Shown in pieces: positions 1-64,000 of a DNA stretch of 64,000 nt. The translations under genes were made by a program, and so were the position numbers. This DNA is from Lutibacter sp. Hel_I_33_5 (GTDB lineage: Bacteria; Bacteroidota; Bacteroidia; Flavobacteriales; Flavobacteriaceae). Location of the stretch: the NCBI RefSeq assembly GCF_007827455.1, contig NZ_VISM01000001.1, forward strand, positions 3,033,001-3,097,000. The letters run 5' to 3'. Each line of letters begins with the position of its first letter. The first letter of the stretch is position 1. The notes under the pieces were generated by a model. It had not been told where the DNA came from, searched no databases, and worked only from the letters and a program-made list of their open reading frames with translations.

Positions 1-60
1 AACATTTTTCTTGTGGAAAGTTTTTTAATTGATGATAAGGAAAATCAAACAGGCGTGTAA
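1..60 (+). CDS. 3' end of a gene entering from the left edge (product unknown)
   Basis: Frame 1 is open from the first base to a TAA at 58-60 and reads NIFLVESFLIDDKENQTGV. A strong hairpin follows about 40 bases later, as expected after a gene end. Nineteen residues are too few to identify a family, and a chance open stretch is possible. Confidence 0.4.
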   Translation, partial: NIFLVESFLIDDKENQTGV

Positions 61-102
61 TTTTTGAAGACATAAATAAAATTTCTTAAATATAAGAAAA
101 AG

Positions 103-131
103 AAAAATGTTAGCCATTGGCTAACATTTTT
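103..131. terminator. bidirectional hairpin terminator
   Basis: A near-perfect palindrome (AATGTTAGCCA / TGGCTAACATT) is flanked by an A-run on the left and a T-run on the right, so it can terminate both strands. It lies between the left-edge gene fragment and the oppositely oriented gene ending at 155. Confidence 0.75.
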
Positions 132-154
132 ATAATTTTATTAGAGGTGCTTTC

Positions 155-934
155 TTAGTTGTTACTCATTAAGTGTTTGCTAAAACTTCTTCCATTTATT
201 TTGGTGTATTTCGTATCAATATCATAGCCTACATTCATGTTTTTGATATTAAACTCGCCAGTAACCTGTGTATATTTAAGGTTTAAATCTTCTTCGAATT
301 TTGTATTGTTGAAAGAAACACCATCAGAGAACTTTGTGTACTTAAAAGTTGTAGTTTCTTTAAAAATTGAATTTGCAAAACTCACATTCCTATTAAATTT
401 AGCATATTTAAAAGTTGCTGGTTCATTAAAGGTTGTATTGCTAAAAGAAATATTTCTATCAAATTTCGCATATTTAAAAGTGTTGTCTCTTTCAAATTTA
501 GAGCCAGAAAAATCCGTGTTTTTTTCGAATTTAGAGTATTTAAACATGGCTTTTTGTTCAAAAACACAATCTTTAAAAATTACTTCATCTTCAAAACTTG
601 CTATAAATGTATACCCTGAATCTTCATCAGGTATATAGGCTAATACATCATCTTCAAATGTACAGTTTACAAAAGACACCTTAGATTCTATTAATTTTTT
701 AATTTCATTGCTACCATTATTATTCCACCATCTTTTTCTTTTTGGTAGATTTGGTAAGGCTTCGTCCATATATGTTAAATCTAATACGCCAGTAATTGTT
801 GCGTTTTGTAAAGAAACGTTTTTACCTTTTTTTAGATCCTGTAAAATACTAGATGCATCCACAGTTTTTTGTGCAAAAGCAAACGATGTTATTAAAAAGA
901 AGCAAAAGCTTAAAAGTGTAATTTTATGTTTCAT
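155..934 (-). CDS. secreted pentapeptide-like repeat protein with 11-residue units
   Basis: This 259-residue protein begins with a clear signal peptide (cleavage probably after SFAFA, before QKTVD), so it is exported. Residues 118-249 are twelve consecutive 11-residue units that alternate between an FKYxKF type and an FxNxxF type, for example ATFKYAKFNRN followed by VSFANSIFKET. The regular phenylalanines suggest a right-handed beta-helix related to the Pentapeptide_3/4 families. No catalytic residues are evident. It is divergent from the secreted protein at 1096, and the shared 161-bp gap contains an inverted repeat, so common regulation is plausible. The function is unknown; a structural or surface role is inference. 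Confidence 0.75.
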   Translation of the reverse strand: MKHKITLLSFCFFLITSFAFAQKTVDASSILQDLKKGKNVSLQNATITGVLDLTYMDEALPNLPKRKRWWNNNGSNEIKKLIESKVSFVNCTFEDDVLAYIPDEDSGYTFIASFEDEVIFKDCVFEQKAMFKYSKFEKNTDFSGSKFERDNTFKYAKFDRNISFSNTTFNEPATFKYAKFNRNVSFANSIFKETTTFKYTKFSDGVSFNNTKFEEDLNLKYTQVTGEFNIKNMNVGYDIDTKYTKINGRSFSKHLMSNN

Positions 935-984
935 GTTTGTAAGTTTTTATTAATTCTATTGTAAAGACAAAACACTTTTTAAAT

Positions 985-1032
985 TGTGACAGTTTTAAAT
1001 GAAAATTAAAATAAATTATAAAAACCGTCACA
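985..1032. promoter_or_regulatory. inverted repeat between divergent genes, candidate operator
   Basis: TGTGACAGTTTT (985-996) faces AAAACCGTCACA (1021-1032). The arms are 12 bp with one mismatch, separated by 24 bp. Each arm read outward-in carries ACNGTT, which resembles the half-site core of LytTR-family regulators. A second small palindrome (GTATAG-AA-CTATAC, near 1057-1070) lies closer to the plus-strand gene. That this is an operator is inference. Confidence 0.45.
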
Positions 1033-1095
1033 AACTAAAATCACTTATGTCTTTTGTATAGAACTATACAAACAAACTAATTAAAAATAAATATT

Positions 1096-1842
1096 ATGAA
1101 ATTTAAAATGATTACTTTTTTGTTGTGCTTACTGTTTTTAAATAACAATATCAATGCACAGAAAACTATTAAACTCACAAATAAATTTGATAAAATTATT
1201 GTAAGTCCGCATATAGAAGCAGAGTTTATAAAAGGAAAAGAAACAAGTGTCCAGATTGAAGATATTAATGTTCCTGTAGAAAAGTTTAAATACGAGTTAA
1301 AAAATGGGACGCTTCAAGTATATTTAGAAGGTGCTAAAACTTATACAAAAAGTAAAAAGATAGTTTATAGAAATAGAGAACGAAAAGTACCATTATATAA
1401 AAATAGAGTTGCAAAAGTAATTATTACGTATGCAAATGTCGATACATTTTCATTGCGAGGAGAAGAGAAAAATACGTTTACTTCTGCATTAGATCAGGAA
1501 AAATGTACGTTGCGTATTTATGGAAAGTCAGAAGTAACTATTAATGAAATTGATGTGGAAAAATTAAATGTTTCTATTTACGGTGAAAGCTTTTTGAATA
1601 TTGAAAAAGGGACAATTAATAGACAAAAAATAACTGCTTATGGAGCAAGTAAAGTAATGGCTTTTGATGTTGTTACAAACGACACTAAAATAACAGCTTA
1701 CGGTGACGGAACATTTCAACTTAATGCTACCGATAGAATTAAAGTTAGTTCTTATGGAGAAGCAACCGTATTGTATAAAGGAGGGGCAGAACTAAAAAAA
1801 GGATTAATAATTGGTGAATCTAAAATTAGAAAATTATTATAG
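1096..1842 (+). CDS. secreted head-GIN (DUF2807-type) domain protein
   Basis: The 248-residue protein has a signal peptide (MKFKMITFLLCLLFLNNNINA) and then a domain typical of the putative auto-transporter adhesin head GIN family: an opening strand (FDKIIVSPHIEAEFIKG) followed by repeated short beta rungs containing Y-G-E/D-S turns (RIYGKSEVTI, SIYGESFLNI, TAYGASKVMA, SSYGEATVLY). Such proteins are predicted to form a single-stranded beta-solenoid in the periplasm or on the surface; their biochemical role is not settled. It is divergent from the 155-934 gene and ends in a strong terminator shared with purL. Confidence 0.75.
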   Translation: MKFKMITFLLCLLFLNNNINAQKTIKLTNKFDKIIVSPHIEAEFIKGKETSVQIEDINVPVEKFKYELKNGTLQVYLEGAKTYTKSKKIVYRNRERKVPLYKNRVAKVIITYANVDTFSLRGEEKNTFTSALDQEKCTLRIYGKSEVTINEIDVEKLNVSIYGESFLNIEKGTINRQKITAYGASKVMAFDVVTNDTKITAYGDGTFQLNATDRIKVSSYGEATVLYKGGAELKKGLIIGESKIRKLL

Positions 1843-1861
1843 TCACTTTCTTTTACATTTA

Positions 1862-1903
1862 AAAACCACAAACTCCTGAATTTATTCAGGAGTTTGTGGT
1901 TTT
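1862..1903. terminator. bidirectional terminator between convergent genes
   Basis: A perfect 19-bp stem (left arm 1862-1880, right arm 1885-1903) has a TTTA loop and A/T tails. It lies between the ends of the GIN-domain gene and purL and can serve both. Confidence 0.9.
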
Positions 1904-1912
1904 ATAAAGTGA

Positions 1913-4900
1913 TTATTTTTTCTTCTCAATCCACAACCTAGCATTCTCAAATGCTTCTAACCAAGGTGAAACTTCGTCTTTTCTTCCTGCTGGATAATTT
2001 GCCCAATTCCATTGGAACGTAGAACGCTCAATATGTGGCATGGTTACTAAATGTCTTCCAGATGTATCACAAAGCATTGCTGTATTAAAATCAGAACCAT
2101 TTGGATTATTTGGATATCCTTCATAGCCATATTTTGCAACAATATGATAGTTGTCTTCTTTTTCAGGAAGATTAAATTTTCCTTCGCCATGAGAAATCCA
2201 AACCCCTAATTCTGTTCCTGTTAACGTTGATAGCATTACCGAATTATTTTCTTGAATTTTAACCGAAGTAAACGAACTTTCGTGCTTTTTAGAATCGTTA
2301 TGAATCAATTTTCCGTGAACCTTATGATCTGGATTTATTAAATCTAATTCCATCCATAATTGTGCACCATTACAAATACCAACAGATAAAGTATCTTCTC
2401 TTTTAAAGAAGTTTTTTAAGGCTGTATTTGCTTTTTCATTATATTTAAAAGCACCTGCCCAACCTTTAGCAGAACCTAAAACATCTGAGTTTGAAAAACC
2501 TCCAACAGCTCCAATAAATTGAATGTCTTCTAAGGTTTCTCTTCCAGAAATTAAATCGGTCATGTGCACATCTTTTACATCAAAACCTGCTAAATACATA
2601 GCGTTTGCCATTTCGCGTTCAGAATTTGATCCTTTTTCACGAATGATAGCCGCTTTTGGACGAGATTTCTCGACTGCGCTCGAAATGACAGGAAGTTTTC
2701 CTGTAAAATGTTTAGGAAACGTAAATTGTAAAGGTTGATTTTTATAGTTGTCAAAACGATCTTTCGCTAAACCGTTTGCCGTTTGTTTGTTATCTAATAA
2801 ATATGAAGTTTTATACCAAACATCTCTTAATTCTGAAACATTAAAAGCGAATGAATCTTCATTATTTTTAATAGTTACTTTTCCAGAATCATTTGCCGTT
2901 CCTAAAGTAAAAAATTCAATATTATTTTCAGATAAAACAGATTCAATAGATGCATCACCTTGAAAAACAATTCCTGAGTTTTCAGCAAATAAAACTTTAA
3001 TAGAATCGTCTTCATTTAAAGCTGAAATATCAAGATCAGCACCTAAATTAACATCAGCAAAGCACAACTCTAAAAGCGTTGTAATTAAACCTCCAGAAGC
3101 AACGTCGTGACCAGCCGAAATTTTATCAGCTTTTATTAATTCTTGTAGTGTATTAAATGTGTTTTTTACAAAAGCCGAATTTTTAACATCTGGAGCTTCA
3201 TTTCCAATTGCATTTAAGGCTTGGTTAAACGAACTTCCACCAAGTTTAAAACCGTCTTGAGAAATATTAATATAGTAAATATTTTCGCCATTATTTTGTA
3301 AAACAGGCTCTACTACTTTAGAAATTGCATTACAATTTGCAGCTGCAGAAATAATAACAGTTCCAGGAGAAATTACATCTTCATTAGGATATTTTTGCTT
3401 CATTGAAAGCGAATCTTTTCCTGTAGGAACATTGATGCCTAAATCAATAGAAAATTCAGAAATAGCTTGTACAGCTTTATACAGTCTCGCATCTTCACCT
3501 TCATTTTTACAAGGCCACATCCAGTTTGCCGACAAAGAAACGCTTGCTAAACTATCTTTTAAAGGCGCCCAAATAATATTTGTTAATGCTTCGGTAATCG
3601 AATTTCTACTTCCAGCTTCTGGATGAATTAACCCAGAAATAGGCGAGTGGCCAATAGATGTTGCAATCCCTTCTTTTCCATTATAATCTAGCGCCATAAC
3701 ACCTACATTATTTAACGGAATTTGTAACGGGCCAGCACATTGTTGTTTGGCAACTTTACCACCTACACAACGGTCTACTTTATTTGTTAACCAATCTTTA
3801 CAAGCAACAGCTTCTAGCTGTAAAACTTGTTCTAGATAGATTTGTAAATTTTTAGTTTTATATCTCGGATTCTTGTAATTTCTAACAACCGTTTTATCGG
3901 TTAAAATTGTTTTTGGCGAACTACCAAACATATCTTCCAAAGCTAAATCCATCGGTTTGTCGCCTTTGGTTTCCGATTCGAATGTGAATCTGTCGTTTTC
4001 GGTAACATCACCAACAGTATACATTGGAGAGCGCTCACGTTCTGCAATTTTTTGTAATGTTTCGGTATGCTTTTCAGCAATCACTAATCCCATACGTTCC
4101 TGAGATTCGTTACCAATAATTTCTTTTGCAGATAATGTTGGATCTCCAACAGGTAATTTATCCAAGTTTATTTTTCCACCAGTATCTTCAACAAGTTCTG
4201 ATAAGCAATTTAAATGTCCACCAGCACCATGATCGTGAATAGAAACAATAAAGTTTTCTTCACTTTCTACCATACCACGAACGGCATTCGCTGCACGCTT
4301 TTGCATTTCTGGATTAGAACGTTGTACCGCGTTTAATTCGATGCCTGAAGCAAATTCTCCAGTATCGGCAGATGAAACTGCTGCGCCACCCATTCCGATT
4401 CTATAATTTTCGCCACCAAGAATTACAATTTTATCGCCTTCTTTTGGCGTGTCTTTTAATGCTTGTTCTGCTTTTCCGTATCCAATACCTCCAGCTTGCA
4501 TAATCACTTTATCGTACCCTAACTTTCTTGGATTAGAATCGCTTGATGCCGAATTTTCTTCATGCTCAAAAGTTAATACAGATCCTGTAATTAAAGGTTG
4601 TCCAAATTTGTTACCAAAATCCGAAGCACCGTTTGAAGCTTTTATTAAAATATCCATTGGTGTTTGGTACAACCAATCTCTAGCTTCAAATTTTTGTTCC
4701 CAAGGTCTGTTTTCTTCTAATCGTGAATATGAAGTCATATAAACTGCTGTTCCTGCTAAAGGTAAAGAACCTTTTCCGCCAGCAAGTCGATCTCTAATTT
4801 CTCCTCCAGATCCTGTGGCAGCACCGTTAAAAGGTTCGACCGTAGTAGGGAAATTGTGCGTTTCTGCTTTTAATGAAATTACAGAATTATAATCTTCGGT

Positions 4901-5602
4901 TTGATAATAGTCTGGTTTGTCTGCCGTTTTAGGAGCAAACTGTTCCACTTTTGGGCCTTTTATAAACGCCACATTATCTTTGTATGCAGAAACAATATCG
5001 TTAGGAAATTGTTTCGACGTTTCTTTTATCATTTTAAATAGGGAAGTGGGTTGCTCTTCGCCATCGATAACAAAAGTTCCATTAAATATTTTATGTCTAC
5101 AGTGTTCTGAGTTAACTTGACTAAATCCAAATACCTCAGAGTCTGTTAGTTTTCTTCCTATTTTTGTAGCAACACTTTCTAGGTACTCAACTTCTTCATC
5201 ACTTAATGATAAACCTTCTTGTTTATTATATGTAGCAATATCATCAATATCTAAAATAGGTTCTGGCTGAATATCAATCGCAAATGATTCTTGATGAAGT
5301 CCATTAAATTTTTCAGAAATCATCGGATCAAAATCAGAAAAATCTTCTGTCGTTGCTTCAAACTCTTCAATTCTAATGATATCAGAAATTCCCATGTTTT
5401 GAGTAATTTCTACTGCATTAGTACTCCAAGGCGTAATCATTGCTGCTCTTGGTCCAATAAAAAAAGCGTCTAAAGACGCTGCGTTTATTTTTGGTTGATC
5501 GCCAAAAAGCCAATTTAATTTTGAAATAGTGTCTGCTGTTAATTCTTTTGTTGCTTGAACAGCAAATATTGTACTGTTTTGGTTTCCGAAGAAGTGAATC
5601 AT
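1913..5602 (-). CDS. purL: phosphoribosylformylglycinamidine synthase
   Basis: This is the large single-chain FGAM synthase of purine synthesis (FGAR + glutamine + ATP to FGAM). At 1229 residues it contains an N-terminal PurS-like region, two AIRS-type ATP-binding modules (ETHNFPTTVEPFNGAATG near residue 247) and a C-terminal glutaminase. The nucleophile is Cys1077 in VGICNGAQ and the catalytic His lies near 1190 in MPHIERS. A TAnnTTTG promoter box sits about 32 bp upstream of the ATG. Unusually, residues about 970-980 in the linker before the glutaminase (PVISSAVEKSRP) are encoded by a copy of the palindromic repeat otherwise found between genes in this window. The reading frame is intact, so the enzyme is probably functional. 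Confidence 0.97.
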   Translation of the reverse strand: MIHFFGNQNSTIFAVQATKELTADTISKLNWLFGDQPKINAASLDAFFIGPRAAMITPWSTNAVEITQNMGISDIIRIEEFEATTEDFSDFDPMISEKFNGLHQESFAIDIQPEPILDIDDIATYNKQEGLSLSDEEVEYLESVATKIGRKLTDSEVFGFSQVNSEHCRHKIFNGTFVIDGEEQPTSLFKMIKETSKQFPNDIVSAYKDNVAFIKGPKVEQFAPKTADKPDYYQTEDYNSVISLKAETHNFPTTVEPFNGAATGSGGEIRDRLAGGKGSLPLAGTAVYMTSYSRLEENRPWEQKFEARDWLYQTPMDILIKASNGASDFGNKFGQPLITGSVLTFEHEENSASSDSNPRKLGYDKVIMQAGGIGYGKAEQALKDTPKEGDKIVILGGENYRIGMGGAAVSSADTGEFASGIELNAVQRSNPEMQKRAANAVRGMVESEENFIVSIHDHGAGGHLNCLSELVEDTGGKINLDKLPVGDPTLSAKEIIGNESQERMGLVIAEKHTETLQKIAERERSPMYTVGDVTENDRFTFESETKGDKPMDLALEDMFGSSPKTILTDKTVVRNYKNPRYKTKNLQIYLEQVLQLEAVACKDWLTNKVDRCVGGKVAKQQCAGPLQIPLNNVGVMALDYNGKEGIATSIGHSPISGLIHPEAGSRNSITEALTNIIWAPLKDSLASVSLSANWMWPCKNEGEDARLYKAVQAISEFSIDLGINVPTGKDSLSMKQKYPNEDVISPGTVIISAAANCNAISKVVEPVLQNNGENIYYINISQDGFKLGGSSFNQALNAIGNEAPDVKNSAFVKNTFNTLQELIKADKISAGHDVASGGLITTLLELCFADVNLGADLDISALNEDDSIKVLFAENSGIVFQGDASIESVLSENNIEFFTLGTANDSGKVTIKNNEDSFAFNVSELRDVWYKTSYLLDNKQTANGLAKDRFDNYKNQPLQFTFPKHFTGKLPVISSAVEKSRPKAAIIREKGSNSEREMANAMYLAGFDVKDVHMTDLISGRETLEDIQFIGAVGGFSNSDVLGSAKGWAGAFKYNEKANTALKNFFKREDTLSVGICNGAQLWMELDLINPDHKVHGKLIHNDSKKHESSFTSVKIQENNSVMLSTLTGTELGVWISHGEGKFNLPEKEDNYHIVAKYGYEGYPNNPNGSDFNTAMLCDTSGRHLVTMPHIERSTFQWNWANYPAGRKDEVSPWLEAFENARLWIEKKK
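2661..2689. repeat. palindromic intergenic-type repeat inserted in frame in purL
   Basis: On the minus strand this 29-bp stretch starts GTCATTTCGAGCGCAGTCGA and continues GAAATCTCG. It matches the arms of the repeat elements at 27516, 27806, 51398 and 57071. It is translated as VISSAVEKSR within the PurL interdomain linker. Confidence 0.8.
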
Positions 5603-5633
5603 GCTCTTTTAGTTTGCGTGTTGTTTAAAGATG

Positions 5634-5641
5634 CAAATTTA
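5634..5641 (-). promoter_or_regulatory. purL promoter -7 box
   Basis: TAAATTTG on the minus strand fits the Bacteroidetes sigma-A -7 consensus TAnnTTTG and lies about 32 bp upstream of the purL ATG. No convincing -33 TTG was found at the usual spacing. Confidence 0.5.
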
Positions 5642-5710
5642 CTTTTTTTCATTCTAAAATAGATGAATTATTACTGGTAAATTTTAGAGTTATTCACGTG
5701 TTTATTAACC

Positions 5711-5738
5711 AAAAAAAAACGATTCTTAAAGAATCGTT
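5711..5738 (-). terminator. terminator after the RsmB-like gene
   Basis: Read on the minus strand, AACGATTCTT and AAGAATCGTT form a 10-bp stem followed by a run of nine T. It lies just past the stop of the methyltransferase gene and before the purL promoter region, so it insulates purL. Confidence 0.85.
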
Positions 5739-5750
5739 AGTTGAATTAAT

Positions 5751-6962
5751 TTATTTCTTTTCTATGAGCGCCATATAAAATCCGTCAAAACCAGAAATGT
5801 GAGACAGTACTTTTTTATCGGATACAAAAGAAAACTCTTTTCCTGCTTCAGAAGCTAAGAACTCTTCCACTTGTAATTGGTTCTCAGATGGCAAAACAGA
5901 ACAGGTTGCGTATACTAGTTTTCCGCCTGGTTTTACCATTTTTGAATAGCTCTGTAAAATTTCTTGTTGTATTTTTTTAATGTTATCGATAAATTCTGGT
6001 TGTAATTTCCATTTAGAATCTGGATTTCTACGAATAACACCTAAACCAGAACACGGAGCATCAATTAAAACTCTATCAGCTTTTCCGTGTAATTTTTTGA
6101 TTGGTTTTGTAGAATCAATCACACGCATATCAATATTATGCGCTTTATTTCTTTTTGCTCTTACTTTTAATTTACGCAATTTACTTTCGTAAATATCCAT
6201 CGCAATAACTTGCCCTTTATTTTCCATTAAAGCTGAAAGATGTAATGTTTTTCCTCCCGCACCAGCACAGGTATCTACAACTTTCATTCCTGGTTTTACG
6301 TCTAAATAAGCTGCAACAAGTTGCGATGAAGCATCTTGAACTTCAAAAAAACCGTTATGAAATGCTTCTGTTCTAAAAACATTGGCTCTCTCTTCTAAAA
6401 TTAATGCATCTGGATGATTTGGAACTGGTAATGTATTTACATTCTCAGTTTTTAATTTCTTTTGAAGGAGTTCTCTACTGATATTTAATGTATTAGTTCT
6501 TAGAATTACACTAGCTTGTTTGTTTAAAGCGGCTATTTCTTTTGTCCAAATATCTTCACCTAATTCTGAAACACATAACTCATCCATCCAATCTGGAATA
6601 GATTCTCTATATTTTCTAGTTTTAGAAAGTTCAGCAAAACGACCTTTAATTCTTCTTTCTGGAACATCACCAATCTGATTCCAATCGGGTAGGGCAATAC
6701 CTCTTAAAATACACCATACAGAAAATAAGCGCCAAATATTATCTCTATCATAAGGTGCTTTTACTTCTGCAATTTCTGCGTATAACCTATTCCAACGAAC
6801 AATTTCGTAAATAGTTTCTGCCACAAACTTTCTGTCTCTGCTTCCCCAGCGTTTATCTCTTTTTAACGCTTTTTCTACTGCCTTATCTGCATAAACTCCT
6901 TCATTAAAAATATCTCGGATACTATCTATTACTGCAAAAGTTAAGTTTCTATGTAATCTCAT
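5751..6962 (-). CDS. RsmB/NOP-family RNA (cytosine-C5) methyltransferase
   Basis: This 403-residue protein has the NOL1/NOP2/Sun architecture. An N-terminal RNA-binding helical region (residues 1-140) precedes a class I SAM-dependent methyltransferase domain. Visible motifs are the SAM-binding VVDTCAGAGGKTLHL (about 225-240), the motif IV cysteine in DAPCSGLG (about 304), and the motif VI catalytic cysteine in YATCSVLPSEN (about 353). The paired cysteines are the m5C methyltransferase signature. Its probable substrate is 16S rRNA, as for RsmB, but paralogues with other RNA targets exist, so no symbol is assigned. It is monocistronic, with its own promoter and terminator. Confidence 0.9.
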   Translation of the reverse strand: MRLHRNLTFAVIDSIRDIFNEGVYADKAVEKALKRDKRWGSRDRKFVAETIYEIVRWNRLYAEIAEVKAPYDRDNIWRLFSVWCILRGIALPDWNQIGDVPERRIKGRFAELSKTRKYRESIPDWMDELCVSELGEDIWTKEIAALNKQASVILRTNTLNISRELLQKKLKTENVNTLPVPNHPDALILEERANVFRTEAFHNGFFEVQDASSQLVAAYLDVKPGMKVVDTCAGAGGKTLHLSALMENKGQVIAMDIYESKLRKLKVRAKRNKAHNIDMRVIDSTKPIKKLHGKADRVLIDAPCSGLGVIRRNPDSKWKLQPEFIDNIKKIQQEILQSYSKMVKPGGKLVYATCSVLPSENQLQVEEFLASEAGKEFSFVSDKKVLSHISGFDGFYMALIEKK

Positions 6963-6984
6963 TCGTTTGTTTTCTTACAAAGTG

Positions 6985-6992
6985 CAAAGCTA
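6985..6992 (-). promoter_or_regulatory. promoter -7 box of the RNA methyltransferase gene
   Basis: TAGCTTTG on the minus strand fits TAnnTTTG and is about 22 bp upstream of the ATG. A T-rich -33 candidate (CCTTTTAC) lies about 19 bp further upstream. TATATTCG immediately upstream is an alternative box. Confidence 0.5.
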
Positions 6993-7017
6993 CGAATATA
7001 TGTGAGTTGTAAAAGGA

Positions 7018-10000
7018 TTAATTTTTCTTTGTAAAGTCTTTAAAAATAACCTTTCTCCGTTTTTCAACAACATAGAAGGAAATATAAACGCCATCTTGAG
7101 AATTTTTGAGTTTCATTGGGATGTTATTTCTTGAGATTTTAAAACGTTCTCCTAAGATTTGTTCGTCCATAGTGACCGTATAATCTCCAAAAGGTAAATA
7201 GAATTCGAATCGTCCTTTCTTGTTTGTAAGTGTGCTATAAGCGTTGGTGTTTTTTATTGCGGTAATTTTTATTCTTGATAAATCGATAGCTGCTTTATCG
7301 GCTACCGCAATTTTCTGACGGTCTAAAATGACGTCTCCATAAACTTTAACACCTCTTACAAAGGGAATGTGAGTTATTCCGTCATCAATAATAAAAATTG
7401 AATCTTTTACATTCGGAAACCACCCATTTAGTTTTTCTAATGAAAATGTTTCTAGCTTGTATTTATTTTTCTGAAGATTTTTAACGATTGCTTCTCCATT
7501 AGCATCCGTTAGTACTTCATTTTTATTCAATTTAACAACAACATTTTCTAAAGCACTTTCGTTAGCATCTTTTATACTATTTCCATTAATATCAAGAAAA
7601 GCAACTATTTTTTTAGTGGCATTTACTTTTTTAGCAAAAGGAATCGGAATTCCGAAATCTTTTCTTAGGCTAAAATTCAAATTAAAATTACTGTTTATTA
7701 TTGGCCCCGAAGTACCGAAGGTGTTATTGTTTTGTTGATCTACATTGTCGAAAACAGAACTGAAATCTGATGAGCTAAATGTATAATTTGCACTTAAACC
7801 AAAACGCCAACCTGTATCTGTAAAGTAATAGACATTAGGAAATATTCCTGCGGTATGATTATTAAATACGTTATTAAAACTATAGATAAGATTAGATTCT
7901 AAGACTAATCTTCTATTAGGAAATTGATATTGATTTTGCAACGAAAGTCGTATAGATTGAGGCGTTAAAAAGTCGTTTGTACTTGCTTGTGAAGTAATGG
8001 AAGAAAAAGAACCTAGACTATATAAAGCATTAAAGTTCCAGGTTTTATATCTAATTAAGCCTGTAACTTGTAAGTTAAAATAGTCTTTTGCATCTATAAT
8101 ATCTTTTGCTCTAGCATACCCAACTCTTGTAAAAACAGAGGCTAAAAAGTTATTCAAGAAATTAAATTTAGAGTATCTAAAGGTTGCTCCTCTGTTTAAT
8201 AATGAATTATTGGGTATATTTCTATTTTCGTAATATAAACCTGTTTGATAGGAGCCACTATCATTTTTTGTAGAAAATACAAGGTTAGAGAATACTAAAT
8301 CTTGTTTATATAATTGATTATTATTGATATCGTATGACGTTAAATCTTGATAGTTTGTAGATAAAAACGAACTCCAATTATTGTTAATTTTATACTGTAC
8401 TCTATTGTTTGCAACAAATCTTTCAAAATTTGAAAAACTAAAGTTTTTATCATTTACTCTAAAACTTGTATTTACTTTTAATCTCTTTTTTAGAAAGGAG
8501 GCATTATAACTACCGCCAAACATAAAGCCTTTTCTAGTTTCTGAAGTGTTTAAAATTTCTTTATTAGAAAATACAGTATTAATATTAATACCATGCTTGT
8601 TAAATATTTTTGCGTTCGCACTTAAAGAAGCAATGGTTATGTTTCTATTTGAAATATTATTTATATTTCTACCAACACTTGCGGTAATTTCATAGCCATT
8701 ATAAGGTCTAAATCGATACCAACCACCAAAAGTTCTATTGTTTTTAGAATCAAAAAATCCATTTGAGTTTACAAAAAATGCACCAGCTGCATGTTTTTCA
8801 GAAAATAAATAGGACGCTTTTACACCTGTACCAGCATTGGCAATTCCAATTAAATTTCCGCTTACTTGCCCAACTTCAATGCTCTTTTTTTCATCAAAAT
8901 AACCAACATACCACGGCATGTTATTAAAAACATTGTTGGTGAAAAAAGCATTACTATAATTTATTTGAGTAGAGTAAATAATATTAGCTTTGGAATTAAG
9001 CTGTTTAAAGCCTCGTAAACTTAATGCAAGAAAAGAACGATCATCTAGAACGTTTTGTGCGTTTAATTCTACTGTTAATGGTAAATAAGGGTATCCGTAA
9101 GGATTAGCCTCTAATTCATTAGGCAGTTTTACAAAATTTAATTTTGTTCTTTTCCTTGAAAAATTACTTTCAAATTTTGGTTCACTACTATTAATAATCA
9201 ACGAATGTGTTTTTCGCTTCTTATTTTTATTTGGTAAATAGGTGTTTAAAGAAATTCGTTTATGGTTTCTTTTTAGCAAATTATTAATATTAGCAACATA
9301 ACTAAACTCTTTTTGAGCTCTTGGTTCTAAACTAATTGTTGTATTAATGTTCTTTAAACGATTAAATAAAGTATCCGTAAGAAATAAGTCTTTTTTAGGA
9401 ATGTTAAAGTTGATAAACAAATCTTGATTGTTGTTTCCAGTATTTATTACAGAAAAGTCAAATCGTTTCGTTGTTTCACCATTTTTAAAATAAATATTTG
9501 TGTTATTTGGAGCGCTTAATGCCCAAGAAATTCTTTTTTTAGTTTTTAAAGAAAAGAAATTATTTGCTAATTGCTGGTCTTCTTCACCAACTAAAAAGGT
9601 ATTAACTATTATTTCTGTATTTCCATTAATTAATTTTCTTGGGCTTATAATTATCGGTACATATAAGGTATCGTTAGCTTTTACAGTATATGTTTTTGTG
9701 GCATCATCAATTCGTGTCCAGCCACCAGGATAAATTAAATCTGTTTTAAAACGTATTTCTTTTTTACCAATATTTACAATATGCAAAACGTTAGAAACTA
9801 CTTCTCCAGGTTTTAAATTAATAATTTTTCTAGCATACTTTGTCAGTAAATTTCCGCTTCTTAAAAACTCATTATCTTCATCTTCTTCGATAAAATTCCT
9901 TTTCCCAGGAGCAACTAAAGTTTTAGAAATACTTTGTGTTATGGTGTCTTTTGGAATTATTGATTCACTTATTTGTTTTTTTTCTTCTGCTTTATTTACG

Positions 10001-11274
10001 ATATCTTCTAAAATTGTAAAATCACCTTCTTTTGAGTTGATTTTCTTCTCTTCTTTATTGGTTGGAGTGGTAGTAACTATTTCAGGTAATTCAGCAACTG
10101 TCTTCTTTTGTGGTGCGCTAACTATTGTAGATTCATTTTCTTTTGAGTTAATTTTCTCCGTTTCTTTTTTTGTTGGCGTAGTAGTAACTATTTCAGGTAA
10201 TTCAGCAACTGTCTTCTTTTGTGGTGCGCTAACTATTGTAGATTCATTTTCTTTTGAGTTAATTTTCTCCGTTTCTTTTTTGGTTGGAGTGGTAGTAACT
10301 ATTTCTGGTGATTCAGCAATAGTCTTTTTTTGAGGTGCATTTATTATTGTAGATTCATTTTCTTTTGAGTTAATTTTCTCCGTTTCTTTTTTGGTTGGAG
10401 TGGTAGTAACTATTTCTGTTGATTCAGCAATAGTCTTTTTTTGAGGTGCATTTACTATTGTAGATTCACTTCCTTTTGAGTTAATTTTCTCCGTTTCTTT
10501 ATTGGTTGGATTGTTAACAGCTACTTCTGACGATTCAGCAAGTATCTTCTTTTTATTCAGTACAACTTCTTGAGCTGGATTAATATCTTCTTTAATTACT
10601 ATTTTGCTTTTTGCATTTTCTTTTTTCTTCAGAACAGTTTTTTCAAGAGCTTTTGTTATTTCTTTTGTTGCTGATGCAATTGATTCTTTTTTCTCTTTTA
10701 CTTCAGTATTAGGACTTTCTGATGTTGTCTTTTTCTGATTTAATGCAACTTCCTCTTTTGATTCTGTTACACTATTTTTTTCAATAGAAGGATCTTCTTT
10801 AAGATGTATGATTTCTTTTAAAGTAATTGGATCGATTATTTTTTTTGGTGGAGGTTTTACTTCAGTAAAAACTACTTCTTTATTTTCGTCTTTAATTTTT
10901 TGCTTAACGTTCTTTGCAAGTCGCTCTAGTTCTAAATTATTTTTAAGTGTTTTTAAAGAGTCTAATTTCTTTTTTCTTTGAAGTAAAGCATAACGTTTTT
11001 GTTTAAGCTTATCTAAATCTCTTGCTTTTTTTTCTGCAATTCTAATTTTCCTAGCCTCTTGTCTTACCTTTAATCGTGCTTTTTTAATAGAATCTTTTTT
11101 TCTTTTTTGGGCAATTTTTGCAGCTCTTATTTTTTTTAATATAGTAGCTCTAGATTCTTTTTTTACAGGAATTGTATCGTTTTCTTGAGAAAAACTTGAT
11201 TGCGAGCATAGAAGAGCACAAATGAATAAAAGTTTATAAAGAAATTTTAATAAAGAAGAATTATTGGTTTTCAA
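7018..11274 (-). CDS. large outer-membrane protein with usher-like layout
   Basis: I do not recognise this 1418-residue protein as a named family, but its layout is clear. A signal peptide (1-30) is followed by a very basic, probably coiled-coil segment (40-160), a Lys/Thr/Pro-rich linker holding tandem 37-residue repeats (about 245-415), Ig-like beta-sandwich regions (about 460-700), a long stretch of alternating amphipathic strands typical of a large beta-barrel (about 720-1220), and two C-terminal beta-sandwiches. The first of those has an SdrD/CNA-B-like VAFLDINGNSIKDANE and the second is of carboxypeptidase-regulatory type (GRFEFYLPFGDYTV). A barrel bracketed by small beta-sandwich domains in an operon with a PapD-like chaperone and two small secreted proteins recalls a chaperone-usher secretion pore. 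That role is inference. It starts 4 bp after the 209-residue subunit gene. Confidence 0.75.
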   Translation of the reverse strand: MKTNNSSLLKFLYKLLFICALLCSQSSFSQENDTIPVKKESRATILKKIRAAKIAQKRKKDSIKKARLKVRQEARKIRIAEKKARDLDKLKQKRYALLQRKKKLDSLKTLKNNLELERLAKNVKQKIKDENKEVVFTEVKPPPKKIIDPITLKEIIHLKEDPSIEKNSVTESKEEVALNQKKTTSESPNTEVKEKKESIASATKEITKALEKTVLKKKENAKSKIVIKEDINPAQEVVLNKKKILAESSEVAVNNPTNKETEKINSKGSESTIVNAPQKKTIAESTEIVTTTPTKKETEKINSKENESTIINAPQKKTIAESPEIVTTTPTKKETEKINSKENESTIVSAPQKKTVAELPEIVTTTPTKKETEKINSKENESTIVSAPQKKTVAELPEIVTTTPTNKEEKKINSKEGDFTILEDIVNKAEEKKQISESIIPKDTITQSISKTLVAPGKRNFIEEDEDNEFLRSGNLLTKYARKIINLKPGEVVSNVLHIVNIGKKEIRFKTDLIYPGGWTRIDDATKTYTVKANDTLYVPIIISPRKLINGNTEIIVNTFLVGEEDQQLANNFFSLKTKKRISWALSAPNNTNIYFKNGETTKRFDFSVINTGNNNQDLFINFNIPKKDLFLTDTLFNRLKNINTTISLEPRAQKEFSYVANINNLLKRNHKRISLNTYLPNKNKKRKTHSLIINSSEPKFESNFSRKRTKLNFVKLPNELEANPYGYPYLPLTVELNAQNVLDDRSFLALSLRGFKQLNSKANIIYSTQINYSNAFFTNNVFNNMPWYVGYFDEKKSIEVGQVSGNLIGIANAGTGVKASYLFSEKHAAGAFFVNSNGFFDSKNNRTFGGWYRFRPYNGYEITASVGRNINNISNRNITIASLSANAKIFNKHGININTVFSNKEILNTSETRKGFMFGGSYNASFLKKRLKVNTSFRVNDKNFSFSNFERFVANNRVQYKINNNWSSFLSTNYQDLTSYDINNNQLYKQDLVFSNLVFSTKNDSGSYQTGLYYENRNIPNNSLLNRGATFRYSKFNFLNNFLASVFTRVGYARAKDIIDAKDYFNLQVTGLIRYKTWNFNALYSLGSFSSITSQASTNDFLTPQSIRLSLQNQYQFPNRRLVLESNLIYSFNNVFNNHTAGIFPNVYYFTDTGWRFGLSANYTFSSSDFSSVFDNVDQQNNNTFGTSGPIINSNFNLNFSLRKDFGIPIPFAKKVNATKKIVAFLDINGNSIKDANESALENVVVKLNKNEVLTDANGEAIVKNLQKNKYKLETFSLEKLNGWFPNVKDSIFIIDDGITHIPFVRGVKVYGDVILDRQKIAVADKAAIDLSRIKITAIKNTNAYSTLTNKKGRFEFYLPFGDYTVTMDEQILGERFKISRNNIPMKLKNSQDGVYISFYVVEKRRKVIFKDFTKKN
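10030..10540 (-). repeat. 111-bp tandem repeats in the usher-like gene
   Basis: The motif encoding KINSKE recurs at exact 111-bp spacing (plus-strand landmarks 10030, 10141, 10252, 10363 and 10474). Units encode 37 residues such as KKTVAELPEIVTTTPTKKE. Central copies are almost identical in DNA, pointing to recent expansion or gene conversion. The spacing is a multiple of three, so copy-number changes would keep the frame. Confidence 0.9.
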
Positions 11275-11278
11275 ATCT

Positions 11279-11908
11279 TTATAAGTTTTCTGATAATAGG
11301 AATCTAATATTTAATTTGAATATTCCTGGATTAAAAGAAAAGTCTGGTTTAAACCTAATATCAACATTAAAATTAAACTCATTATAATTTGTTAAATAAC
11401 TTCCTGCACCATTTATATTATCTGTACAGCTTCCGGCTGGAGTAACTGGTAACATCTGTTCTATGATATCTAAAATATCATTTGCATCTGTAAACGATCT
11501 ATAAATTCCATCTGAAGGTGATGTAGTACAAGAATTCCTTACTCTAATTTCTAAAGAATTTATTAAAGGGTTTTGACCATTTCCATTACCATAAGTAGTA
11601 ATTTCTTCCCATTCTGTAGGTGGAGTTCCAGCACCAGAATTATTATCAATAAACATACGCAAACTCCAAGAACATAATGGATCTGGTGTGTTTTTATCTT
11701 CTACGGTTACTCTAATTCTTGTAACACTATTAATTGTAATACCAGATTGGTAATTCGTAAAATTATCAAAAACCATTAAAGAGTTTACAGTTGTATCTGG
11801 CGTTATAGAAACATCGCCACAATGAATTTGAGCATTGCTTGTTGTAGTTGCCCAAAATAACACGACTACTATTAGAAAATTTAATACTTTAGATAGTTTT
11901 AAAATCAT
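11279..11908 (-). CDS. small secreted subunit-like protein B
   Basis: This 209-residue protein has a signal peptide ending near SNAQ. I know no named family, but it is visibly related to the 256-residue protein encoded just upstream. Both share an FDxxxxYxxGIT motif, a following strand ending in a W-x-L element, and nearly superimposable C-termini (PGIFKLNIRFLLSEN here, PGVYTMYVQYVLLED there). It contains several cysteines (Cys30, one in DPLCSW, others in RNSCTT and GSCTDN) that could form disulfides, unlike its partner. It sits between the hairpin at 11918-11956 and the usher-like gene. By position it could be a minor or tip subunit of a surface structure; that is inference. Confidence 0.65.
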   Translation of the reverse strand: MILKLSKVLNFLIVVVLFWATTTSNAQIHCGDVSITPDTTVNSLMVFDNFTNYQSGITINSVTRIRVTVEDKNTPDPLCSWSLRMFIDNNSGAGTPPTEWEEITTYGNGNGQNPLINSLEIRVRNSCTTSPSDGIYRSFTDANDILDIIEQMLPVTPAGSCTDNINGAGSYLTNYNEFNFNVDIRFKPDFSFNPGIFKLNIRFLLSENL

Positions 11909-11917
11909 TCTTATTAT

Positions 11918-11956
11918 AAAAAGGATGTAACTAAGTAATTAAGTTACATCCTTTTT
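11918..11956 (-). terminator. hairpin between the two subunit genes, terminator or attenuator
   Basis: A perfect 15-bp stem (AAAAAGGATGTAACT, 11918-11932, against 11942-11956) with a 9-nt loop ends in a T-run on the minus strand. It lies in the 68-bp gap after the 256-residue gene. A partial terminator here would make the first subunit more abundant than the second and the outer-membrane protein. Confidence 0.8.
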
Positions 11957-11976
11957 TAATTACATTTTTATTTTTT

Positions 11977-12747
11977 TTATTGGTCTTCTAGTAAAACATA
12001 TTGTACATACATTGTATATACTCCAGGTTCTGCATAGTTACCCGCAGCATTTGCAGTTACAATATCTTCTGCAGCAGCTGTTGTTTGATTAAATGCATTT
12101 GGGAATACAGCCGGTAAACTTGGTAAAATTCTATAATCCATTACATAGTAAAAGTTAGAAGATGTACCAGTTTGGTTTAAATAACTACCACCAGCCATAA
12201 AATCTCCAGTACCAGTTGTACCATCGTGTCCAGCAATATATTTGTTATTTAAGTCTGGTGCGTTAGAACCACCATCATCATTTACAAATACACTATTAGA
12301 TCCAGAAGGAGTACTTGCATTTGGAAAACGTGCACTATAATCTCTAAAAGGACCAGTACTTGCTCCACCACCAGTATTTGCTTGACTCTGTCTAAGCTCT
12401 AATAAACTGATAGGTAAGTCTGATATAGAATTTGAAGAACTTCCGTAAGATACTTGTTGATCCCAAAATCTATTTCCTCTTTGCGATCTACCTACTGCAT
12501 ATAAATCCCAGTTTACTGTAGAACTTACTTTTAATATAGTACCACCATGTTGGGTAATACCTGCATTGTACTCATTCACCTCATCAAAAACGAATTCGAT
12601 TTGATTCGGAGTAGTCATTTCTAATTGCAACACCGGTTGCATGTCTAATGTGATTGACACATCTTTTTCGTCAATCAATTGTGCGTTGGCAGATGAAAAT
12701 ACACCTACTAGTAGCACTGCTGTAATTACTAAATTTAGTTTTCTCAT
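11977..12747 (-). CDS. small secreted subunit-like protein A (possible major subunit)
   Basis: This 256-residue protein has a clean signal peptide (cleaved near SANA-QLID). It is rich in Gly, Ser, Asn and beta-strand pattern and has no cysteines in the mature part. It carries the same FDxxxxYxxGIT motif, W-x-L element and C-terminal strand as the 209-residue protein downstream. The closing PGVYTMYVQYVL resembles the last strand of pilin-like and WxL-like beta-sandwiches. It is encoded 48 bp after the PapD-like chaperone and directly before a strong hairpin, a position favouring high expression. A polymerising or surface-coating subunit is the best guess. No named family is recognised. Confidence 0.65.
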   Translation of the reverse strand: MRKLNLVITAVLLVGVFSSANAQLIDEKDVSITLDMQPVLQLEMTTPNQIEFVFDEVNEYNAGITQHGGTILKVSSTVNWDLYAVGRSQRGNRFWDQQVSYGSSSNSISDLPISLLELRQSQANTGGGASTGPFRDYSARFPNASTPSGSNSVFVNDDGGSNAPDLNNKYIAGHDGTTGTGDFMAGGSYLNQTGTSSNFYYVMDYRILPSLPAVFPNAFNQTTAAAEDIVTANAAGNYAEPGVYTMYVQYVLLEDQ

Positions 12748-12795
12748 AATAAATAAAATTTAAGGGAGTTTTTGTTAATATTAATTTTTTATAAT

Positions 12796-13662
12796 TTATT
12801 TGATTTCAAATTCCATTTTTGCTGCTTGTATTTCATCAGAACTTTCGTAATCTAATACTCCTACAGCCAAATATTTTCCACTAGGGAGTTTATCTGGTAA
12901 TGTAAAAGAGAAGTTTCTTTCTAGTTCTGGTATGATAGTAAACTTTTTCACTTTTAATCTTTCTTGTTGCCCAGTACTTAAATTTGTTAAATCTATATAA
13001 GAAGTACAATACGCAATTCCGTCTCCAGTATTTTGAACTTTTAAAAATAAAGAGGCAGTATCTTCTGACTGATCAAACTGAAAATCAGTGAACTCTACTT
13101 TATTAGATAATACATTTGGCGGATTTTGATAAGCAAAAATTCCAAATGCAAAAGTTGGTATTACTCCTAAGGCAACTGTACCATTACTTTTACGTGTATT
13201 TGCTAAAGAGGTTCTTGGAGCTTCTTGTTCTACCATTAAGATAGACCAAGCTGCTTTTCTACCAGAATCATCATTAGGAACACTAACGGTAACTTTTACT
13301 AATCTTTTTTCGAAAGGCTTTAATTCTACAAAAGTAGGAGAGACGCTTAACCATTTAGATAATGAATATTTTCCTTTTCCAGGAGGTAAAAAACTACTCT
13401 TACCTCTGCTATTCATATCAAAGTCATACATGTTTACATTAAACTGCATGTTACTATTCGTACTATTATTAATAGTAATATTATAGGTTTTTACTTCTCC
13501 TTGTTTTTGATTGAAATGGAAATGTGCAGGTGAGACCGAAACTCCAGTGGATTTACGAGCAGGTTTGTTTTGACTATTGACATTCTGAGTGTTTAAACAA
13601 ACAGAAAAAACCAACATAATCATCAAAACTGAATATAGGGGAATTCTAGTTTTTAGGGGCAT
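12796..13662 (-). CDS. PapD-like periplasmic assembly chaperone
   Basis: The 288-residue protein has an N-terminal signal segment (1-31) and two beta-sandwich domains. Domain 1 (about 38-180) opens with VSVSPAHFHFN and a strand ending in an N-x-S turn (TYNITINNSTNS), as in fimbrial chaperones and DUF916-type proteins. It ends with alternating hydrophobics in TVALGVIPTFAFGIFAY (161-177), which looks like the G1 donor strand that chaperones lend to subunits. Domain 2 (about 185-288) is a second Ig-like sandwich. It is the first gene of the operon and has the best promoter seen in the window. The role inferred is holding the two small secreted proteins in the periplasm until they reach the outer-membrane protein encoded by the last gene. 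Confidence 0.75.
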   Translation of the reverse strand: MPLKTRIPLYSVLMIMLVFSVCLNTQNVNSQNKPARKSTGVSVSPAHFHFNQKQGEVKTYNITINNSTNSNMQFNVNMYDFDMNSRGKSSFLPPGKGKYSLSKWLSVSPTFVELKPFEKRLVKVTVSVPNDDSGRKAAWSILMVEQEAPRTSLANTRKSNGTVALGVIPTFAFGIFAYQNPPNVLSNKVEFTDFQFDQSEDTASLFLKVQNTGDGIAYCTSYIDLTNLSTGQQERLKVKKFTIIPELERNFSFTLPDKLPSGKYLAVGVLDYESSDEIQAAKMEFEIK

Positions 13663-13689
13663 TAAATTTGGTTTACTGAGTCAAATAAA

Positions 13690-13719
13690 CAAATTTAGAA
13701 TTTAATAAACAAATCCAAA
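13690..13719 (-). promoter_or_regulatory. promoter of the chaperone/subunit/usher-like operon
   Basis: On the minus strand TTTG (13716-13719) is followed after 18 bp by TAAATTTG (13690-13697), an almost ideal flavobacterial sigma-A promoter. The predicted leader before the chaperone ATG is about 20 nt. Confidence 0.65.
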
Positions 13720-13745
13720 GCCTATTAATTTTGTTTTGTTTTCTT

Positions 13746-13753
13746 TAATTTCG
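13746..13753 (+). promoter_or_regulatory. recG promoter -7 box
   Basis: TAATTTCG fits the TAnnTTYG form and lies 36 bp before the TTG start. TTTTG sequences just upstream are closer than the usual -33 spacing, so only the -7 box is called. Confidence 0.4.
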
Positions 13754-13789
13754 TCAAATAGAAGGAATAAAAAATTTAATCTTTTTTAG

Positions 13790-15889
13790 TTGATTTCGCT
13801 ACAAAAACCAATTACATATATAAAAGGTGTTAGCCTTAATAAAGCAGCACTATACTACAAGGAGCTAGGTATAAAAACATGTAATGATCTATTGCATTTC
13901 TTTCCTTTTAGATATATTGATAAAACTAATTTTTATGCTATTAAAGATTTACAAATTAATAGTTCAGAAGTACAGGTTGTAGGTAAAATAACTCATATTA
14001 AGTCTGTTACGCAAAAAAGAGGGAGTCGATTAGTGGCAACTTTTGTTGATACTTCGGGTACGATAGAGCTTATTTGGTTTAAAGGGCAAAAGTGGATTAA
14101 AGATTCTTTAAAGGTTAATGAACCTTATGTTGTCTATGGTAAATTGAATCATTATAAAGGAAGTTTTAGTATTCCGCATCCAGAAATGGAACTTGTTTCA
14201 GAATATAAAAAGAAGTTGCAACCAAAAATGCAACCAGTGTATCCTTCCACAGAAATGTTGGCTAATAAAGGGATCAGCAATAAAGTTACACAAACAAGTA
14301 TGCTACATCTTTTTACAGAGATTTATGATGGCATTCAAGAAAATTTACCAGACTACCTTATAAAAGAACATAACTTACTGAATAAAAAGGATGCTTTACT
14401 GAATATCCATTTCCCTAAAAGTCAGGAATTATTAGCAAAAGCATCGTATCGATTAAAGTTTGAAGAGTTGTTTTTTATTCAATTACAATTAATTCAGAAA
14501 AAATTGATTCGTAAACAAAAAAATAAAGGATTTGTTTTTGAGCAAGTAGGTGAGCATTTCAATACTTTTTATACAAACTACTTACCGTTTAGTTTAACCA
14601 ACGCTCAGAAAAGAGTATTAAAAGAGGTAAGAAAAGATGTTGCTTCCAATGCACATATGAACCGATTATTACAAGGCGATGTTGGGTCTGGAAAAACCAT
14701 TGTTGCATTATTATCTATGTTATTAGCAATAGATAATGGTTTTCAAACGGCTATTATGGCTCCAACAGAAATCTTAGCAACTCAACATTATACAGGTATT
14801 ATTGAGTTATTATCTGAAATGGACATCAATGTTGCTTTATTAACAGGTTCAACCAAAGTAAAAAAACGAAGAGAAATTCATGAAAGCCTAGAAAACGGAA
14901 CGTTACATATATTAATAGGTACACACGCTTTATTAGAAGATAAAGTACAATTCAAAAATTTAGGAATCGCAATTATTGATGAACAACATCGATTTGGTGT
15001 TGCGCAACGTTCAAAATTGTGGTTGAAAAATAAAATCCCACCACATATTTTAGTAATGACAGCAACGCCAATTCCGAGAACTTTAGCGATGTCAGTTTAT
15101 GGGGATTTAGATATTTCTGTGATTGACGAATTACCACCCGGTAGAAAAGAAGTGAAAACAGTACATCGATATGATAGTAATCGCTTGTCAGTTTTTAAAT
15201 TTATGAAAGATGAAGTTGCAAAAGGAAGACAAGTATATGTTGTTTATCCATTAATTCAGGAATCTGAAGCCATGGATTATAAAGATTTGAAGGATGGTTA
15301 TGAAAGTATATCACGAGAATTTCCTAATCCGAAATATCAAATAAGTATTGTTCATGGAAAAATGAAACCTGCGGATAAAGAATTTGAAATGAATCGTTTT
15401 GTTAAGGGCGAAACTCAAATAATGGTAGCAACAACTGTTATAGAAGTAGGTGTTAATGTACCAAATGCTTCGGTAATGATTATAGAGAGTGCCGAGCGAT
15501 TTGGATTAAGTCAGTTACATCAATTACGAGGTAGGGTTGGACGAGGAGCAGACCAAAGTTATTGTATATTATTATCTAGTTTTAAATTGTCTTCGGAAGC
15601 CAAAACACGTTTAAAAACCATGGTTGAAACTTCAGACGGATTCAAAATTGCAGAAGTAGATTTAAAATTACGAGGTCCAGGAAATATGATGGGAACACAA
15701 CAAAGTGGTGTATTAAATTTAAAAATTGCTGATGTTGTTAAAGATACTCCTATTCTGGTAAAAGCTAGAAATACAGCTATAGAACTATTACAAAACGATC
15801 CAAGTTTATCTAAACCAGAAAATACCGTATTGCAAAAAGCTTTTTTAGAACTTCAAAAAACTAGTGGTTTGTGGGGTAATATTAGTTAA
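13790..15889 (+). CDS. recG: ATP-dependent DNA helicase RecG
   Basis: RecG (699 residues, normal length) reverses stalled replication forks and branch-migrates Holliday junctions. An N-terminal wedge/OB domain (about 60-170) precedes two helicase lobes. Walker A is GDVGSGKT (296-303), motif II is DEQH (about 395) in IIDEQHRFGVAQR, motif III is MTATPIPRTLA, and motif VI is QLRGRVGRG (about 577). The start is TTG at 13790; the reading MISLQKPITYIKGV matches where the wedge domain should begin, and no ATG lies nearby in frame upstream. The gene is divergent from the chaperone operon and convergent with ndk. Confidence 0.96.
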   Translation: MISLQKPITYIKGVSLNKAALYYKELGIKTCNDLLHFFPFRYIDKTNFYAIKDLQINSSEVQVVGKITHIKSVTQKRGSRLVATFVDTSGTIELIWFKGQKWIKDSLKVNEPYVVYGKLNHYKGSFSIPHPEMELVSEYKKKLQPKMQPVYPSTEMLANKGISNKVTQTSMLHLFTEIYDGIQENLPDYLIKEHNLLNKKDALLNIHFPKSQELLAKASYRLKFEELFFIQLQLIQKKLIRKQKNKGFVFEQVGEHFNTFYTNYLPFSLTNAQKRVLKEVRKDVASNAHMNRLLQGDVGSGKTIVALLSMLLAIDNGFQTAIMAPTEILATQHYTGIIELLSEMDINVALLTGSTKVKKRREIHESLENGTLHILIGTHALLEDKVQFKNLGIAIIDEQHRFGVAQRSKLWLKNKIPPHILVMTATPIPRTLAMSVYGDLDISVIDELPPGRKEVKTVHRYDSNRLSVFKFMKDEVAKGRQVYVVYPLIQESEAMDYKDLKDGYESISREFPNPKYQISIVHGKMKPADKEFEMNRFVKGETQIMVATTVIEVGVNVPNASVMIIESAERFGLSQLHQLRGRVGRGADQSYCILLSSFKLSSEAKTRLKTMVETSDGFKIAEVDLKLRGPGNMMGTQQSGVLNLKIADVVKDTPILVKARNTAIELLQNDPSLSKPENTVLQKAFLELQKTSGLWGNIS

Positions 15890-15894
15890 CAAAA

Positions 15895-15920
15895 AAACTC
15901 GCAACATATGTTACGAGTTT
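15895..15920. terminator. bidirectional terminator between recG and ndk
   Basis: Arms AAACTCGCAACAT and ATGTTACGAGTTT form a 13-bp stem with one mismatch, with A- and T-runs outside. It sits between two convergent genes. Confidence 0.75.
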
Positions 15921-15946
15921 TACTATTTTTTAAAAGCTAATCTTAC

Positions 15947-16366
15947 TTAAAACTGCTCTCTTCCAGAAAAATGAAAGTTTCCTTCAATTTGTGCATTCTC
16001 ATCAGAATCAGAACCATGAACTGCATTTTCTCCCATAGAAGTTGCGTATAATTTTCTAATTGTTCCTTCAGCTGCATCTGCAGGGTTTGTAGCTCCAATT
16101 AAAGTTCTAAAATCTTCTACTGCATTTTCCTTTTCTAAGATAGCCGAAATAATTGGACCGCGCGTCATAAACGCAACTAATTCACCAAAAAACGGACGCT
16201 CATTATGCACAGCATAAAAAGTTTCAGCATCTGCTAACGTCATTTGTGTTTTTTTAAGCGCTACAATTCTAAATCCAGCTGCATTAATTTTTTCTAGGAT
16301 AGCACCAGTATGTCCGTTTTCTACGCCATCTGGTTTAATCATTGTAAATGTTCTATTTGTTGCCAT
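15947..16366 (-). CDS. ndk: nucleoside diphosphate kinase
   Basis: NDK transfers the gamma phosphate of ATP to other (d)NDPs through a phosphohistidine. The 139-residue protein has the family opening ([13 protein letters not shown]), the nucleotide-binding [15 protein letters not shown] and the catalytic-histidine motif [12 protein letters not shown]. Its length is normal for a bacterial hexameric or tetrameric NDK. It has its own promoter, overlapping that of the divergent DHH phosphoesterase gene, and ends at a terminator shared with recG. Confidence 0.97.
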
Positions 16367-16423
16367 TATAATAAATATTTCTTTTGTTAAATTAATTAGT
16401 ACGATTAACGTACAAAATCGGCG

Positions 16424-16431
16424 CGAAATTA
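16424..16431 (-). promoter_or_regulatory. ndk promoter -7 box
   Basis: TAATTTCG on the minus strand fits TAnnTTYG and predicts a leader of roughly 50 nt. That leader contains a short inverted repeat (GTACG...CGTAC, about 16400-16414) of unknown significance. Confidence 0.4.
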
Positions 16432-16453
16432 CGCAATTTTTTTAATTAAATTG

Positions 16454-16461
16454 TATCTTCG
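16454..16461 (+). promoter_or_regulatory. promoter -7 box abutting the DHH phosphoesterase start
   Basis: TATCTTCG ends only 6 bp before the ATG at 16468. If this is the -7 element, transcription starts at or within a couple of bases of the ATG, giving a nearly leaderless mRNA. The same octamer precedes the MATE gene. Confidence 0.45.
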
Positions 16462-16467
16462 CAACTT

Positions 16468-17496
16468 ATGATTTTGAAAGGCTTTGAAGATTTAAAAACT
16501 TTTTTGGATACTCCAAAAAATATGACAATTATCGGACATAGAAACCCGGACGGAGATGCTATGGGTTCTACCTTGGCATTATATCATTATTTTAAAAAGA
16601 AAGGCCACAATCCTACGGTTGTTGTACCCAATGAGTATCCAGAATTTTTACATTGGCTACCAGGTTCTAAAACCACGTATCGATTTGATTGGCAGAATTC
16701 GCAATCTCAAAGAGCTATAAATAGTTCTGATATTATATTTTTACTAGATTTTAATGCATTGCATAGAGTAGGATATGATATGCAAAATACTTTGGAAAAA
16801 TACCCAAATGATTTTGCGATGATTGATCATCATCAGCAACCAGACGATGTAAGATATATGTATTCTGATGTAGATATTTGTTCAACCTGTCAAATGGTAT
16901 ATCAATATATTGAAATGAATAATGATCTTGATTTAATTGATGCAGATATTGCTACCTGTTTGTATACTGGAATTATGACAGATACGGGGTCATTTAGATT
17001 TAGATCTACTACGAGTAAGACACATAGAATTATAGCCGATTTAATTGATAAAGGAGCAGAAAACGATAAAATTCATACTAATGTGTATGATGCAAATTCT
17101 TACGGAAGACTTTTATTGTTAGGACAAGCGTTAAGTAATTTACAGATGTTACCCGAATACAATACAGCATTTATCACATTAACAGAAGAGGAAAAAAAGA
17201 AGTTCGATTTTCAAAAAGGAGATACAGAAGGTGTGGTTAATTATGCACTTTCTTTAAAAGGAATTGTGTTTGCAGCAATTTTTATTGAAGATAAAGAACA
17301 AAATATTATCAAAATGTCATTACGTTCCAAAGGAACTTTTTCCGTAAATCAATTTGCGAGAAAACACTATAGTGGAGGAGGACATGATAATGCAGCAGGA
17401 GGAAAATCATTAAAAACAATGGAAGAAACTATAGTAGAATTTAAAAAAATAGTTCCGCAATACCAACAAGAATTAGCAACATCTTATGAGGTTTAG
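16468..17496 (+). CDS. DHH/DHHA1 phosphoesterase, NrnA-like nano-RNase / pAp phosphatase
   Basis: This 342-residue cytoplasmic protein has the NrnA arrangement. The DHH domain carries GHRNPDGDAMGS (about 24-35), LDFN, the name-giving IDHHQQPD (about 118-122) and GIMTDTGSFRF, which together bind two manganese ions. The DHHA1 domain contains the substrate loop SGGGHDNAAGG (about 302-312). Family members degrade 2-5 nt RNAs and dephosphorylate pAp. Orthologues commonly start just ahead of this N-terminus, supporting the ATG at 16468 despite the promoter box 6 bp away. It overlaps gldI by 11 bp, beginning a run of four more co-directional genes. Confidence 0.9.
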   Translation: MILKGFEDLKTFLDTPKNMTIIGHRNPDGDAMGSTLALYHYFKKKGHNPTVVVPNEYPEFLHWLPGSKTTYRFDWQNSQSQRAINSSDIIFLLDFNALHRVGYDMQNTLEKYPNDFAMIDHHQQPDDVRYMYSDVDICSTCQMVYQYIEMNNDLDLIDADIATCLYTGIMTDTGSFRFRSTTSKTHRIIADLIDKGAENDKIHTNVYDANSYGRLLLLGQALSNLQMLPEYNTAFITLTEEEKKKFDFQKGDTEGVVNYALSLKGIVFAAIFIEDKEQNIIKMSLRSKGTFSVNQFARKHYSGGGHDNAAGGKSLKTMEETIVEFKKIVPQYQQELATSYEV

Positions 17497-18016
17497 TATT
17501 TTTCTTTTACTTTTTCTGATGCTTTTTATTTCTTGCAATGAACCGATAGCAAGAAGACCAATCAGTACAAAAAAATCTACTATTCTTAAAGCTTCGATAG
17601 AAGAAAACAAAGCACTAAATAAAATAGAAGAAGATAAAATAACTGCTTTTATAAAAAAAGATAGTTTGCAAACCTATTATAATTCGTCAATGGGATTTTG
17701 GTATGCGTATCATACAAAAGTTGAAACTGAAACACCTACACCAAAATTTGGAGAAGAAGTAACTATATCCTTCGATATTAAAGATTTAAGTGGAAATAGT
17801 ATGTATCCACAACAAGAAAAAAAATACACAATAGATAAAGAAGATTTTATTACAGGTTTACAACATGGAATAAAGTTGATGAAAGTTGGTGAAACCATTA
17901 CATTTGTAATTCCGTCTTATAATGCTTTTGGAGTTGCTGGAGATGGAAATAAAATAGGAATTAATCAATCAATAAAAAGTACCTTAACATTAATACATAT
18001 AAATAACAAACAATGA
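17486..18016 (+). CDS. gldI: gliding motility-associated FKBP-type peptidyl-prolyl isomerase lipoprotein
   Basis: This 176-residue lipoprotein has a short signal peptide ending in the lipobox LFISC and one FKBP-type domain (about 60-176) with FGEEVTISFDIKDLSG and ITGLQHGIKLMKVGET. Size, lipobox and domain match GldI, needed for gliding in Flavobacterium johnsoniae, where it is thought to fold components of the motility and T9SS machinery. Several FKBP active-site aromatics look altered, so isomerase activity is uncertain. It overlaps the upstream gene by 11 bp and the next PPIase by 4 bp (ATGA), indicating one operon and translational coupling. Confidence 0.85.
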   Translation: MRFSIFLLLFLMLFISCNEPIARRPISTKKSTILKASIEENKALNKIEEDKITAFIKKDSLQTYYNSSMGFWYAYHTKVETETPTPKFGEEVTISFDIKDLSGNSMYPQQEKKYTIDKEDFITGLQHGIKLMKVGETITFVIPSYNAFGVAGDGNKIGINQSIKSTLTLIHINNKQ

Positions 18017-18705
18017 AAACGATAAAAATTGTAGCATTCACAGTGTTCTTAGGAACATTAATCTCTTGTAATAATCAGAAAGCTGATGTAAAATCTTTAG
18101 AAACAGAAGTGGATTCTGCTAGTTATGCGCTAGGTTTAAATTTAGCAAACTACATTAAAACAAATTTCACACAAGCAAATAAAGAATTGTTTTTACAAGG
18201 ATTTAGAAATGGATCAGATTCTTTAAATCTTTTGATTGAAGATAAAGATGTAAATAAAGTCTTATCTGCTTTTTTCCAAAAAGAGCAAAAAAGAAAGTTG
18301 GCAGAACAATTTAAAGATGTAAAAGATGAAGGAATTGCTTTTTTAGAGAAAAATAAAACTGCTAAAGGAGTAAAAACTACAGCAAGTGGTTTACAATACA
18401 AGGTTATAAATGAAGGAAAAGGTAAAAATGCCGTAGCCTCTGATAAAGTAAAAATTCATTATCATGGAACATTAATTGACGGAACTGTATTTGATAGTTC
18501 AGTAGATAAGAAAACACCAATAGAAATGGGTGCAAGTCAGTTTGTAAAAGGGTTTAGCGAAGGATTATATTTAATGAATGAAGGTGCGAAATATAAATTT
18601 TTCATTCCGCAAGAGTTAGGATATGGAGAAAACCCAAGAAGAGGAGGACCAATTAAACCTTTTGCAGCATTAGTTTTTGAAGTTGAATTAATAGAGATTA
18701 AATAA
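18013..18705 (+). CDS. FKBP-type peptidyl-prolyl isomerase lipoprotein
   Basis: The 230-residue protein has a lipobox (GTLISC), a helical FKBP_N dimerisation segment beginning VDSASYALGLNLANYI (about 35-115), and a classical FKBP domain (about 130-230). The domain has VKIHYHGTLIDGTVFDSS, FVKGFSEGLYLMNEGAKYKF and GYGENPRRGGPI, with the usual aromatic and Asp residues, so it should be catalytically active. The layout matches Mip/FkpA-type periplasmic foldases, here anchored as a lipoprotein. It overlaps gldI by 4 bp and is followed after 1 bp by the next PPIase gene. Confidence 0.92.
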   Translation: MKTIKIVAFTVFLGTLISCNNQKADVKSLETEVDSASYALGLNLANYIKTNFTQANKELFLQGFRNGSDSLNLLIEDKDVNKVLSAFFQKEQKRKLAEQFKDVKDEGIAFLEKNKTAKGVKTTASGLQYKVINEGKGKNAVASDKVKIHYHGTLIDGTVFDSSVDKKTPIEMGASQFVKGFSEGLYLMNEGAKYKFFIPQELGYGENPRRGGPIKPFAALVFEVELIEIK

Positions 18706-18706
18706 A

Positions 18707-19864
18707 ATGAAATATTTTAAAGTATTAGTAGTCTTTTTAATAGTATTTTCTTCTTGTAGATCTGCAAAATATAAAGGTTTAGAAGACGGAATCTATGCAG
18801 AGTTAAAAACAAATAAAGGGGAGATTTTTATGCAATTACATGCAAAAGAAACTCCAATGACGGTTGCAAACTTTGTGTCTTTAGCAAACGGAACCAATCC
18901 TAAATTAGTAGATTCTATTAAAGGGAAAAAGTTTTTTGACGGAATAAAATTCCATAGAGTTATAAAAGATTTTATGGTTCAAGGTGGAGATCCAACGGGA
19001 ACGGGGAGAGGAAATGCTGGATATAGATTTCATGATGAATTCCCAAGAGATACCGCTAAAGTATTATTGTTTACTCATAACGATGCAGGTATTTTGTCGA
19101 TGGCAAATTCTGGACCAGGAACAAACAGTAGTCAGTTTTTTATCACACATAAAGAAACCCCTTGGTTAGATGGAAAACATACCGTTTTTGGTAAAGTTTT
19201 ATCATTGCCAACTGAGGTTGATAAAATAAAAGCTATCGTAAAAGATTCTACAAAACTAGCATTAGCATTAGATTCATTAAAATTAACGGTTTTAAATTCG
19301 ATTGAAAAAAATGATACTATTCAATCTATAGAAATTGTAAGGTTAGGGAATGCAGCAAAAAGCTTTGATGAAGTAAAGATATTTACAGAAGAGATTGCCA
19401 AATTTGATGAAAAAACTAAAGAAGGAAAAGCAAGACAAGAAGAAGCAGATAAAGTTAGGTATGAGAAGTTTTTAAAAGATCAGAAAACTTATGAAGCAAC
19501 TATAGATGTTGCTAAAGCAACAAAGACATCTTCTGGTTTAAAAATCTTAATGACAAAAAGTAATCCTAATGGTAAAAAAGTTGTTGACAACGTACCATTG
19601 GATGTAAATTACGGATTAAGTCTTGCAGACGGTACAGTTGTACAATCTACTTTTGGGCAGAATAGACCTTTAACGTGTCAATTAAATGATACTAAAAGAC
19701 CTATGATTGCTGGATTTAAAGAAGGTGTACTAATGATGCGAGAAGGTGAAAGAGCACGTTTATTTATACCTTATTATTTAGCGTATGGTGAGCGTGGTGG
19801 AGGTCCATTTCCTCCAAAAGCAGATATTGTTTTTGATGTAGAAATTTTAAAAGTAGGTAAATAA
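18707..19864 (+). CDS. cyclophilin-FKBP fusion peptidyl-prolyl isomerase lipoprotein
   Basis: This 385-residue lipoprotein (lipobox IVFSSC) joins two unrelated isomerase folds. Residues about 28-215 are a cyclophilin: KFFDGIKFHRVIKDFMVQGG contains the catalytic-type F-H-R, and GPGTNSSQFFIT and WLDGKHTVFGKV follow. A charged helical linker (about 225-265) leads to an FKBP-type domain (about 270-385) with VPLDVNYGLSLADGT, MIAGFKEGVLMMREGER and AYGERGGGPFPP. The third PPIase in a row, it probably acts at a membrane face in the periplasm. In the FKBP half the strand after VNYG has lost the usual Y-x-G-x-L, so that half may mainly bind clients. Confidence 0.9.
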   Translation: MKYFKVLVVFLIVFSSCRSAKYKGLEDGIYAELKTNKGEIFMQLHAKETPMTVANFVSLANGTNPKLVDSIKGKKFFDGIKFHRVIKDFMVQGGDPTGTGRGNAGYRFHDEFPRDTAKVLLFTHNDAGILSMANSGPGTNSSQFFITHKETPWLDGKHTVFGKVLSLPTEVDKIKAIVKDSTKLALALDSLKLTVLNSIEKNDTIQSIEIVRLGNAAKSFDEVKIFTEEIAKFDEKTKEGKARQEEADKVRYEKFLKDQKTYEATIDVAKATKTSSGLKILMTKSNPNGKKVVDNVPLDVNYGLSLADGTVVQSTFGQNRPLTCQLNDTKRPMIAGFKEGVLMMREGERARLFIPYYLAYGERGGGPFPPKADIVFDVEILKVGK

Positions 19865-20437
19865 TTGTTGGAATCTTTATTACATAAAGACGAACAGCTT
19901 TTAATTTATCTAAATAATTTAGGAACAGAACAATGGGATTCATTTTGGTTCGCAATTACCAATCAGTTTAATTGGGTTCCATTGTTTTTATTGGTTTTTG
20001 CACTATTTTTTAAAAAATTTGGATTTATAAAAGGACTTTTTATTATTCTCTTCACTGTTGTTTTAGTAGTTTTTACAGACCAGTTTACAAACTTTATAAA
20101 AAACCTAACCGAGCGTTTAAGACCTTGTAATGTGGAAAGCTTACAGGATAGTTTACGTCAGTTTTCATATAAACCAAGAGGGTTTAGTTTCTTTTCTGGT
20201 CATGCTTGTTTATCAACAACATTTACAGTTTTTTCAATTTTATTATTAAAAAAACACTTTAAGTTAATCTTTATAATGATATTATTTCCAATCCTTTTTG
20301 GATATAGTAGAATCTATTTAGGCGTTCATTATCCGATTGATGTAACTTCGGGTTATTTAATGGGAACCTTATTAGGAATACTTTTCTTCAAATTACTTTC
20401 TTATTTTTATTTAAAAATATTTAAAAAAATAATTTAA
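19865..20437 (+). CDS. PAP2-family membrane phosphatase
   Basis: This 190-residue integral membrane protein has about five transmembrane segments and the three-part PAP2 signature: K-x6-RP in KNLTERLRPC, SGHA in FFSGHACLSTT (catalytic His), and SR-x5-H-x3-D in SRIYLGVHYPIDV. Such enzymes dephosphorylate lipid substrates such as undecaprenyl pyrophosphate or phosphatidate. The start is TTG at 19865 or 19868, immediately after the preceding stop, so it is probably translated as the last gene of the PPIase operon. Its 3' end overlaps the convergent glycosyltransferase gene by 4 bp. Confidence 0.9.
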   Translation: MLESLLHKDEQLLIYLNNLGTEQWDSFWFAITNQFNWVPLFLLVFALFFKKFGFIKGLFIILFTVVLVVFTDQFTNFIKNLTERLRPCNVESLQDSLRQFSYKPRGFSFFSGHACLSTTFTVFSILLLKKHFKLIFIMILFPILFGYSRIYLGVHYPIDVTSGYLMGTLLGILFFKLLSYFYLKIFKKII

Positions 20438-22170
20438 TCTTTTTGTAAACTATACATTTTACTAAGTCTTGTTAAATGTAACTTGGGGTTGTTTTTTCCA
20501 ATTATTTGAATATATTCTGCTTTATTGACCAAAGAAATAGTTCTTTTAGGTATTTTTATTGTGGTGTTAACAAGATTTTTTTCTTCAATTTTTAAAATTT
20601 TATCATTGATTGATAATGGAATTGTAAATAAATCAAAATCACTTATTTTATACTTCTTTGCTTTTTTTCCATTTAAAAATAAGAGATGTTTGTTTTTATC
20701 AAAAAGAACTAGATAAAAATCGAAATCATTTATAGAAAAATTATTTTTAGATGTATTTATCATATCAATCGATATAGTGTTATCATTGGAAGTTTTTACA
20801 TTATTAATGTTTATTTTTAACAAGTTTGGTGCTTTAAAACCATTTATATAAGAAACATAGAGGGAATCTTTATTTTTTCTTTTAATTCCGAAATTACTAT
20901 ACCCATAATCCTTATTCGTAATATAATAGACATCTTCATTAAAAACGGTATTATTTATATTTAATAAATCAAAATGATTTTTTCTATCATTAAAATAATT
21001 ATATGAAGCAATTGGGTCTTTACTATAGAATAGGTATGTTGAAGCTCTTTGATAAGAATTAAAAAAAACCTTCTTTTTCCCTTTTGTTTTTTTTTGTAAC
21101 TCAGAAACCCACTGTTTATGGCCATGCATATCTAACTGAAAAGGAAGAATACTTTCAAAAGCCATTACAATTCTTATTAAAATAATAAGCGCAATATTTA
21201 TAAATGCTAAACGCTTAAATAGTGTTATTTTATGTTGATTGTTAACCAAATAATGAAACACGATTATCATTAACGGAATACTAATAGGAACAATCCACTG
21301 CGCCTGAACATGTCCTTTAAAAGACATTAAAAAAAAGAATACAAGAAAACCACCAACGATATAGTTTAATCCTTTTTGGAATTGATTTTTAGTTTTTAAA
21401 TTTTTAAAAAAAGCTTTGTAAAAGAATATAAAAGTTACTCCAATAATCGCAAACATATTTACAAAATGGAGTAAGGAATTTTCAATTTTATAACTTGATT
21501 TAGCCGTTCTTTCAAAAAGGTGATATCTAAAAGTTGGATAATCATTTGCATACTGCCAGTAGAGATGCGGAAAAAATAGGAGTAGAGCAACAAAGCCAGT
21601 AATCCAAATTTTATAATCTTTAAGGACTTTTATATTAGATAACAATACAAAAAACACAATTAGTACCCCTTGATATTTACTATATAATAAACCTGCAACG
21701 GCTAATGAAATGATAAGATAACTTAGATTAGATTTGTCTTTTAAATACTTTTTATAGCCTAATAAAAAGATGCTCATAAAAAATAGCAGTGGAGTGTCGG
21801 GCACGGTAATAAATCCGTATGCATTAAATAAAGTAGTAGATAAAACGATGAGTAAAAATAGCCAAGTATAGTTTGATTTTTTAGGAAAGTCAATCAGTTT
21901 CCAAATAAAAAAGATGTTTAGAGAAAGTGTAATAGCTGATAAAATACGCACACCTAATTCGCCATTTTCAAAAAAGAAACTAGAAATAGTTATCCAAATA
22001 GCTACCATAGGAGGATGATCGAAATATCCCCAATCTAAAAATTGACTATATACCCAATAATAGGCTTCGTCGTCTAATAATTCTGTAAAATAACCTTGTA
22101 ATATATTTACTATACAGAGTAAGAAAAGTGTGATAAAAAGTAATTTATTCGGGTTTTTCAATAATTTCAT
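20434..22170 (-). CDS. GT39-type (ArnT/PMT-like) membrane glycosyltransferase
   Basis: The 578-residue protein has a GT-C fold pattern. After the first membrane helix comes the acidic catalytic loop TELLDDEAYYWVYSQFLDWG, then YFDHPP, followed by about ten more hydrophobic segments to about residue 350. A soluble C-terminal domain of beta-rich character (about 380-578) follows. This is typical of enzymes that move a sugar from a polyprenyl-phosphate donor to lipid A or protein on the periplasmic face. The acceptor cannot be told from sequence. Its ATG overlaps the meaB stop in TAATG, so the two are coupled. Confidence 0.82.
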   Translation of the reverse strand: MKLLKNPNKLLFITLFLLCIVNILQGYFTELLDDEAYYWVYSQFLDWGYFDHPPMVAIWITISSFFFENGELGVRILSAITLSLNIFFIWKLIDFPKKSNYTWLFLLIVLSTTLFNAYGFITVPDTPLLFFMSIFLLGYKKYLKDKSNLSYLIISLAVAGLLYSKYQGVLIVFFVLLSNIKVLKDYKIWITGFVALLLFFPHLYWQYANDYPTFRYHLFERTAKSSYKIENSLLHFVNMFAIIGVTFIFFYKAFFKNLKTKNQFQKGLNYIVGGFLVFFFLMSFKGHVQAQWIVPISIPLMIIVFHYLVNNQHKITLFKRLAFINIALIILIRIVMAFESILPFQLDMHGHKQWVSELQKKTKGKKKVFFNSYQRASTYLFYSKDPIASYNYFNDRKNHFDLLNINNTVFNEDVYYITNKDYGYSNFGIKRKNKDSLYVSYINGFKAPNLLKININNVKTSNDNTISIDMINTSKNNFSINDFDFYLVLFDKNKHLLFLNGKKAKKYKISDFDLFTIPLSINDKILKIEEKNLVNTTIKIPKRTISLVNKAEYIQIIGKNNPKLHLTRLSKMYSLQKD

Positions 22171-23243
22171 TACTGCAAATCTAATAGGTTTTTGGCTGCA
22201 GAAAAAGGAGTTGTTAACCCATTTTCAATTTTTTTAAGTTCTTCTTCTAATAATTGTTTTATATCACTTTGATTATAAAACTTAGTTTTTAATTGATTCT
22301 CAATGGTAGAAAACAACCAGTTTTTATTCTGTTCGTTTCTTTTTTGCTGAAAATAACCGTTTTCAATACTAAGTTTATAATATCCTGAAATCAGATCATA
22401 GACTTCTTTAATTCCTTTATTTTGTAGTGAACTAGCGGTTAATACTTTTGGCTGCCAAGTACTTTCTTTTATCGGATATAAATGCAAAGCTCTTTGAAAA
22501 GCTATTTTAGCAATCTGTGCATTTTTTTCATTTCCAGTATCCGCTTTATTTATAACAATCGCATCTGCCATTTCTATAATTCCGCGTTTAATACCTTGTA
22601 ATTCGTCACCAGCACCTGCGAGTTTTAATAATAAAAAGAAATCAGTCATGGCATGAACAGCGGTTTCAGATTGTCCAACACCAACAGTTTCAATAATAAT
22701 GGTATCAAAACCAGCCGCTTCACATAGTATAATACTTTCTCTTGTTTTTTGAGCAACACCACCTAAAGAAGTCCCTGAAGGAGAAGGACGAATAAATGCA
22801 TTTTTATCGGTAACCAATTCTTCCATTCTTGTTTTATCACCTAAAATACTTCCTTTATTTATAGAACTAGAAGGGTCTACAGCAAGAACAGCGACTTTTT
22901 TTCCTAAGGATGTTAAGTATTTTCCGAATACTTCTATAAACGTACTTTTTCCAACTCCAGGAACACCAGTAATACCAATTCGAATAGATTTATTGGCATG
23001 TGGCAAACAAGCTTCAATAATCTTATTCGCTTTTTGTTGATGTTTTTCGTTGTTGCTTTCTACCAATGTAATGGCTCTACTTAATGATGAAATATCACCT
23101 TGTAAAATTGTTTTCACTAAATCATCCGAAGAAACTTCTTTTCTTCTATTTATTTTAATTTTTTCAGCAGAAGCATCACTTGTTGTATTAGGTTGTAATA
23201 CACCATCTCTTTCGGTAAGCGCAAATTTGTTTTTATCAATCAT
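22170..23243 (-). CDS. meaB: methylmalonyl-CoA mutase-associated GTPase MeaB (ArgK family)
   Basis: This 357-residue G3E GTPase chaperones adenosylcobalamin loading and protects methylmalonyl-CoA mutase. Motifs: P-loop GVPGVGKS (about 91-98), DPSSSINKGSILGDKTRM (switch region), ETVGVGQSE (switch/Walker B) and the base-recognition NKAD. An N-terminal helical extension (1-80) and C-terminal dimerisation arm are present. No mutase subunit is in the window; the gene instead shares a TAATG junction with a membrane glycosyltransferase. Cofactor-related function is from family knowledge, and the partner is presumably encoded elsewhere. Confidence 0.9.
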   Translation of the reverse strand: MIDKNKFALTERDGVLQPNTTSDASAEKIKINRRKEVSSDDLVKTILQGDISSLSRAITLVESNNEKHQQKANKIIEACLPHANKSIRIGITGVPGVGKSTFIEVFGKYLTSLGKKVAVLAVDPSSSINKGSILGDKTRMEELVTDKNAFIRPSPSGTSLGGVAQKTRESIILCEAAGFDTIIIETVGVGQSETAVHAMTDFFLLLKLAGAGDELQGIKRGIIEMADAIVINKADTGNEKNAQIAKIAFQRALHLYPIKESTWQPKVLTASSLQNKGIKEVYDLISGYYKLSIENGYFQQKRNEQNKNWLFSTIENQLKTKFYNQSDIKQLLEEELKKIENGLTTPFSAAKNLLDLQ

Positions 23244-23345
23244 TTAACTTTTGTGAGATAAAATAATAAGTAAATTTAGAAATAAATTTTTTGACAAAAT
23301 GCAACGCGGTTAAAAAACAATCGTCTATAAAGTAAGAATTCGTAA

Positions 23346-23891
23346 ATGAGCCATACCAAACAGCTTCATCACGCTATTATTAGCAAGTGTAAATGCAATG
23401 ATGCAAAAGCGCAAATGCAATTGTATAAATTGTATTGTAATGGGATGTTTTTGGTTGCTAAACGATATGTAAAGGAAACTGCAATTGCGGAGGACGTTAT
23501 GCAAGATGCGTTTATTAAAGCATTTAAAAATATACATTCTTATAAAGGTGAAGTTTCTATTGGAGCATGGATTAAAAGGATTGTCATTAATCAAAGTATT
23601 GATGAATTAAAAAAGAAGAAGTTAGAGATTGTTGCTATTAATGACGAAGTTCATACAGTAGAGGATGAAAAATGGACAATAAATGATGGAATTTCTATGC
23701 AACAAATAATTGATTCAATACAAGCGTTAAAAGAAAAATACCGAGTGGTTTTGTCCTTGTATTTGTTAGAAGGATATGATCATAAAGAAATTTCAGAAAT
23801 ATTGGGAATTACAGAAGTAACATCTAGAACTCATTTAATGAGAGGGAAAAAAATAGTCAAAGAAAGTTTAAAAGCAATTCGATATGCCTAA
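23346..23891 (+). CDS. ECF-type RNA polymerase sigma factor
   Basis: This 181-residue protein has sigma region 2 (about 15-88, with AEDVMQDAFIKAFKNIHSY and WIKRIVINQSIDELKKKK) and region 4 (about 120-172, with YRVVLSLYLLEGYDHKEIS and a helix-turn-helix GITEVTSRTHLMRGKK). It lacks regions 1 and 3, as is usual for extracytoplasmic-function sigmas. It overlaps the next gene by 8 bp and leads a three-gene operon with a membrane-anchored protein and a secreted surface protein, the usual arrangement of sigma, anti-sigma and target. Autoregulation is likely but no specific promoter element was identified. Confidence 0.92.
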   Translation: MSHTKQLHHAIISKCKCNDAKAQMQLYKLYCNGMFLVAKRYVKETAIAEDVMQDAFIKAFKNIHSYKGEVSIGAWIKRIVINQSIDELKKKKLEIVAINDEVHTVEDEKWTINDGISMQQIIDSIQALKEKYRVVLSLYLLEGYDHKEISEILGITEVTSRTHLMRGKKIVKESLKAIRYA

Positions 23892-24453
23892 AGACATTAG
23901 AGAAGTATTAGAAAATTATAAAGAGGAAACTATAGAACTTTCATCAAATCATTCAAAGAAATTTGAAACTAAATTGTTGAAAGAATTACATCCAAAAACA
24001 ACAAAAAAGAGATCCTATAAATGGTTATCTATTGCTGCTTCAATTGTTTTACTAATTAGTTTAGGAATACAATTTTATCCTACAGATATAGAAGAAAATC
24101 CTGTTATAGAAAGTGAAATTCCAACGAAAAACATCAGTTTAGAAACTATTTCTCCAGAATTAAACACCATAGAATCTTACTATGCCAATAGTATTAACTA
24201 CGAGTTAAGTCAAATAAACATGACAAAAGAGAATAAGGAAATGGTAGATGGATATTTGGCAAGAGTAGGAGAATTAACAAAAGAGTATAAATCATTAACA
24301 CTAGAGCTCAATACAAACGGTGTTAATGATGCTACGATAGATGCATTAATAAATAATTTGCAATTAAGATTACAGCTGTTACAACGTTTAAAAAAACAAT
24401 TAAAAAATTTAAAAAAAATAAACACAAAACAATATGAAACTCAACAAGTATAA
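23884..24453 (+). CDS. probable membrane-anchored anti-sigma factor
   Basis: This 189-residue protein of no recognised named family has a short cytoplasmic N-terminus (1-48, charged, with NHSKKFETKLLKELHPK), one transmembrane helix (WLSIAASIVLLISLGIQF, about 49-66) and a helical, probably coiled-coil periplasmic part (90-185) ending in Leu/Lys-rich heptads. Size, topology and overlap with the sigma gene on one side (8 bp) and the surface-protein gene on the other (20 bp) make an anti-sigma factor the best reading. No zinc-binding HxxxCxxC motif is visible, so it is not a ZAS-type anti-sigma. Confidence 0.65.
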   Translation: MPKDIREVLENYKEETIELSSNHSKKFETKLLKELHPKTTKKRSYKWLSIAASIVLLISLGIQFYPTDIEENPVIESEIPTKNISLETISPELNTIESYYANSINYELSQINMTKENKEMVDGYLARVGELTKEYKSLTLELNTNGVNDATIDALINNLQLRLQLLQRLKKQLKNLKKINTKQYETQQV

Positions 24454-25903
24454 TAAACATCTAGTTTTTGCTTTTGCTGTTTTTGTTACAATAGTACATG
24501 CGCAAAAATTTGATAAAAAATTTACAGAAAGGTTCAATACAAATAAGGACGTAACCATAGAAATTAATGCAAGTAATACGGATATTGATGTTACTACTTG
24601 GAATAAAAACGAAGTATTAGTAGAAGCCTGTTTTGAAGTAGAAGGAATTGATAAAAAAGAAGCTGAAAAGTACTTTAAAAACTGGAATTTTGAAGCATTG
24701 GGAAATAAGGGGAAAGTGAAAATAAAATCTGGTAGAAGTAATCATTTATTTGGTAATTCTAACGATTTTGTAATTTTTAATAATGATAATTTTGTGATGC
24801 CAGAGATGCCAGAGATGCCAGAAATGCCTGAGTTTCCTGAAATTCCTGATTTTGATTTTGAAACTATTGTAATTCCTGAAATGGATTATGAAAAAATGTT
24901 TTCTGGACTTAGACATTTAGAGTTCGATTTTGATAAGTATTTCGAAGATGGTGATAATTATTTTTTCTCTTGGAAAGATGATGCGCATAATATCACTATA
25001 AAATCTAAAAAAGAGTGGGAGAAATTTAAAAAGACTGAGGAATACAGAGATTTTGTTAAAGAAATGAAACGCAATAAACTAAAACTTAAGAAAAAACTTT
25101 TAGAAAAAGAAAAAAAGTTAAAACGTAGTAAAATTAAATTGAAAAAACAGCTATTAGAATCTAAAAAACGATTTAAAAAAATAGATAGAAAAAAAATTAA
25201 AGAAGCATTAGAAAAGGCAAGTAAAAAATTAAAAAATAGTAAGTTTAGTTATTTCTTTAATTCAGATTCTAACGATATTACGATTAATGGAAAAAAAGTA
25301 AAAATTAAAAAGCGTTTGGTTATTAAAGTACCAAAAGGAGCTAAATTCGATTTAAATACACGTCATTGTAAAGTAAAATTACCAAATACAAAAGCTTCAG
25401 GTAAGGTTAGTTACGGAACCTTTAATGCTAATAATTTACAAGGAGGAAAATTAAACATCTCTTATTCTCCAGTAACTATAAATGATTTAAACGCTTGTAC
25501 TTTATTTTTAAATAATGTAACCGATGCTAAAATAGCGTCGGTTACAAATACAACCATGAGTAATAACTCATCTGGTGTTGTTATTAATACAATCAATCAA
25601 GATGTTGATGTAACAAATAAATATGGAGAGCTCACTATTGATAATATTGCTCCAAATTTTAATACATTTAAATTGTTGCTAAATTCTTCTGAAGCTGATA
25701 TTAATTTAACAAAATTAAAAGATCAACTTGTATATAGAGTAGGTAGTAATTCTACATTTTATCTAGATAAGCCTGCTGTTTTTAGTAAGTTGTCAAAAAG
25801 TCAAAATAAAGCCTTAAATGGAGATTTTATTATTATTTCAAATGATAAAAAACTTAATATTAAAGGTAAATACAGTAAATTAATCTTAAAAAAGAAAATT
25901 TAA
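24434..25903 (+). CDS. secreted GIN/DUF4097-like beta-solenoid protein with coiled coil
   Basis: This 489-residue protein has a signal peptide (cleaved near VHA-QKF). An N-terminal strand region (VTIEINASNTDIDVTTWNK) resembles DUF4097/GIN proteins. Next come a short MPE/FPE-rich acidic repeat (MPEMPEMPEMPEFPEIPD, about 120-137), a very Lys-rich coiled coil (about 195-275), and a C-terminal beta-solenoid (about 290-489) with rung-like strands. The opposite charges of the acidic and basic segments suggest intramolecular or partner pairing. It overlaps the probable anti-sigma gene by 20 bp, so its dose is tied to the ECF system. The function is unknown; an envelope-stress or surface role is inferred. 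Confidence 0.7.
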   Translation: MKLNKYNKHLVFAFAVFVTIVHAQKFDKKFTERFNTNKDVTIEINASNTDIDVTTWNKNEVLVEACFEVEGIDKKEAEKYFKNWNFEALGNKGKVKIKSGRSNHLFGNSNDFVIFNNDNFVMPEMPEMPEMPEFPEIPDFDFETIVIPEMDYEKMFSGLRHLEFDFDKYFEDGDNYFFSWKDDAHNITIKSKKEWEKFKKTEEYRDFVKEMKRNKLKLKKKLLEKEKKLKRSKIKLKKQLLESKKRFKKIDRKKIKEALEKASKKLKNSKFSYFFNSDSNDITINGKKVKIKKRLVIKVPKGAKFDLNTRHCKVKLPNTKASGKVSYGTFNANNLQGGKLNISYSPVTINDLNACTLFLNNVTDAKIASVTNTTMSNNSSGVVINTINQDVDVTNKYGELTIDNIAPNFNTFKLLLNSSEADINLTKLKDQLVYRVGSNSTFYLDKPAVFSKLSKSQNKALNGDFIIISNDKKLNIKGKYSKLILKKKI

Positions 25904-25934
25904 TTGATAAAAAACTACTCTAATTTTTTATCAA
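25904..25934 (+). terminator. AT-only hairpin after the sigma operon
   Basis: TTGATAAAAAA (25904-25914) and TTTTTTATCAA (25924-25934) pair perfectly over 11 bp right after the stop codon. The stem is weak because it is AT-rich, so termination strength is uncertain. Confidence 0.45.
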
Positions 25935-26008
25935 ACTTCTAACAAATTCCATTTCTCAGTTCTTTATAAAGTACCTATATTTATCATCTGTAAATAGTTA
26001 CTTTTTTA

Positions 26009-27487
26009 ATGGAATTATACAAAGAAAATCAACTTAAAATATATAACTCTTTAACCAAAACTAAAGAGAACTTTAAACCAGTCATAGAAGGCAGAATTGG
26101 TATGTATGTTTGTGGACCAACTGTGTATAGCAATGCGCATTTAGGAAACGTACGAACATTTATGTTTTTTGATGTTGTCTACAGGTATCTCTTACATTTA
26201 GGTTATAAAGTACGTTATGTTCGTAATATTACGGATGCTGGTCACTTAGAAAATGATGCAGATGCTGGTGAAGATAGAATTTCTAAACGTGCTCGTTTAG
26301 AAGAAATTGAACCAATGGAGGTTGTGCAACGTTATACCGTTGATTTTCATGATGTCTTAAAAAAGTACAATTTTTTGCCACCAAGTATAGAGCCAACAGC
26401 AACAGGTCATATTGTTGAGCAAATCGAAATGATTAAAGAAATCATAGAAAAAGGTTTTGCATATGAAGTAAATGGTTCGGTATATTTTGATGTTTTAGAA
26501 TACAATAAAAAAGAAAATTACGGAATTCTTTCAGGAAGAAAAGTAGAAGACTTAATTCACAATACACGTACTCTAGACGGACAGTCGGATAAGAAGAATC
26601 CACAAGATTTTGCACTTTGGAAAAAAGCTGATGAGCGTCATATTATGCGTTGGCCTTCTCCTTGGAGCGATGGTTTTCCAGGGTGGCACTTAGAATGTTC
26701 TGTAATGAGTTCTAAATATTTAGGATCTCAATTTGATATTCATGGTGGTGGAATGGATTTAAAATTTCCACATCACGAATGTGAAATAGCTCAATCAAAA
26801 ACTTGTAGTGGTGTGACTCCAGTAAATTATTGGATGCATACAAATATGTTATTGTTAAATAGTCAGAAAATGGCTAAATCGACTGGAAATTATATTTTAC
26901 CTGATGAGATTTTAACAGGAGATAATAAGGTCTTACCAAAAGCATTTTCAGCAAGTGTTGTTCGTTTTTTTAACTTACAAGCCAATTATAGGAGTGTCTT
27001 AGATTTTTCTGGAGATGCTTTATTAGCTTCAGAAAAAGGACATTCAAAATTAATGGAAGCAATTAGCTTTTTAGATAAAATTGAAGCTAGTAATTCATCA
27101 ACTTTTGATGTGAAAAAATGGAAAGGTGATTGTTATAATGCAATGAATGACGATTTTAATACACCTATATTGATATCACATTTATTTGAGGCTGTTAAAG
27201 TTATTAATCAAATTAAAGATGATAAAGCGACTATAACAACTGAAGATTTATCAACTTTAAAAATAACTTTAAACGCATTAGTTTTTGATGTATTAGGGTT
27301 AATGAATGAAACTTCAGAAAGTAGCTCAGACAAGATAAATGGAGTAGTAGAACTACTAATAAAATTGCGTAAAGAAGCAAGAGAAAATAAAGATTGGGCA
27401 TTATCCGATCAAATTAGGGATGAATTAATTGCGTTAGGAATTCAATTAAAAGACGGTAGAGAAGGAACAACGTTTTCTATAAGTTAA
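26009..27487 (+). CDS. cysS: cysteinyl-tRNA synthetase
   Basis: This class I synthetase (492 residues) charges tRNA-Cys. The HIGH-type motif sits in [16 protein letters not shown] (about 32-47), the zinc ligands are Cys32, the cysteine in WHLECSVM and the His/Glu of FPHHECE, and the KMSKS-type loop is KMAKSTGN (about 287). A helical anticodon-binding region and C-terminal domain (to [10 protein letters not shown]) follow. Length and domain order are normal, and the ATG start is supported by the N-terminal [13 protein letters not shown]. It heads the cysS-yidD-lgt set, whose genes are separated by repeat elements. Confidence 0.97.
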
Positions 27488-27515
27488 TTACGAATTGTAA
27501 ATTATGAAATACGAA

Positions 27516-27538
27516 TGTCATTTCGAACGGAGTCGAGA
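27516..27538. repeat. partial palindromic repeat element
   Basis: This is a single arm of the GTCATTTCGA...GTCGAGAA repeat family, lying between cysS and yidD. It matches the copy inside purL at about 20 of 23 positions by eye. Confidence 0.65.
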
Positions 27539-27566
27539 ATGTTATTTATTTTTAAATAATTAATTA

Positions 27567-27800
27567 TTGAATAAATTTTTGACATACCCATTTGTAATAT
27601 TAGTTCGTTTTTATCAAACAGCAATTTCACCTTTTACGCCATCAACATGTAGATATAGTCCAACATGTTCACATTATACCATAGAAGCTTTACAAAAGCA
27701 TGGATTGTTTTCTGGAGGCTGGTTATCGTTAAAAAGAATATTTAGTTGTCACCCTTGGGGAGGAAGTGGTTATGATCCAGTCCCTGAGAAGAAAAAATAA
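27567..27800 (+). CDS. yidD: membrane protein insertion efficiency factor YidD
   Basis: This 77-residue protein has the full YidD signature: [33 protein letters not shown] and the C-terminal [13 protein letters not shown] with conserved cysteines. YidD assists YidC-dependent insertion of inner-membrane proteins. The N-terminal amphipathic helix begins at a TTG (27567), giving [17 protein letters not shown]; no ATG is available. Repeat elements flank it on both sides. Confidence 0.93.
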
Positions 27801-27805
27801 TATTT

Positions 27806-27875
27806 GTCACCTCGAGCGCAGTCGAGAGGTTTAAAAGTAATTATATTAAAAGGTCTCGACTGCGCTCGACCAGAC
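27806..27875. repeat. palindromic intergenic repeat element (yidD-lgt)
   Basis: Arms GTCACCTCGAGCGCAGTCGA and its near-complement TCTCGACTGCGCTCGACC enclose about 25 bp of AT-rich spacer. It begins 5 bp after the yidD stop and belongs to the family tandemly repeated at 51398-51785. Confidence 0.8.
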
Positions 27876-27889
27876 ATAAAATAAAATAA

Positions 27890-28732
27890 ATGAGATTATT
27901 ATCCATCGTTTGGGATCCATCAGTAGGAATCGATTTAGGTTTTTTTACTATTAGATGGTATAGTTTAATGTTTGTTGCTGCCTTTCTTTTAGGCTTACAT
28001 TTAATGAAAAAAATATATGTAGCAGATAATGTTCCTAAAGAAAAATTAGATCCATTGTTTATGTACGTCTTTATATCAATGTTAATTGGTATGCGTTTAG
28101 GTGATGTGTTTTTTTATAGTTGGGATTATTATCAAAACCATTTATTAGAAATATTTTTACCAATAAAAGAAAGTCCAAACGATACATTGTTTGGTTTTAT
28201 AAAAGGCTGGAAATTCTCTGGATTTATGGGGTTTGCAAGTCATGGTGCTGCTATAGGAATTCCAATTGCAATGTATTTTTATGCTAAAAAGCATTTACAA
28301 AAACCATGGTTGTTTATTTTAGATAGATTAGCCATTATGGTTGCTTTAGCTGGTTTTTTTATTAGAACAGGGAACTTTTTTAATTCTGAAATTTACGGTA
28401 AACCTACAGGAACTGATTTTGGTGTCATTTTCACTAAAGCTGGAGAAATTGTCCCAAGACATCCGACACAATTATATGAAGCCCTTGGTTATTTAGCAAT
28501 ATTCTTTATGATGTGGTACTTATACTGGAAAACAGATAAAAAGAATCAAACTGGATTCTTATTTGGGTTATTTTTAGTGGTTTTATGGTCTTTACGTTTC
28601 TTTATAGAATTCTTAAAAGAAGCACAAGTTGATGGAAGAGAAGATTGGGTGTTTAATTCGTTAAATACAGGTCAGGTTTTAAGCATACCACTTGTTTTAT
28701 TAGGCTTTTGGTTGATGTTTAGAAAGAAATAA
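27890..28732 (+). CDS. lgt: prolipoprotein diacylglyceryl transferase
   Basis: Lgt transfers diacylglycerol from phosphatidylglycerol to the lipobox cysteine of prolipoproteins in the inner membrane, the first step for the many lipoproteins encoded here. The 280-residue protein has about seven transmembrane helices, the catalytic-region HGAAIGIPIAMYFYAKK, the signature GFFIRTGNFFNSEIYGKPT (with the essential Arg-Asn) and RHPTQLYEALGYL. Length and motif order are normal. The ATG start lies just past a palindromic repeat, so either the promoter is within or upstream of it or the gene is read from yidD. Confidence 0.96.
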   Translation: MRLLSIVWDPSVGIDLGFFTIRWYSLMFVAAFLLGLHLMKKIYVADNVPKEKLDPLFMYVFISMLIGMRLGDVFFYSWDYYQNHLLEIFLPIKESPNDTLFGFIKGWKFSGFMGFASHGAAIGIPIAMYFYAKKHLQKPWLFILDRLAIMVALAGFFIRTGNFFNSEIYGKPTGTDFGVIFTKAGEIVPRHPTQLYEALGYLAIFFMMWYLYWKTDKKNQTGFLFGLFLVVLWSLRFFIEFLKEAQVDGREDWVFNSLNTGQVLSIPLVLLGFWLMFRKK

Positions 28733-28750
28733 ATAAGATATAAGAATAAA

Positions 28751-28781
28751 AAAAAGCCCAAGTTTTAAACTTGGGCTTTTT
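28751..28781. terminator. bidirectional terminator after lgt
   Basis: AAAAAGCCCAAGTTT pairs perfectly with AAACTTGGGCTTTTT, with A- and T-runs on each side. It separates convergent lgt and the 2061-residue surface-protein gene. Confidence 0.92.
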
Positions 28782-28782
28782 T

Positions 28783-31700
28783 TTATTCAATTTTAAAGAA
28801 TTTAAGGACTTTGGAATTTTGATTAGAGTAGACTTTAATAAAGTAAACACCAACTTTTAAACGCTCGACATCTAATTGTATATCTTTAGATTGATGATTT
28901 CTAAATTGTAGTTCTTTACCATTTATATCGTAAACTATCGTTTTTGTAATCTTAGAATGGTTACTAATAGTTATTCTTTTTGATACAGGATTTGGAAAGA
29001 GTTTTAAATTTTGAAATACAACATCTTCTACTGATAAAATAGTTTCTGTTTTAAATTTCCATGAAGTTTTACTTGTTAAACCAGACCAATTATTATTAAA
29101 TTGACCTTTTATAATTCCATTAGGAATATCAATATAGATATCAGTATTTTGTGGTAAATAGGTAATGGGATAAATTACTAAAGTATTATTATAAATAACG
29201 GTATTTATTACATCAATAGTATTTATTATACTGTTGTCACTAACTTTTCTGATAAATAGTGAACCTTCCCCTTTTTGAATAAATCTGTCGAAATTAATTT
29301 CTAAGTTTTTATTGATTTTAACATTGGTTGCATTATTAATTGGAGAAAACGTTGTAGTTAAAGGTTCTTCTGCCTCTGTATGGAAATTCTCTACACCACC
29401 ATATAAAACATTGTTTTGAATTCTACCATTGTTATTACCAAGAATAATATAAGTTTGAAAATAATATTGAGTAGCTACTGATAAATTATTGATGGTAATT
29501 GTGAATTCACCAGTAAAAACATCATCTACAACTTTGATTACATCTGCACCTCCAATTTTAGGGCTCATATTTGTAGATGAATATACAACACCACGTTCTA
29601 TTACATTTACGTCAGTTGCTTCTCCAGTAATAGTTACAGAAACCGAAGAAACAGCACTTGTTTGTAAAGTTTGCACAAGGGTAATTGAAAAATCACTAGA
29701 AACAAAAGTTTCGTTATAATTATCTCCATAGGTTAAGGTTCCTTTATTTATAGAATAAGTTCCAACAGTTTCACCATTAGTTCTTTCTAACATTCCAGAA
29801 GCATTATCATTATTTACAGCAGAACTAGCAGTTATAGAATATGTTAATATTGGGTCATTTTCTCCTTCAATTTTAAATTGATTATGATTAACTGTAATTG
29901 TAATAGCTCTTTTAGTAACAGTAAATGTTCCTTTAGTTTGTATGATGTTGTAATTAACATCTGTAGCATTAGTAACATTAATATCATACGTTCCCACATC
30001 TGATAAAGTTGTAGCTATAGAATTAATAGATGGCGCAGTATCTAAAGAACTAGCATCATCCGAATTTTTAAATCCGCTAAACATCACTGTAAAAGTTGGG
30101 TTCGTATCCCCATATTCACGTGTTTTATTATCCGCAGTAATGGTAAGATTCGCTTTAGAAATAGTTAATGTTCCTTTAGTTTGAGTAATATTATAATTAA
30201 CATCAGCCCCACCAGATAAATTAATATCATGATTTCCTACATTAGAACTCTCTGTTGCCGTAGAACTCACAGAAGGAGCATTGTCTAAACTAGCAAAAGT
30301 ATCCGAGTTTTTAAATCCGCTGTAAACAATTGTAAAAGCAGGATTCGCATCACCATATTCACGTGCTTTATTTTCAGCTGTTGCAGTAACAGTTGCTTTA
30401 GTTATTGTTAAGGTTCCTTTGGTTTCAGTAATGTTATAATTAACATCAGCCCCACCAGATACATTTATATCATGATTTCCTACATTAGAAGCATTTGTTG
30501 CCGCAGAACTCGCAGTAGAAGCAGTGTCTAGACTAGCAAAAGTATCCGAGTTTTTAAATCCACTGTAAGCAATTGTAAATGCAGGATTTGCATCACCATA
30601 TTCACGTGATTTATCATCAGCAGTAGCAGTAATTGTAGCTTTACTAATAGATAACTTTCCTTTTGTTTGTGTGATGTTATAATTAGCATCTACAGCACCA
30701 GCAACAGTAATATCATGATTTCCAACATTCGATGAAGTATCAGCAGTAGAACTAGCCGTAGGTTTGGTATCTAAACTATCAGAAGTATCAGCGTTTTTAA
30801 ATCCACTATAAGAAATTGTAAATGTTGGATTTGCATCTCCATATTCACGAGTTTTGTTATCAGCAGTAGCAGTAATTGTAGCTTTACTAATAGTTAACGT
30901 TCCTTTTGTTTGTGTGATGTCATAATTAGCATCTACAGCACCAGCAACAGTAATATCATGATTTCCAACATTCGATGAAGTATCAGCAATAGAACTTGCA
31001 GTAGGTTTGGTATCTAAACTATCAGAAGTATCAGCGTTTTTAAATCCACTATAAGCAATTGTAAATGCAGGATTTGCATCTCCATATTCACGAGATTTAT
31101 TATCAGCTGTCGCTGTAATAGTTGCTTTAGAAATAGTTAACGTTCCTTTTGTTTGTGTGATGTCATAATTAGCATCTACAGCACCAGCAACAGTAATATC
31201 ATGATTTCCAACATTCGATGAAGTATCAGCAGTAGAACTTGCATTAGGTTTGGTATCTAAACTATCAGAAGTATCTGAGTTTTTAAATCCACTATAAGCA
31301 ATTGTAAATGCAGGATTTGCATCTCCATATTCACGAGTTTTGTTATCTGCAGTAGCCGTAACAGTTGCTTTAGAAATAGTTAAGGTTCCTTTTGTATTTG
31401 TTATATCATAATTGTTGTCACTTCCACCATTAACGGTAATATCATGAGTTCCTGCATTTGTATTGGCATCGGCAACAGAACTAGCAGTAGGAGCAGTATC
31501 TAAAACTGTATTGGTTTCACCATTTTTAAATCCTGCATAAATAATTGTAAATGTTGGATTTGCATCTCCATATTCACGAGTTTTGTTATCTGCTGTAGCC
31601 GTAACAGTTGCTTTAGAAATGGTTAAAGTTCCATTAGCAGGAGTGATGTTATAATTGTTATCGCTTCCTCCATTAACGGTAATATCATAAGTTCCTGCAT

Positions 31701-34700
31701 TTGTATTTGCATTGGTAATTGAACTAGCAGTAGGCTCTGTATCTAACACCGCATTCGTTTCACTATTTTTAAATCCTGCATAAGTTATTGTAAATGTTGG
31801 ATTTACATCCCCATATTCACGAGATTTATCATCCGCTGTAGCGGTAATAGTTGCTTTAGAAATAGTTAAAGTTCCGTTTGCAGGAGTGATGTTATAATTG
31901 GTATCGCTTCCACCACTAACTGTAATATCATGAGTTCCTGCATTGGTTGTTGTATCTGCTGTAGAGCTTACTGTTGGTAAGGTATCTATATCAGTACTAG
32001 TCTCTGAATTTTTAAATCCACTATAATTAATTGTGAAAGTAGGATTTGCATCCGCATACTCGCGAGATTTATCATCCGCTGTAGCGGTAATAATTGCTTT
32101 GTTAATAGTAAGAGTAATATCTTTAGTTGCTGCTTTATAATTTGCATCCTCAGCTAATGTTGCTCTAACGGTAACGCTAGCTGCATTACCTACAGTTACA
32201 GTTTTTTTATTAGTACCAGATAAACTGGTTCCGTTTTTAGTTCCAATAATTGAATATGAAATTACTCCTGTTGAATTTGATGTAGCTGCTAAATCAAAAT
32301 TTGCATCACCATAGGTCTTAGTTATATTTTCAAAAGTAATAGTAGGATCTAATTTTGTGGTAGTAAAAACTCCTGTAAATCCATAGGTAGTACCTATAGC
32401 ATTCGATGAATATGCCTTAAAATGATATTCAGTGTTAGGGGATAAGCTAGTTATGGATTTAGAAAAGGTTCCAAAACCAGCACCATTGACATCTTTTGAT
32501 ACTCCTGTACCATCAATAAAAGGATCTGCATTAATGGATTTAATTGAATATACTACACCTCTTTCGGTAATATTTATACCTCCAGTTGTTAAAGCTTCTC
32601 CTGCAAGAGTTACAGATGTACTAGCAATATTACTTGCTGCTTGGGTACTTGTTGTTGGTAGTTTGGTATTAATAGCAATATTTGTATTGCTTTGAAGGTC
32701 GGTAAAACCACCTACATAAAAATTTGTATTTGCAGGATTATTACCAGAGTCTATTATAGTTCCAGAATTTAGATCTAGATAAGGACTATGATGAATTAAT
32801 AAATCCGTATTTGCTTCATCACCAGCTTGAACGGTATAAAGAAAACGTAGGGTATCTGAATCATTACCACTAGTATAATTAATAGTTCTATCTACTGTAC
32901 CTGTTTCTAAAGTCATTTGTGGAGTGCCCGTTACAAATACTTTTTCAGAAAATTTTACATCTATGTATATTTCTTCACCTATAGAATAAGTACCATCAGG
33001 TGTTGTAGAATCTACACTTAAAATTGTTGGAGCAACTAAGTCTTTTATAATGGTATAAGTGAGTTCTGGACCTGGATTTTCATTATTTACATCTGCTACT
33101 CTAAATTTAAAAGTTATTTCCCCGTCCAATAATGTGTTTAAGCTACCGATAATAAAGTTAGTATAGCTTCCAGAATAGTATGTGCTGCCCAAAGTAGGGC
33201 CGCCAGCACTACTTGTTACAGACCAAGTCATAGGGAATTGTTTAGATGGATGATTTACACCTTCAAAATTTAATGTAGTGCTGCTTACATTATTACTAAT
33301 ATTTATAGCTGCCACATCTACATTAAAACTATACCCAATGGGTGTAGTAACAGCATCAATATTTAAGGCTTTTATAAAACCTAATGAATTACTCGCTCCA
33401 GGCGTAGCTAGAGTTAAAGCTGCATCATTATTTAAATTATCTTTAATTGTACCTCCATTTAATGTTAAAGAATTGGTTGCTTTATAATCTAAGTCACTAT
33501 TTAAATCGCCAGCTTGTACTGTATAGTTAAATGTTAAGGTGTTTGTATCGCTTCCAGATACATAATCAATTAACCTATCTGTAGTTCCTGTTTCTAATTC
33601 TAATTGAGGAGTTCCTGTAACGGTAACATTTTTGTTAAATTGAATGGTGATGGGGATTAATTCTCCCGTATTATAATTACCATCTGTTTTAGTACTTGAT
33701 ACTAATGATACAATTGGAGTAGAAGTATCTATAGTAATATTTTTGTTTGCTCCTAAAGAATTTGCAGCCCCTGGTGAGGGTAAAGTTAGTGTAGCGTTTT
33801 TAGCATTCGCATGTTTTATTGTTCCTCCATTTAATGTTAATGAACTTGTAGCTTTATAATCTAAATCGCTAATATTATCTGTAGGTTGTACTGTATAATT
33901 AAATAATAACGTATTTGTTCCAGTACCAGAGACATAATCAATTTCTCTATCAGTTATACCAGTATTTAATTCTAATTTCGGAGTACCAGTAACATTTACA
34001 GGTTCCGAAAATGTAATAGTAATAGGAATTACATTTGATAAAACATAAGTTCCATCTGAAACAGAACTGGTAACGTTGGTTACAGTTGGTGTAACGGTAG
34101 ATATTACTAAATTTTTATTAGCACCTAAAGAACCTGCTGCTCCAGGACTCGGCAAAGTTAATATTGCATTGCCACCTGAATTAACGTGTTTTATAGTGCC
34201 TCCATTTAATGTTAAAGAAGTTGTTGCTTTATAATCTAAATCGGCACTTTCATCGCCATTTTGTATTGTATATGTAAAAGTTAAAGTATTGGTTCCTGTT
34301 CCAGTGCTATAGGTTGCTATTTTATCTGTTGAACCCGTTTCTAATTCTAATTGAGGAATTCCTGTTACATTTACTGAATGAGAAAAAGTAACTGTAATAG
34401 GCATTGGTGTACTTATATCATTATAAGTACCATCAGGAACGGAAGTAGTAATATTGGTTACAGTAGGATTTACTATTGGTATTATATCTGCTTCAAAGAT
34501 TAAATCATATCCTGAGGTTGGACTATTTGAAGAAAAATAAGCTTGTCCACCACTATAAATATTAGACCCATTACTTTCGTAAAACAAATTTGCACCATTA
34601 CGAATATCAAATGTGTATTTCTGACCGTTAGTTACAGAGATATTTAATGAAGAAACATCAATTTCAGAATAGTCTGTATTAGTAGTCTTTGTGCTTATAT

Positions 34701-34968
34701 TTGCAGTTGATAAATTCCCTAAATTAGATCCTAAATATCCTTCACCTTCATAAATAGTAATGGTTGCTCCAGATTTGTCAGCTCCACCTAAAACTTTAAT
34801 TTTAGATAAAACACCTGATTGACAAGCGGTGAAACTTTGTCCAAAATAATCATATTGAGCATTTGTTATTGTACCACTAGTTGCACTTTCTGTACATTGA
34901 GCGTTACTTTGGATTGATGTAAAAAAAATAAATACAAGTATTACTACTAAAGCATATTTTTTATTCAT
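28783..34968 (-). CDS. giant T9SS-secreted surface protein with Ig-like and MBG repeats
   Basis: This 2061-residue protein has a signal peptide (to SNAQ), an N-terminal beta-sandwich region (about 25-160), then Ig-like repeats of about 105-120 residues (about 165-700) marked by SDGTY, VTGTPxLELETG and [14 protein letters not shown]. After a fibronectin-like stretch come MBG-type repeats: nine close copies of 81 residues, each starting [16 protein letters not shown] and containing YSGFKN, with one divergent unit before and one after. Then an Ig-like big-domain and a type A T9SS sorting signal ([13 protein letters not shown], ending FFKIE). It should be exported by Sec, then by T9SS, and anchored at the cell surface. 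A role in adhesion or cell-cell contact is inferred. Confidence 0.85.
29930..32110 (-). repeat. 243-bp tandem repeats encoding MBG domains
   Basis: Nine units recur at 243 bp (81 codons), shown for example by the recurring plus-strand CCATATTCACG at about 30353, 30596 and 30838. Units near 30,650-31,330 are most alike, suggesting recent expansion. The spacing keeps the reading frame. Confidence 0.85.
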
Positions 34969-35004
34969 AGTATAAGTTTTTAAGATTGGTTATTGGGGTT
35001 AATT

Positions 35005-35012
35005 CAAAGTTA
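35005..35012 (-). promoter_or_regulatory. promoter -7 box of the giant surface-protein gene
   Basis: TAACTTTG on the minus strand fits TAnnTTTG, about 37 bp upstream of the ATG. The upstream -33 region is A/T only, with no TTG. Confidence 0.4.
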
Positions 35013-35042
35013 TTAATTATATATTAATTTTATTATTAAGTT

Positions 35043-35591
35043 TTAAAAAGAAGTAATCTTAGCAATATCATACTCTAGTCCAATAAAGAAACTATACCGT
35101 AGATCTTTTCTTTTTAAATCTGTTCTTTTTGTATATTGATTGATAGCTGAAATTCTAATTCTATCATATATTTTATAGCCAATTTCTATGGAAGCTGCCC
35201 AACTAAAAGTGTTTTTTCTTCTTCTTTTAATCTTTCCAAAACTTATTGCAGGAGTAACTTCAAACCTTTTATATTCTGAGCTAGGTGTGTTTTTCCAACC
35301 AAAATTATTAATGGTATACCCGAAAACTCCACTAATTCTAGAAAACATTTTTGTAAGGTTGGCTTGTTCGTATTCAATCATAAAATTGCAGAAACCTATA
35401 TAATTTTGAGAAGTTTGAAGTTTTGCCCTAGCTAAGATATTTAGAGTACCTGCCATGTTACCTAAATTATCTCCTAAAGCAAGAAGTTTTAAATCTTGAT
35501 GTATAGACATACTAACTCTATCTTGAGCATTTAAAAAAGATATAGCTAACAAAAAGTAAAGTAATAATGTTTTGGGGACATTAATTTTCAT
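35043..35591 (-). CDS. small secreted outer-membrane beta-barrel-like protein
   Basis: This 182-residue protein has a signal peptide (MKINVPKTLLLYFLLAISFLNA) and then alternating strands ending in an aromatic residue near the C-terminus (FFIGLEYDIAKITSF), as expected for an 8-strand outer-membrane barrel. Segments such as YIGFCNFMIEYEQANL, FEVTPAISFGKI and WAASIEIGYKIYDRIRIS show the barrel pattern. I recognise no named family. It has its own -7 box and is transcribed toward the giant surface-protein gene, 74 bp from it, but that gene has a separate candidate promoter. Confidence 0.6.
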   Translation of the reverse strand: MKINVPKTLLLYFLLAISFLNAQDRVSMSIHQDLKLLALGDNLGNMAGTLNILARAKLQTSQNYIGFCNFMIEYEQANLTKMFSRISGVFGYTINNFGWKNTPSSEYKRFEVTPAISFGKIKRRRKNTFSWAASIEIGYKIYDRIRISAINQYTKRTDLKRKDLRYSFFIGLEYDIAKITSF

Positions 35592-35622
35592 AACAATTCT
35601 TATAAAATTGTTAGGGGTACAA

Positions 35623-35630
35623 CAAATATA
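35623..35630 (-). promoter_or_regulatory. promoter -7 box of the small barrel-protein gene
   Basis: TATATTTG on the minus strand fits TAnnTTTG, about 32 bp upstream of the ATG and just downstream of the M1 peptidase terminator. Confidence 0.5.
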
Positions 35631-35642
35631 GGTAAAATTATA

Positions 35643-35672
35643 AAACCCTTACTAGTTTACTAGTAAGGGTTT
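35643..35672 (-). terminator. terminator after the first M1 peptidase gene
   Basis: AAACCCTTACTAG (35643-35655) and CTAGTAAGGGTTT (35660-35672) form a perfect 13-bp stem with a TTTA loop, 25 bp past the peptidase stop. Confidence 0.85.
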
Positions 35673-35696
35673 ATACCTGAAAAAAAAGCTAGGTGT

Positions 35697-37955
35697 TTAT
35701 CCTTTTACTTTTTCTTTAAACTTATCAAATTTAGTTTCCTTTTTCTTTGGCCAGCTGTTGTTAGACCTATCTACATCAGCAGTTTCTAAATCTGGATCTA
35801 TTTTAAAGCTTTTAATTTCTTTAGCAGATCTAAATACTTTAGATACTTCAGTATCATTTTTCATCCAAATTTGAGCTGGATACGTAATTCTTTCTTTTTG
35901 TCCATCTGCATATTCAACTTCAACAATAATTGGCATTACTAATCCTCCTGGTTTCTCAAACGTTACTTCATAAAAATAATTTGGAGCATCTTTTAAATCA
36001 GCTTTTTCATCATCAGTCATTTTAGCAATGTGATTTTTAATCACATCAAAATCCATTGCTTTTTTAGCGCCAGTCTTAGGTTCACCTTCTTTTTCTTCAG
36101 CAAAATAGACCAATTTACCTTCATAATCGGCTAAATTCATTTTGTAAAGTTCTGCTAGTTTCTTAGCTTTTTCGGTAGGTTGATCTGTTAAATAGTATTT
36201 CTTAACACCTTTAATTCCGATATCAGAATAATCTGTGGTATAAAACCAGCCTCTCCAAAACCAATCTAAATCCATTGCAGAAGCATCTTCCATAGTTCTA
36301 AAGAAATCTGCTGGTGTTGGGTGTTTAAACATCCAACGTTTAGAATAGGTTCTAAATGCATAATCAAATAATTCTGGTCCCATAATAGTTTGACGCAATA
36401 GATATAAACCAGCAGCTGGTTTTGTATATGCATTTGGTCCGAATTGTTTTACATAGTCTCCTTGAGACATAATAGGAGAGAGGTTACTTTGATCTCCGCC
36501 CATATATCCAACAATATCTTTAGGCAAGTTTCCTGTAAAGAAATTAGGATCATAATCTAATTCTGATAAGGTTTCTACAAATGAATTTAATCCTTCATCC
36601 ATCCAAGTCCATTGACGTTCATCTGAATTTACAATCATTGGGAAAAAGTTATGACCAACTTCGTGCGTAATTACACCAATCATTCCTCTTTTTAATCTTG
36701 CTGAGTAAGTTCCGTCTGGTTTTGGACGTCCATAATTAAAGCAAATCATTGGATATTCCATACCCATTTGTGCATGTACGGAAATCGCTTTACTATATGG
36801 ATAATCGAAGGTTAATTTAGAATATTCTTCTAAAGTGTTAGCAACAACTCTTGTAGAATGTTCTTCCCATAAAGGGTTTCCTTCTTTAGCATATAATGAT
36901 TCTGCCATTACGGTTCTACCACCAATATTAACTGCCATTGCATCCCAAATAAATTTTCTTGAGGTTGCAAATGCATAATCTCTTACATTTTTAGTTTTAA
37001 AATGCCATGTCTTCGTTTTATTAGAGCGTTTTTTCTCTGCAGCTTCTGCTTCCGCTTGCGTAACAATAAAAACAGGGTCTTTAAACGATTTTCTAGCTTG
37101 CTCCATTCTTTTACGTTGCTCTCTAGTTAAAACGTCTTTTTCGTTTTGTAGTTCACCAGTAGCTTCTAATTTATGATCTGCTGGTACTGTAATTTTTACA
37201 TCAAAATCTCCAAATTCTAATGCCCATTCGCTACGTCCCCAGAATTGCATGTTTTGCCATCCTTCAACATTATCATACACGGCTAAACGTGGGTAAAATT
37301 GTGCAATTACATAATCTTTATTTCCATCAGGAAATTCTTCGTATCCAGAACGTCCTCCATCTTTTCTATGGTTATTGATTAAATAGTCCCATTTAATGCT
37401 AAACTTAAAAGTATCACCAGGAGCAAGAGGAGTTGTAAGATTAATACGCATCATTGTTCTGTTTATCATATGTGATAAATTAGAACCATCAGCGTTTTTT
37501 ACTGCTTCAATATTGAATCCTCCTTGAAAAGGTTTTTTTAAATTTCCACCTGTAAAAGTAATTGGACCATTAAAAGCAGCGTTTCCTAAATTTTCTGCTT
37601 TTGCTAAAGGAGTTTTAGAATCTGGCGCACGCATATTCTGATCTAATTGCACCCACAAATATTCTAAATGATCTTTAGAATTATTATGATAGGTAATTTT
37701 TTCATTTCCATAAAGACGATTTGTGTTTTCATCTAAACGGATATCCATAACATAATCCACTTTTTGTTGTGTGTATGCATGTCCTGGTGCTCCCGAAGCT
37801 GTTCTACGATTACTTGGGGTTGGCAAAACATCTTTCATTTGCCTAAATTTATTTTGATCTGTATGACCTTGTTGGCGCTTTTTTGGTGCATCTTGTGCAA
37901 AAACTCCAGCAGAAACAAAAAGTACAGATAAAAACAGTACAGATAATTTTTTCAT
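35697..37955 (-). CDS. secreted M1-family zinc metallopeptidase (copy 1)
   Basis: This 752-residue protein has a signal peptide (to VFA-QDA), an N-terminal beta domain (about 60-330) and a gluzincin catalytic domain. Zinc site: THEVGHNFFPMIVNSDERQW, then TWMDEG, i.e. HExxH-x18-E, the M1 spacing. The aminopeptidase GAMEN motif is replaced by GMEYP, so the substrate preference may differ from classical aminopeptidases. It is a close paralogue of the gene immediately upstream and differs mainly in a lysine/glutamate-rich insertion of about 45 residues near 600-665. The periplasm or outer surface is the likely site; no T9SS sorting domain is visible. Confidence 0.9.
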   Translation of the reverse strand: MKKLSVLFLSVLFVSAGVFAQDAPKKRQQGHTDQNKFRQMKDVLPTPSNRRTASGAPGHAYTQQKVDYVMDIRLDENTNRLYGNEKITYHNNSKDHLEYLWVQLDQNMRAPDSKTPLAKAENLGNAAFNGPITFTGGNLKKPFQGGFNIEAVKNADGSNLSHMINRTMMRINLTTPLAPGDTFKFSIKWDYLINNHRKDGGRSGYEEFPDGNKDYVIAQFYPRLAVYDNVEGWQNMQFWGRSEWALEFGDFDVKITVPADHKLEATGELQNEKDVLTREQRKRMEQARKSFKDPVFIVTQAEAEAAEKKRSNKTKTWHFKTKNVRDYAFATSRKFIWDAMAVNIGGRTVMAESLYAKEGNPLWEEHSTRVVANTLEEYSKLTFDYPYSKAISVHAQMGMEYPMICFNYGRPKPDGTYSARLKRGMIGVITHEVGHNFFPMIVNSDERQWTWMDEGLNSFVETLSELDYDPNFFTGNLPKDIVGYMGGDQSNLSPIMSQGDYVKQFGPNAYTKPAAGLYLLRQTIMGPELFDYAFRTYSKRWMFKHPTPADFFRTMEDASAMDLDWFWRGWFYTTDYSDIGIKGVKKYYLTDQPTEKAKKLAELYKMNLADYEGKLVYFAEEKEGEPKTGAKKAMDFDVIKNHIAKMTDDEKADLKDAPNYFYEVTFEKPGGLVMPIIVEVEYADGQKERITYPAQIWMKNDTEVSKVFRSAKEIKSFKIDPDLETADVDRSNNSWPKKKETKFDKFKEKVKG

Positions 37956-37990
37956 TTTATTTTGAATTGATTTAAAAAAGTAGCGTAAAG

Positions 37991-38045
37991 TAAGAATATG
38001 TGATGAAATAAGTTAAATAATGTTAAAACTTTAACAAACCTTTAT
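37991..38045. repeat. duplicated 55-bp segment (copy 1), includes a DUF6702 gene tail remnant
   Basis: This segment is identical at 54 of 55 positions to 40315-40369. The second copy overlaps the true 3' end of the DUF6702-like gene (KGLLKF and stop). Here the same codons persist as an orphan remnant, marking the left junction of a tandem gene duplication. Confidence 0.85.
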
Positions 38046-38050
38046 AATAA

Positions 38051-38081
38051 AAGAAGGCATTATGAATCATAATGCCTTCTT
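38051..38081 (-). terminator. terminator between the two M1 peptidase genes
   Basis: AAGAAGGCATTATGA (38051-38065) pairs with TCATAATGCCTTCTT (38067-38081) over 15 bp, with a T-run on the minus strand, 22 bp past the stop of the upstream peptidase gene. Confidence 0.82.
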
Positions 38082-38102
38082 TTTAAAATGTAAACTTATT
38101 TT

Positions 38103-40235
38103 CTATCCTTTTATTTTGTTTTTGAATTTCTCAAATTTATTAGTTTTTTGTTTAGGAAAACTATTGTTAGAAGTATCTACATCTGCAGTTTCTAAATCTG
38201 GATCTATAACTATACTTTCGATTTCTTTTTCAGAAGAGAAGACTTTAGTTACTTCTTTATCATTGTACCTCCAAATTTGTGCAGGATATGTTTTTCTTTG
38301 AGTTGTTCCATCTTTGTACTTGAATTCTACAATAATTGGCATGACTAAACCACCTGGTTTATCATACGTAATTTCATAATGATATTTAGAATCGGTACTC
38401 TTTTTTGAACCAAAACCTAAACCATCAGTCGTATCTTCATTGAAATTAACAGAACCATCATCATTTTTGGAAGTAGTAAATTTTTTAACACCTTTAATTC
38501 CTATATCAGTAACATCTGTTGTGTAAAACCATCCTCTCCAAAACCAATCTAAATCCATTGCAGATGCATCTTCCATAGATCTAAAGAAATCTGCCGGAGT
38601 TGGGTGCTTAAATTTCCATCTTTTTGCATACGTTTTAAAGGCATGGTCAAATAATTCATGTCCCATTATTGTTTCACGAAGAATCCATAAAGCAGTTGCT
38701 GGCTTACCATAGGCATTATTTCCAAAACTATATACATTATCTCCTTTAGACATAATTGGAGCAATTTTAGATTGATCTCCAGCCATATACTTAACAATGT
38801 TCTTAGGTAAACCTCTTCTTAAAGGGAAATTTGGATCATAATCTAACTCGGCTAACATTTCCATGTAAGAGTTTAACCCTTCATCCATCCAAGTCCATTG
38901 ACGTTCATCAGAATTTACAATCATCGGAAAGAAATTATGACCAACTTCATGAATAGTTACTTTAATCATAATATTTTTAATTCTTTCAGAATAGGTTCCG
39001 TCTGCATTTGGTCTTCCTGGATTGAATGCCATTTGCGGGTATTCCATTCCCATTTGTCCATCAACTGAAACAGCTTTGTGGTATGGGTAGTCAAATGTAT
39101 ATCTAGAATATGTTTTTAAAGTTTGTGCAGTTGCCCTTGTTGAATGCTCTCCATATAAAGGATTTGCTTCTTTAGAATATAAAGATTCTGCCATTACAGT
39201 TCTACCATTAATATCAACAGCCATAGCATCAAAAATAAATTTTCTTGATGTTGCAAATGCATAATCTCGTACATTTTTAGCTTTAAACCTCCAAGTCTTA
39301 GTTTTTTTAGAACGACTCAGTTCAATTTTTTCAGCTTCTTTTTGAGTTCTAATAATTACTGGATTATCGTATGTTTTTCTAGCTTTCTCTATTCTTTTTA
39401 ATTCTTTTTTTGAAAATACATCTTTTGGATTTTGTAAAACTCCAGTTGCACCTAACATATGATCAGCTGGTACTGTAATATTTACATTAAAATCTCCAAA
39501 CTCCAAAGCAAATTCACTTCGTCCCCAAAATTGATCGTTTTGCCAACCTTCTACATTATCATATACACACATTCTTGGATAAAACTGTGCAATTTTATAA
39601 CTGTTATTCCCATCTTTTGGAAAATGTTCATAACCAGATCTACCACCTTGTGTTCTATTATTATTGATATTATACCACCAAGAAATATTAAATTTAAATG
39701 TTTCTCCTGCAGCTAAAGATTTTGGTAAATTAATACGCATCATAGTTTGATTAATGGTATAGGATAATTTACTACCATTTATATTTGTAACGCTTGTTAT
39801 ATTAAAACCACCTTCGAAAGCTTTGTCTGGAAAAGCTCGATTAAACCATCTTTTGCTTAATTTTTTTCTAATTTTATTTGGTTGAATATCTGGAGTTTTA
39901 GAATCTGAAGCTCTTACATTTTGATCTAATTGAACCCATAAATAAGGCAATTCATCTGCAGAATTATTATGATATGTTATGGTTTCTGAACCTGTAATTT
40001 TTTTGTTATCATCATCTAAAACAATATCCATTGTATAATCAACCTGTTGTTGTGTATACTCCTTTCCTGGTGCACCAGAAGCAGTATGTTGATTGTTAGG
40101 CGTTGCTAAAACGTCTTTTAATTGTCTAAACTTATTCTGGTTTGTATGTCCTTCTTTTGTTATTTTCTTGTCTTGTGCTAAAGAACTAGCAGCAACAAAA
40201 AAAACACAAAATACTAGTTGTGTAATTTTTTTCAT
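38103..40235 (-). CDS. secreted M1-family zinc metallopeptidase (copy 2)
   Basis: The 710-residue paralogue of the adjacent gene has a signal peptide (to SLA-QDK), the same N-terminal beta domain and the same zinc site (IHEVGHNFFPMIVNSDERQW, then WMDEG), again with GMEYP in place of GAMEN. Long identical blocks such as DASAMDLDWFWRGWFYTTD show that the pair arose by tandem duplication, while divergence elsewhere shows it is not very recent. It lacks the insertion seen near residue 600 of copy 1 and has a short Asp/Asn-rich loop there. Each copy has its own terminator. Confidence 0.9.
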   Translation of the reverse strand: MKKITQLVFCVFFVAASSLAQDKKITKEGHTNQNKFRQLKDVLATPNNQHTASGAPGKEYTQQQVDYTMDIVLDDDNKKITGSETITYHNNSADELPYLWVQLDQNVRASDSKTPDIQPNKIRKKLSKRWFNRAFPDKAFEGGFNITSVTNINGSKLSYTINQTMMRINLPKSLAAGETFKFNISWWYNINNNRTQGGRSGYEHFPKDGNNSYKIAQFYPRMCVYDNVEGWQNDQFWGRSEFALEFGDFNVNITVPADHMLGATGVLQNPKDVFSKKELKRIEKARKTYDNPVIIRTQKEAEKIELSRSKKTKTWRFKAKNVRDYAFATSRKFIFDAMAVDINGRTVMAESLYSKEANPLYGEHSTRATAQTLKTYSRYTFDYPYHKAVSVDGQMGMEYPQMAFNPGRPNADGTYSERIKNIMIKVTIHEVGHNFFPMIVNSDERQWTWMDEGLNSYMEMLAELDYDPNFPLRRGLPKNIVKYMAGDQSKIAPIMSKGDNVYSFGNNAYGKPATALWILRETIMGHELFDHAFKTYAKRWKFKHPTPADFFRSMEDASAMDLDWFWRGWFYTTDVTDIGIKGVKKFTTSKNDDGSVNFNEDTTDGLGFGSKKSTDSKYHYEITYDKPGGLVMPIIVEFKYKDGTTQRKTYPAQIWRYNDKEVTKVFSSEKEIESIVIDPDLETADVDTSNNSFPKQKTNKFEKFKNKIKG

Positions 40236-40314
40236 TTGTAAGTAAATTTGGATGATATAAAATATCTTTAAGATTTTTTAAAATTATAATTTCCATTGAA
40301 ATGGAGTTCTAAAT

Positions 40315-40369
40315 TAAGAATATGTGATGTAATAAGTTAAATAATGTTAAAACTTTAACAAACCTTTAT
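40315..40369. repeat. duplicated 55-bp segment (copy 2), 3' end of the DUF6702-like gene and peptidase upstream region
   Basis: This is the second copy of the segment at 37991-38045. It contains the last codons and stop of the gene ending at 40347 plus part of the upstream region of the M1 peptidase gene. Confidence 0.85.
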
Positions 40370-40844
40370 CATTATTTTTAGAAAGCATCACACTTTTATA
40401 TTTTTTATCAACTTTTGCTTTGATAAGATTTTGTTGTTTTTCGTAGTTTTTTACTAAAACAGTGTTAGTAACTTCTATCGTTTTTATAGACGGAATGTCT
40501 TCAATTTCTAGATAAAAATAAACCAAATCCCCTTCGTATTCTTTTCCTATATAGTTGAATTTCGTTAAACTATCGTTTACTTTTAATTGTAAGTTTTCAG
40601 ATAAATACTTATTAAAATAAGTATTGTTGTTTTTTAACTCATCTTTTGTAGTGAGTTGTAAATCAATAGCATATTCTTCGTTTAAGGCATATTCTATATC
40701 ATCCATAAAAACATTCATAATAATTTGAATGGATTTTTTTTCTGATGAATATTCTATTTGTGTTAAACTTAAATAATACTTATGTGTAGTAAAAGAGAGT
40801 AGTGGAATCAGTAAAAATAATAGGTATATTTTTTTTAATTTCAT
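40347..40844 (-). CDS. DUF6702-like secreted protein
   Basis: This 165-residue protein has a signal peptide ending at about SFT-THKYYLS. The mature part begins HKYYLSLTQIEYSSEKKSIQ and contains VFMDDIEYALNEEY, resembling a flavobacterial family of unknown function often found beside M1 peptidases in my recollection (DUF6702). No catalytic motif is visible. It ends 111 bp before the M1 peptidase start and is transcribed in the same direction. The last six codons are duplicated downstream as a scar of the peptidase duplication. Confidence 0.65.
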   Translation of the reverse strand: MKLKKIYLLFLLIPLLSFTTHKYYLSLTQIEYSSEKKSIQIIMNVFMDDIEYALNEEYAIDLQLTTKDELKNNNTYFNKYLSENLQLKVNDSLTKFNYIGKEYEGDLVYFYLEIEDIPSIKTIEVTNTVLVKNYEKQQNLIKAKVDKKYKSVMLSKNNDKGLLKF

Positions 40845-40874
40845 ATAGTTTATAATTTCAAAAACTAAGCCAAA

Positions 40875-41702
40875 TTAGTCTTTTTTAATTATTTTCAGAT
40901 AACTAATGCTTTCTTCTTGTAAAATTTTAATAACTTTAAGTAACTCATTTTTCTTATATAATTCTTCAATTTCTTTCAAATTGCAATATTCAATAAAATG
41001 ATAATACTTTTCTTTTGGTATTTTTAAATCTTTATAGAAAAAACTATTTCCAAGTTCTGTTAAAAGTTTTTTTGGAAAATTCTTTTTAAATTTAAGTTCC
41101 TTTCTCAAATCCCAATATTCTTTTGAATTTTTTCCATTTGAGAGACTTTGTTTTGTTCCGAAAAACAATCCATTTTCTAATACTTTTTGTATTGGGTCAA
41201 CTGTTACTTTAGTAGGTTTTACATTTGATTCTATAAAATCTAGCTTTTCTATGATAGGCCTACTAAAATCCATTCTTTTTATTTCATTTACCATGTTTTT
41301 AACTCTTTCATGATTTTTATTAATCGGTGTTTTATCTACATCAGAAGTTAACACACTGTTTAAATTATGTTTTTTTATTTCAAACTCATCAAGTTCATAA
41401 ATTTTAGGTTGTAAATAAATTTTTAATTGATTAAATCCAAAACTCGTTTTTTTGACAATATACTTTTTAGTTTGATGCTGAATTGATGTTATTTTTAAAG
41501 TATCACCAACTTTAGCAAAGGTTTTAAAAGTTCCGTCAATTATTGTTGCTGTTGCAATGTTTGATTGAATATTTATAATATGTACATTATTTATTACATC
41601 TAAAGAATCTGAAATTATTCCATACAATGGCTTTCTTTCTTGAGAATAAATATTATTAAATATTAATAGTGAAGTAAATATTATAAGTAGTTTTTTTATC
41701 AA
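40875..41702 (-). CDS. secreted carboxypeptidase-regulatory-like protein (paralogue 1)
   Basis: This 275-residue protein has a signal peptide (to IYS-QER), then an N-terminal regulatory beta-sandwich (about 25-105) typical of Bacteroidota surface proteins: GIISDSLDVINNVHIINI, a turn at ATIIDGTFKTFAKVGDTL and a closing KIYLQPKIYELDEFEI. The alpha-helical remainder (about 110-275) has no recognised family. The C-terminal FFYKDLKIPKEKYYHFIEYC matches the next gene's FFITDLKIKKEYINQFLNFC, so the two are paralogues. They are 11 bp apart and surely co-transcribed. Function unknown. Confidence 0.7.
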   Translation of the reverse strand: MIKKLLIIFTSLLIFNNIYSQERKPLYGIISDSLDVINNVHIINIQSNIATATIIDGTFKTFAKVGDTLKITSIQHQTKKYIVKKTSFGFNQLKIYLQPKIYELDEFEIKKHNLNSVLTSDVDKTPINKNHERVKNMVNEIKRMDFSRPIIEKLDFIESNVKPTKVTVDPIQKVLENGLFFGTKQSLSNGKNSKEYWDLRKELKFKKNFPKKLLTELGNSFFYKDLKIPKEKYYHFIEYCNLKEIEELYKKNELLKVIKILQEESISYLKIIKKD

Positions 41703-41713
41703 ATAAGAGGATT

Positions 41714-42496
41714 TTAATTCTTGGTTAATAATAATCTCTCATCATAAATTTTATGAGGAAACTCTTCACTTTCTTTTATTAAAAGATGTGTTAGTTTTAT
41801 TTTATTATCATTTACAAAAAAATATATGATGTTTTTTTCAATACAGAAATTTAAAAATTGATTGATGTATTCTTTCTTTATCTTTAAGTCTGTTATAAAA
41901 AAATCATCAGTATAGTCTTTCCTTATTTGCAATAGTCGTTTATCTTCTAGAGCAATTTCTTTAGCTAATTTTTCTTGTTTATACTTTCCGTTTAATCTAT
42001 TTAAGATTCCATCTAAATTGACTGTAAAACCAGATTTAATTTTCACTAATGATTTATCTTTTTTACCAGTAACATTGGCATAGGGTAAATTCAAACTTTC
42101 AGAATTTACAATAGGTAAATTATGAGGCATTATTTCTTTATCAAGATAAAATATACTTTTAGATTTTTCTAAAACTATTTCTTCAAGAACATGTGTTTTT
42201 TCAGATAATTGAACATTTAAATTGTTCTCGGAAATGATTTCTTTAGTGATAACAATCAATTTATCATTTAAATTAATGTGAGAAAAATAAATACTATCAC
42301 CTTTTTTTATTGGTAACTCAAAGATTCCTTTTTCATTTATAATTGTACCTCTGTTTGTGTTTTTATTAAGAACATGAATGTCTGAAGTTGTATGATTTTT
42401 AAGTAAAACTTTACCAACAATTAACTTTCTTTTTTCTTGACCAACAGATGATAAACTGAAAATTATTACTACAATAAATATGATTGTTTTTTTCAT
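41714..42496 (-). CDS. secreted carboxypeptidase-regulatory-like protein (paralogue 2)
   Basis: The 260-residue protein has a signal peptide (to SVG-QEK), a regulatory beta-sandwich (about 22-105: VGKVLLKNHTTSDIHVLNKN, GIFELPIKKGDSIYFSH, LEEIVLEK) and a helical C-terminal half with the FFITDLKIKKEY element shared with the following gene. It is the first of two co-transcribed paralogues. Such sandwiches usually sit at the N-terminus of TonB-dependent receptors, but here no barrel follows, so these are free-standing. Function unknown. Confidence 0.7.
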   Translation of the reverse strand: MKKTIIFIVVIIFSLSSVGQEKRKLIVGKVLLKNHTTSDIHVLNKNTNRGTIINEKGIFELPIKKGDSIYFSHINLNDKLIVITKEIISENNLNVQLSEKTHVLEEIVLEKSKSIFYLDKEIMPHNLPIVNSESLNLPYANVTGKKDKSLVKIKSGFTVNLDGILNRLNGKYKQEKLAKEIALEDKRLLQIRKDYTDDFFITDLKIKKEYINQFLNFCIEKNIIYFFVNDNKIKLTHLLIKESEEFPHKIYDERLLLTKN

Positions 42497-42580
42497 TTAT
42501 ACAAAGAAAAGAAGTGTCTCTCTTAAAAATGTATTAATGCATTTGTAAACTTTTGTTAAAACAAATTGTATTTTAGATGC

Positions 42581-43282
42581 ATGAAAAAACTCATCGTAGC
42601 AAGTACATCAACGGTACATGGTAGTGGATATCTAGAATATCTTTTACCAACGTTAAAAATCTTTTTTAATGAGGTAAAAGAGTTGTTATTTATTCCTTAT
42701 GCTAGACCAAGCGGAATTTCTTATGATGAATATACAGCTATTGTTACCAAAGCTTTTTCTACCATTAATATTAACGTAAAAGGAATTCATGAATTTGAGA
42801 ATCCAAAAGAAGCGATACAAAATGCTGAAGGTATTTTTACAGGGGGTGGGAATACATTTGAGCTAGTGAATCAATTATATAAAAATGATGTTTTAAGCGA
42901 TTTAAAAGCAGCGGTAGATAATGGAACACCTTATTTAGGTACAAGTGCTGGAAGTAATATTTGTGGTGTTAATATGATGAATACGAATGATATGCCAATA
43001 GTCTATCCACCAAGTTTTAAAACGTTAGAATTCATCCCTTTTAATATAAACGCACATTATTTAGATCCTATAAAAGGTTCTAAGCATATGGGAGAAACTA
43101 GAGAAACTCGTATTAAAGAATTTCATGTATTTAATGATGTTCCTGTTTTAGGCTTGCGCGAAGGTTCTTGGTTAGAAGTTTCTGGTGATACAATTATTTT
43201 AAAAGGTGAGCATTCTGCTAGATTTTTTCAACAAAACAAAGAACCAATTGAGTTAGAAAGTGGGAGCGAGGTTAATAGTTAA
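42581..43282 (+). CDS. pepE: peptidase E (alpha-aspartyl dipeptidase, S51 family)
   Basis: PepE hydrolyses dipeptides with N-terminal aspartate. The S51 fold is marked by FTGGGNTFELVNQLY, the nucleophile motif YLGTSAGSNICG (Ser at about 123-124) and a downstream His/Glu region (NAHYLDP). I start it at the ATG at 42581, giving MKKLIVASTSTVHG. A TTG five codons upstream would add five residues with no family support. The product is then 233 residues, near the family length of about 230. It is divergent from the two regulatory-domain proteins and overlaps the convergent ribBA 3' end by 11 bp. Confidence 0.92.
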   Translation: MKKLIVASTSTVHGSGYLEYLLPTLKIFFNEVKELLFIPYARPSGISYDEYTAIVTKAFSTININVKGIHEFENPKEAIQNAEGIFTGGGNTFELVNQLYKNDVLSDLKAAVDNGTPYLGTSAGSNICGVNMMNTNDMPIVYPPSFKTLEFIPFNINAHYLDPIKGSKHMGETRETRIKEFHVFNDVPVLGLREGSWLEVSGDTIILKGEHSARFFQQNKEPIELESGSEVNS

Positions 43283-44405
43283 CATAATCTACAATCTCTA
43301 AACCATAACCAATCATACCTACACGTTTTGCTTGTTGTGTATTAGAAACTAGTTTTAATTTACTGATATTAATATCGTGTAAAATTTGAGCACCTATCCC
43401 AAAATCTCTAGTATCCATCGTAATTCTAGGCGCTTTTAATTCTCCTTTTACTTGATTATCTTTTAGAATATGTAACCTTTTTAAAAGATTTAAAGATTGT
43501 GCTTGTTGATTGATAAATACAATTGCACCTTTTCCTTCGTCATTAATCAACTTAAACATACTGTCTAATTTCTTATCAGCATTATTGGTTAAGGTTCCTA
43601 AAATATCATTATTGACTAATGTGGAATTAATTCGTGTTAAAATAGCATCATCTTTAGTCCAATTTCCTTTTGTTAATGCTAAATGTATTTGCTTATTAGT
43701 AGTTTGTTGATAGGCTCTTAAACGGAAATTACCAAAACGAGTCTCTATTTCAAAATCTTCTTTCTTTTCAATTAAAGAATCATGTTCCATTCTATAGGCA
43801 ACCAAATCTTCTATAGAAACTATTTTAATGTCAAACTTTTTTGCAACTTCCAATAATTGAGGTAACCGTGCCATGGTTCCGTCTTCATTCATTATTTCTA
43901 CAATAACACCTGCGGGTTGTAAACCAGCTAATCTAGCAAAGTCAATAGCAGCTTCTGTATGTCCAGTTCTACGTAAAACACCACCATCTTTAGCTTTTAA
44001 TGGGAAAATATGTCCTGGACGTGCTAAATCGAATGGTTTTGTATCCTTATCTATTAAAGCTTTTACAGTTTTAGCTCTATCTGCAGCAGATATTCCTGTA
44101 GTAACACCGTTACCACGTAAATCTACTGATACTGTAAAGGCAGTTTCTAAAGGATCGGTATTATTATTTACCATCATCCCTAGTTCTAATTCTTTACAAC
44201 GAGTTTCGGTTAATGGAGCACAAATTAATCCTCTACCATGAGTTGCCATAAAATTGATCATCTCTGGAGTTACAGTTTCTGCCGCTGCTAAAAAATCACC
44301 TTCATTTTCTCGATTCTCATCATCTACAACAATAATAATCTTACCTTTTTTAATGTCGCTTATTGCAGATTCTATGGTATTAAGTTGTGTTGGTTTTGTT
44401 GTCAT
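43272..44405 (-). CDS. ribB: DHBP synthase with degenerate GTP cyclohydrolase II-like domain (RibBA-type)
   Basis: Residues about 5-208 are a complete 3,4-dihydroxy-2-butanone-4-phosphate synthase, which makes the four-carbon riboflavin precursor from ribulose 5-phosphate: DDENRENEGDFLAAAE, GRGLICAPLT and GHTEAAIDFARLAGLQPAGV. Residues about 216-377 align to GTP cyclohydrolase II but the core is gone. The three zinc cysteines (normally in an HSECLTGD...CDCG stretch) are replaced by INSTLVNNDILGTLTNNAD, and RQEGRGIGL is replaced by NQQAQSLNLL; only TRDFGIGAQIL survives. This half is probably inactive, so a separate RibA is expected elsewhere. Its ATG overlaps the permease stop as TAATG. Confidence 0.92.
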   Translation of the reverse strand: MTTKPTQLNTIESAISDIKKGKIIIVVDDENRENEGDFLAAAETVTPEMINFMATHGRGLICAPLTETRCKELELGMMVNNNTDPLETAFTVSVDLRGNGVTTGISAADRAKTVKALIDKDTKPFDLARPGHIFPLKAKDGGVLRRTGHTEAAIDFARLAGLQPAGVIVEIMNEDGTMARLPQLLEVAKKFDIKIVSIEDLVAYRMEHDSLIEKKEDFEIETRFGNFRLRAYQQTTNKQIHLALTKGNWTKDDAILTRINSTLVNNDILGTLTNNADKKLDSMFKLINDEGKGAIVFINQQAQSLNLLKRLHILKDNQVKGELKAPRITMDTRDFGIGAQILHDINISKLKLVSNTQQAKRVGMIGYGLEIVDYVNY

Positions 44406-45850
44406 TATCTTGTTGTCTTTTTAGATGTAAACCTTTTAAAGAAGTTTGTAATTGGTAAAAATATGCCGTTTAAATTAAGTAGTCCTTTATCTTTTGTTGC
44501 TCTAATAGTTAGGAAAATTCCAACCGGTATCATAACAATTGCTGCTATCCAAGAACCTAAAAAAGCGGTTACTGAACTTTCTTCTGCTAAATTTCTACCA
44601 AAAGAATTTCCAAAGAAATAAAGGACATAGGTAGATATAGCTAATATCATTGGTAATCCAAATCCACCTTTTCTAATTATAGAACCTAATGGTGCTCCAA
44701 TAAAAAATAATATTAAACAAGAAAATGAAAAGGCAATTCTATTATAGAATTCTACATCATACAAATTCAACCTTTTTCTTCTTTTCTTAAGAATTTCTTT
44801 ATTATTTTTTATGTTTTTAAATGTACTTCTAGCTCTAGATAAGGAAGAACTTAAAATGGTAGTTTTCTGTTTTAAATTGAAATTACTTAAAATATCTGGA
44901 CTTAAATTTTTTGTTTTTAAAGAATCTGGATAACTGTGAAGTGTTTTTGCCTGTGTATTTGAATAAACATTTATAGATCTTACCCTTATAAATTCATCAA
45001 AACTAGTTTTCATTTTTGGAATTGTGTCTTTTAATTGACCTAAACTAAGCATATTATAAACACCACTCCAGTTTTCTTTATCTAAGTCATCATCAGAAAG
45101 TGAAGATATATCGATGTTAAATTCATATTCATCAAATTTTGCACTTGATGCAGGCATTTTTTTTCTTGCTTTAAAAGAGGTGTTATTCCTTATATGCTCT
45201 TCGTAATAATAGCCATTATAGAGTATTAAAGTCATGTACTTGCTTCCTTCTTCAGAAGCTATTTTTCCACGCTCAGCTGTGATTACTTTCTGATTTCCTT
45301 TTTTACTAGTTAAATCATAGATTAAAACTTTTTTTAATAAGTTTTCTTCTTCACCATATTTTTCATCAAACTTTATTTGATAATTAGGAATGTCTGCATT
45401 AAAACTACCAGGAACTAAAGCCATAGCGGGCTTTTTCTTTTTTATGTTGATGTATAAATTTTTCTGCTTTAACATAGCGTGAGGATAAATGTTGTTTAAA
45501 AAAACAAAATTAATTCCACTCATGAAAAACGTAAGAATTATTAAAGGTCTTACCAACCTTTGTAAGGAAATGCCTGTAGATTTTGCGGCTGCAAATTCAT
45601 AATTTTCAGACAAATTACCCAATGCCATAATAGACGAGAGCAGGATACCAATTGGCAATGCTTGCGGTGATACAATAAGTGACGTGTAAAAAAGAAACTT
45701 TAAGATAAATACAATACTAATACCTTTTCCAGCAATATCATCAAAAGTTAGCCATAACGCTTGCATTACCAGTACAAAAAGTACAATAAAGAAGGTGGCG
45801 AAAAATGGAACTAGAAAACTTTTTAATATATATCTATCAAGTATTTTCAT
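44405..45850 (-). CDS. LptF/LptG-family permease
   Basis: This 481-residue YjgP/YjgQ-family protein forms part of the ABC exporter that pushes lipopolysaccharide to the outer membrane. It starts MKILDRYILKSFLVPFFATF, the usual opening, has three transmembrane helices before and three after a large periplasmic beta-jellyroll region (about 125-330), and a long helical insertion (about 280-345) before the second helix bundle. LptF and LptG cannot be told apart from this alone. It lies between lolA and ribB in a co-directional cluster, with TAATG coupling to ribB. Confidence 0.9.
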   Translation of the reverse strand: MKILDRYILKSFLVPFFATFFIVLFVLVMQALWLTFDDIAGKGISIVFILKFLFYTSLIVSPQALPIGILLSSIMALGNLSENYEFAAAKSTGISLQRLVRPLIILTFFMSGINFVFLNNIYPHAMLKQKNLYINIKKKKPAMALVPGSFNADIPNYQIKFDEKYGEEENLLKKVLIYDLTSKKGNQKVITAERGKIASEEGSKYMTLILYNGYYYEEHIRNNTSFKARKKMPASSAKFDEYEFNIDISSLSDDDLDKENWSGVYNMLSLGQLKDTIPKMKTSFDEFIRVRSINVYSNTQAKTLHSYPDSLKTKNLSPDILSNFNLKQKTTILSSSLSRARSTFKNIKNNKEILKKRRKRLNLYDVEFYNRIAFSFSCLILFFIGAPLGSIIRKGGFGLPMILAISTYVLYFFGNSFGRNLAEESSVTAFLGSWIAAIVMIPVGIFLTIRATKDKGLLNLNGIFLPITNFFKRFTSKKTTR

Positions 45851-45873
45851 CGACTAACTTTCATCAAAAACAA

Positions 45874-46527
45874 CTAATCGATTAGATAATTTTGTTTAAG
45901 ATATTTTGCTTTGTCAAAAGTAAAGAGTTTTTCTGAGATAGTTTGATTGCTTTTGAATTGATTAATAGTAAATGTGGTTTTAGAACCATTACTACCAACT
46001 TGAATTAATTTATAGATGTGTTTTGTTTTTGCATCAACACCTAATTGAACTTTAGTAATATCCGAATTACTATCAATAGGGGTTAAATCTACATACTGTA
46101 CTTTTCTTCCTTTTATGGTTTTTAAAGCGCCCATTTTAAAGTTATAGCCTTCTTTGTAAAAGGTTAATAATTTAGAAGGATAGATAAATCCATCTTGCTC
46201 TTCCATATCTCCATCATTAATAGAAATCTCTTTGTCTTCATTATTAATGATGTACAATTTATTTCCATCAAAAATAAAGGTGTTCCCTAAATAATCTAAA
46301 TTATATTTTTCTCCTTGTAACATAATGTTTCCTCTAATTGGAGGATCATCTGTAATACCAACTTCATCATTTGTTAATGTTGAACTAAAAGCAATTTTCA
46401 TATTGTCGTAAGCACCCATTTTAGTAGAAACTTCATCTAATAATTGTTTTGCTTTAGACGTTGTATTTTGTCCAGATATTGTTATGCTTAAAAGTAATGT
46501 GATAAATAATATTGATAATTTTTTCAT
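45874..46527 (-). CDS. lolA: outer-membrane lipoprotein carrier protein LolA
   Basis: LolA shuttles mature lipoproteins across the periplasm. The 217-residue protein has a signal peptide (to TISG-QNT), then the LolA half-barrel pattern: AKQLLDEVSTKMGAYDNMKI, IRGNIMLQGEKYNLDYLGNT, FIFDGNKLYIINNEDKE and, near the C-terminus, FTINQFKSNQTISEKLFTFD. It follows ftsK by 5 bp and precedes the LptF/G-type permease gene by 23 bp, linking lipoprotein transport, LPS export and division in one transcript. Confidence 0.9.
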   Translation of the reverse strand: MKKLSILFITLLLSITISGQNTTSKAKQLLDEVSTKMGAYDNMKIAFSSTLTNDEVGITDDPPIRGNIMLQGEKYNLDYLGNTFIFDGNKLYIINNEDKEISINDGDMEEQDGFIYPSKLLTFYKEGYNFKMGALKTIKGRKVQYVDLTPIDSNSDITKVQLGVDAKTKHIYKLIQVGSNGSKTTFTINQFKSNQTISEKLFTFDKAKYLKQNYLID

Positions 46528-46532
46528 CTTTT

Positions 46533-48974
46533 TTATTGATTCTTTTCGTTTGCTAATAATTGTTCCAAAGCAATAAAATCGGGTACTAATACTTGTCTTG
46601 CTTTACTTCCTTCAAAAGGACCAACAATTCCGGCAGCTTCTAATTGATCTATTAATCTACCTGCTCTATTGTACCCAAGTTTTAATTTTCTTTGTAATAA
46701 AGACGCAGAACCTTGCTGTGCTGTAACAATAACTTCTGCTGCTTCTTTAAACAACTTGTCTCTATCTGATATATTATTATCAAGACTTGTGCCACTTTCT
46801 TCACCAACATATTCTGGAAGTAAATGTGCTTCTGCATAGGCTCTCTGTGCACCAATAAAATCAGTTATTTTTTCTACTTCTGGAGTATCTACAAATGCAC
46901 ACTGAATTCTGTTTATTTCATTTCCATTGGTGTATAATAAATCTCCACGTCCAATTAATTGATCGGCTCCACCTGCATCTAAAATAGTTCTAGAATCAAT
47001 TTTTGATGTTACTCTAAACGCAATTCTAGCTGGGAAATTCGCCTTAATAATACCTGTAATTACATTAACCGAAGGTCTTTGTGTAGCTACAATTAAATGA
47101 ATTCCAATTGCACGAGCTAATTGTGCTAAACGGGCGATAGGTGTTTCTACTTCTTTACCTGCCGTCATAATTAAATCGGCAAATTCATCAATAACTAAAA
47201 CAATATATGGTAAGAATTGATGTCCGTCATTAGGATTTAATTTACGTTGTTTAAACTTGGCATTATACTCTTTAATATTTCTAACCATTGCATTTTTAAG
47301 CAAATCGTAACGCGCATCCATTTCAATACAAAGCGAGTTTAAGGTATGCACAACTTTGGTTGTATCAGTAATAATTGCTTCGTCTGTATCTGGTAATTTT
47401 GCTAAATAATGACGCTCAATTTTATTAAATAATGTCAATTCTACTTTCTTAGGATCTACTAAAACAAACTTAACTTCTGCAGGATGTTTCTTATATAAAA
47501 GTGATGTTAGTACCGCATTTAATCCAACAGACTTTCCTTGTCCAGTTGCACCAGCCATAAGAAGGTGAGGCATTTTAGCTAAATCAACCACAAAAGTTTC
47601 ATTAGAAATAGTTTTACCTAAAGCAATCGGTAATTCCATTTGAGATTCTTGAAATTTCTTAGAAGAAATTGCAGAATGCATAGAAACAATGGTCGATTTT
47701 TTATTTGGGACTTCAATACCAATCGTTCCTTTTCCTGGAATAGGAGCAATGATACGTATTCCTAAAGCTGATAATGACAAAGCAATATCATCTTCTAAGT
47801 TTTTAATTTTTGAAATTCTAATTCCAGCTTCTGGAACTATTTCATACAAAGTAATTGTTGGTCCAACGGTGGCTTTAATTTCTGCAATCCCAATTTTGTA
47901 GTTTTTAAGCGTTTCTACAATTCGGTTTTTGTTCTGTTCAAGTTCTTCTGGATCTATAGAAATTGTTTCGTTGTATTCTTTTAATAAGTTAAAGGTTGGG
48001 AATTTATAGTTTCCTAATTCTAACTTAGGATCAAATTCTCCAAAGTCTTTAACTAGTTTATCCGATAAATTTTCGGCAACACTTTTTTCTTCTGCTACTT
48101 GTTCAACTTCTATATCAACACTTTTTTCTTCAACAACTTTTTCTTCAACTTTTAGTGTCGGTTCTAATTCTTTTTTAGCTTCTTCTTTTGTTGAAACGTC
48201 AGAATGTTTAGAAATAGTAGGCTGTAAATTTTCTAAATGAACTTCAAACTCAGATTTTGTCGTTTCAGTTTTATCTGCTACTTTTTCTTCTACCTTTGGA
48301 GTAGAAGTTTCATTAAAAACAACTTCGTTTGGTTTTTCTTCAACATCTAAAGCAGCTTTTGCTTCTCTTTCTGCTCGTTTCTCTTTTATTTTTTCAATAA
48401 TCTTATCTGGTGTAATCTTAAATTTTATCACTAGATACATCAGGAAAAAGAAGAGTAACACAATGGCTAATCCAGTTTTTCCTAAAAAGGTTTGTAAATA
48501 TTCATTTACTTCAGTTCCAATAACGCCTGCTAATAATTCGTATTTTTTTTCTGCAAATCCAAAAACGACTGCAATCCAAAGCATAGATACTAATCCCCAG
48601 TTCCAAGAAGTAAGTATTTTTTTAGTTTTAGAATTTATCAATCTGTAAATCCCAGTAAGAAAAATTAAAAAAGGAATAAAAAAAGCGCCAATTCCAAATC
48701 CGTTATAGATAAAAAAGTGACTTAGTTTTGCCCCAATTTTACCTAGTAAGTTATTACTGGTAACATTTTTATCAGTTAAATGACCTAGAGTACTTTGATC
48801 TTCTTGCCAATTAAAAAAGAAGGAAATAAAAGCAATAGTTAAAAAAAACGCGAACAAAATTAGAAACGTTCCAATAATAGTTTGTGTTTGTCTACTTTTA
48901 AAAAATTCACTTATTTTAGAAGGAGCAGCGGTCTCAGTTTTTTTAGTGGACGTCTTTTTAAGTTTTATAGCCAT
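46533..48974 (-). CDS. ftsK: DNA translocase FtsK/SpoIIIE
   Basis: FtsK pumps chromosome ends through the closing septum and activates dimer resolution. The 813-residue protein has four N-terminal transmembrane helices (about 30-185), a Glu/Lys/Val-rich linker (about 200-310), the alpha domain, and the beta RecA-like motor with Walker A AGATGQGKSVGLNAVL (about 470) and Walker B YIVLVIDEFADLIM. The C-terminal gamma winged helix (QQGSASLLQRKLKLGYNRAG) reads orienting sequences. The linker is short compared with E. coli FtsK, as in most Bacteroidota. Confidence 0.95.
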   Translation of the reverse strand: MAIKLKKTSTKKTETAAPSKISEFFKSRQTQTIIGTFLILFAFFLTIAFISFFFNWQEDQSTLGHLTDKNVTSNNLLGKIGAKLSHFFIYNGFGIGAFFIPFLIFLTGIYRLINSKTKKILTSWNWGLVSMLWIAVVFGFAEKKYELLAGVIGTEVNEYLQTFLGKTGLAIVLLFFFLMYLVIKFKITPDKIIEKIKEKRAEREAKAALDVEEKPNEVVFNETSTPKVEEKVADKTETTKSEFEVHLENLQPTISKHSDVSTKEEAKKELEPTLKVEEKVVEEKSVDIEVEQVAEEKSVAENLSDKLVKDFGEFDPKLELGNYKFPTFNLLKEYNETISIDPEELEQNKNRIVETLKNYKIGIAEIKATVGPTITLYEIVPEAGIRISKIKNLEDDIALSLSALGIRIIAPIPGKGTIGIEVPNKKSTIVSMHSAISSKKFQESQMELPIALGKTISNETFVVDLAKMPHLLMAGATGQGKSVGLNAVLTSLLYKKHPAEVKFVLVDPKKVELTLFNKIERHYLAKLPDTDEAIITDTTKVVHTLNSLCIEMDARYDLLKNAMVRNIKEYNAKFKQRKLNPNDGHQFLPYIVLVIDEFADLIMTAGKEVETPIARLAQLARAIGIHLIVATQRPSVNVITGIIKANFPARIAFRVTSKIDSRTILDAGGADQLIGRGDLLYTNGNEINRIQCAFVDTPEVEKITDFIGAQRAYAEAHLLPEYVGEESGTSLDNNISDRDKLFKEAAEVIVTAQQGSASLLQRKLKLGYNRAGRLIDQLEAAGIVGPFEGSKARQVLVPDFIALEQLLANEKNQ

Positions 48975-49007
48975 GAAGTACTTATAATAATATCGTAAAT
49001 ATACCTT

Positions 49008-49391
49008 TTACCCTAGTAACATCATAATTTTTGGAATATAAATAATTCCTGCAATCACTAAAGAAATTAATGCTGCTATCGCGGGTGCTCCAGCAGCAAT
49101 ATCTTTAATAAAACCAATTCTTTCATGATATTCTGGATGGATAAAGTCTGCTACTTTTTCTACCGCAGTATTTGCAGCTTCAGCAACTAAAACCAATCCA
49201 ATAACCAATAATTGTATCATCCATTCTGTAGGAGAAATATCAAAATAAAAACCCATACCAATGGCAATTAATGCGATTGTAGATTGAATTTTTATACTTT
49301 CTTCTGTAGTTATTAAAAGCCAAAGTCCTTTTAATGCACATATGGCAGAATAGTATTTGCGAACTATGAATGGTTTATCGGTATGTTGCAT
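49008..49391 (-). CDS. dgkA: diacylglycerol kinase (DgkA family)
   Basis: This 127-residue integral membrane kinase has three transmembrane helices and the DAGK signature EAANTAVEKVADF followed by IGFIKDIAAGAPAIAAL, where the Glu and Asn/Asp residues bind magnesium and ATP. Gram-negative DgkA recycles diacylglycerol; Gram-positive-type homologues phosphorylate undecaprenol, and sequence alone does not decide. Its ATG overlaps the tpx stop as TAATG. It ends 34 bp upstream of the ftsK start. Confidence 0.9.
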   Translation of the reverse strand: MQHTDKPFIVRKYYSAICALKGLWLLITTEESIKIQSTIALIAIGMGFYFDISPTEWMIQLLVIGLVLVAEAANTAVEKVADFIHPEYHERIGFIKDIAAGAPAIAALISLVIAGIIYIPKIMMLLG

Positions 49392-49891
49392 TATTTTAAC
49401 GCGTCTAATGCTGCTTTATAATTAGGCTCGTCTACTGTTTCTGTAACTTGTTCTGTATGTGTAATTACACCTTCTGCATTGATAACAATTATGGAACGAG
49501 AATGTAAATTATTTAACGGAGCATCAACAATTTCTAAACCGTATTCTTTACCAAAACTACCCGTAGCATAATCTGATAACATCACTACATTTTCTATACC
49601 TTCTGCGCCACAAAAACGACCTTGGGCAAATGGTAAATCTCTAGAAATACATAATACTTTTGTGTTTTCTAAACTCGCTGCAGTTTTATTGAATTCTCTT
49701 ACAGAAGTTGCACAAGTACCTGTATCTATACTAGGAAATATGTTTAAAATAAGTTGTTGTCCACTAAAATCTGATAAACTTTTTACAGATAAATCTGTAG
49801 CTGTTAAACTAAAATTTTGTGCTTTAGAACCTACTGCTGGTAAATTTCCTATGGTATTTATTTCGCCTCCTTTTAATGTGATTTTTGCCAT
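49391..49891 (-). CDS. tpx: thiol peroxidase (2-Cys peroxiredoxin)
   Basis: Tpx reduces lipid and hydrogen peroxides with electrons from thioredoxin. The 166-residue protein carries the peroxidatic cysteine Cys60 in FPSIDTGTCATSVREF and the resolving cysteine Cys94 in FAQGRFCGAEG, the same spacing as E. coli Tpx (Cys61/Cys95). Start and length are typical. It is first in the tpx-dgkA-ftsK-lolA-permease-ribB run and has its own promoter box; Cys81 is an extra, non-conserved cysteine. Confidence 0.96.
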   Translation of the reverse strand: MAKITLKGGEINTIGNLPAVGSKAQNFSLTATDLSVKSLSDFSGQQLILNIFPSIDTGTCATSVREFNKTAASLENTKVLCISRDLPFAQGRFCGAEGIENVVMLSDYATGSFGKEYGLEIVDAPLNNLHSRSIIVINAEGVITHTEQVTETVDEPNYKAALDALK

Positions 49892-49915
49892 TTTTTATGT
49901 TGTTTATTTGAAACT

Positions 49916-49923
49916 CAAAAATA
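49916..49923 (-). promoter_or_regulatory. tpx promoter -7 box
   Basis: TATTTTTG on the minus strand fits TAnnTTTG and lies about 25 bp upstream of the tpx ATG. The -33 region is A/T-rich without a clear TTG. Confidence 0.45.
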
Positions 49924-49982
49924 CATTTTTTTAGTTAATATTATTGTTTGAATAAGAATAATTATTACTCGAATTTTATGAA

Positions 49983-49990
49983 TATCTTCG
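49983..49990 (+). promoter_or_regulatory. promoter -7 box of the MATE gene
   Basis: TATCTTCG, the same octamer seen before the DHH phosphoesterase gene, lies 25 bp before the TTG start at 50016. Confidence 0.5.
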
Positions 49991-50015
49991 TGCAGAATTT
50001 ATTAGATTTTTAACC

Positions 50016-51395
50016 TTGATATTATCTAAATACACATCAGAATTTAAATACAATTGGCAACTTGCAGCACCAGTAATGTTGGGAATGCTAGGGCACACGC
50101 TTGTAAGTTTTGTAGATAATATTATGGTAGGGCAGTTGGGTACAGCAGAATTAGCGGCGGTTTCTTTAGGAAATAGTTTTATGTTTATTGCCATGTCTTT
50201 AGGAATTGGTTTTTCCACAGCCATTACACCGTTAACCGCAGAAGCAGATGCTTCTAATGATTCTAAACAAGCAAAAGCAACTTTTAAGCATGGTTTATTT
50301 CTATGTACAGCTTTAGGAATTCTAATGTTTTTAATGGTCTTTTTTTCTAAGCCATTATTATACTTTATGAAACAACCTACGGAAGTGGTAGAGCTCGCAA
50401 TTCCGTATTTAAACTTAGTGGCATTTTCGTTAATTCCGTTAATCGTCTTTCAGGCATTTAAGCAGTTTAGCGACGGAATGTCTATGACCAAATACCCGAT
50501 GTACGCAACAGTACTTGCAAACTTGGTAAATGTGTTGTTAAATTATATATTAATCTTCGGAAAATTTGGTTTTCCTGCATTAGGGATTGTTGGTGCAGCA
50601 TACGGAACTTTAGTTTCACGTTTAATAATGGTCGTGTATTTATGGTGGTTATTGGCTAAAAAAGAGAAGACAAAAAAACTTGTTACCAATATTAAATTGT
50701 TTGTGTTAGATACTTTAATGATTCGAAAAATCATCAATTTAGGAGCGCCAAGTGCGTTGCAAATGTTTTTTGAAGTCGCTATTTTTACAGCAGCCATTTG
50801 GTTAAGCGGATTGTTGGGTAAAAATCCACAAGCAGCCAATCAGATAGCGTTAAACTTAGGTTCTATGACGTTTATGATTGCCATGGGATTAAGCGTTGCA
50901 GCCATGGTACGAGTAGGAAATCAGAAAGGATTGCAGAATTTTAAAGAGTTACGTAGAATATCATTCTCTATTTTTTTATTAGGATTGGTATTAGCCGTTA
51001 TTTTTGCCGTTATCTTTCTACTATTCAACAACAGTTTACCTAAATTATATGTCGATTTAAACGATGCCGTAAACTTTGCTGATAATACAGAAGTAGTAAC
51101 AATAGCCGCAAAATTATTAATTATTGCAGCAATTTTTCAAATATCTGATAGTATACAAGTCATGGTGTTAGGCGCTTTACGTGGATTACAAGATGTAAAG
51201 ATTCCAACAATTATTACCTTTATAGCCTATTGGGTAATCGGTTTTCCGATATCCTATTTTTTAGGAACCGAAGAAATGTATGGCAGTATGGGAATTTGGA
51301 TCGGCTTATTGGCAGGATTAACAAGTGCATCCATTTTACTGTATATTCGATTTAATTGGTTGACATTAAAATTAATAGAAACAAAAGAAAAATAA
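50016..51395 (+). CDS. MATE-family multidrug efflux transporter
   Basis: This 459-residue protein has twelve hydrophobic helices in two six-helix halves, each starting with the MATE family pattern: PVMLGMLGHTLVSFVDNIMV with GQLGTAELAAVSLGN in the first half, and a matching LGAPSALQMFFEVAIFTAAI in the second. It exports cationic drugs or metabolites by Na+ or H+ antiport; specificity cannot be read. The start is TTG (MILSKYTSEFKYNWQLAAPV), supported by the promoter box 25 bp upstream. The stop is followed within 3 bp by the tandem repeat array. Confidence 0.92.
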   Translation: MILSKYTSEFKYNWQLAAPVMLGMLGHTLVSFVDNIMVGQLGTAELAAVSLGNSFMFIAMSLGIGFSTAITPLTAEADASNDSKQAKATFKHGLFLCTALGILMFLMVFFSKPLLYFMKQPTEVVELAIPYLNLVAFSLIPLIVFQAFKQFSDGMSMTKYPMYATVLANLVNVLLNYILIFGKFGFPALGIVGAAYGTLVSRLIMVVYLWWLLAKKEKTKKLVTNIKLFVLDTLMIRKIINLGAPSALQMFFEVAIFTAAIWLSGLLGKNPQAANQIALNLGSMTFMIAMGLSVAAMVRVGNQKGLQNFKELRRISFSIFLLGLVLAVIFAVIFLLFNNSLPKLYVDLNDAVNFADNTEVVTIAAKLLIIAAIFQISDSIQVMVLGALRGLQDVKIPTIITFIAYWVIGFPISYFLGTEEMYGSMGIWIGLLAGLTSASILLYIRFNWLTLKLIETKEK

Positions 51396-51397
51396 CT

Positions 51398-51785
51398 GTC
51401 ACCTCGATTGCGCTCGAACTGACATTAACATAAAAAAAAATATTAGTGTCACCTCAATCGCATTCGAAAGATCATAAACTATACAGCGTTCTCGACTGCG
51501 CTCGAACTGACTTTAACATAAAAGGAAAAATAATAGTGTCACCTCAATCGCAGTCGAAAGATCATAAACGATACAGTGTTCTCGACTGCACTCGAACTGA
51601 CATTAACATAAATGGAAAAATAATAGTGTCACCTCAATCGCAGTCGAAAGGTCATAAACGATACAGTGTTCTCGACTGCGCTCGAACTGACATTAACATA
51701 AAAAGAAAAATAAAAGTGTCTCCTCGAGCGCAGTCGAGAGGTTTTAAATTATATACAATTTTCGATTAAATTGTAACTGACAAAA
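51398..51785. repeat. 90-bp tandem array of palindromic repeat elements
   Basis: A GTGTC landmark recurs at exactly 90-bp steps (51446, 51536, 51626, 51716), giving three near-identical full units, a leading partial unit from 51398 and a degenerate last one. Each unit contains opposed arms (GTCACCTCAATCGCAGTCGA and TCTCGACTGCGCTCGAACTG) around AAAGATCATAAACGATACAG, followed by an A-rich tail. This fills almost the whole 406-bp gap between the MATE gene and the 74-residue gene. An open frame across it only reflects the period being divisible by three. Confidence 0.93.
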
Positions 51786-51801
51786 CATAAAACAAAATAC
51801 C

Positions 51802-52026
51802 ATGGAATTACCTAAATTTTTACTAGCAGATAATAGCAATTTTCCAGACGATATTTTTGTATTACATACAGAATATCCTCGTTTTTTAATTAACTTAAAA
51901 GATGACGAAGTTGAATGGTACGAGGACTTATCTGGAGAAAAAGAAGAAGATATTACGGAAGAGTTAGCCGATTTAATGGATAAAGCAGGCGCTTTTTACG
52001 ATGCGGAAATGAAAGGGTTAGAGTAA
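51802..52026 (+). CDS. small acidic conserved hypothetical protein
   Basis: This 74-residue, strongly acidic cytoplasmic protein begins MELPKFLLADNSNFPDDIFV and ends in an acidic helix (EEDITEELADLMDKAGAFYD). It looks like a compact alpha/beta protein with no signal peptide. I recall similar short proteins in Flavobacteriaceae but no function. The good codon structure and ATG right after the repeat array support a real gene. Its promoter must lie in or beyond the repeats. Confidence 0.75.
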   Translation: MELPKFLLADNSNFPDDIFVLHTEYPRFLINLKDDEVEWYEDLSGEKEEDITEELADLMDKAGAFYDAEMKGLE

Positions 52027-52070
52027 GATTCTATGAGTTTTTTGCTAAAAAAGTAAAAACAACAAAAACG

Positions 52071-52105
52071 AATGTATAAAGAGCATTTTAATACCCTTTA
52101 TACAT
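52071..52105. terminator. inverted repeat between convergent genes, weak terminator candidate
   Basis: ATGTATAAAG (52072-52081) and CTTTATACAT (52096-52105) form a 10-bp stem with a 14-nt loop between the ends of the 74-residue and EthD-like genes. There is no T-run, so termination is uncertain. Confidence 0.4.
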
Positions 52106-52118
52106 GAGTAATAAGCTT

Positions 52119-52442
52119 TTAAATCATTACTTCGCTAATTTGAAATATAGGCTCTATGTTGGTGTAATTTGGTATATCGCCCATTATTTTATCGGCATGT
52201 GGCCCAAATGAATTCTGAAAAGCTTCAACAGATTCAAAATATATATTTCCCATTGCTTGAAAAGGAGCTGCAGAATCTGGTGCGCCACCAGCAAGGCCTT
52301 TTTCTACAGTTGCGCCTTTTACAGCATCTCCTAATAGCTCTGCAACCATGGGTATATGTTTATTGCAGTAATAATCCATATCAAATGTTTTGCCTTCTCC
52401 GTCTGGGTATAGTACACTAACTTTAGTTTTTGCGTTACTCAT
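52119..52442 (-). CDS. EthD-like ferredoxin-fold protein
   Basis: This 107-residue protein matches the EthD pattern: VSVLYPDGEGKTFDMDYYCN, the conserved KHIPM, the Gly/Ala-rich middle with PFQAMGNIYFESVEAF, and a closing strand (YTNIEPIFQISEVMI). EthD-like proteins form dimeric alpha/beta barrels and take part in degradation of ethers or aromatic compounds, but most members are uncharacterised. It stands alone between the small acidic gene and the OLD-type nuclease gene. Confidence 0.82.
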   Translation of the reverse strand: MSNAKTKVSVLYPDGEGKTFDMDYYCNKHIPMVAELLGDAVKGATVEKGLAGGAPDSAAPFQAMGNIYFESVEAFQNSFGPHADKIMGDIPNYTNIEPIFQISEVMI

Positions 52443-52724
52443 TTTTAATTGTTTTTATTTGTTTGGCCCGTTTTTTTTAGTGGATTCTGGACTCCACTTA
52501 ACATATTATAGTAGTATTCAATTGTATTTAATAGTAAGCTAATATAGAACTTAAAAAACAAAAATCTAGATGTAAAAAACCTGTTTTTCAGTATTTTTAA
52601 TTCAAATCAATAATACTTTATCACCAAAAAGAAATCTGGTTTAGGGATATCAAAAAAACGACTTGAGTTTTTTTGATAAAAAAGTAAGCGGAAAACAATT
52701 ATTATCTAATCTTGTTGTACCCAG
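52443..52724. other. AT-rich intergenic region
   Basis: Between the EthD-like gene and the end of the OLD-type gene I see one short hairpin (AGTGGA...TCCACT, near 52480-52498) and homopolymer runs, but no open frame with coding character and no clear promoter box. The stretch near 52663-52690 resembles that near 52032-52056 (GAGTTTTTT...TAAAAAAGTAA), probably simple A/T hairpins. Confidence 0.5.
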
Positions 52725-54467
52725 TTATTTATTGTTTTCATTCCAAAAAGAATCAAATATGCTAATAAAGAGTTCAATTGATTTTTCGGATAATATTTTT
52801 CTTGCTTTATTCCGTACTTCCTTTTTTGAGCTTAAAATTGAAAAAATAGTAGAAAACTCTTTCTTGTTTACATTACCTTCTCGTTCTTTATTGAAAATTA
52901 ATTTATATAAATCAAGTTTTTCTTTTTGTGTAAAACAAGATTCTATTTTCTTGTTGTCAATCGGTAAAACCTTAATTATATTGTTATTTAATTCATATTC
53001 ATCAATATATCTTTTTTGTGCTTTCTTTCCTTCTTTATCTGAATCTAAAAGAACATAGAAATTCGTATTCCAACCGATATTTAGAGAAATTAATGAATTT
53101 AAATTCTGTGCTGATGTTCCAGGGTAGATAACAAAATCTTTTTTCTTTTTTGGAAAGCAAATAGAAAACATAGTTTCTAAAACTTTTAAATCTGAAGGAC
53201 CTTCTGTTAGAATTGCTTTTTGCCAAGGAATGTCAAAATTGTTTGGAATGATATTTAATATGTTAGCTAAAGGCTGATAGTAGGTTTGATTTGATTTATC
53301 TTGCTTTATATAGTCGCTCCATAATGTTGTTGTCACAATACCATCTCTCTTAACTACATATGTGTTTTTAATGTTTTCTAATGATATAAGATACTGACTG
53401 TGAGTAGAGTATATTACTGAGGTGTCTTCAACTAATTTTTGAAAATCTTCTATCATATTTTGTTGAGCGGTTGAATGTAAATTTGATGCAGGCTCGTCAA
53501 TTAAGAAAATTGGTCTACCAAGGCCTAATCTTAATTTTTTTCTTCTAAATTCTGTCTTCATTAAGAACGACAAATACCAAAGAGCTCCTTTACTACGTTC
53601 TTCAACATTAAAAGTAGTTCCGTCTGTGTCAGTTATTGAAATCTCAAAATATTTACTTCCTAGATGATTAAATTTAAGTTCAGTTTCATCAATATCTTTA
53701 ACACCAGATAAATCTTTCCATTTTTCAGAGAATGTTTCATTGAATTTTTTATTCACTCTTTTTAATACAGTATCAGCATCATTACGTCTTGGATTACTTT
53801 TTGAAAAGAATTTGTTGAAATTGGCAATGCTATACTCTTTATTTGTATTGTAAAATAAACCATCTATTATATCATACCAATCAGAATTAAATGCATCATT
53901 GCCTTTAATTATATGTATCTTGTCTGGAATTCTATCTTTAAAATCTTCAAAATAAATAATGTAAGGTGAATGTTTAACTATTTCCTTTGCAATTAATTTA
54001 GAAACTTTATTTTTTGTAAACGGGTGGTCAGTAACAAATTCATAATAAGGTGTTTTTGGATTTCCATTTTTAAATGGGAAAACTCGAGAAATAATAACTT
54101 CTTTTTTAGTATTTATTTCCCTTAAAAAACCTTCAATGTTTTGTTGGTCAGATGAAGATATATTAGTTGCTCTAATTATACTTTTAAACCAATCCATTTT
54201 GATTGGTTCATCAATTTCGATATGCGATGTTACTTTTGCACTTTCATTAGAGTTTATATTTGATTTATTTCTAATTGACCGATAAAATTCATTTAAGAAT
54301 TCAGGACGTGGGTCATTAGTATAATCAAAGGATTCTATTGCTTTTAAGATTGTTGTTTTTCCAGATTCATTTAAACCTAGAAGGAGAACTAAGTCATTTT
54401 TTTTAAGACTTATTTCTATTTGTTTAATACCTTTATATTGTTCTATTGTAAAGTTTTTATATATCAT
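52725..54467 (-). CDS. OLD-family ATP-dependent nuclease (AAA ATPase plus TOPRIM)
   Basis: This 580-residue protein has an ABC-type ATPase: Walker A GLNESGKT (31-38), a signature-like ERSKGALWYL, Walker B PIFLIDEPASNLH (about 318-330) and an H-loop STHSQYL. It is followed by a C-terminal TOPRIM nuclease domain with AILTEGPSDLKVLE (catalytic Glu, about 420) and VLLDSDKEG (metal-binding Asp pair, about 472). This is the class 1 OLD layout, and such proteins act in phage defence. No UvrD-like helicase gene is adjacent, so it is not a Gabija pair. Flanked by roughly 280-300 bp AT-rich gaps, it looks like an accessory single-gene insertion. Confidence 0.85.
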   Translation of the reverse strand: MIYKNFTIEQYKGIKQIEISLKKNDLVLLLGLNESGKTTILKAIESFDYTNDPRPEFLNEFYRSIRNKSNINSNESAKVTSHIEIDEPIKMDWFKSIIRATNISSSDQQNIEGFLREINTKKEVIISRVFPFKNGNPKTPYYEFVTDHPFTKNKVSKLIAKEIVKHSPYIIYFEDFKDRIPDKIHIIKGNDAFNSDWYDIIDGLFYNTNKEYSIANFNKFFSKSNPRRNDADTVLKRVNKKFNETFSEKWKDLSGVKDIDETELKFNHLGSKYFEISITDTDGTTFNVEERSKGALWYLSFLMKTEFRRKKLRLGLGRPIFLIDEPASNLHSTAQQNMIEDFQKLVEDTSVIYSTHSQYLISLENIKNTYVVKRDGIVTTTLWSDYIKQDKSNQTYYQPLANILNIIPNNFDIPWQKAILTEGPSDLKVLETMFSICFPKKKKDFVIYPGTSAQNLNSLISLNIGWNTNFYVLLDSDKEGKKAQKRYIDEYELNNNIIKVLPIDNKKIESCFTQKEKLDLYKLIFNKEREGNVNKKEFSTIFSILSSKKEVRNKARKILSEKSIELFISIFDSFWNENNK

Positions 54468-54604
54468 ATTTATTCAGAGAGCTATTTTTTTATTGGGTAC
54501 AATTTATTTGATATGACCGAGTTTCATTACTGAAAACAAACACATAGCAATTGTTTTATTTTAAGATAGTTAACAAAGTTAAGGAAATTGTTTTAAAGTT
54601 TTAA

Positions 54605-54620
54605 TAGGTGTAAACACCTA
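54605..54620. promoter_or_regulatory. perfect palindrome upstream of katG
   Basis: TAGGTG-TAAA-CACCTA lies in the 302-bp gap between the divergent OLD-type and katG genes, about 100 bp upstream of the katG -7 box. It could be an operator for either gene. It does not match a PerR box well and only partly resembles an OxyR half-site. The rest of the gap shows nothing else but the katG promoter. Confidence 0.35.
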
Positions 54621-54722
54621 ATCTTCATTAAAATCAATAGTATTTCTATTTAGTATCAATTTTTTTTATAGTGGGTTCCTATATTTTAATAACAAACAGT
54701 TTTAATTTTAGTAGCATTTAGC

Positions 54723-54730
54723 TAAGTTTG
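54723..54730 (+). promoter_or_regulatory. katG promoter -7 box
   Basis: TAAGTTTG fits TAnnTTTG, with a T-rich -33 candidate (GTTTT) 19 bp upstream. The predicted leader is about 34 nt and includes a small GTTAT/ATAAC inverted repeat. Confidence 0.5.
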
Positions 54731-54757
54731 TTATCCAAAAAATAACATAACAATTAA

Positions 54758-56974
<2,217 letters not shown>

Positions 56975-56995
56975 TATCAAATAAATATTTCTAAT

Positions 56996-57025
56996 AACAA
57001 AGGCGGTTTTTTAACCGTCTTTGTT
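56996..57025 (+). terminator. katG terminator
   Basis: AACAAAGGCGGTT (56996-57008) pairs with AACCGTCTTTGTT (57013-57025) with one G-U pair and a TTTT loop, followed by a T-rich tail. Confidence 0.82.
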
Positions 57026-57070
57026 GGTTTTATAAAGTATTAGTTGCTAATTATATTGTTTAAGACAAAT

Positions 57071-57147
57071 GTCATTTCGACTGAAATGGAGAAATCTTAA
57101 TTATATGGTGAGATTTCTCAACTGCACTGCGTTTCGTTCGAAATGAC
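57071..57147. repeat. palindromic repeat element (GTCATTTCGA type)
   Basis: GTCATTTCGA at the left and TTCGAAATGAC at the right bound a 77-bp element with inner complementary AGAAATCT/AGATTTCT arms. It belongs to the family found inside purL and beside yidD. Confidence 0.8.
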
Positions 57148-57182
57148 AAGTTTGTTTTATAAAGTATTGTAAAACCCAATCT

Positions 57183-57255
57183 GTCATTCCTGCGAAGGCA
57201 GGAATCTATTTTAAAAAAAACTCAATCATGAGATTTCTGCCTACGCAGGAATGAC
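57183..57255. repeat. palindromic repeat element (GTCATTCCTGCG type)
   Basis: A 73-bp element with arms GTCATTCCTGCGAAGGCAGG and CTGCCTACGCAGGAATGAC is related in its outer GTCATTYC ends to the other family but has a distinct inner arm. With the preceding element it fills most of the 313-bp gap between katG and mutS2. Confidence 0.82.
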
Positions 57256-57287
57256 AATTATTTGTCTATCACAAGATTGAATGCTAA

Positions 57288-59492
57288 TTATTTAGCTTTT
57301 TCCACTAATTCTAACTTGGCAGTAGTGGTTTTTGTAGTGAAAACTCCGTAGTTGATAGTTACATTCTTTTTTTCAATTTTATCGATAGTTCCAACTGCGT
57401 TGCTATCAATAATTCTAACACGGTCGTTTACTTTGTAGATATAGTTTGCTCTTTCTTTTGCAATTTTATCAGCTTCAATTTTCTTTTCCTTTCTAACTTT
57501 TACAACTTTAGCTAAAACTTCTTTCTCTACTTTTTCTATAATTTCTTTTTTTACGGCTACTTTTCTCTTTTCCTCTTTTTTCTCAACCTTGGTTTTCTTT
57601 TTTAGAGGCGCTTTTTTTATGTGCTTTGTTTTTTCTGCGGCAACCCATTTATTAAAGTTAGCATTCAGCTCTTTTTTATTATTGGTCTGAAAGTATTTAT
57701 TGAGCAATTCATTTGTTTTCCTTCCTAAAGACAACATTTTCTGATTGCTATCATACAATTCTTGAAAACCAGATAGCTTTTCTTGTAATCGATCTTCCTT
57801 TTCTTGAAGACTTTCAATATGTTCTTTACCTTTAGATTTCTGTTTTTCTAAGCTATCAGAGTTTTTTTGAAGCCTGTTGCGTTCTTTCTGTAGTTTAGAA
57901 ATGGTTTTATCTAAACGAATTTTCTCTGTTTCAACTCGTTTTTTTGCCTTGTTGATTAAACTATAGGGAATTCCGTTTTTCTGAGCTACTTCAAACGTAA
58001 AAGAACTCCCAGCTTGTCCAATAAACAGCTTATAGAGCGGTTCTAAGGTGCGTTCGTTAAATTGCATGCTTGCATTGGTAACGTTTTCTAATTCGTTGGC
58101 TAAGACTTTTAAATTAGCATAATGAGTGGTGATAATTCCGAACGCATTTTTTGCATAAAACTCTTCTAAGAATATTTCTGCTAAAGCGCCACCTAATTCT
58201 GGATCAGAGCCAGTACCGAATTCGTCAATTAAGAAAAGTGTGTTGTCATTACATTTGCGTAAAAAATAGCGCATGTTTTTTAAACGATAACTATAAGTAC
58301 TTAGCTGATTTTCAATAGATTGGTTATCGCCAATATCAGTAAGAATCGTATCGAAAATAGACGTTGTACTGCGTTCATCCACAGGAATTAACAACCCACT
58401 TTGCAACATTACTTGTAACAAGCCAATGGTTTTTAACGTGATACTTTTTCCACCAGCATTCGGGCCAGAAATTACAATAATTTGTTGCTGATGATGTAAT
58501 TTTATTGATTGTGGTACGGTAGTTATTTCTTGCTCCTTATTTTTTTTCCATAAAATGGGATGTACCGCATTTTTAAAATCAATCTTTTTTTCTTTGGTTA
58601 TTTTAGGTAACAACCCATTTATTTCTCTAGCATATTTTGCTTTCGCTCCAACGGAATCTAAATGCGTTAAGAATTTAATATATTCTTTTAAAAGTGGCGT
58701 GTAGGGTCTAATTTTTTCAGATAAATCACGTAATATTTTTACAACTTCTTGTTTTTCTTCGTACAATAAGTTTTGTAATTCTCTTGCATAGGCTAACGTT
58801 GCTTGTGGAGCAATAAAAACAATGCCTCCAGATTTTGAAGCGCCTAATAAACTTCCTTTAACTTTTCTTCTGTGCATGGCTAAAACAGCCAAAACTCGCT
58901 GATTATCAACTACAGATTCTTTAATATCATCTAAATATCCAGAAGCAATACATCTGCTAAGCGCGTTAGAAAAACTCTGACCGATTTTACCGCGAATATG
59001 TTGGGTGTCTTTTCTTATTTGTTTTAAAACCGGTGAAGCGGTGTCATTTACTTCTCCATTCAGATTGATGATTTTTTTAATTTCCTCAATAATAAATGTG
59101 GTAAACTCGATGGTTTCTGTATTCTCAAAAAAAGTAGGAAACTGAATTTTAAATTTTTTAAAAAATTTAATCAATTCATTCACTGTAGTTGAGGTAGCCG
59201 ATATTTTTAGAAAAGCTTCGGTTTCTATAAATGAATTTTCTATGGCAAGCCGATCAATATTTTCAATGATATTATCAAAACCATGATTCGGAATTCTATT
59301 TTCACTTTCAAAAGAGGATAGATATTCGTTTACCAAATTCAACTCTTTAAATAGAGCATTATTATTGGTGTAGGGTTTTGTTCTCTTAATTTTATTTTTT
59401 CCTAAATCAGTGATACAAAATTCTGCAACGTGTTGTAAAACCGTTGTAAACTCTAAATCTTGTAATGTTTTTTCTGATATGTTTTTAATCAA
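57288..59492 (-). CDS. mutS2: MutS2-family ATPase lacking a C-terminal Smr domain
   Basis: This 734-residue protein has MutS domain III helices (1-300), the clamp, and the ABC ATPase: Walker A SGPNAGGKSITLKTIGLL (about 342), LIDEFGTGSDPELGGALAEI (Walker B) and ITTHYANL. A long coiled coil rich in Lys/Glu (about 530-680) and a small KOW-like beta domain (VNDRVRIIDSNAVGTIDKIE) follow. MutS2 of Firmicutes ends in an Smr endonuclease domain, which is absent here. MutS2 proteins act on recombination intermediates or stalled ribosomes in different bacteria, and the role here is not determined. Confidence 0.9.
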   Translation of the reverse strand: MIKNISEKTLQDLEFTTVLQHVAEFCITDLGKNKIKRTKPYTNNNALFKELNLVNEYLSSFESENRIPNHGFDNIIENIDRLAIENSFIETEAFLKISATSTTVNELIKFFKKFKIQFPTFFENTETIEFTTFIIEEIKKIINLNGEVNDTASPVLKQIRKDTQHIRGKIGQSFSNALSRCIASGYLDDIKESVVDNQRVLAVLAMHRRKVKGSLLGASKSGGIVFIAPQATLAYARELQNLLYEEKQEVVKILRDLSEKIRPYTPLLKEYIKFLTHLDSVGAKAKYAREINGLLPKITKEKKIDFKNAVHPILWKKNKEQEITTVPQSIKLHHQQQIIVISGPNAGGKSITLKTIGLLQVMLQSGLLIPVDERSTTSIFDTILTDIGDNQSIENQLSTYSYRLKNMRYFLRKCNDNTLFLIDEFGTGSDPELGGALAEIFLEEFYAKNAFGIITTHYANLKVLANELENVTNASMQFNERTLEPLYKLFIGQAGSSFTFEVAQKNGIPYSLINKAKKRVETEKIRLDKTISKLQKERNRLQKNSDSLEKQKSKGKEHIESLQEKEDRLQEKLSGFQELYDSNQKMLSLGRKTNELLNKYFQTNNKKELNANFNKWVAAEKTKHIKKAPLKKKTKVEKKEEKRKVAVKKEIIEKVEKEVLAKVVKVRKEKKIEADKIAKERANYIYKVNDRVRIIDSNAVGTIDKIEKKNVTINYGVFTTKTTTAKLELVEKAK

Positions 59493-59514
59493 AATCCTAT
59501 CTTTGAAATCGCAA

Positions 59515-59522
59515 CAAAAGTA
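59515..59522 (-). promoter_or_regulatory. mutS2 promoter -7 box
   Basis: TACTTTTG on the minus strand fits TAnnTTTG, about 23 bp upstream of the mutS2 ATG, in the 85-bp gap after the response-regulator gene. Confidence 0.45.
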
Positions 59523-59577
59523 ACAAAGAATGGAGTTATATATAGTGGAACTTTATAGTTTTTTAGCACCTAAAGTT

Positions 59578-60312
59578 TTAAAACAGCTCTAAAAATGTTT
59601 TTTTATTCGCTTTCGAGATTGGAACTCTATAAGAATTATCAAGTACAATATACCCTTCATTATCAAAATGCCTTACTTTTTCTAGATTTATAATATGTGA
59701 TTTGTGACATTTAAAAAAAATAGAACTCAACACCTTTTCAAATTTACCTAGATTATAGGAACTGACTATTGTAGTATTATTAATTAAATGAAATTTTGTA
59801 TATCCTTTATACCCTTCTAAATGTAGAACTTCTTCTTGAGGTATGAATGAAGTTCCATTAACCGTTTGTATAATAATCTTGTTGTTTTTAGATAAAGTAT
59901 TGGTTAATAGGTTTACAAGTTTATGATTGTTTTGAGTATTTTCTTTTGTTGTAATAAATGTTACTGCTTTATTTATTGCCAGAACTAAATCTGCATCATC
60001 AATAGGTTTTAAAACATAATCTATTGCATTTTGTTTAAAAGCTTCAATAGCATATTCGCTATAAGCTGTAATAAAAATGACTTGAAAATTGATTTCATTT
60101 AATTGCGATAACAACTCAAACCCATTAATTCTAGGCATTTCAATATCTAAAAAAACAATATCTGGTTGTTGAGTATTTAAGTACTGTATTGCATTTTCTG
60201 GTTTTTGAAATGTTTGTAATATCTCTAAATCTGGAAATAATTTACCCAGTTTTTGTTCTAATCCTTTTAGATTAGAAATTTCATCGTCTATTAACACAGC
60301 AGTTAAATTCAT
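59578..60312 (-). CDS. LytTR-family response regulator
   Basis: The 244-residue regulator has an N-terminal receiver domain (1-120) with the acidic pair DD (9-10), phosphoacceptor Asp56 in VFLDIEMP and Lys102 in LKPID. A LytTR DNA-binding domain (about 145-244) follows, with VLHLEGYKGYTKFHL and the FFKCHKSHIINLEKV signature. LytTR proteins bind pairs of ACNGTT-like half-sites. It begins 4 bp after the sensor kinase gene, so the two form one operon and a cognate pair. Confidence 0.94.
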   Translation of the reverse strand: MNLTAVLIDDEISNLKGLEQKLGKLFPDLEILQTFQKPENAIQYLNTQQPDIVFLDIEMPRINGFELLSQLNEINFQVIFITAYSEYAIEAFKQNAIDYVLKPIDDADLVLAINKAVTFITTKENTQNNHKLVNLLTNTLSKNNKIIIQTVNGTSFIPQEEVLHLEGYKGYTKFHLINNTTIVSSYNLGKFEKVLSSIFFKCHKSHIINLEKVRHFDNEGYIVLDNSYRVPISKANKKTFLELF

Positions 60313-60316
60313 AGTT

Positions 60317-63169
60317 TTATTTTTGAGTAATTAAAAAGGTTACTTTGTGACCTTTATCATTTATAGTTGGGTTTAGCTCTTCTTGTTTGTATGTTATTTC
60401 CCATAATCCAGAACTGTTTAAAAATTTAAGTCTATCTTCTAAAACATTAGATGATTTTATTTTTATACTAGTTTTCTTTTTAGTGTTTAAAAGTCCTACA
60501 CCATCATCTATAATTTCTACTTTTACACTTTTTTCAGTTAGATGTATAAAATTAATGATCACAGTTCCATTTTCAATTTTATTAAAAAGACCATGATTTA
60601 TAGCATTTTCTACAATGGGTTGAATAAGCATAGTAGGAAGCTTAATAGCATCTAAGTTAATCTTTTTATCAATATTAATACTGTATTCAAATTTATCTTT
60701 AAAACGAAGTTTTTCAATATCTAAATAGTTTTTAATCAGTTTTGCTTCTAGGTTGATACTAATCTCAGTTTCTTTAGATAATTCAAAAAACTGACGAATT
60801 AATTTCGAAAATTTAACCAAATACAATTCTGATGCTTCTATTTCATTATTATTGATATAATATTGAATGGCTGATAAAGAATTAAATACAAAATGTGGAT
60901 TCATTTGAGAACGCAACGCTTTTAATTGTATTTCTGAAAGCTGTTTTTCTTGCAATAATTTATTATTTTTCTTTTCTTGATTTTTTATACTAATCCTCCA
61001 AAAAATGTATGCTATGATTCCACCACAAACTATAATTACAAGAAATTTAAACCAAATTAGTTGCCACCACAAAGGTTTTATAGTAAAGTTAAATTTTGAT
61101 TCTTTTGTGCCCGATTTTACATGAAAAACATAAGAATCTGGTTTTAAACTATTAAAATTAAAATTATTGGAAGCTGTTGTATTCCATTGATTTTGAATAT
61201 GTTCTAATTTGTAAGTGAAGCTAGAAGTATTGCTGTCAGAAAAATTTATAGCATTTGCTTTTAAACTTAACGTAGCATTGGTTTGGTATTTTATACTAGA
61301 ATTCGATGTTATTAATTGGGAGTTATAGGTTGCTTTTTCAACAAAAAGATCTAACAATAAATTACTTTTTATTTGATTGATAGGCACTCTTGCTAACCCA
61401 TAATTTGTACCAACAAAAAGTTCTTTATCATCAACAAAAATGGTATTAATATTATTGCTTGGCAAACCATCATTTATGGTGTAATTTCTTATAACTTGGT
61501 ATTTTTTAGTTCTTTTTTTAAGATGTAATACGCCATTGTTTGTAGCCAACCAAATATCATTTTTATTAATATATGCTTCTTGTACGCTTAAATGTTCTGT
61601 TCCTATTAAAGGTTTTATGGTATTTAAATCTGTAATATAACTACCAAAACCATCTGTATTAACCAATAGTTCTGTTTTACTTAATGCTTTAATACTTAAT
61701 ATAGGTTTATTAAAGTTTTCATTTTTAAAAGATATGTCTTGTATTGTATTGTTTATTAATTCTTTAAAACGATTTGTTGTTGCTATTATAAGCCTAGAAT
61801 TAAAAACCAAAAGATCTGTACAACCTTTTAAAGCTATCTCGTTTTTTATTTTGTAGGTTTTATGATTAAATATAGAAAATCCACCAGAAGTCATTCCATA
61901 CATCTCTGAATTAAAAAATGCTACTTTTTTAATTCCACCATATATGTAGTTTAATTTTTTATTCTTTGATTGGTTATTTGTAAATCTATTTTTTTGATTA
62001 TTATGGGTAGTAATAAATGTTCTATTTAAGAAAAATGTTTTATTTAAAGCAGCTACATTTTGCGCACCAAAACAATACTCGTTAGCTGCTATATAAGGAT
62101 TAAAAGTTTTACTTTTTTTATTATATTTAAAATATCCTTTATTATAAACCCCCATTAACAAGTTGTTATTAATAACATTAAAGGTCTGTATCTTATCATC
62201 AATAAAATTATACGTTACTTGTTGTTTACTTGCTGGCAGTTTATAAATACCTTTATTAAAGGTAGATAACCAAATAGTGTTTTGCCTATCTATAAAACCA
62301 AAATGTGCATTTACATGCGATGGAAAAAAGTATGGTTTTATAATTTTAAAATTATTATCTAAAAAACCAACAAACCCTTTTCCAGTAATTTGTAGCTTTT
62401 TGTCTACCAAATTAATACGCGGATATTTTATAGCAGTTTTATCAATTTGGTCTTTAAAACTATAAGTTTTAAACTCTAATGAATTTAGGTTTAATATAGA
62501 ATATTTTTTAGTTGAAGTATAAAAATAAATGCTATCATTAATTTGCCCTCTAGCACCATTACTATAACTATATAAATTTGATTTAAATTGTTTTAATAGT
62601 TTCTTTTGATTATTATATATATCAAAAGTATTTTTATCATAATTTGGTGTAAAATGCCCTACATTGTTATGAATTACTTGATGAAAAGCATGTAGTTTTG
62701 ATACCGGTTTTGGCGCTTTAATTTTTTGCCACTCCTTATTTTTTAGTTTGTATGTGTTTCTTGGTCCAGCAGGAAAAACACTGTCTTTTATCTGTATAGA
62801 AAAAAGAGGGTTTATAATCTCATCTTTTATTTTATTAGAAAAAACATGTACACTGTCATTTTCTATATATCCTTGTTTTGTAGATTTTGAAAAATACCAT
62901 ATTTTACCATCTGGTGTCGTAAAAGCATCCCAAATATCGTTAGTTGGTAACCCATTTTTAGTTGTAAAAGTTTTAAAGGTTTTACCATTAAATTTAGCCA
63001 TGCCTTTGTCTGTTAAAAACCACATAAAGCCTTTAGCATCTTGTAAAATGGTATAAACGTGATTACTTGGTAAACCGTCTTTTGTTGTATAATTGGTGTA
63101 GTTTTGGGCAAAAGAAAAACTACATATTAATATAGCAAACAGTGTTATATGCAGTTTTAGTGCTTTCAA
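60317..63169 (-). CDS. two-component sensor kinase with periplasmic propeller (LytS-type catalytic core)
   Basis: This sensor of about 950 residues has a signal sequence and a periplasmic beta-propeller of regulator-propeller repeats (for example NYTTKDGLPSNHVYTILQDA and FTTKNGLPTNDIW). A Y_Y_Y-type Ig domain (about 600-715), one transmembrane helix (FKFLVIIVCGGIIAYIFW) and a His_kinase core with QMNPHFVFNSLSAIQYYIN (phospho-His about 757) and an ATPase domain (IVENAINHGL, DDGVGL) follow. I start at the TTG at 63169, giving MKALKLHITLFAILICSFSFA. The TTG at 63190 would overlap the TATATTTG promoter box. Partner regulator is the next gene. The signal sensed is unknown. Confidence 0.9.
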   Translation of the reverse strand: MKALKLHITLFAILICSFSFAQNYTNYTTKDGLPSNHVYTILQDAKGFMWFLTDKGMAKFNGKTFKTFTTKNGLPTNDIWDAFTTPDGKIWYFSKSTKQGYIENDSVHVFSNKIKDEIINPLFSIQIKDSVFPAGPRNTYKLKNKEWQKIKAPKPVSKLHAFHQVIHNNVGHFTPNYDKNTFDIYNNQKKLLKQFKSNLYSYSNGARGQINDSIYFYTSTKKYSILNLNSLEFKTYSFKDQIDKTAIKYPRINLVDKKLQITGKGFVGFLDNNFKIIKPYFFPSHVNAHFGFIDRQNTIWLSTFNKGIYKLPASKQQVTYNFIDDKIQTFNVINNNLLMGVYNKGYFKYNKKSKTFNPYIAANEYCFGAQNVAALNKTFFLNRTFITTHNNQKNRFTNNQSKNKKLNYIYGGIKKVAFFNSEMYGMTSGGFSIFNHKTYKIKNEIALKGCTDLLVFNSRLIIATTNRFKELINNTIQDISFKNENFNKPILSIKALSKTELLVNTDGFGSYITDLNTIKPLIGTEHLSVQEAYINKNDIWLATNNGVLHLKKRTKKYQVIRNYTINDGLPSNNINTIFVDDKELFVGTNYGLARVPINQIKSNLLLDLFVEKATYNSQLITSNSSIKYQTNATLSLKANAINFSDSNTSSFTYKLEHIQNQWNTTASNNFNFNSLKPDSYVFHVKSGTKESKFNFTIKPLWWQLIWFKFLVIIVCGGIIAYIFWRISIKNQEKKNNKLLQEKQLSEIQLKALRSQMNPHFVFNSLSAIQYYINNNEIEASELYLVKFSKLIRQFFELSKETEISINLEAKLIKNYLDIEKLRFKDKFEYSINIDKKINLDAIKLPTMLIQPIVENAINHGLFNKIENGTVIINFIHLTEKSVKVEIIDDGVGLLNTKKKTSIKIKSSNVLEDRLKFLNSSGLWEITYKQEELNPTINDKGHKVTFLITQK

Positions 63170-63187
63170 TGAAATAGCAGTTTTTAT

Positions 63188-63195
63188 CAAATATA
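63188..63195 (-). promoter_or_regulatory. promoter -7 box of the sensor kinase operon
   Basis: TATATTTG on the minus strand fits TAnnTTTG and overlaps the upstream-most possible TTG codon. The box predicts a transcription start near 63182, so translation should begin at the TTG at 63169. Confidence 0.55.
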
Positions 63196-63221
63196 CAATT
63201 AAAGGCTCTTAATGTAAAAAG

Positions 63222-63253
63222 AAACACACCTTTACTTTTGTAAAGGTGTGTTT
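63222..63253 (-). terminator. terminator after the right-edge T9SS gene
   Basis: AAACACACCTTTAC (63222-63235) and GTAAAGGTGTGTTT (63240-63253) form a perfect 14-bp stem with a TTTT loop, just past the stop at 63263. Confidence 0.88.
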
Positions 63254-63262
63254 TTTAAGAAG

Positions 63263-64000
63263 CTATTCAATCATAACTTTAGTAGTCTTTTTAAAGTTAT
63301 TTCCATTTGTTTTTAAAATGTAAATACCTTTAGGGTAATTAATCAGATTAATTCTGTTGTCTCCACTTTTAATTTTAAACTTCATTAATTCTTTTCCGTT
63401 TAAATCATATAATATAGAGTTACCAGCTTCTCTAGAATAAATATTCATATAATTCTTTACTGGATTTGGATAAACAAAGAATGATGATTTTTTGTTTTCA
63501 TCTATTGTAGAAAGTACCTTGTTATCTTTTACTTCTACTTCTCTTAAAATTAATTCTTCTTTATAATTACCAAACTTATCTAATACCGAAACTTTAAAAT
63601 ATAAAGTAGCTACATAACTACAACCTATGCAATCTTTTTGATAAGGTAGGTTATAGGCCAAACTTAATTTAGCTTCTTTTTTATAATCTACACCCTCTTT
63701 TGTCCACCAAGATATTTCATTAAAGACTGTATTGCCATTATCTTTATTGGTATAAATAGGATTCTTAAGTTCCATTTTTTCATTAGACAGTTTACTATTT
63801 AATGGGTCTAAAGAAATTTTTGGATTCAATTTACTATCTTCTTCATTTGTATATTTAATATCAGAATAAACTAAGTTTACTTTATAATCTGTTATAAATT
63901 CAGAATCTACAGTAAATGTAAACTCATCTACTATTCTTATAACTCCAATATCTTCAACTACTTCGTGAATTGAATCATCTGCGATAAATGGTCCAATACA
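63263..64000 (-). CDS. C-terminal part of a T9SS-secreted protein (runs off the right edge)
   Basis: The minus-strand frame is open from the right edge to the stop at 63263, about 245 codons. A TTG at 63829 is internal, because the frame continues upstream without stop (for example FTFTVDSEFITDYKVNLVYS). The visible part has beta-sandwich character (SLAYNLPYQKDCIGCSYVAT, LYFKVSVLDKFGNYKEELIL) and ends in a type A T9SS sorting domain with FFVYPNPVKNYMNIYS and GIYILKTNG. The passenger lies outside the window, so the function cannot be stated. Confidence 0.85.
   Translation of the reverse strand, partial: CIGPFIADDSIHEVVEDIGVIRIVDEFTFTVDSEFITDYKVNLVYSDIKYTNEEDSKLNPKISLDPLNSKLSNEKMELKNPIYTNKDNGNTVFNEISWWTKEGVDYKKEAKLSLAYNLPYQKDCIGCSYVATLYFKVSVLDKFGNYKEELILREVEVKDNKVLSTIDENKKSSFFVYPNPVKNYMNIYSREAGNSILYDLNGKELMKFKIKSGDNRINLINYPKGIYILKTNGNNFKKTTKVMIE

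Follow-up and report, generated by a model that had tools for sequence, protein, structure and literature searches.

Four adjoining genes in the flavobacterium Lutibacter sp. Hel_I_33_5 probably encode a deeply diverged, chaperone-usher-like route for assembling an extracellular fibre. We call their products CHAP (the chaperone), SUB1 and SUB2 (the subunits) and USH (the outer-membrane protein); the genes lie in a 64,000-nucleotide stretch of DNA, hereafter the window. The system appears to operate in chaperone-usher fashion, and the barrel predicted for USH is laid out like that of an usher; the system falls outside the canonical family in two respects, as USH has neither a match to the Pfam usher family nor, in its model, a plug. 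No description of the four-gene system was found in the open-licence PMC literature, as covered by titles and the start of abstracts, with preprints outside that scope.

Operon layout and conservation

The initial annotation proposed a single minus-strand operon for a chaperone, two subunits and a 1,418-residue protein. All four open reading frames are indeed there (Table 1), and the frames and their translations give the order CHAP, SUB1, SUB2, USH, with USH starting 4 bases after SUB2. NCBIfam gave no match over cut-off for the operon proteins. Elsewhere in the window, positions 155–934 read as a secreted protein with pentapeptide-like repeats, and the antisense frame at 237–638 looks like a by-product.

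Table 1. Features of the operon and its surroundings (window positions)
Feature	Position	Strand	Remarks
recG	13790-15889	plus	one flank of the four-gene operon; name from reading of the sequence
Possible Bacteroidota-type promoter upstream of CHAP	13690..13718	minus	motif match, TTG-N18-TAAATTTG
CHAP	13662-12796	minus	288 aa; putative periplasmic two-domain PapD-like chaperone
Candidate donor (G1-like) strand, CHAP residues 163-178	13129..13176	minus	QNPP directly after
SUB1	12747-11977	minus	256 aa; proposed major fibre subunit; mature from about Q23
Candidate N-terminal donor strand, SUB1 residues 30-39	12631..12660	minus	alternating hydrophobic pattern
Hairpin after SUB1	11918..11956	minus	15 pairs
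SUB2	11908-11279	minus	209 aa; SUB1-related subunit; likely tip
USH	11274-7018	minus	1418 aa; TTG start; outer-membrane usher-like protein
111-bp (37-residue) tandem repeat in USH N-terminal extension	10013..10553	minus	4.9 copies, 90% match
USH N-terminal beta-sandwich pair, residues 470-699, chaperone-like	9178..9867	minus	AF2 model and hhalign
USH beta barrel, residues 707-1210	7645..9156	minus	AF2 model; no inserted plug-sized domain
USH two C-terminal beta-sandwich domains	7063..7635	minus	AF2 model; sub-threshold PF13620/PF17210
rsmB-like gene	5751-6962	minus	other operon flank; name from reading of the sequence

The four genes travel together. A USH alignment searched against one genome per species (GTDB 220) yielded 28 loci, 31–57% identical, ranging from Flavicella and Polaribacter out to a Bacteroidales and other Bacteroidetes MAGs. 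The order CHAP-SUB1-SUB2-USH is kept in 23 of the 28, counting one (L032) whose CHAP and USH frames are broken, and the operon is therefore more than a chance arrangement. Nor do the genes routinely occur apart: among the remaining five loci, L010, L018, L030 and L033 end at a contig edge, and L034 retains part of USH only. The gap between SUB2 and USH does not exceed 16 bases in 21 of the 24 loci. In L032, CHAP and USH are each split over two frames and SUB1 and SUB2 are intact, the mark of a decaying copy or of sequencing errors.

Only nine loci (L008, L009, L011, L012, L019, L021, L022, L029 and L032) share the recG and rsmB flanks of the window, so that the conserved unit is the four genes and not their neighbourhood; one of the two flanks is visible in L010, L013 and L034, and neither was seen in the other loci. 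The recG–rsmB gap of a congener (G020, locus L002) holds only 58 codons left over from the 3′ end of USH, interrupted by two stops, and hence the operon has been lost at that site. No intact copy was found among 23 congeners searched with full-length USH, at most 15 candidates being scored per genome; that search found USH in at least 2 of 39 genomes. Within the family, with at most 2 candidates scored, the figure was at least 6 of 299. These counts include the window's own genome and the remnant. Three distant loci (L024, L027, L028) have a protein of about 1000 aa 3′ of USH on the same strand, which reads as secreted and M1-aminopeptidase-like.

Subunits and the TLP filaments

The structure of SUB1 is not without precedent: its profile matches the solved chains 9ikk_A (TLP-2) at 5.3e-61 and 9ikj_A (TLP-1) at 6.1e-60, each entry having 16 chains. 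The alignment spans chain residues 2–235/236, nearly full length and with the N-terminal strand included, and SUB1 is thereby a member of the TLP family, homologous over its full mature length. The initial annotation was right to recognise two related small secreted proteins (hhalign probability 98.4 between SUB1 and SUB2). TLP we take to mean Tsinghua Lotus Pond, and 9ikj and 9ikk to be helical filaments from the CryoSeek study; the PDB search itself gives neither method nor symmetry. That study, said to have appeared in PNAS in 2024, reportedly obtained helical filaments from the Tsinghua Lotus Pond. Whereas the PDB search shows the filament protein only, the operon and its assembly factors come from the present analysis. 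In a review (PMC12967142), filaments seen by cryo-EM in pond water are said to have no conclusive identification. SUB1 has at least 1092 relatives among 5.8 billion proteins, the best 7996 candidates having been scored. For SUB2, the profile match to 9ikk stands at 9.9e-5 over the whole sequence, with no single stretch significant alone, and neither subunit matches a Pfam family at E≤10.

The two subunits differ at their N-termini. By a simple pattern rule, both seem to carry an ordinary signal peptide and, once mature, to begin with Gln; mature SUB1 starts QLIDEKDVSITLDMQPV. Across 24 aligned SUB1 sequences (the partial SUB1 of L018 set aside), residues 30, 32, 34 and 36 are hydrophobic in every member, residues 29, 33, 35 and 37 in none and residue 31 in one, so that all 24 have the alternating N-terminal strand. 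Mean identity is 0.88 over the first 17 mature residues and 0.90 over the last 20, against 0.69 in the middle. In the window, 18 residues stand ahead of the shared core motif in SUB2 versus 29 in SUB1, and in 21 of 24 loci the stretch ahead of the core is some 11 residues shorter in SUB2; the SUB2 of the other three (L025, L026, L035) has a longer N-terminus with extra Cys. This split was read directly from the sequences, as the motif rule misplaces the core in some rows. Cys 30, 79, 127 and 161 of SUB2 are invariant in all 24. SUB2 is likely the tip subunit, a role that its apparently missing N-terminal strand would fit.

An orphan SUB1 paralogue of 271 aa (E 1.9e-85) lies roughly 5 kb to the left of the window (G000 C1:3027223-3028035; L040 9221-10036, minus strand). 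It has no adjoining chaperone or usher. The N-terminal strand is retained, and a separate GC-rich hairpin with a T run lies downstream of the gene.

Chaperone

The best Pfam match of CHAP is PF06030 (WxLIP/DUF916), at 7.7e-6 just under the family cut-off. Among 22 CHAP homologues (aligned without L008, the broken L032, and L010, L018, L030, L033 and L034, where no CHAP is visible), PF06030 reaches E≤0.1 in 19, with a best value of 2e-11; PF00345 is matched in 2, at best 0.0094. A relationship to pilus chaperones appears only through the wider family. In local mode, hhalign compared 13 wider Bacteroidota chaperones with six from E. coli at a probability of 84 over 199 columns, and the wider family aligns with FimC across both domains; values of 84–87 are obtained only with this family, and the window clade alone gives 1.0. 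The E. coli set of 6 chaperones, 5 ushers and 11 pilins (without EcpA, YadL, YfcP, YfcQ, YcbU, YcbV and adhesins) showed no profile similarity for ushers in local mode, and pilins gave 0.4. Global mode gave 77.8 for pilins, 94.2 for chaperones and 3.4 for window-clade CHAP versus USH; we relied on the local values.

A candidate donor strand lies at CHAP residues 163–178. Positions 163, 165, 167, 171, 173 and 175 are hydrophobic in 95–100% of the 22 sequences, and 164, 168 and 172 are mostly hydrophobic too, leaving the alternation imperfect. In the wider-family hhalign alignment this stretch falls on FimC NTLQLAIISRIKLYYRP, which we take to be the G1 strand of FimC. Matches of the CHAP profile to synaptotagmin in the PDB look like chance Ig/C2 similarity and were discarded.

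Outer-membrane protein

AlphaFold2, supplied with 77 sequences, models USH residues 470–1418 at pLDDT 84.8 as a large barrel with beta-sandwiches on both its N-terminal and its C-terminal side, just as first proposed; a single-sequence run was uninformative (pLDDT 28.5). Foldseek against the PDB ranks FimD/PapC ushers first (best 5e-15), with TM-scores of 0.27–0.39, and MtrB fits the barrel alone better. The canonical usher fold, a large barrel plus C-terminal domains, is thus present in USH as a predicted fold. From the N-terminus, USH comprises a hydrophobic segment, a Lys-rich extension, two beta-sandwiches, the barrel and two C-terminal sandwiches. The barrel has 27 strand segments at model residues 261–741 and probably about 24–26 strands.

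The initial annotation also held that USH does not read like a canonical FimD/PapC usher, and three features bear this out. PF00577 (usher) has no match at E≤10 in USH and none in the whole 3.1-Mb genome, with an E. coli control positive. The model contains no plug, the longest gap between barrel strands being about 20 residues. And the N-terminal sandwich pair is a chaperone-like module, mixed CHAP and mixed USH profiles aligning at a probability of 94.6 over 189 columns (hhalign). The tandem repeat first seen in the N-terminal extension is real, but the extension is not a general feature of USH: among 120 listed of 363 homologues, 21 exceed 1200 aa and 99 are 960–1199 aa. It is lineage-specific.

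Expression signals

A hairpin lies between SUB1 and SUB2 throughout. The gap scores at least 23 in 25/25 operons and reaches 26—the 99th percentile of random 90-mers—in 23/25 (gaps scanned, 68–150 bases long), whereas in the CHAP–SUB1 gap, used as a control, 1/23 reaches 26. Pair counts are inflated, since the best hairpin of each gap was taken, and the random 90-mers and the CHAP–SUB1 gap make the fairer test. Classical pilus operons have a similar hairpin 3′ of the major pilin gene, which holds it in excess. Scans for sigma-70 promoters and for terminators found no more than chance would give, and the terminator scan missed the SUB1–SUB2 hairpin. The possible promoter upstream of CHAP, found with the Bacteroidota consensus, is weak because the window holds 5 matches against 2.86 expected.

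Relatives across the Bacteroidota

A further relative, G641, is more diverged and carries the four genes as USH-CHAP-SUB-SUB. With it included, the USH profile matches in 34 of 395 evenly sampled Bacteroidota genomes, many through a short C-terminal stretch only. Twelve matches chosen for frames of 931–955 aa (L072–L083; E up to 4.3e-8) all have a homologue of the chaperone in the vicinity of USH (E 6e-23 to 3e-40), together with between one and five small secreted proteins per cluster. Wider-family profiles run on the 395 genomes found, in 12 genomes, 17 full-length copies of USH (E < 1e-200) and as many strong copies of CHAP (E < 1e-80), both thresholds being set after the tables were seen. 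Each is paired with the other in 17/17 cases, 31–2941 bases apart (all within 3 kb), although 11 of these pairs themselves supplied rows to the search profiles. In a weaker tier at 1e-5, some CHAP match occurs in 96 genomes and some USH match in 83, many of the latter an SdrD-like stretch only; 16 more weak USH matches, selected by eye, have a CHAP match no more than 2.6 kb away. The SUB1 profile alone finds 2/395 genomes.

A wider subunit profile (24 small proteins, 177 positions) was run on 164 ORFs, and its matches at E≤1 are confined to secreted proteins of these clusters. Ten longer proteins, one each in L074–L083, have the subunit domain at the C-terminus (E 1e-19 to 1e-28), the profile match beginning at position 20–49 after some 200–335 other residues; this layout, an N-terminal part joined to a C-terminal subunit domain, resembles that of two-domain tip adhesins. 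L072 offers a weak two-part case (1.4e-5), and L073 has a short subunit in place of the longer protein. A 144-aa secreted protein in L078 (1877–2311) aligns with the profile solely in the region of the signal and the N-terminal strand (9–54, 1.6e-6) and could be a chain terminator or anchor.

Discussion

The likeness to chaperone-usher pili (FimA/FimC/FimD, PapA/PapD/PapC), drawn in the initial annotation, is supported. A chaperone, small subunits and a barrel protein share one operon whose order persists, and chaperone and barrel protein are consistently paired; Foldseek places FimD/PapC at the top; the chaperones can be aligned through the wider family; and an extension-less subunit (SUB2) or a two-domain protein sits within the same cluster. 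The present system differs in that neither an usher nor a pilin family of Pfam is matched, the plug is missing from the model, and USH contains a chaperone-like N-terminal module.

We propose the following route. Sec would take SUB1 and SUB2 across the inner membrane, and CHAP would donate a strand to each and bring them to USH. Subunits would then pass through the USH barrel, the N-terminal strand of each displacing the chaperone strand in the next; such donor-strand exchange is suggested by the sequence patterns at both ends of the interaction. SUB2, lacking the N-terminal strand, would be exported first and come to lie at the tip, and SUB1 would polymerise after it to give a filament like those of TLP-1 and TLP-2. 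The hairpin that follows the SUB1 gene may keep the major subunit in excess.

That the best Pfam match of CHAP is PF06030, which most of its homologues also match, recalls Gram-positive WxL/WxLIP systems, and could point to a WxL-like surface layer in which CHAP is a peptidoglycan-binding anchor (DUF916/WxLIP) holding SUB1 and SUB2, with USH a separate outer-membrane protein. We regard this as quite unlikely. PapD belongs to the same Ig superfamily, and it is with FimC that the wider chaperones align over both domains; CHAP is paired with a barrel protein of the outer membrane; and relatives of SUB1 are found in 16-chain PDB entries. Moreover, the WxL domain is absent from the subunits, with 0/24 SUB1 members matching at E≤1 and no family at E≤10 in the window SUB2. 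The WxL parallel of the initial annotation therefore survives for the chaperone and not for the subunits.

It is also unlikely that the subunits leave the cell by another export route (for example T9SS) and self-polymerise outside, USH being a mere membrane anchor or polysaccharide porin. The USH barrel alone does resemble many porins and MtrB, and to our knowledge the exporters of TLP filaments are not known; yet Foldseek puts FimD first for USH, every one of the 17 copies is paired with CHAP, and no Pfam family, and hence no sorting domain, is matched by SUB1 or SUB2 at E≤10. That the fibre is a Bacteroidota type V (FimA/Mfa1-like) pilus is extremely improbable. Such a pilus would come from the same phylum, and type V pili are strand-exchange fibres, but their pilins are protease-processed lipoproteins that need no chaperone or usher, whereas the subunits here appear to follow an ordinary signal peptide and match no Pfam fimbrillin family.

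A probable chaperone-usher-like pathway is thereby placed in the Bacteroidota, where the pili usually discussed are of type V, and USH appears to be an usher that functions with no plug. The chances are about even that the wider clusters form a second, phylum-wide chaperone-usher lineage, with its own usher design (a built-in chaperone-like module replacing the canonical N-terminal domain, and no plug) and its own subunit family, one branch of which makes the TLP filaments of natural waters. The TLP-type protein family, represented by multi-chain PDB structures, gains genes, partners and a testable assembly route.
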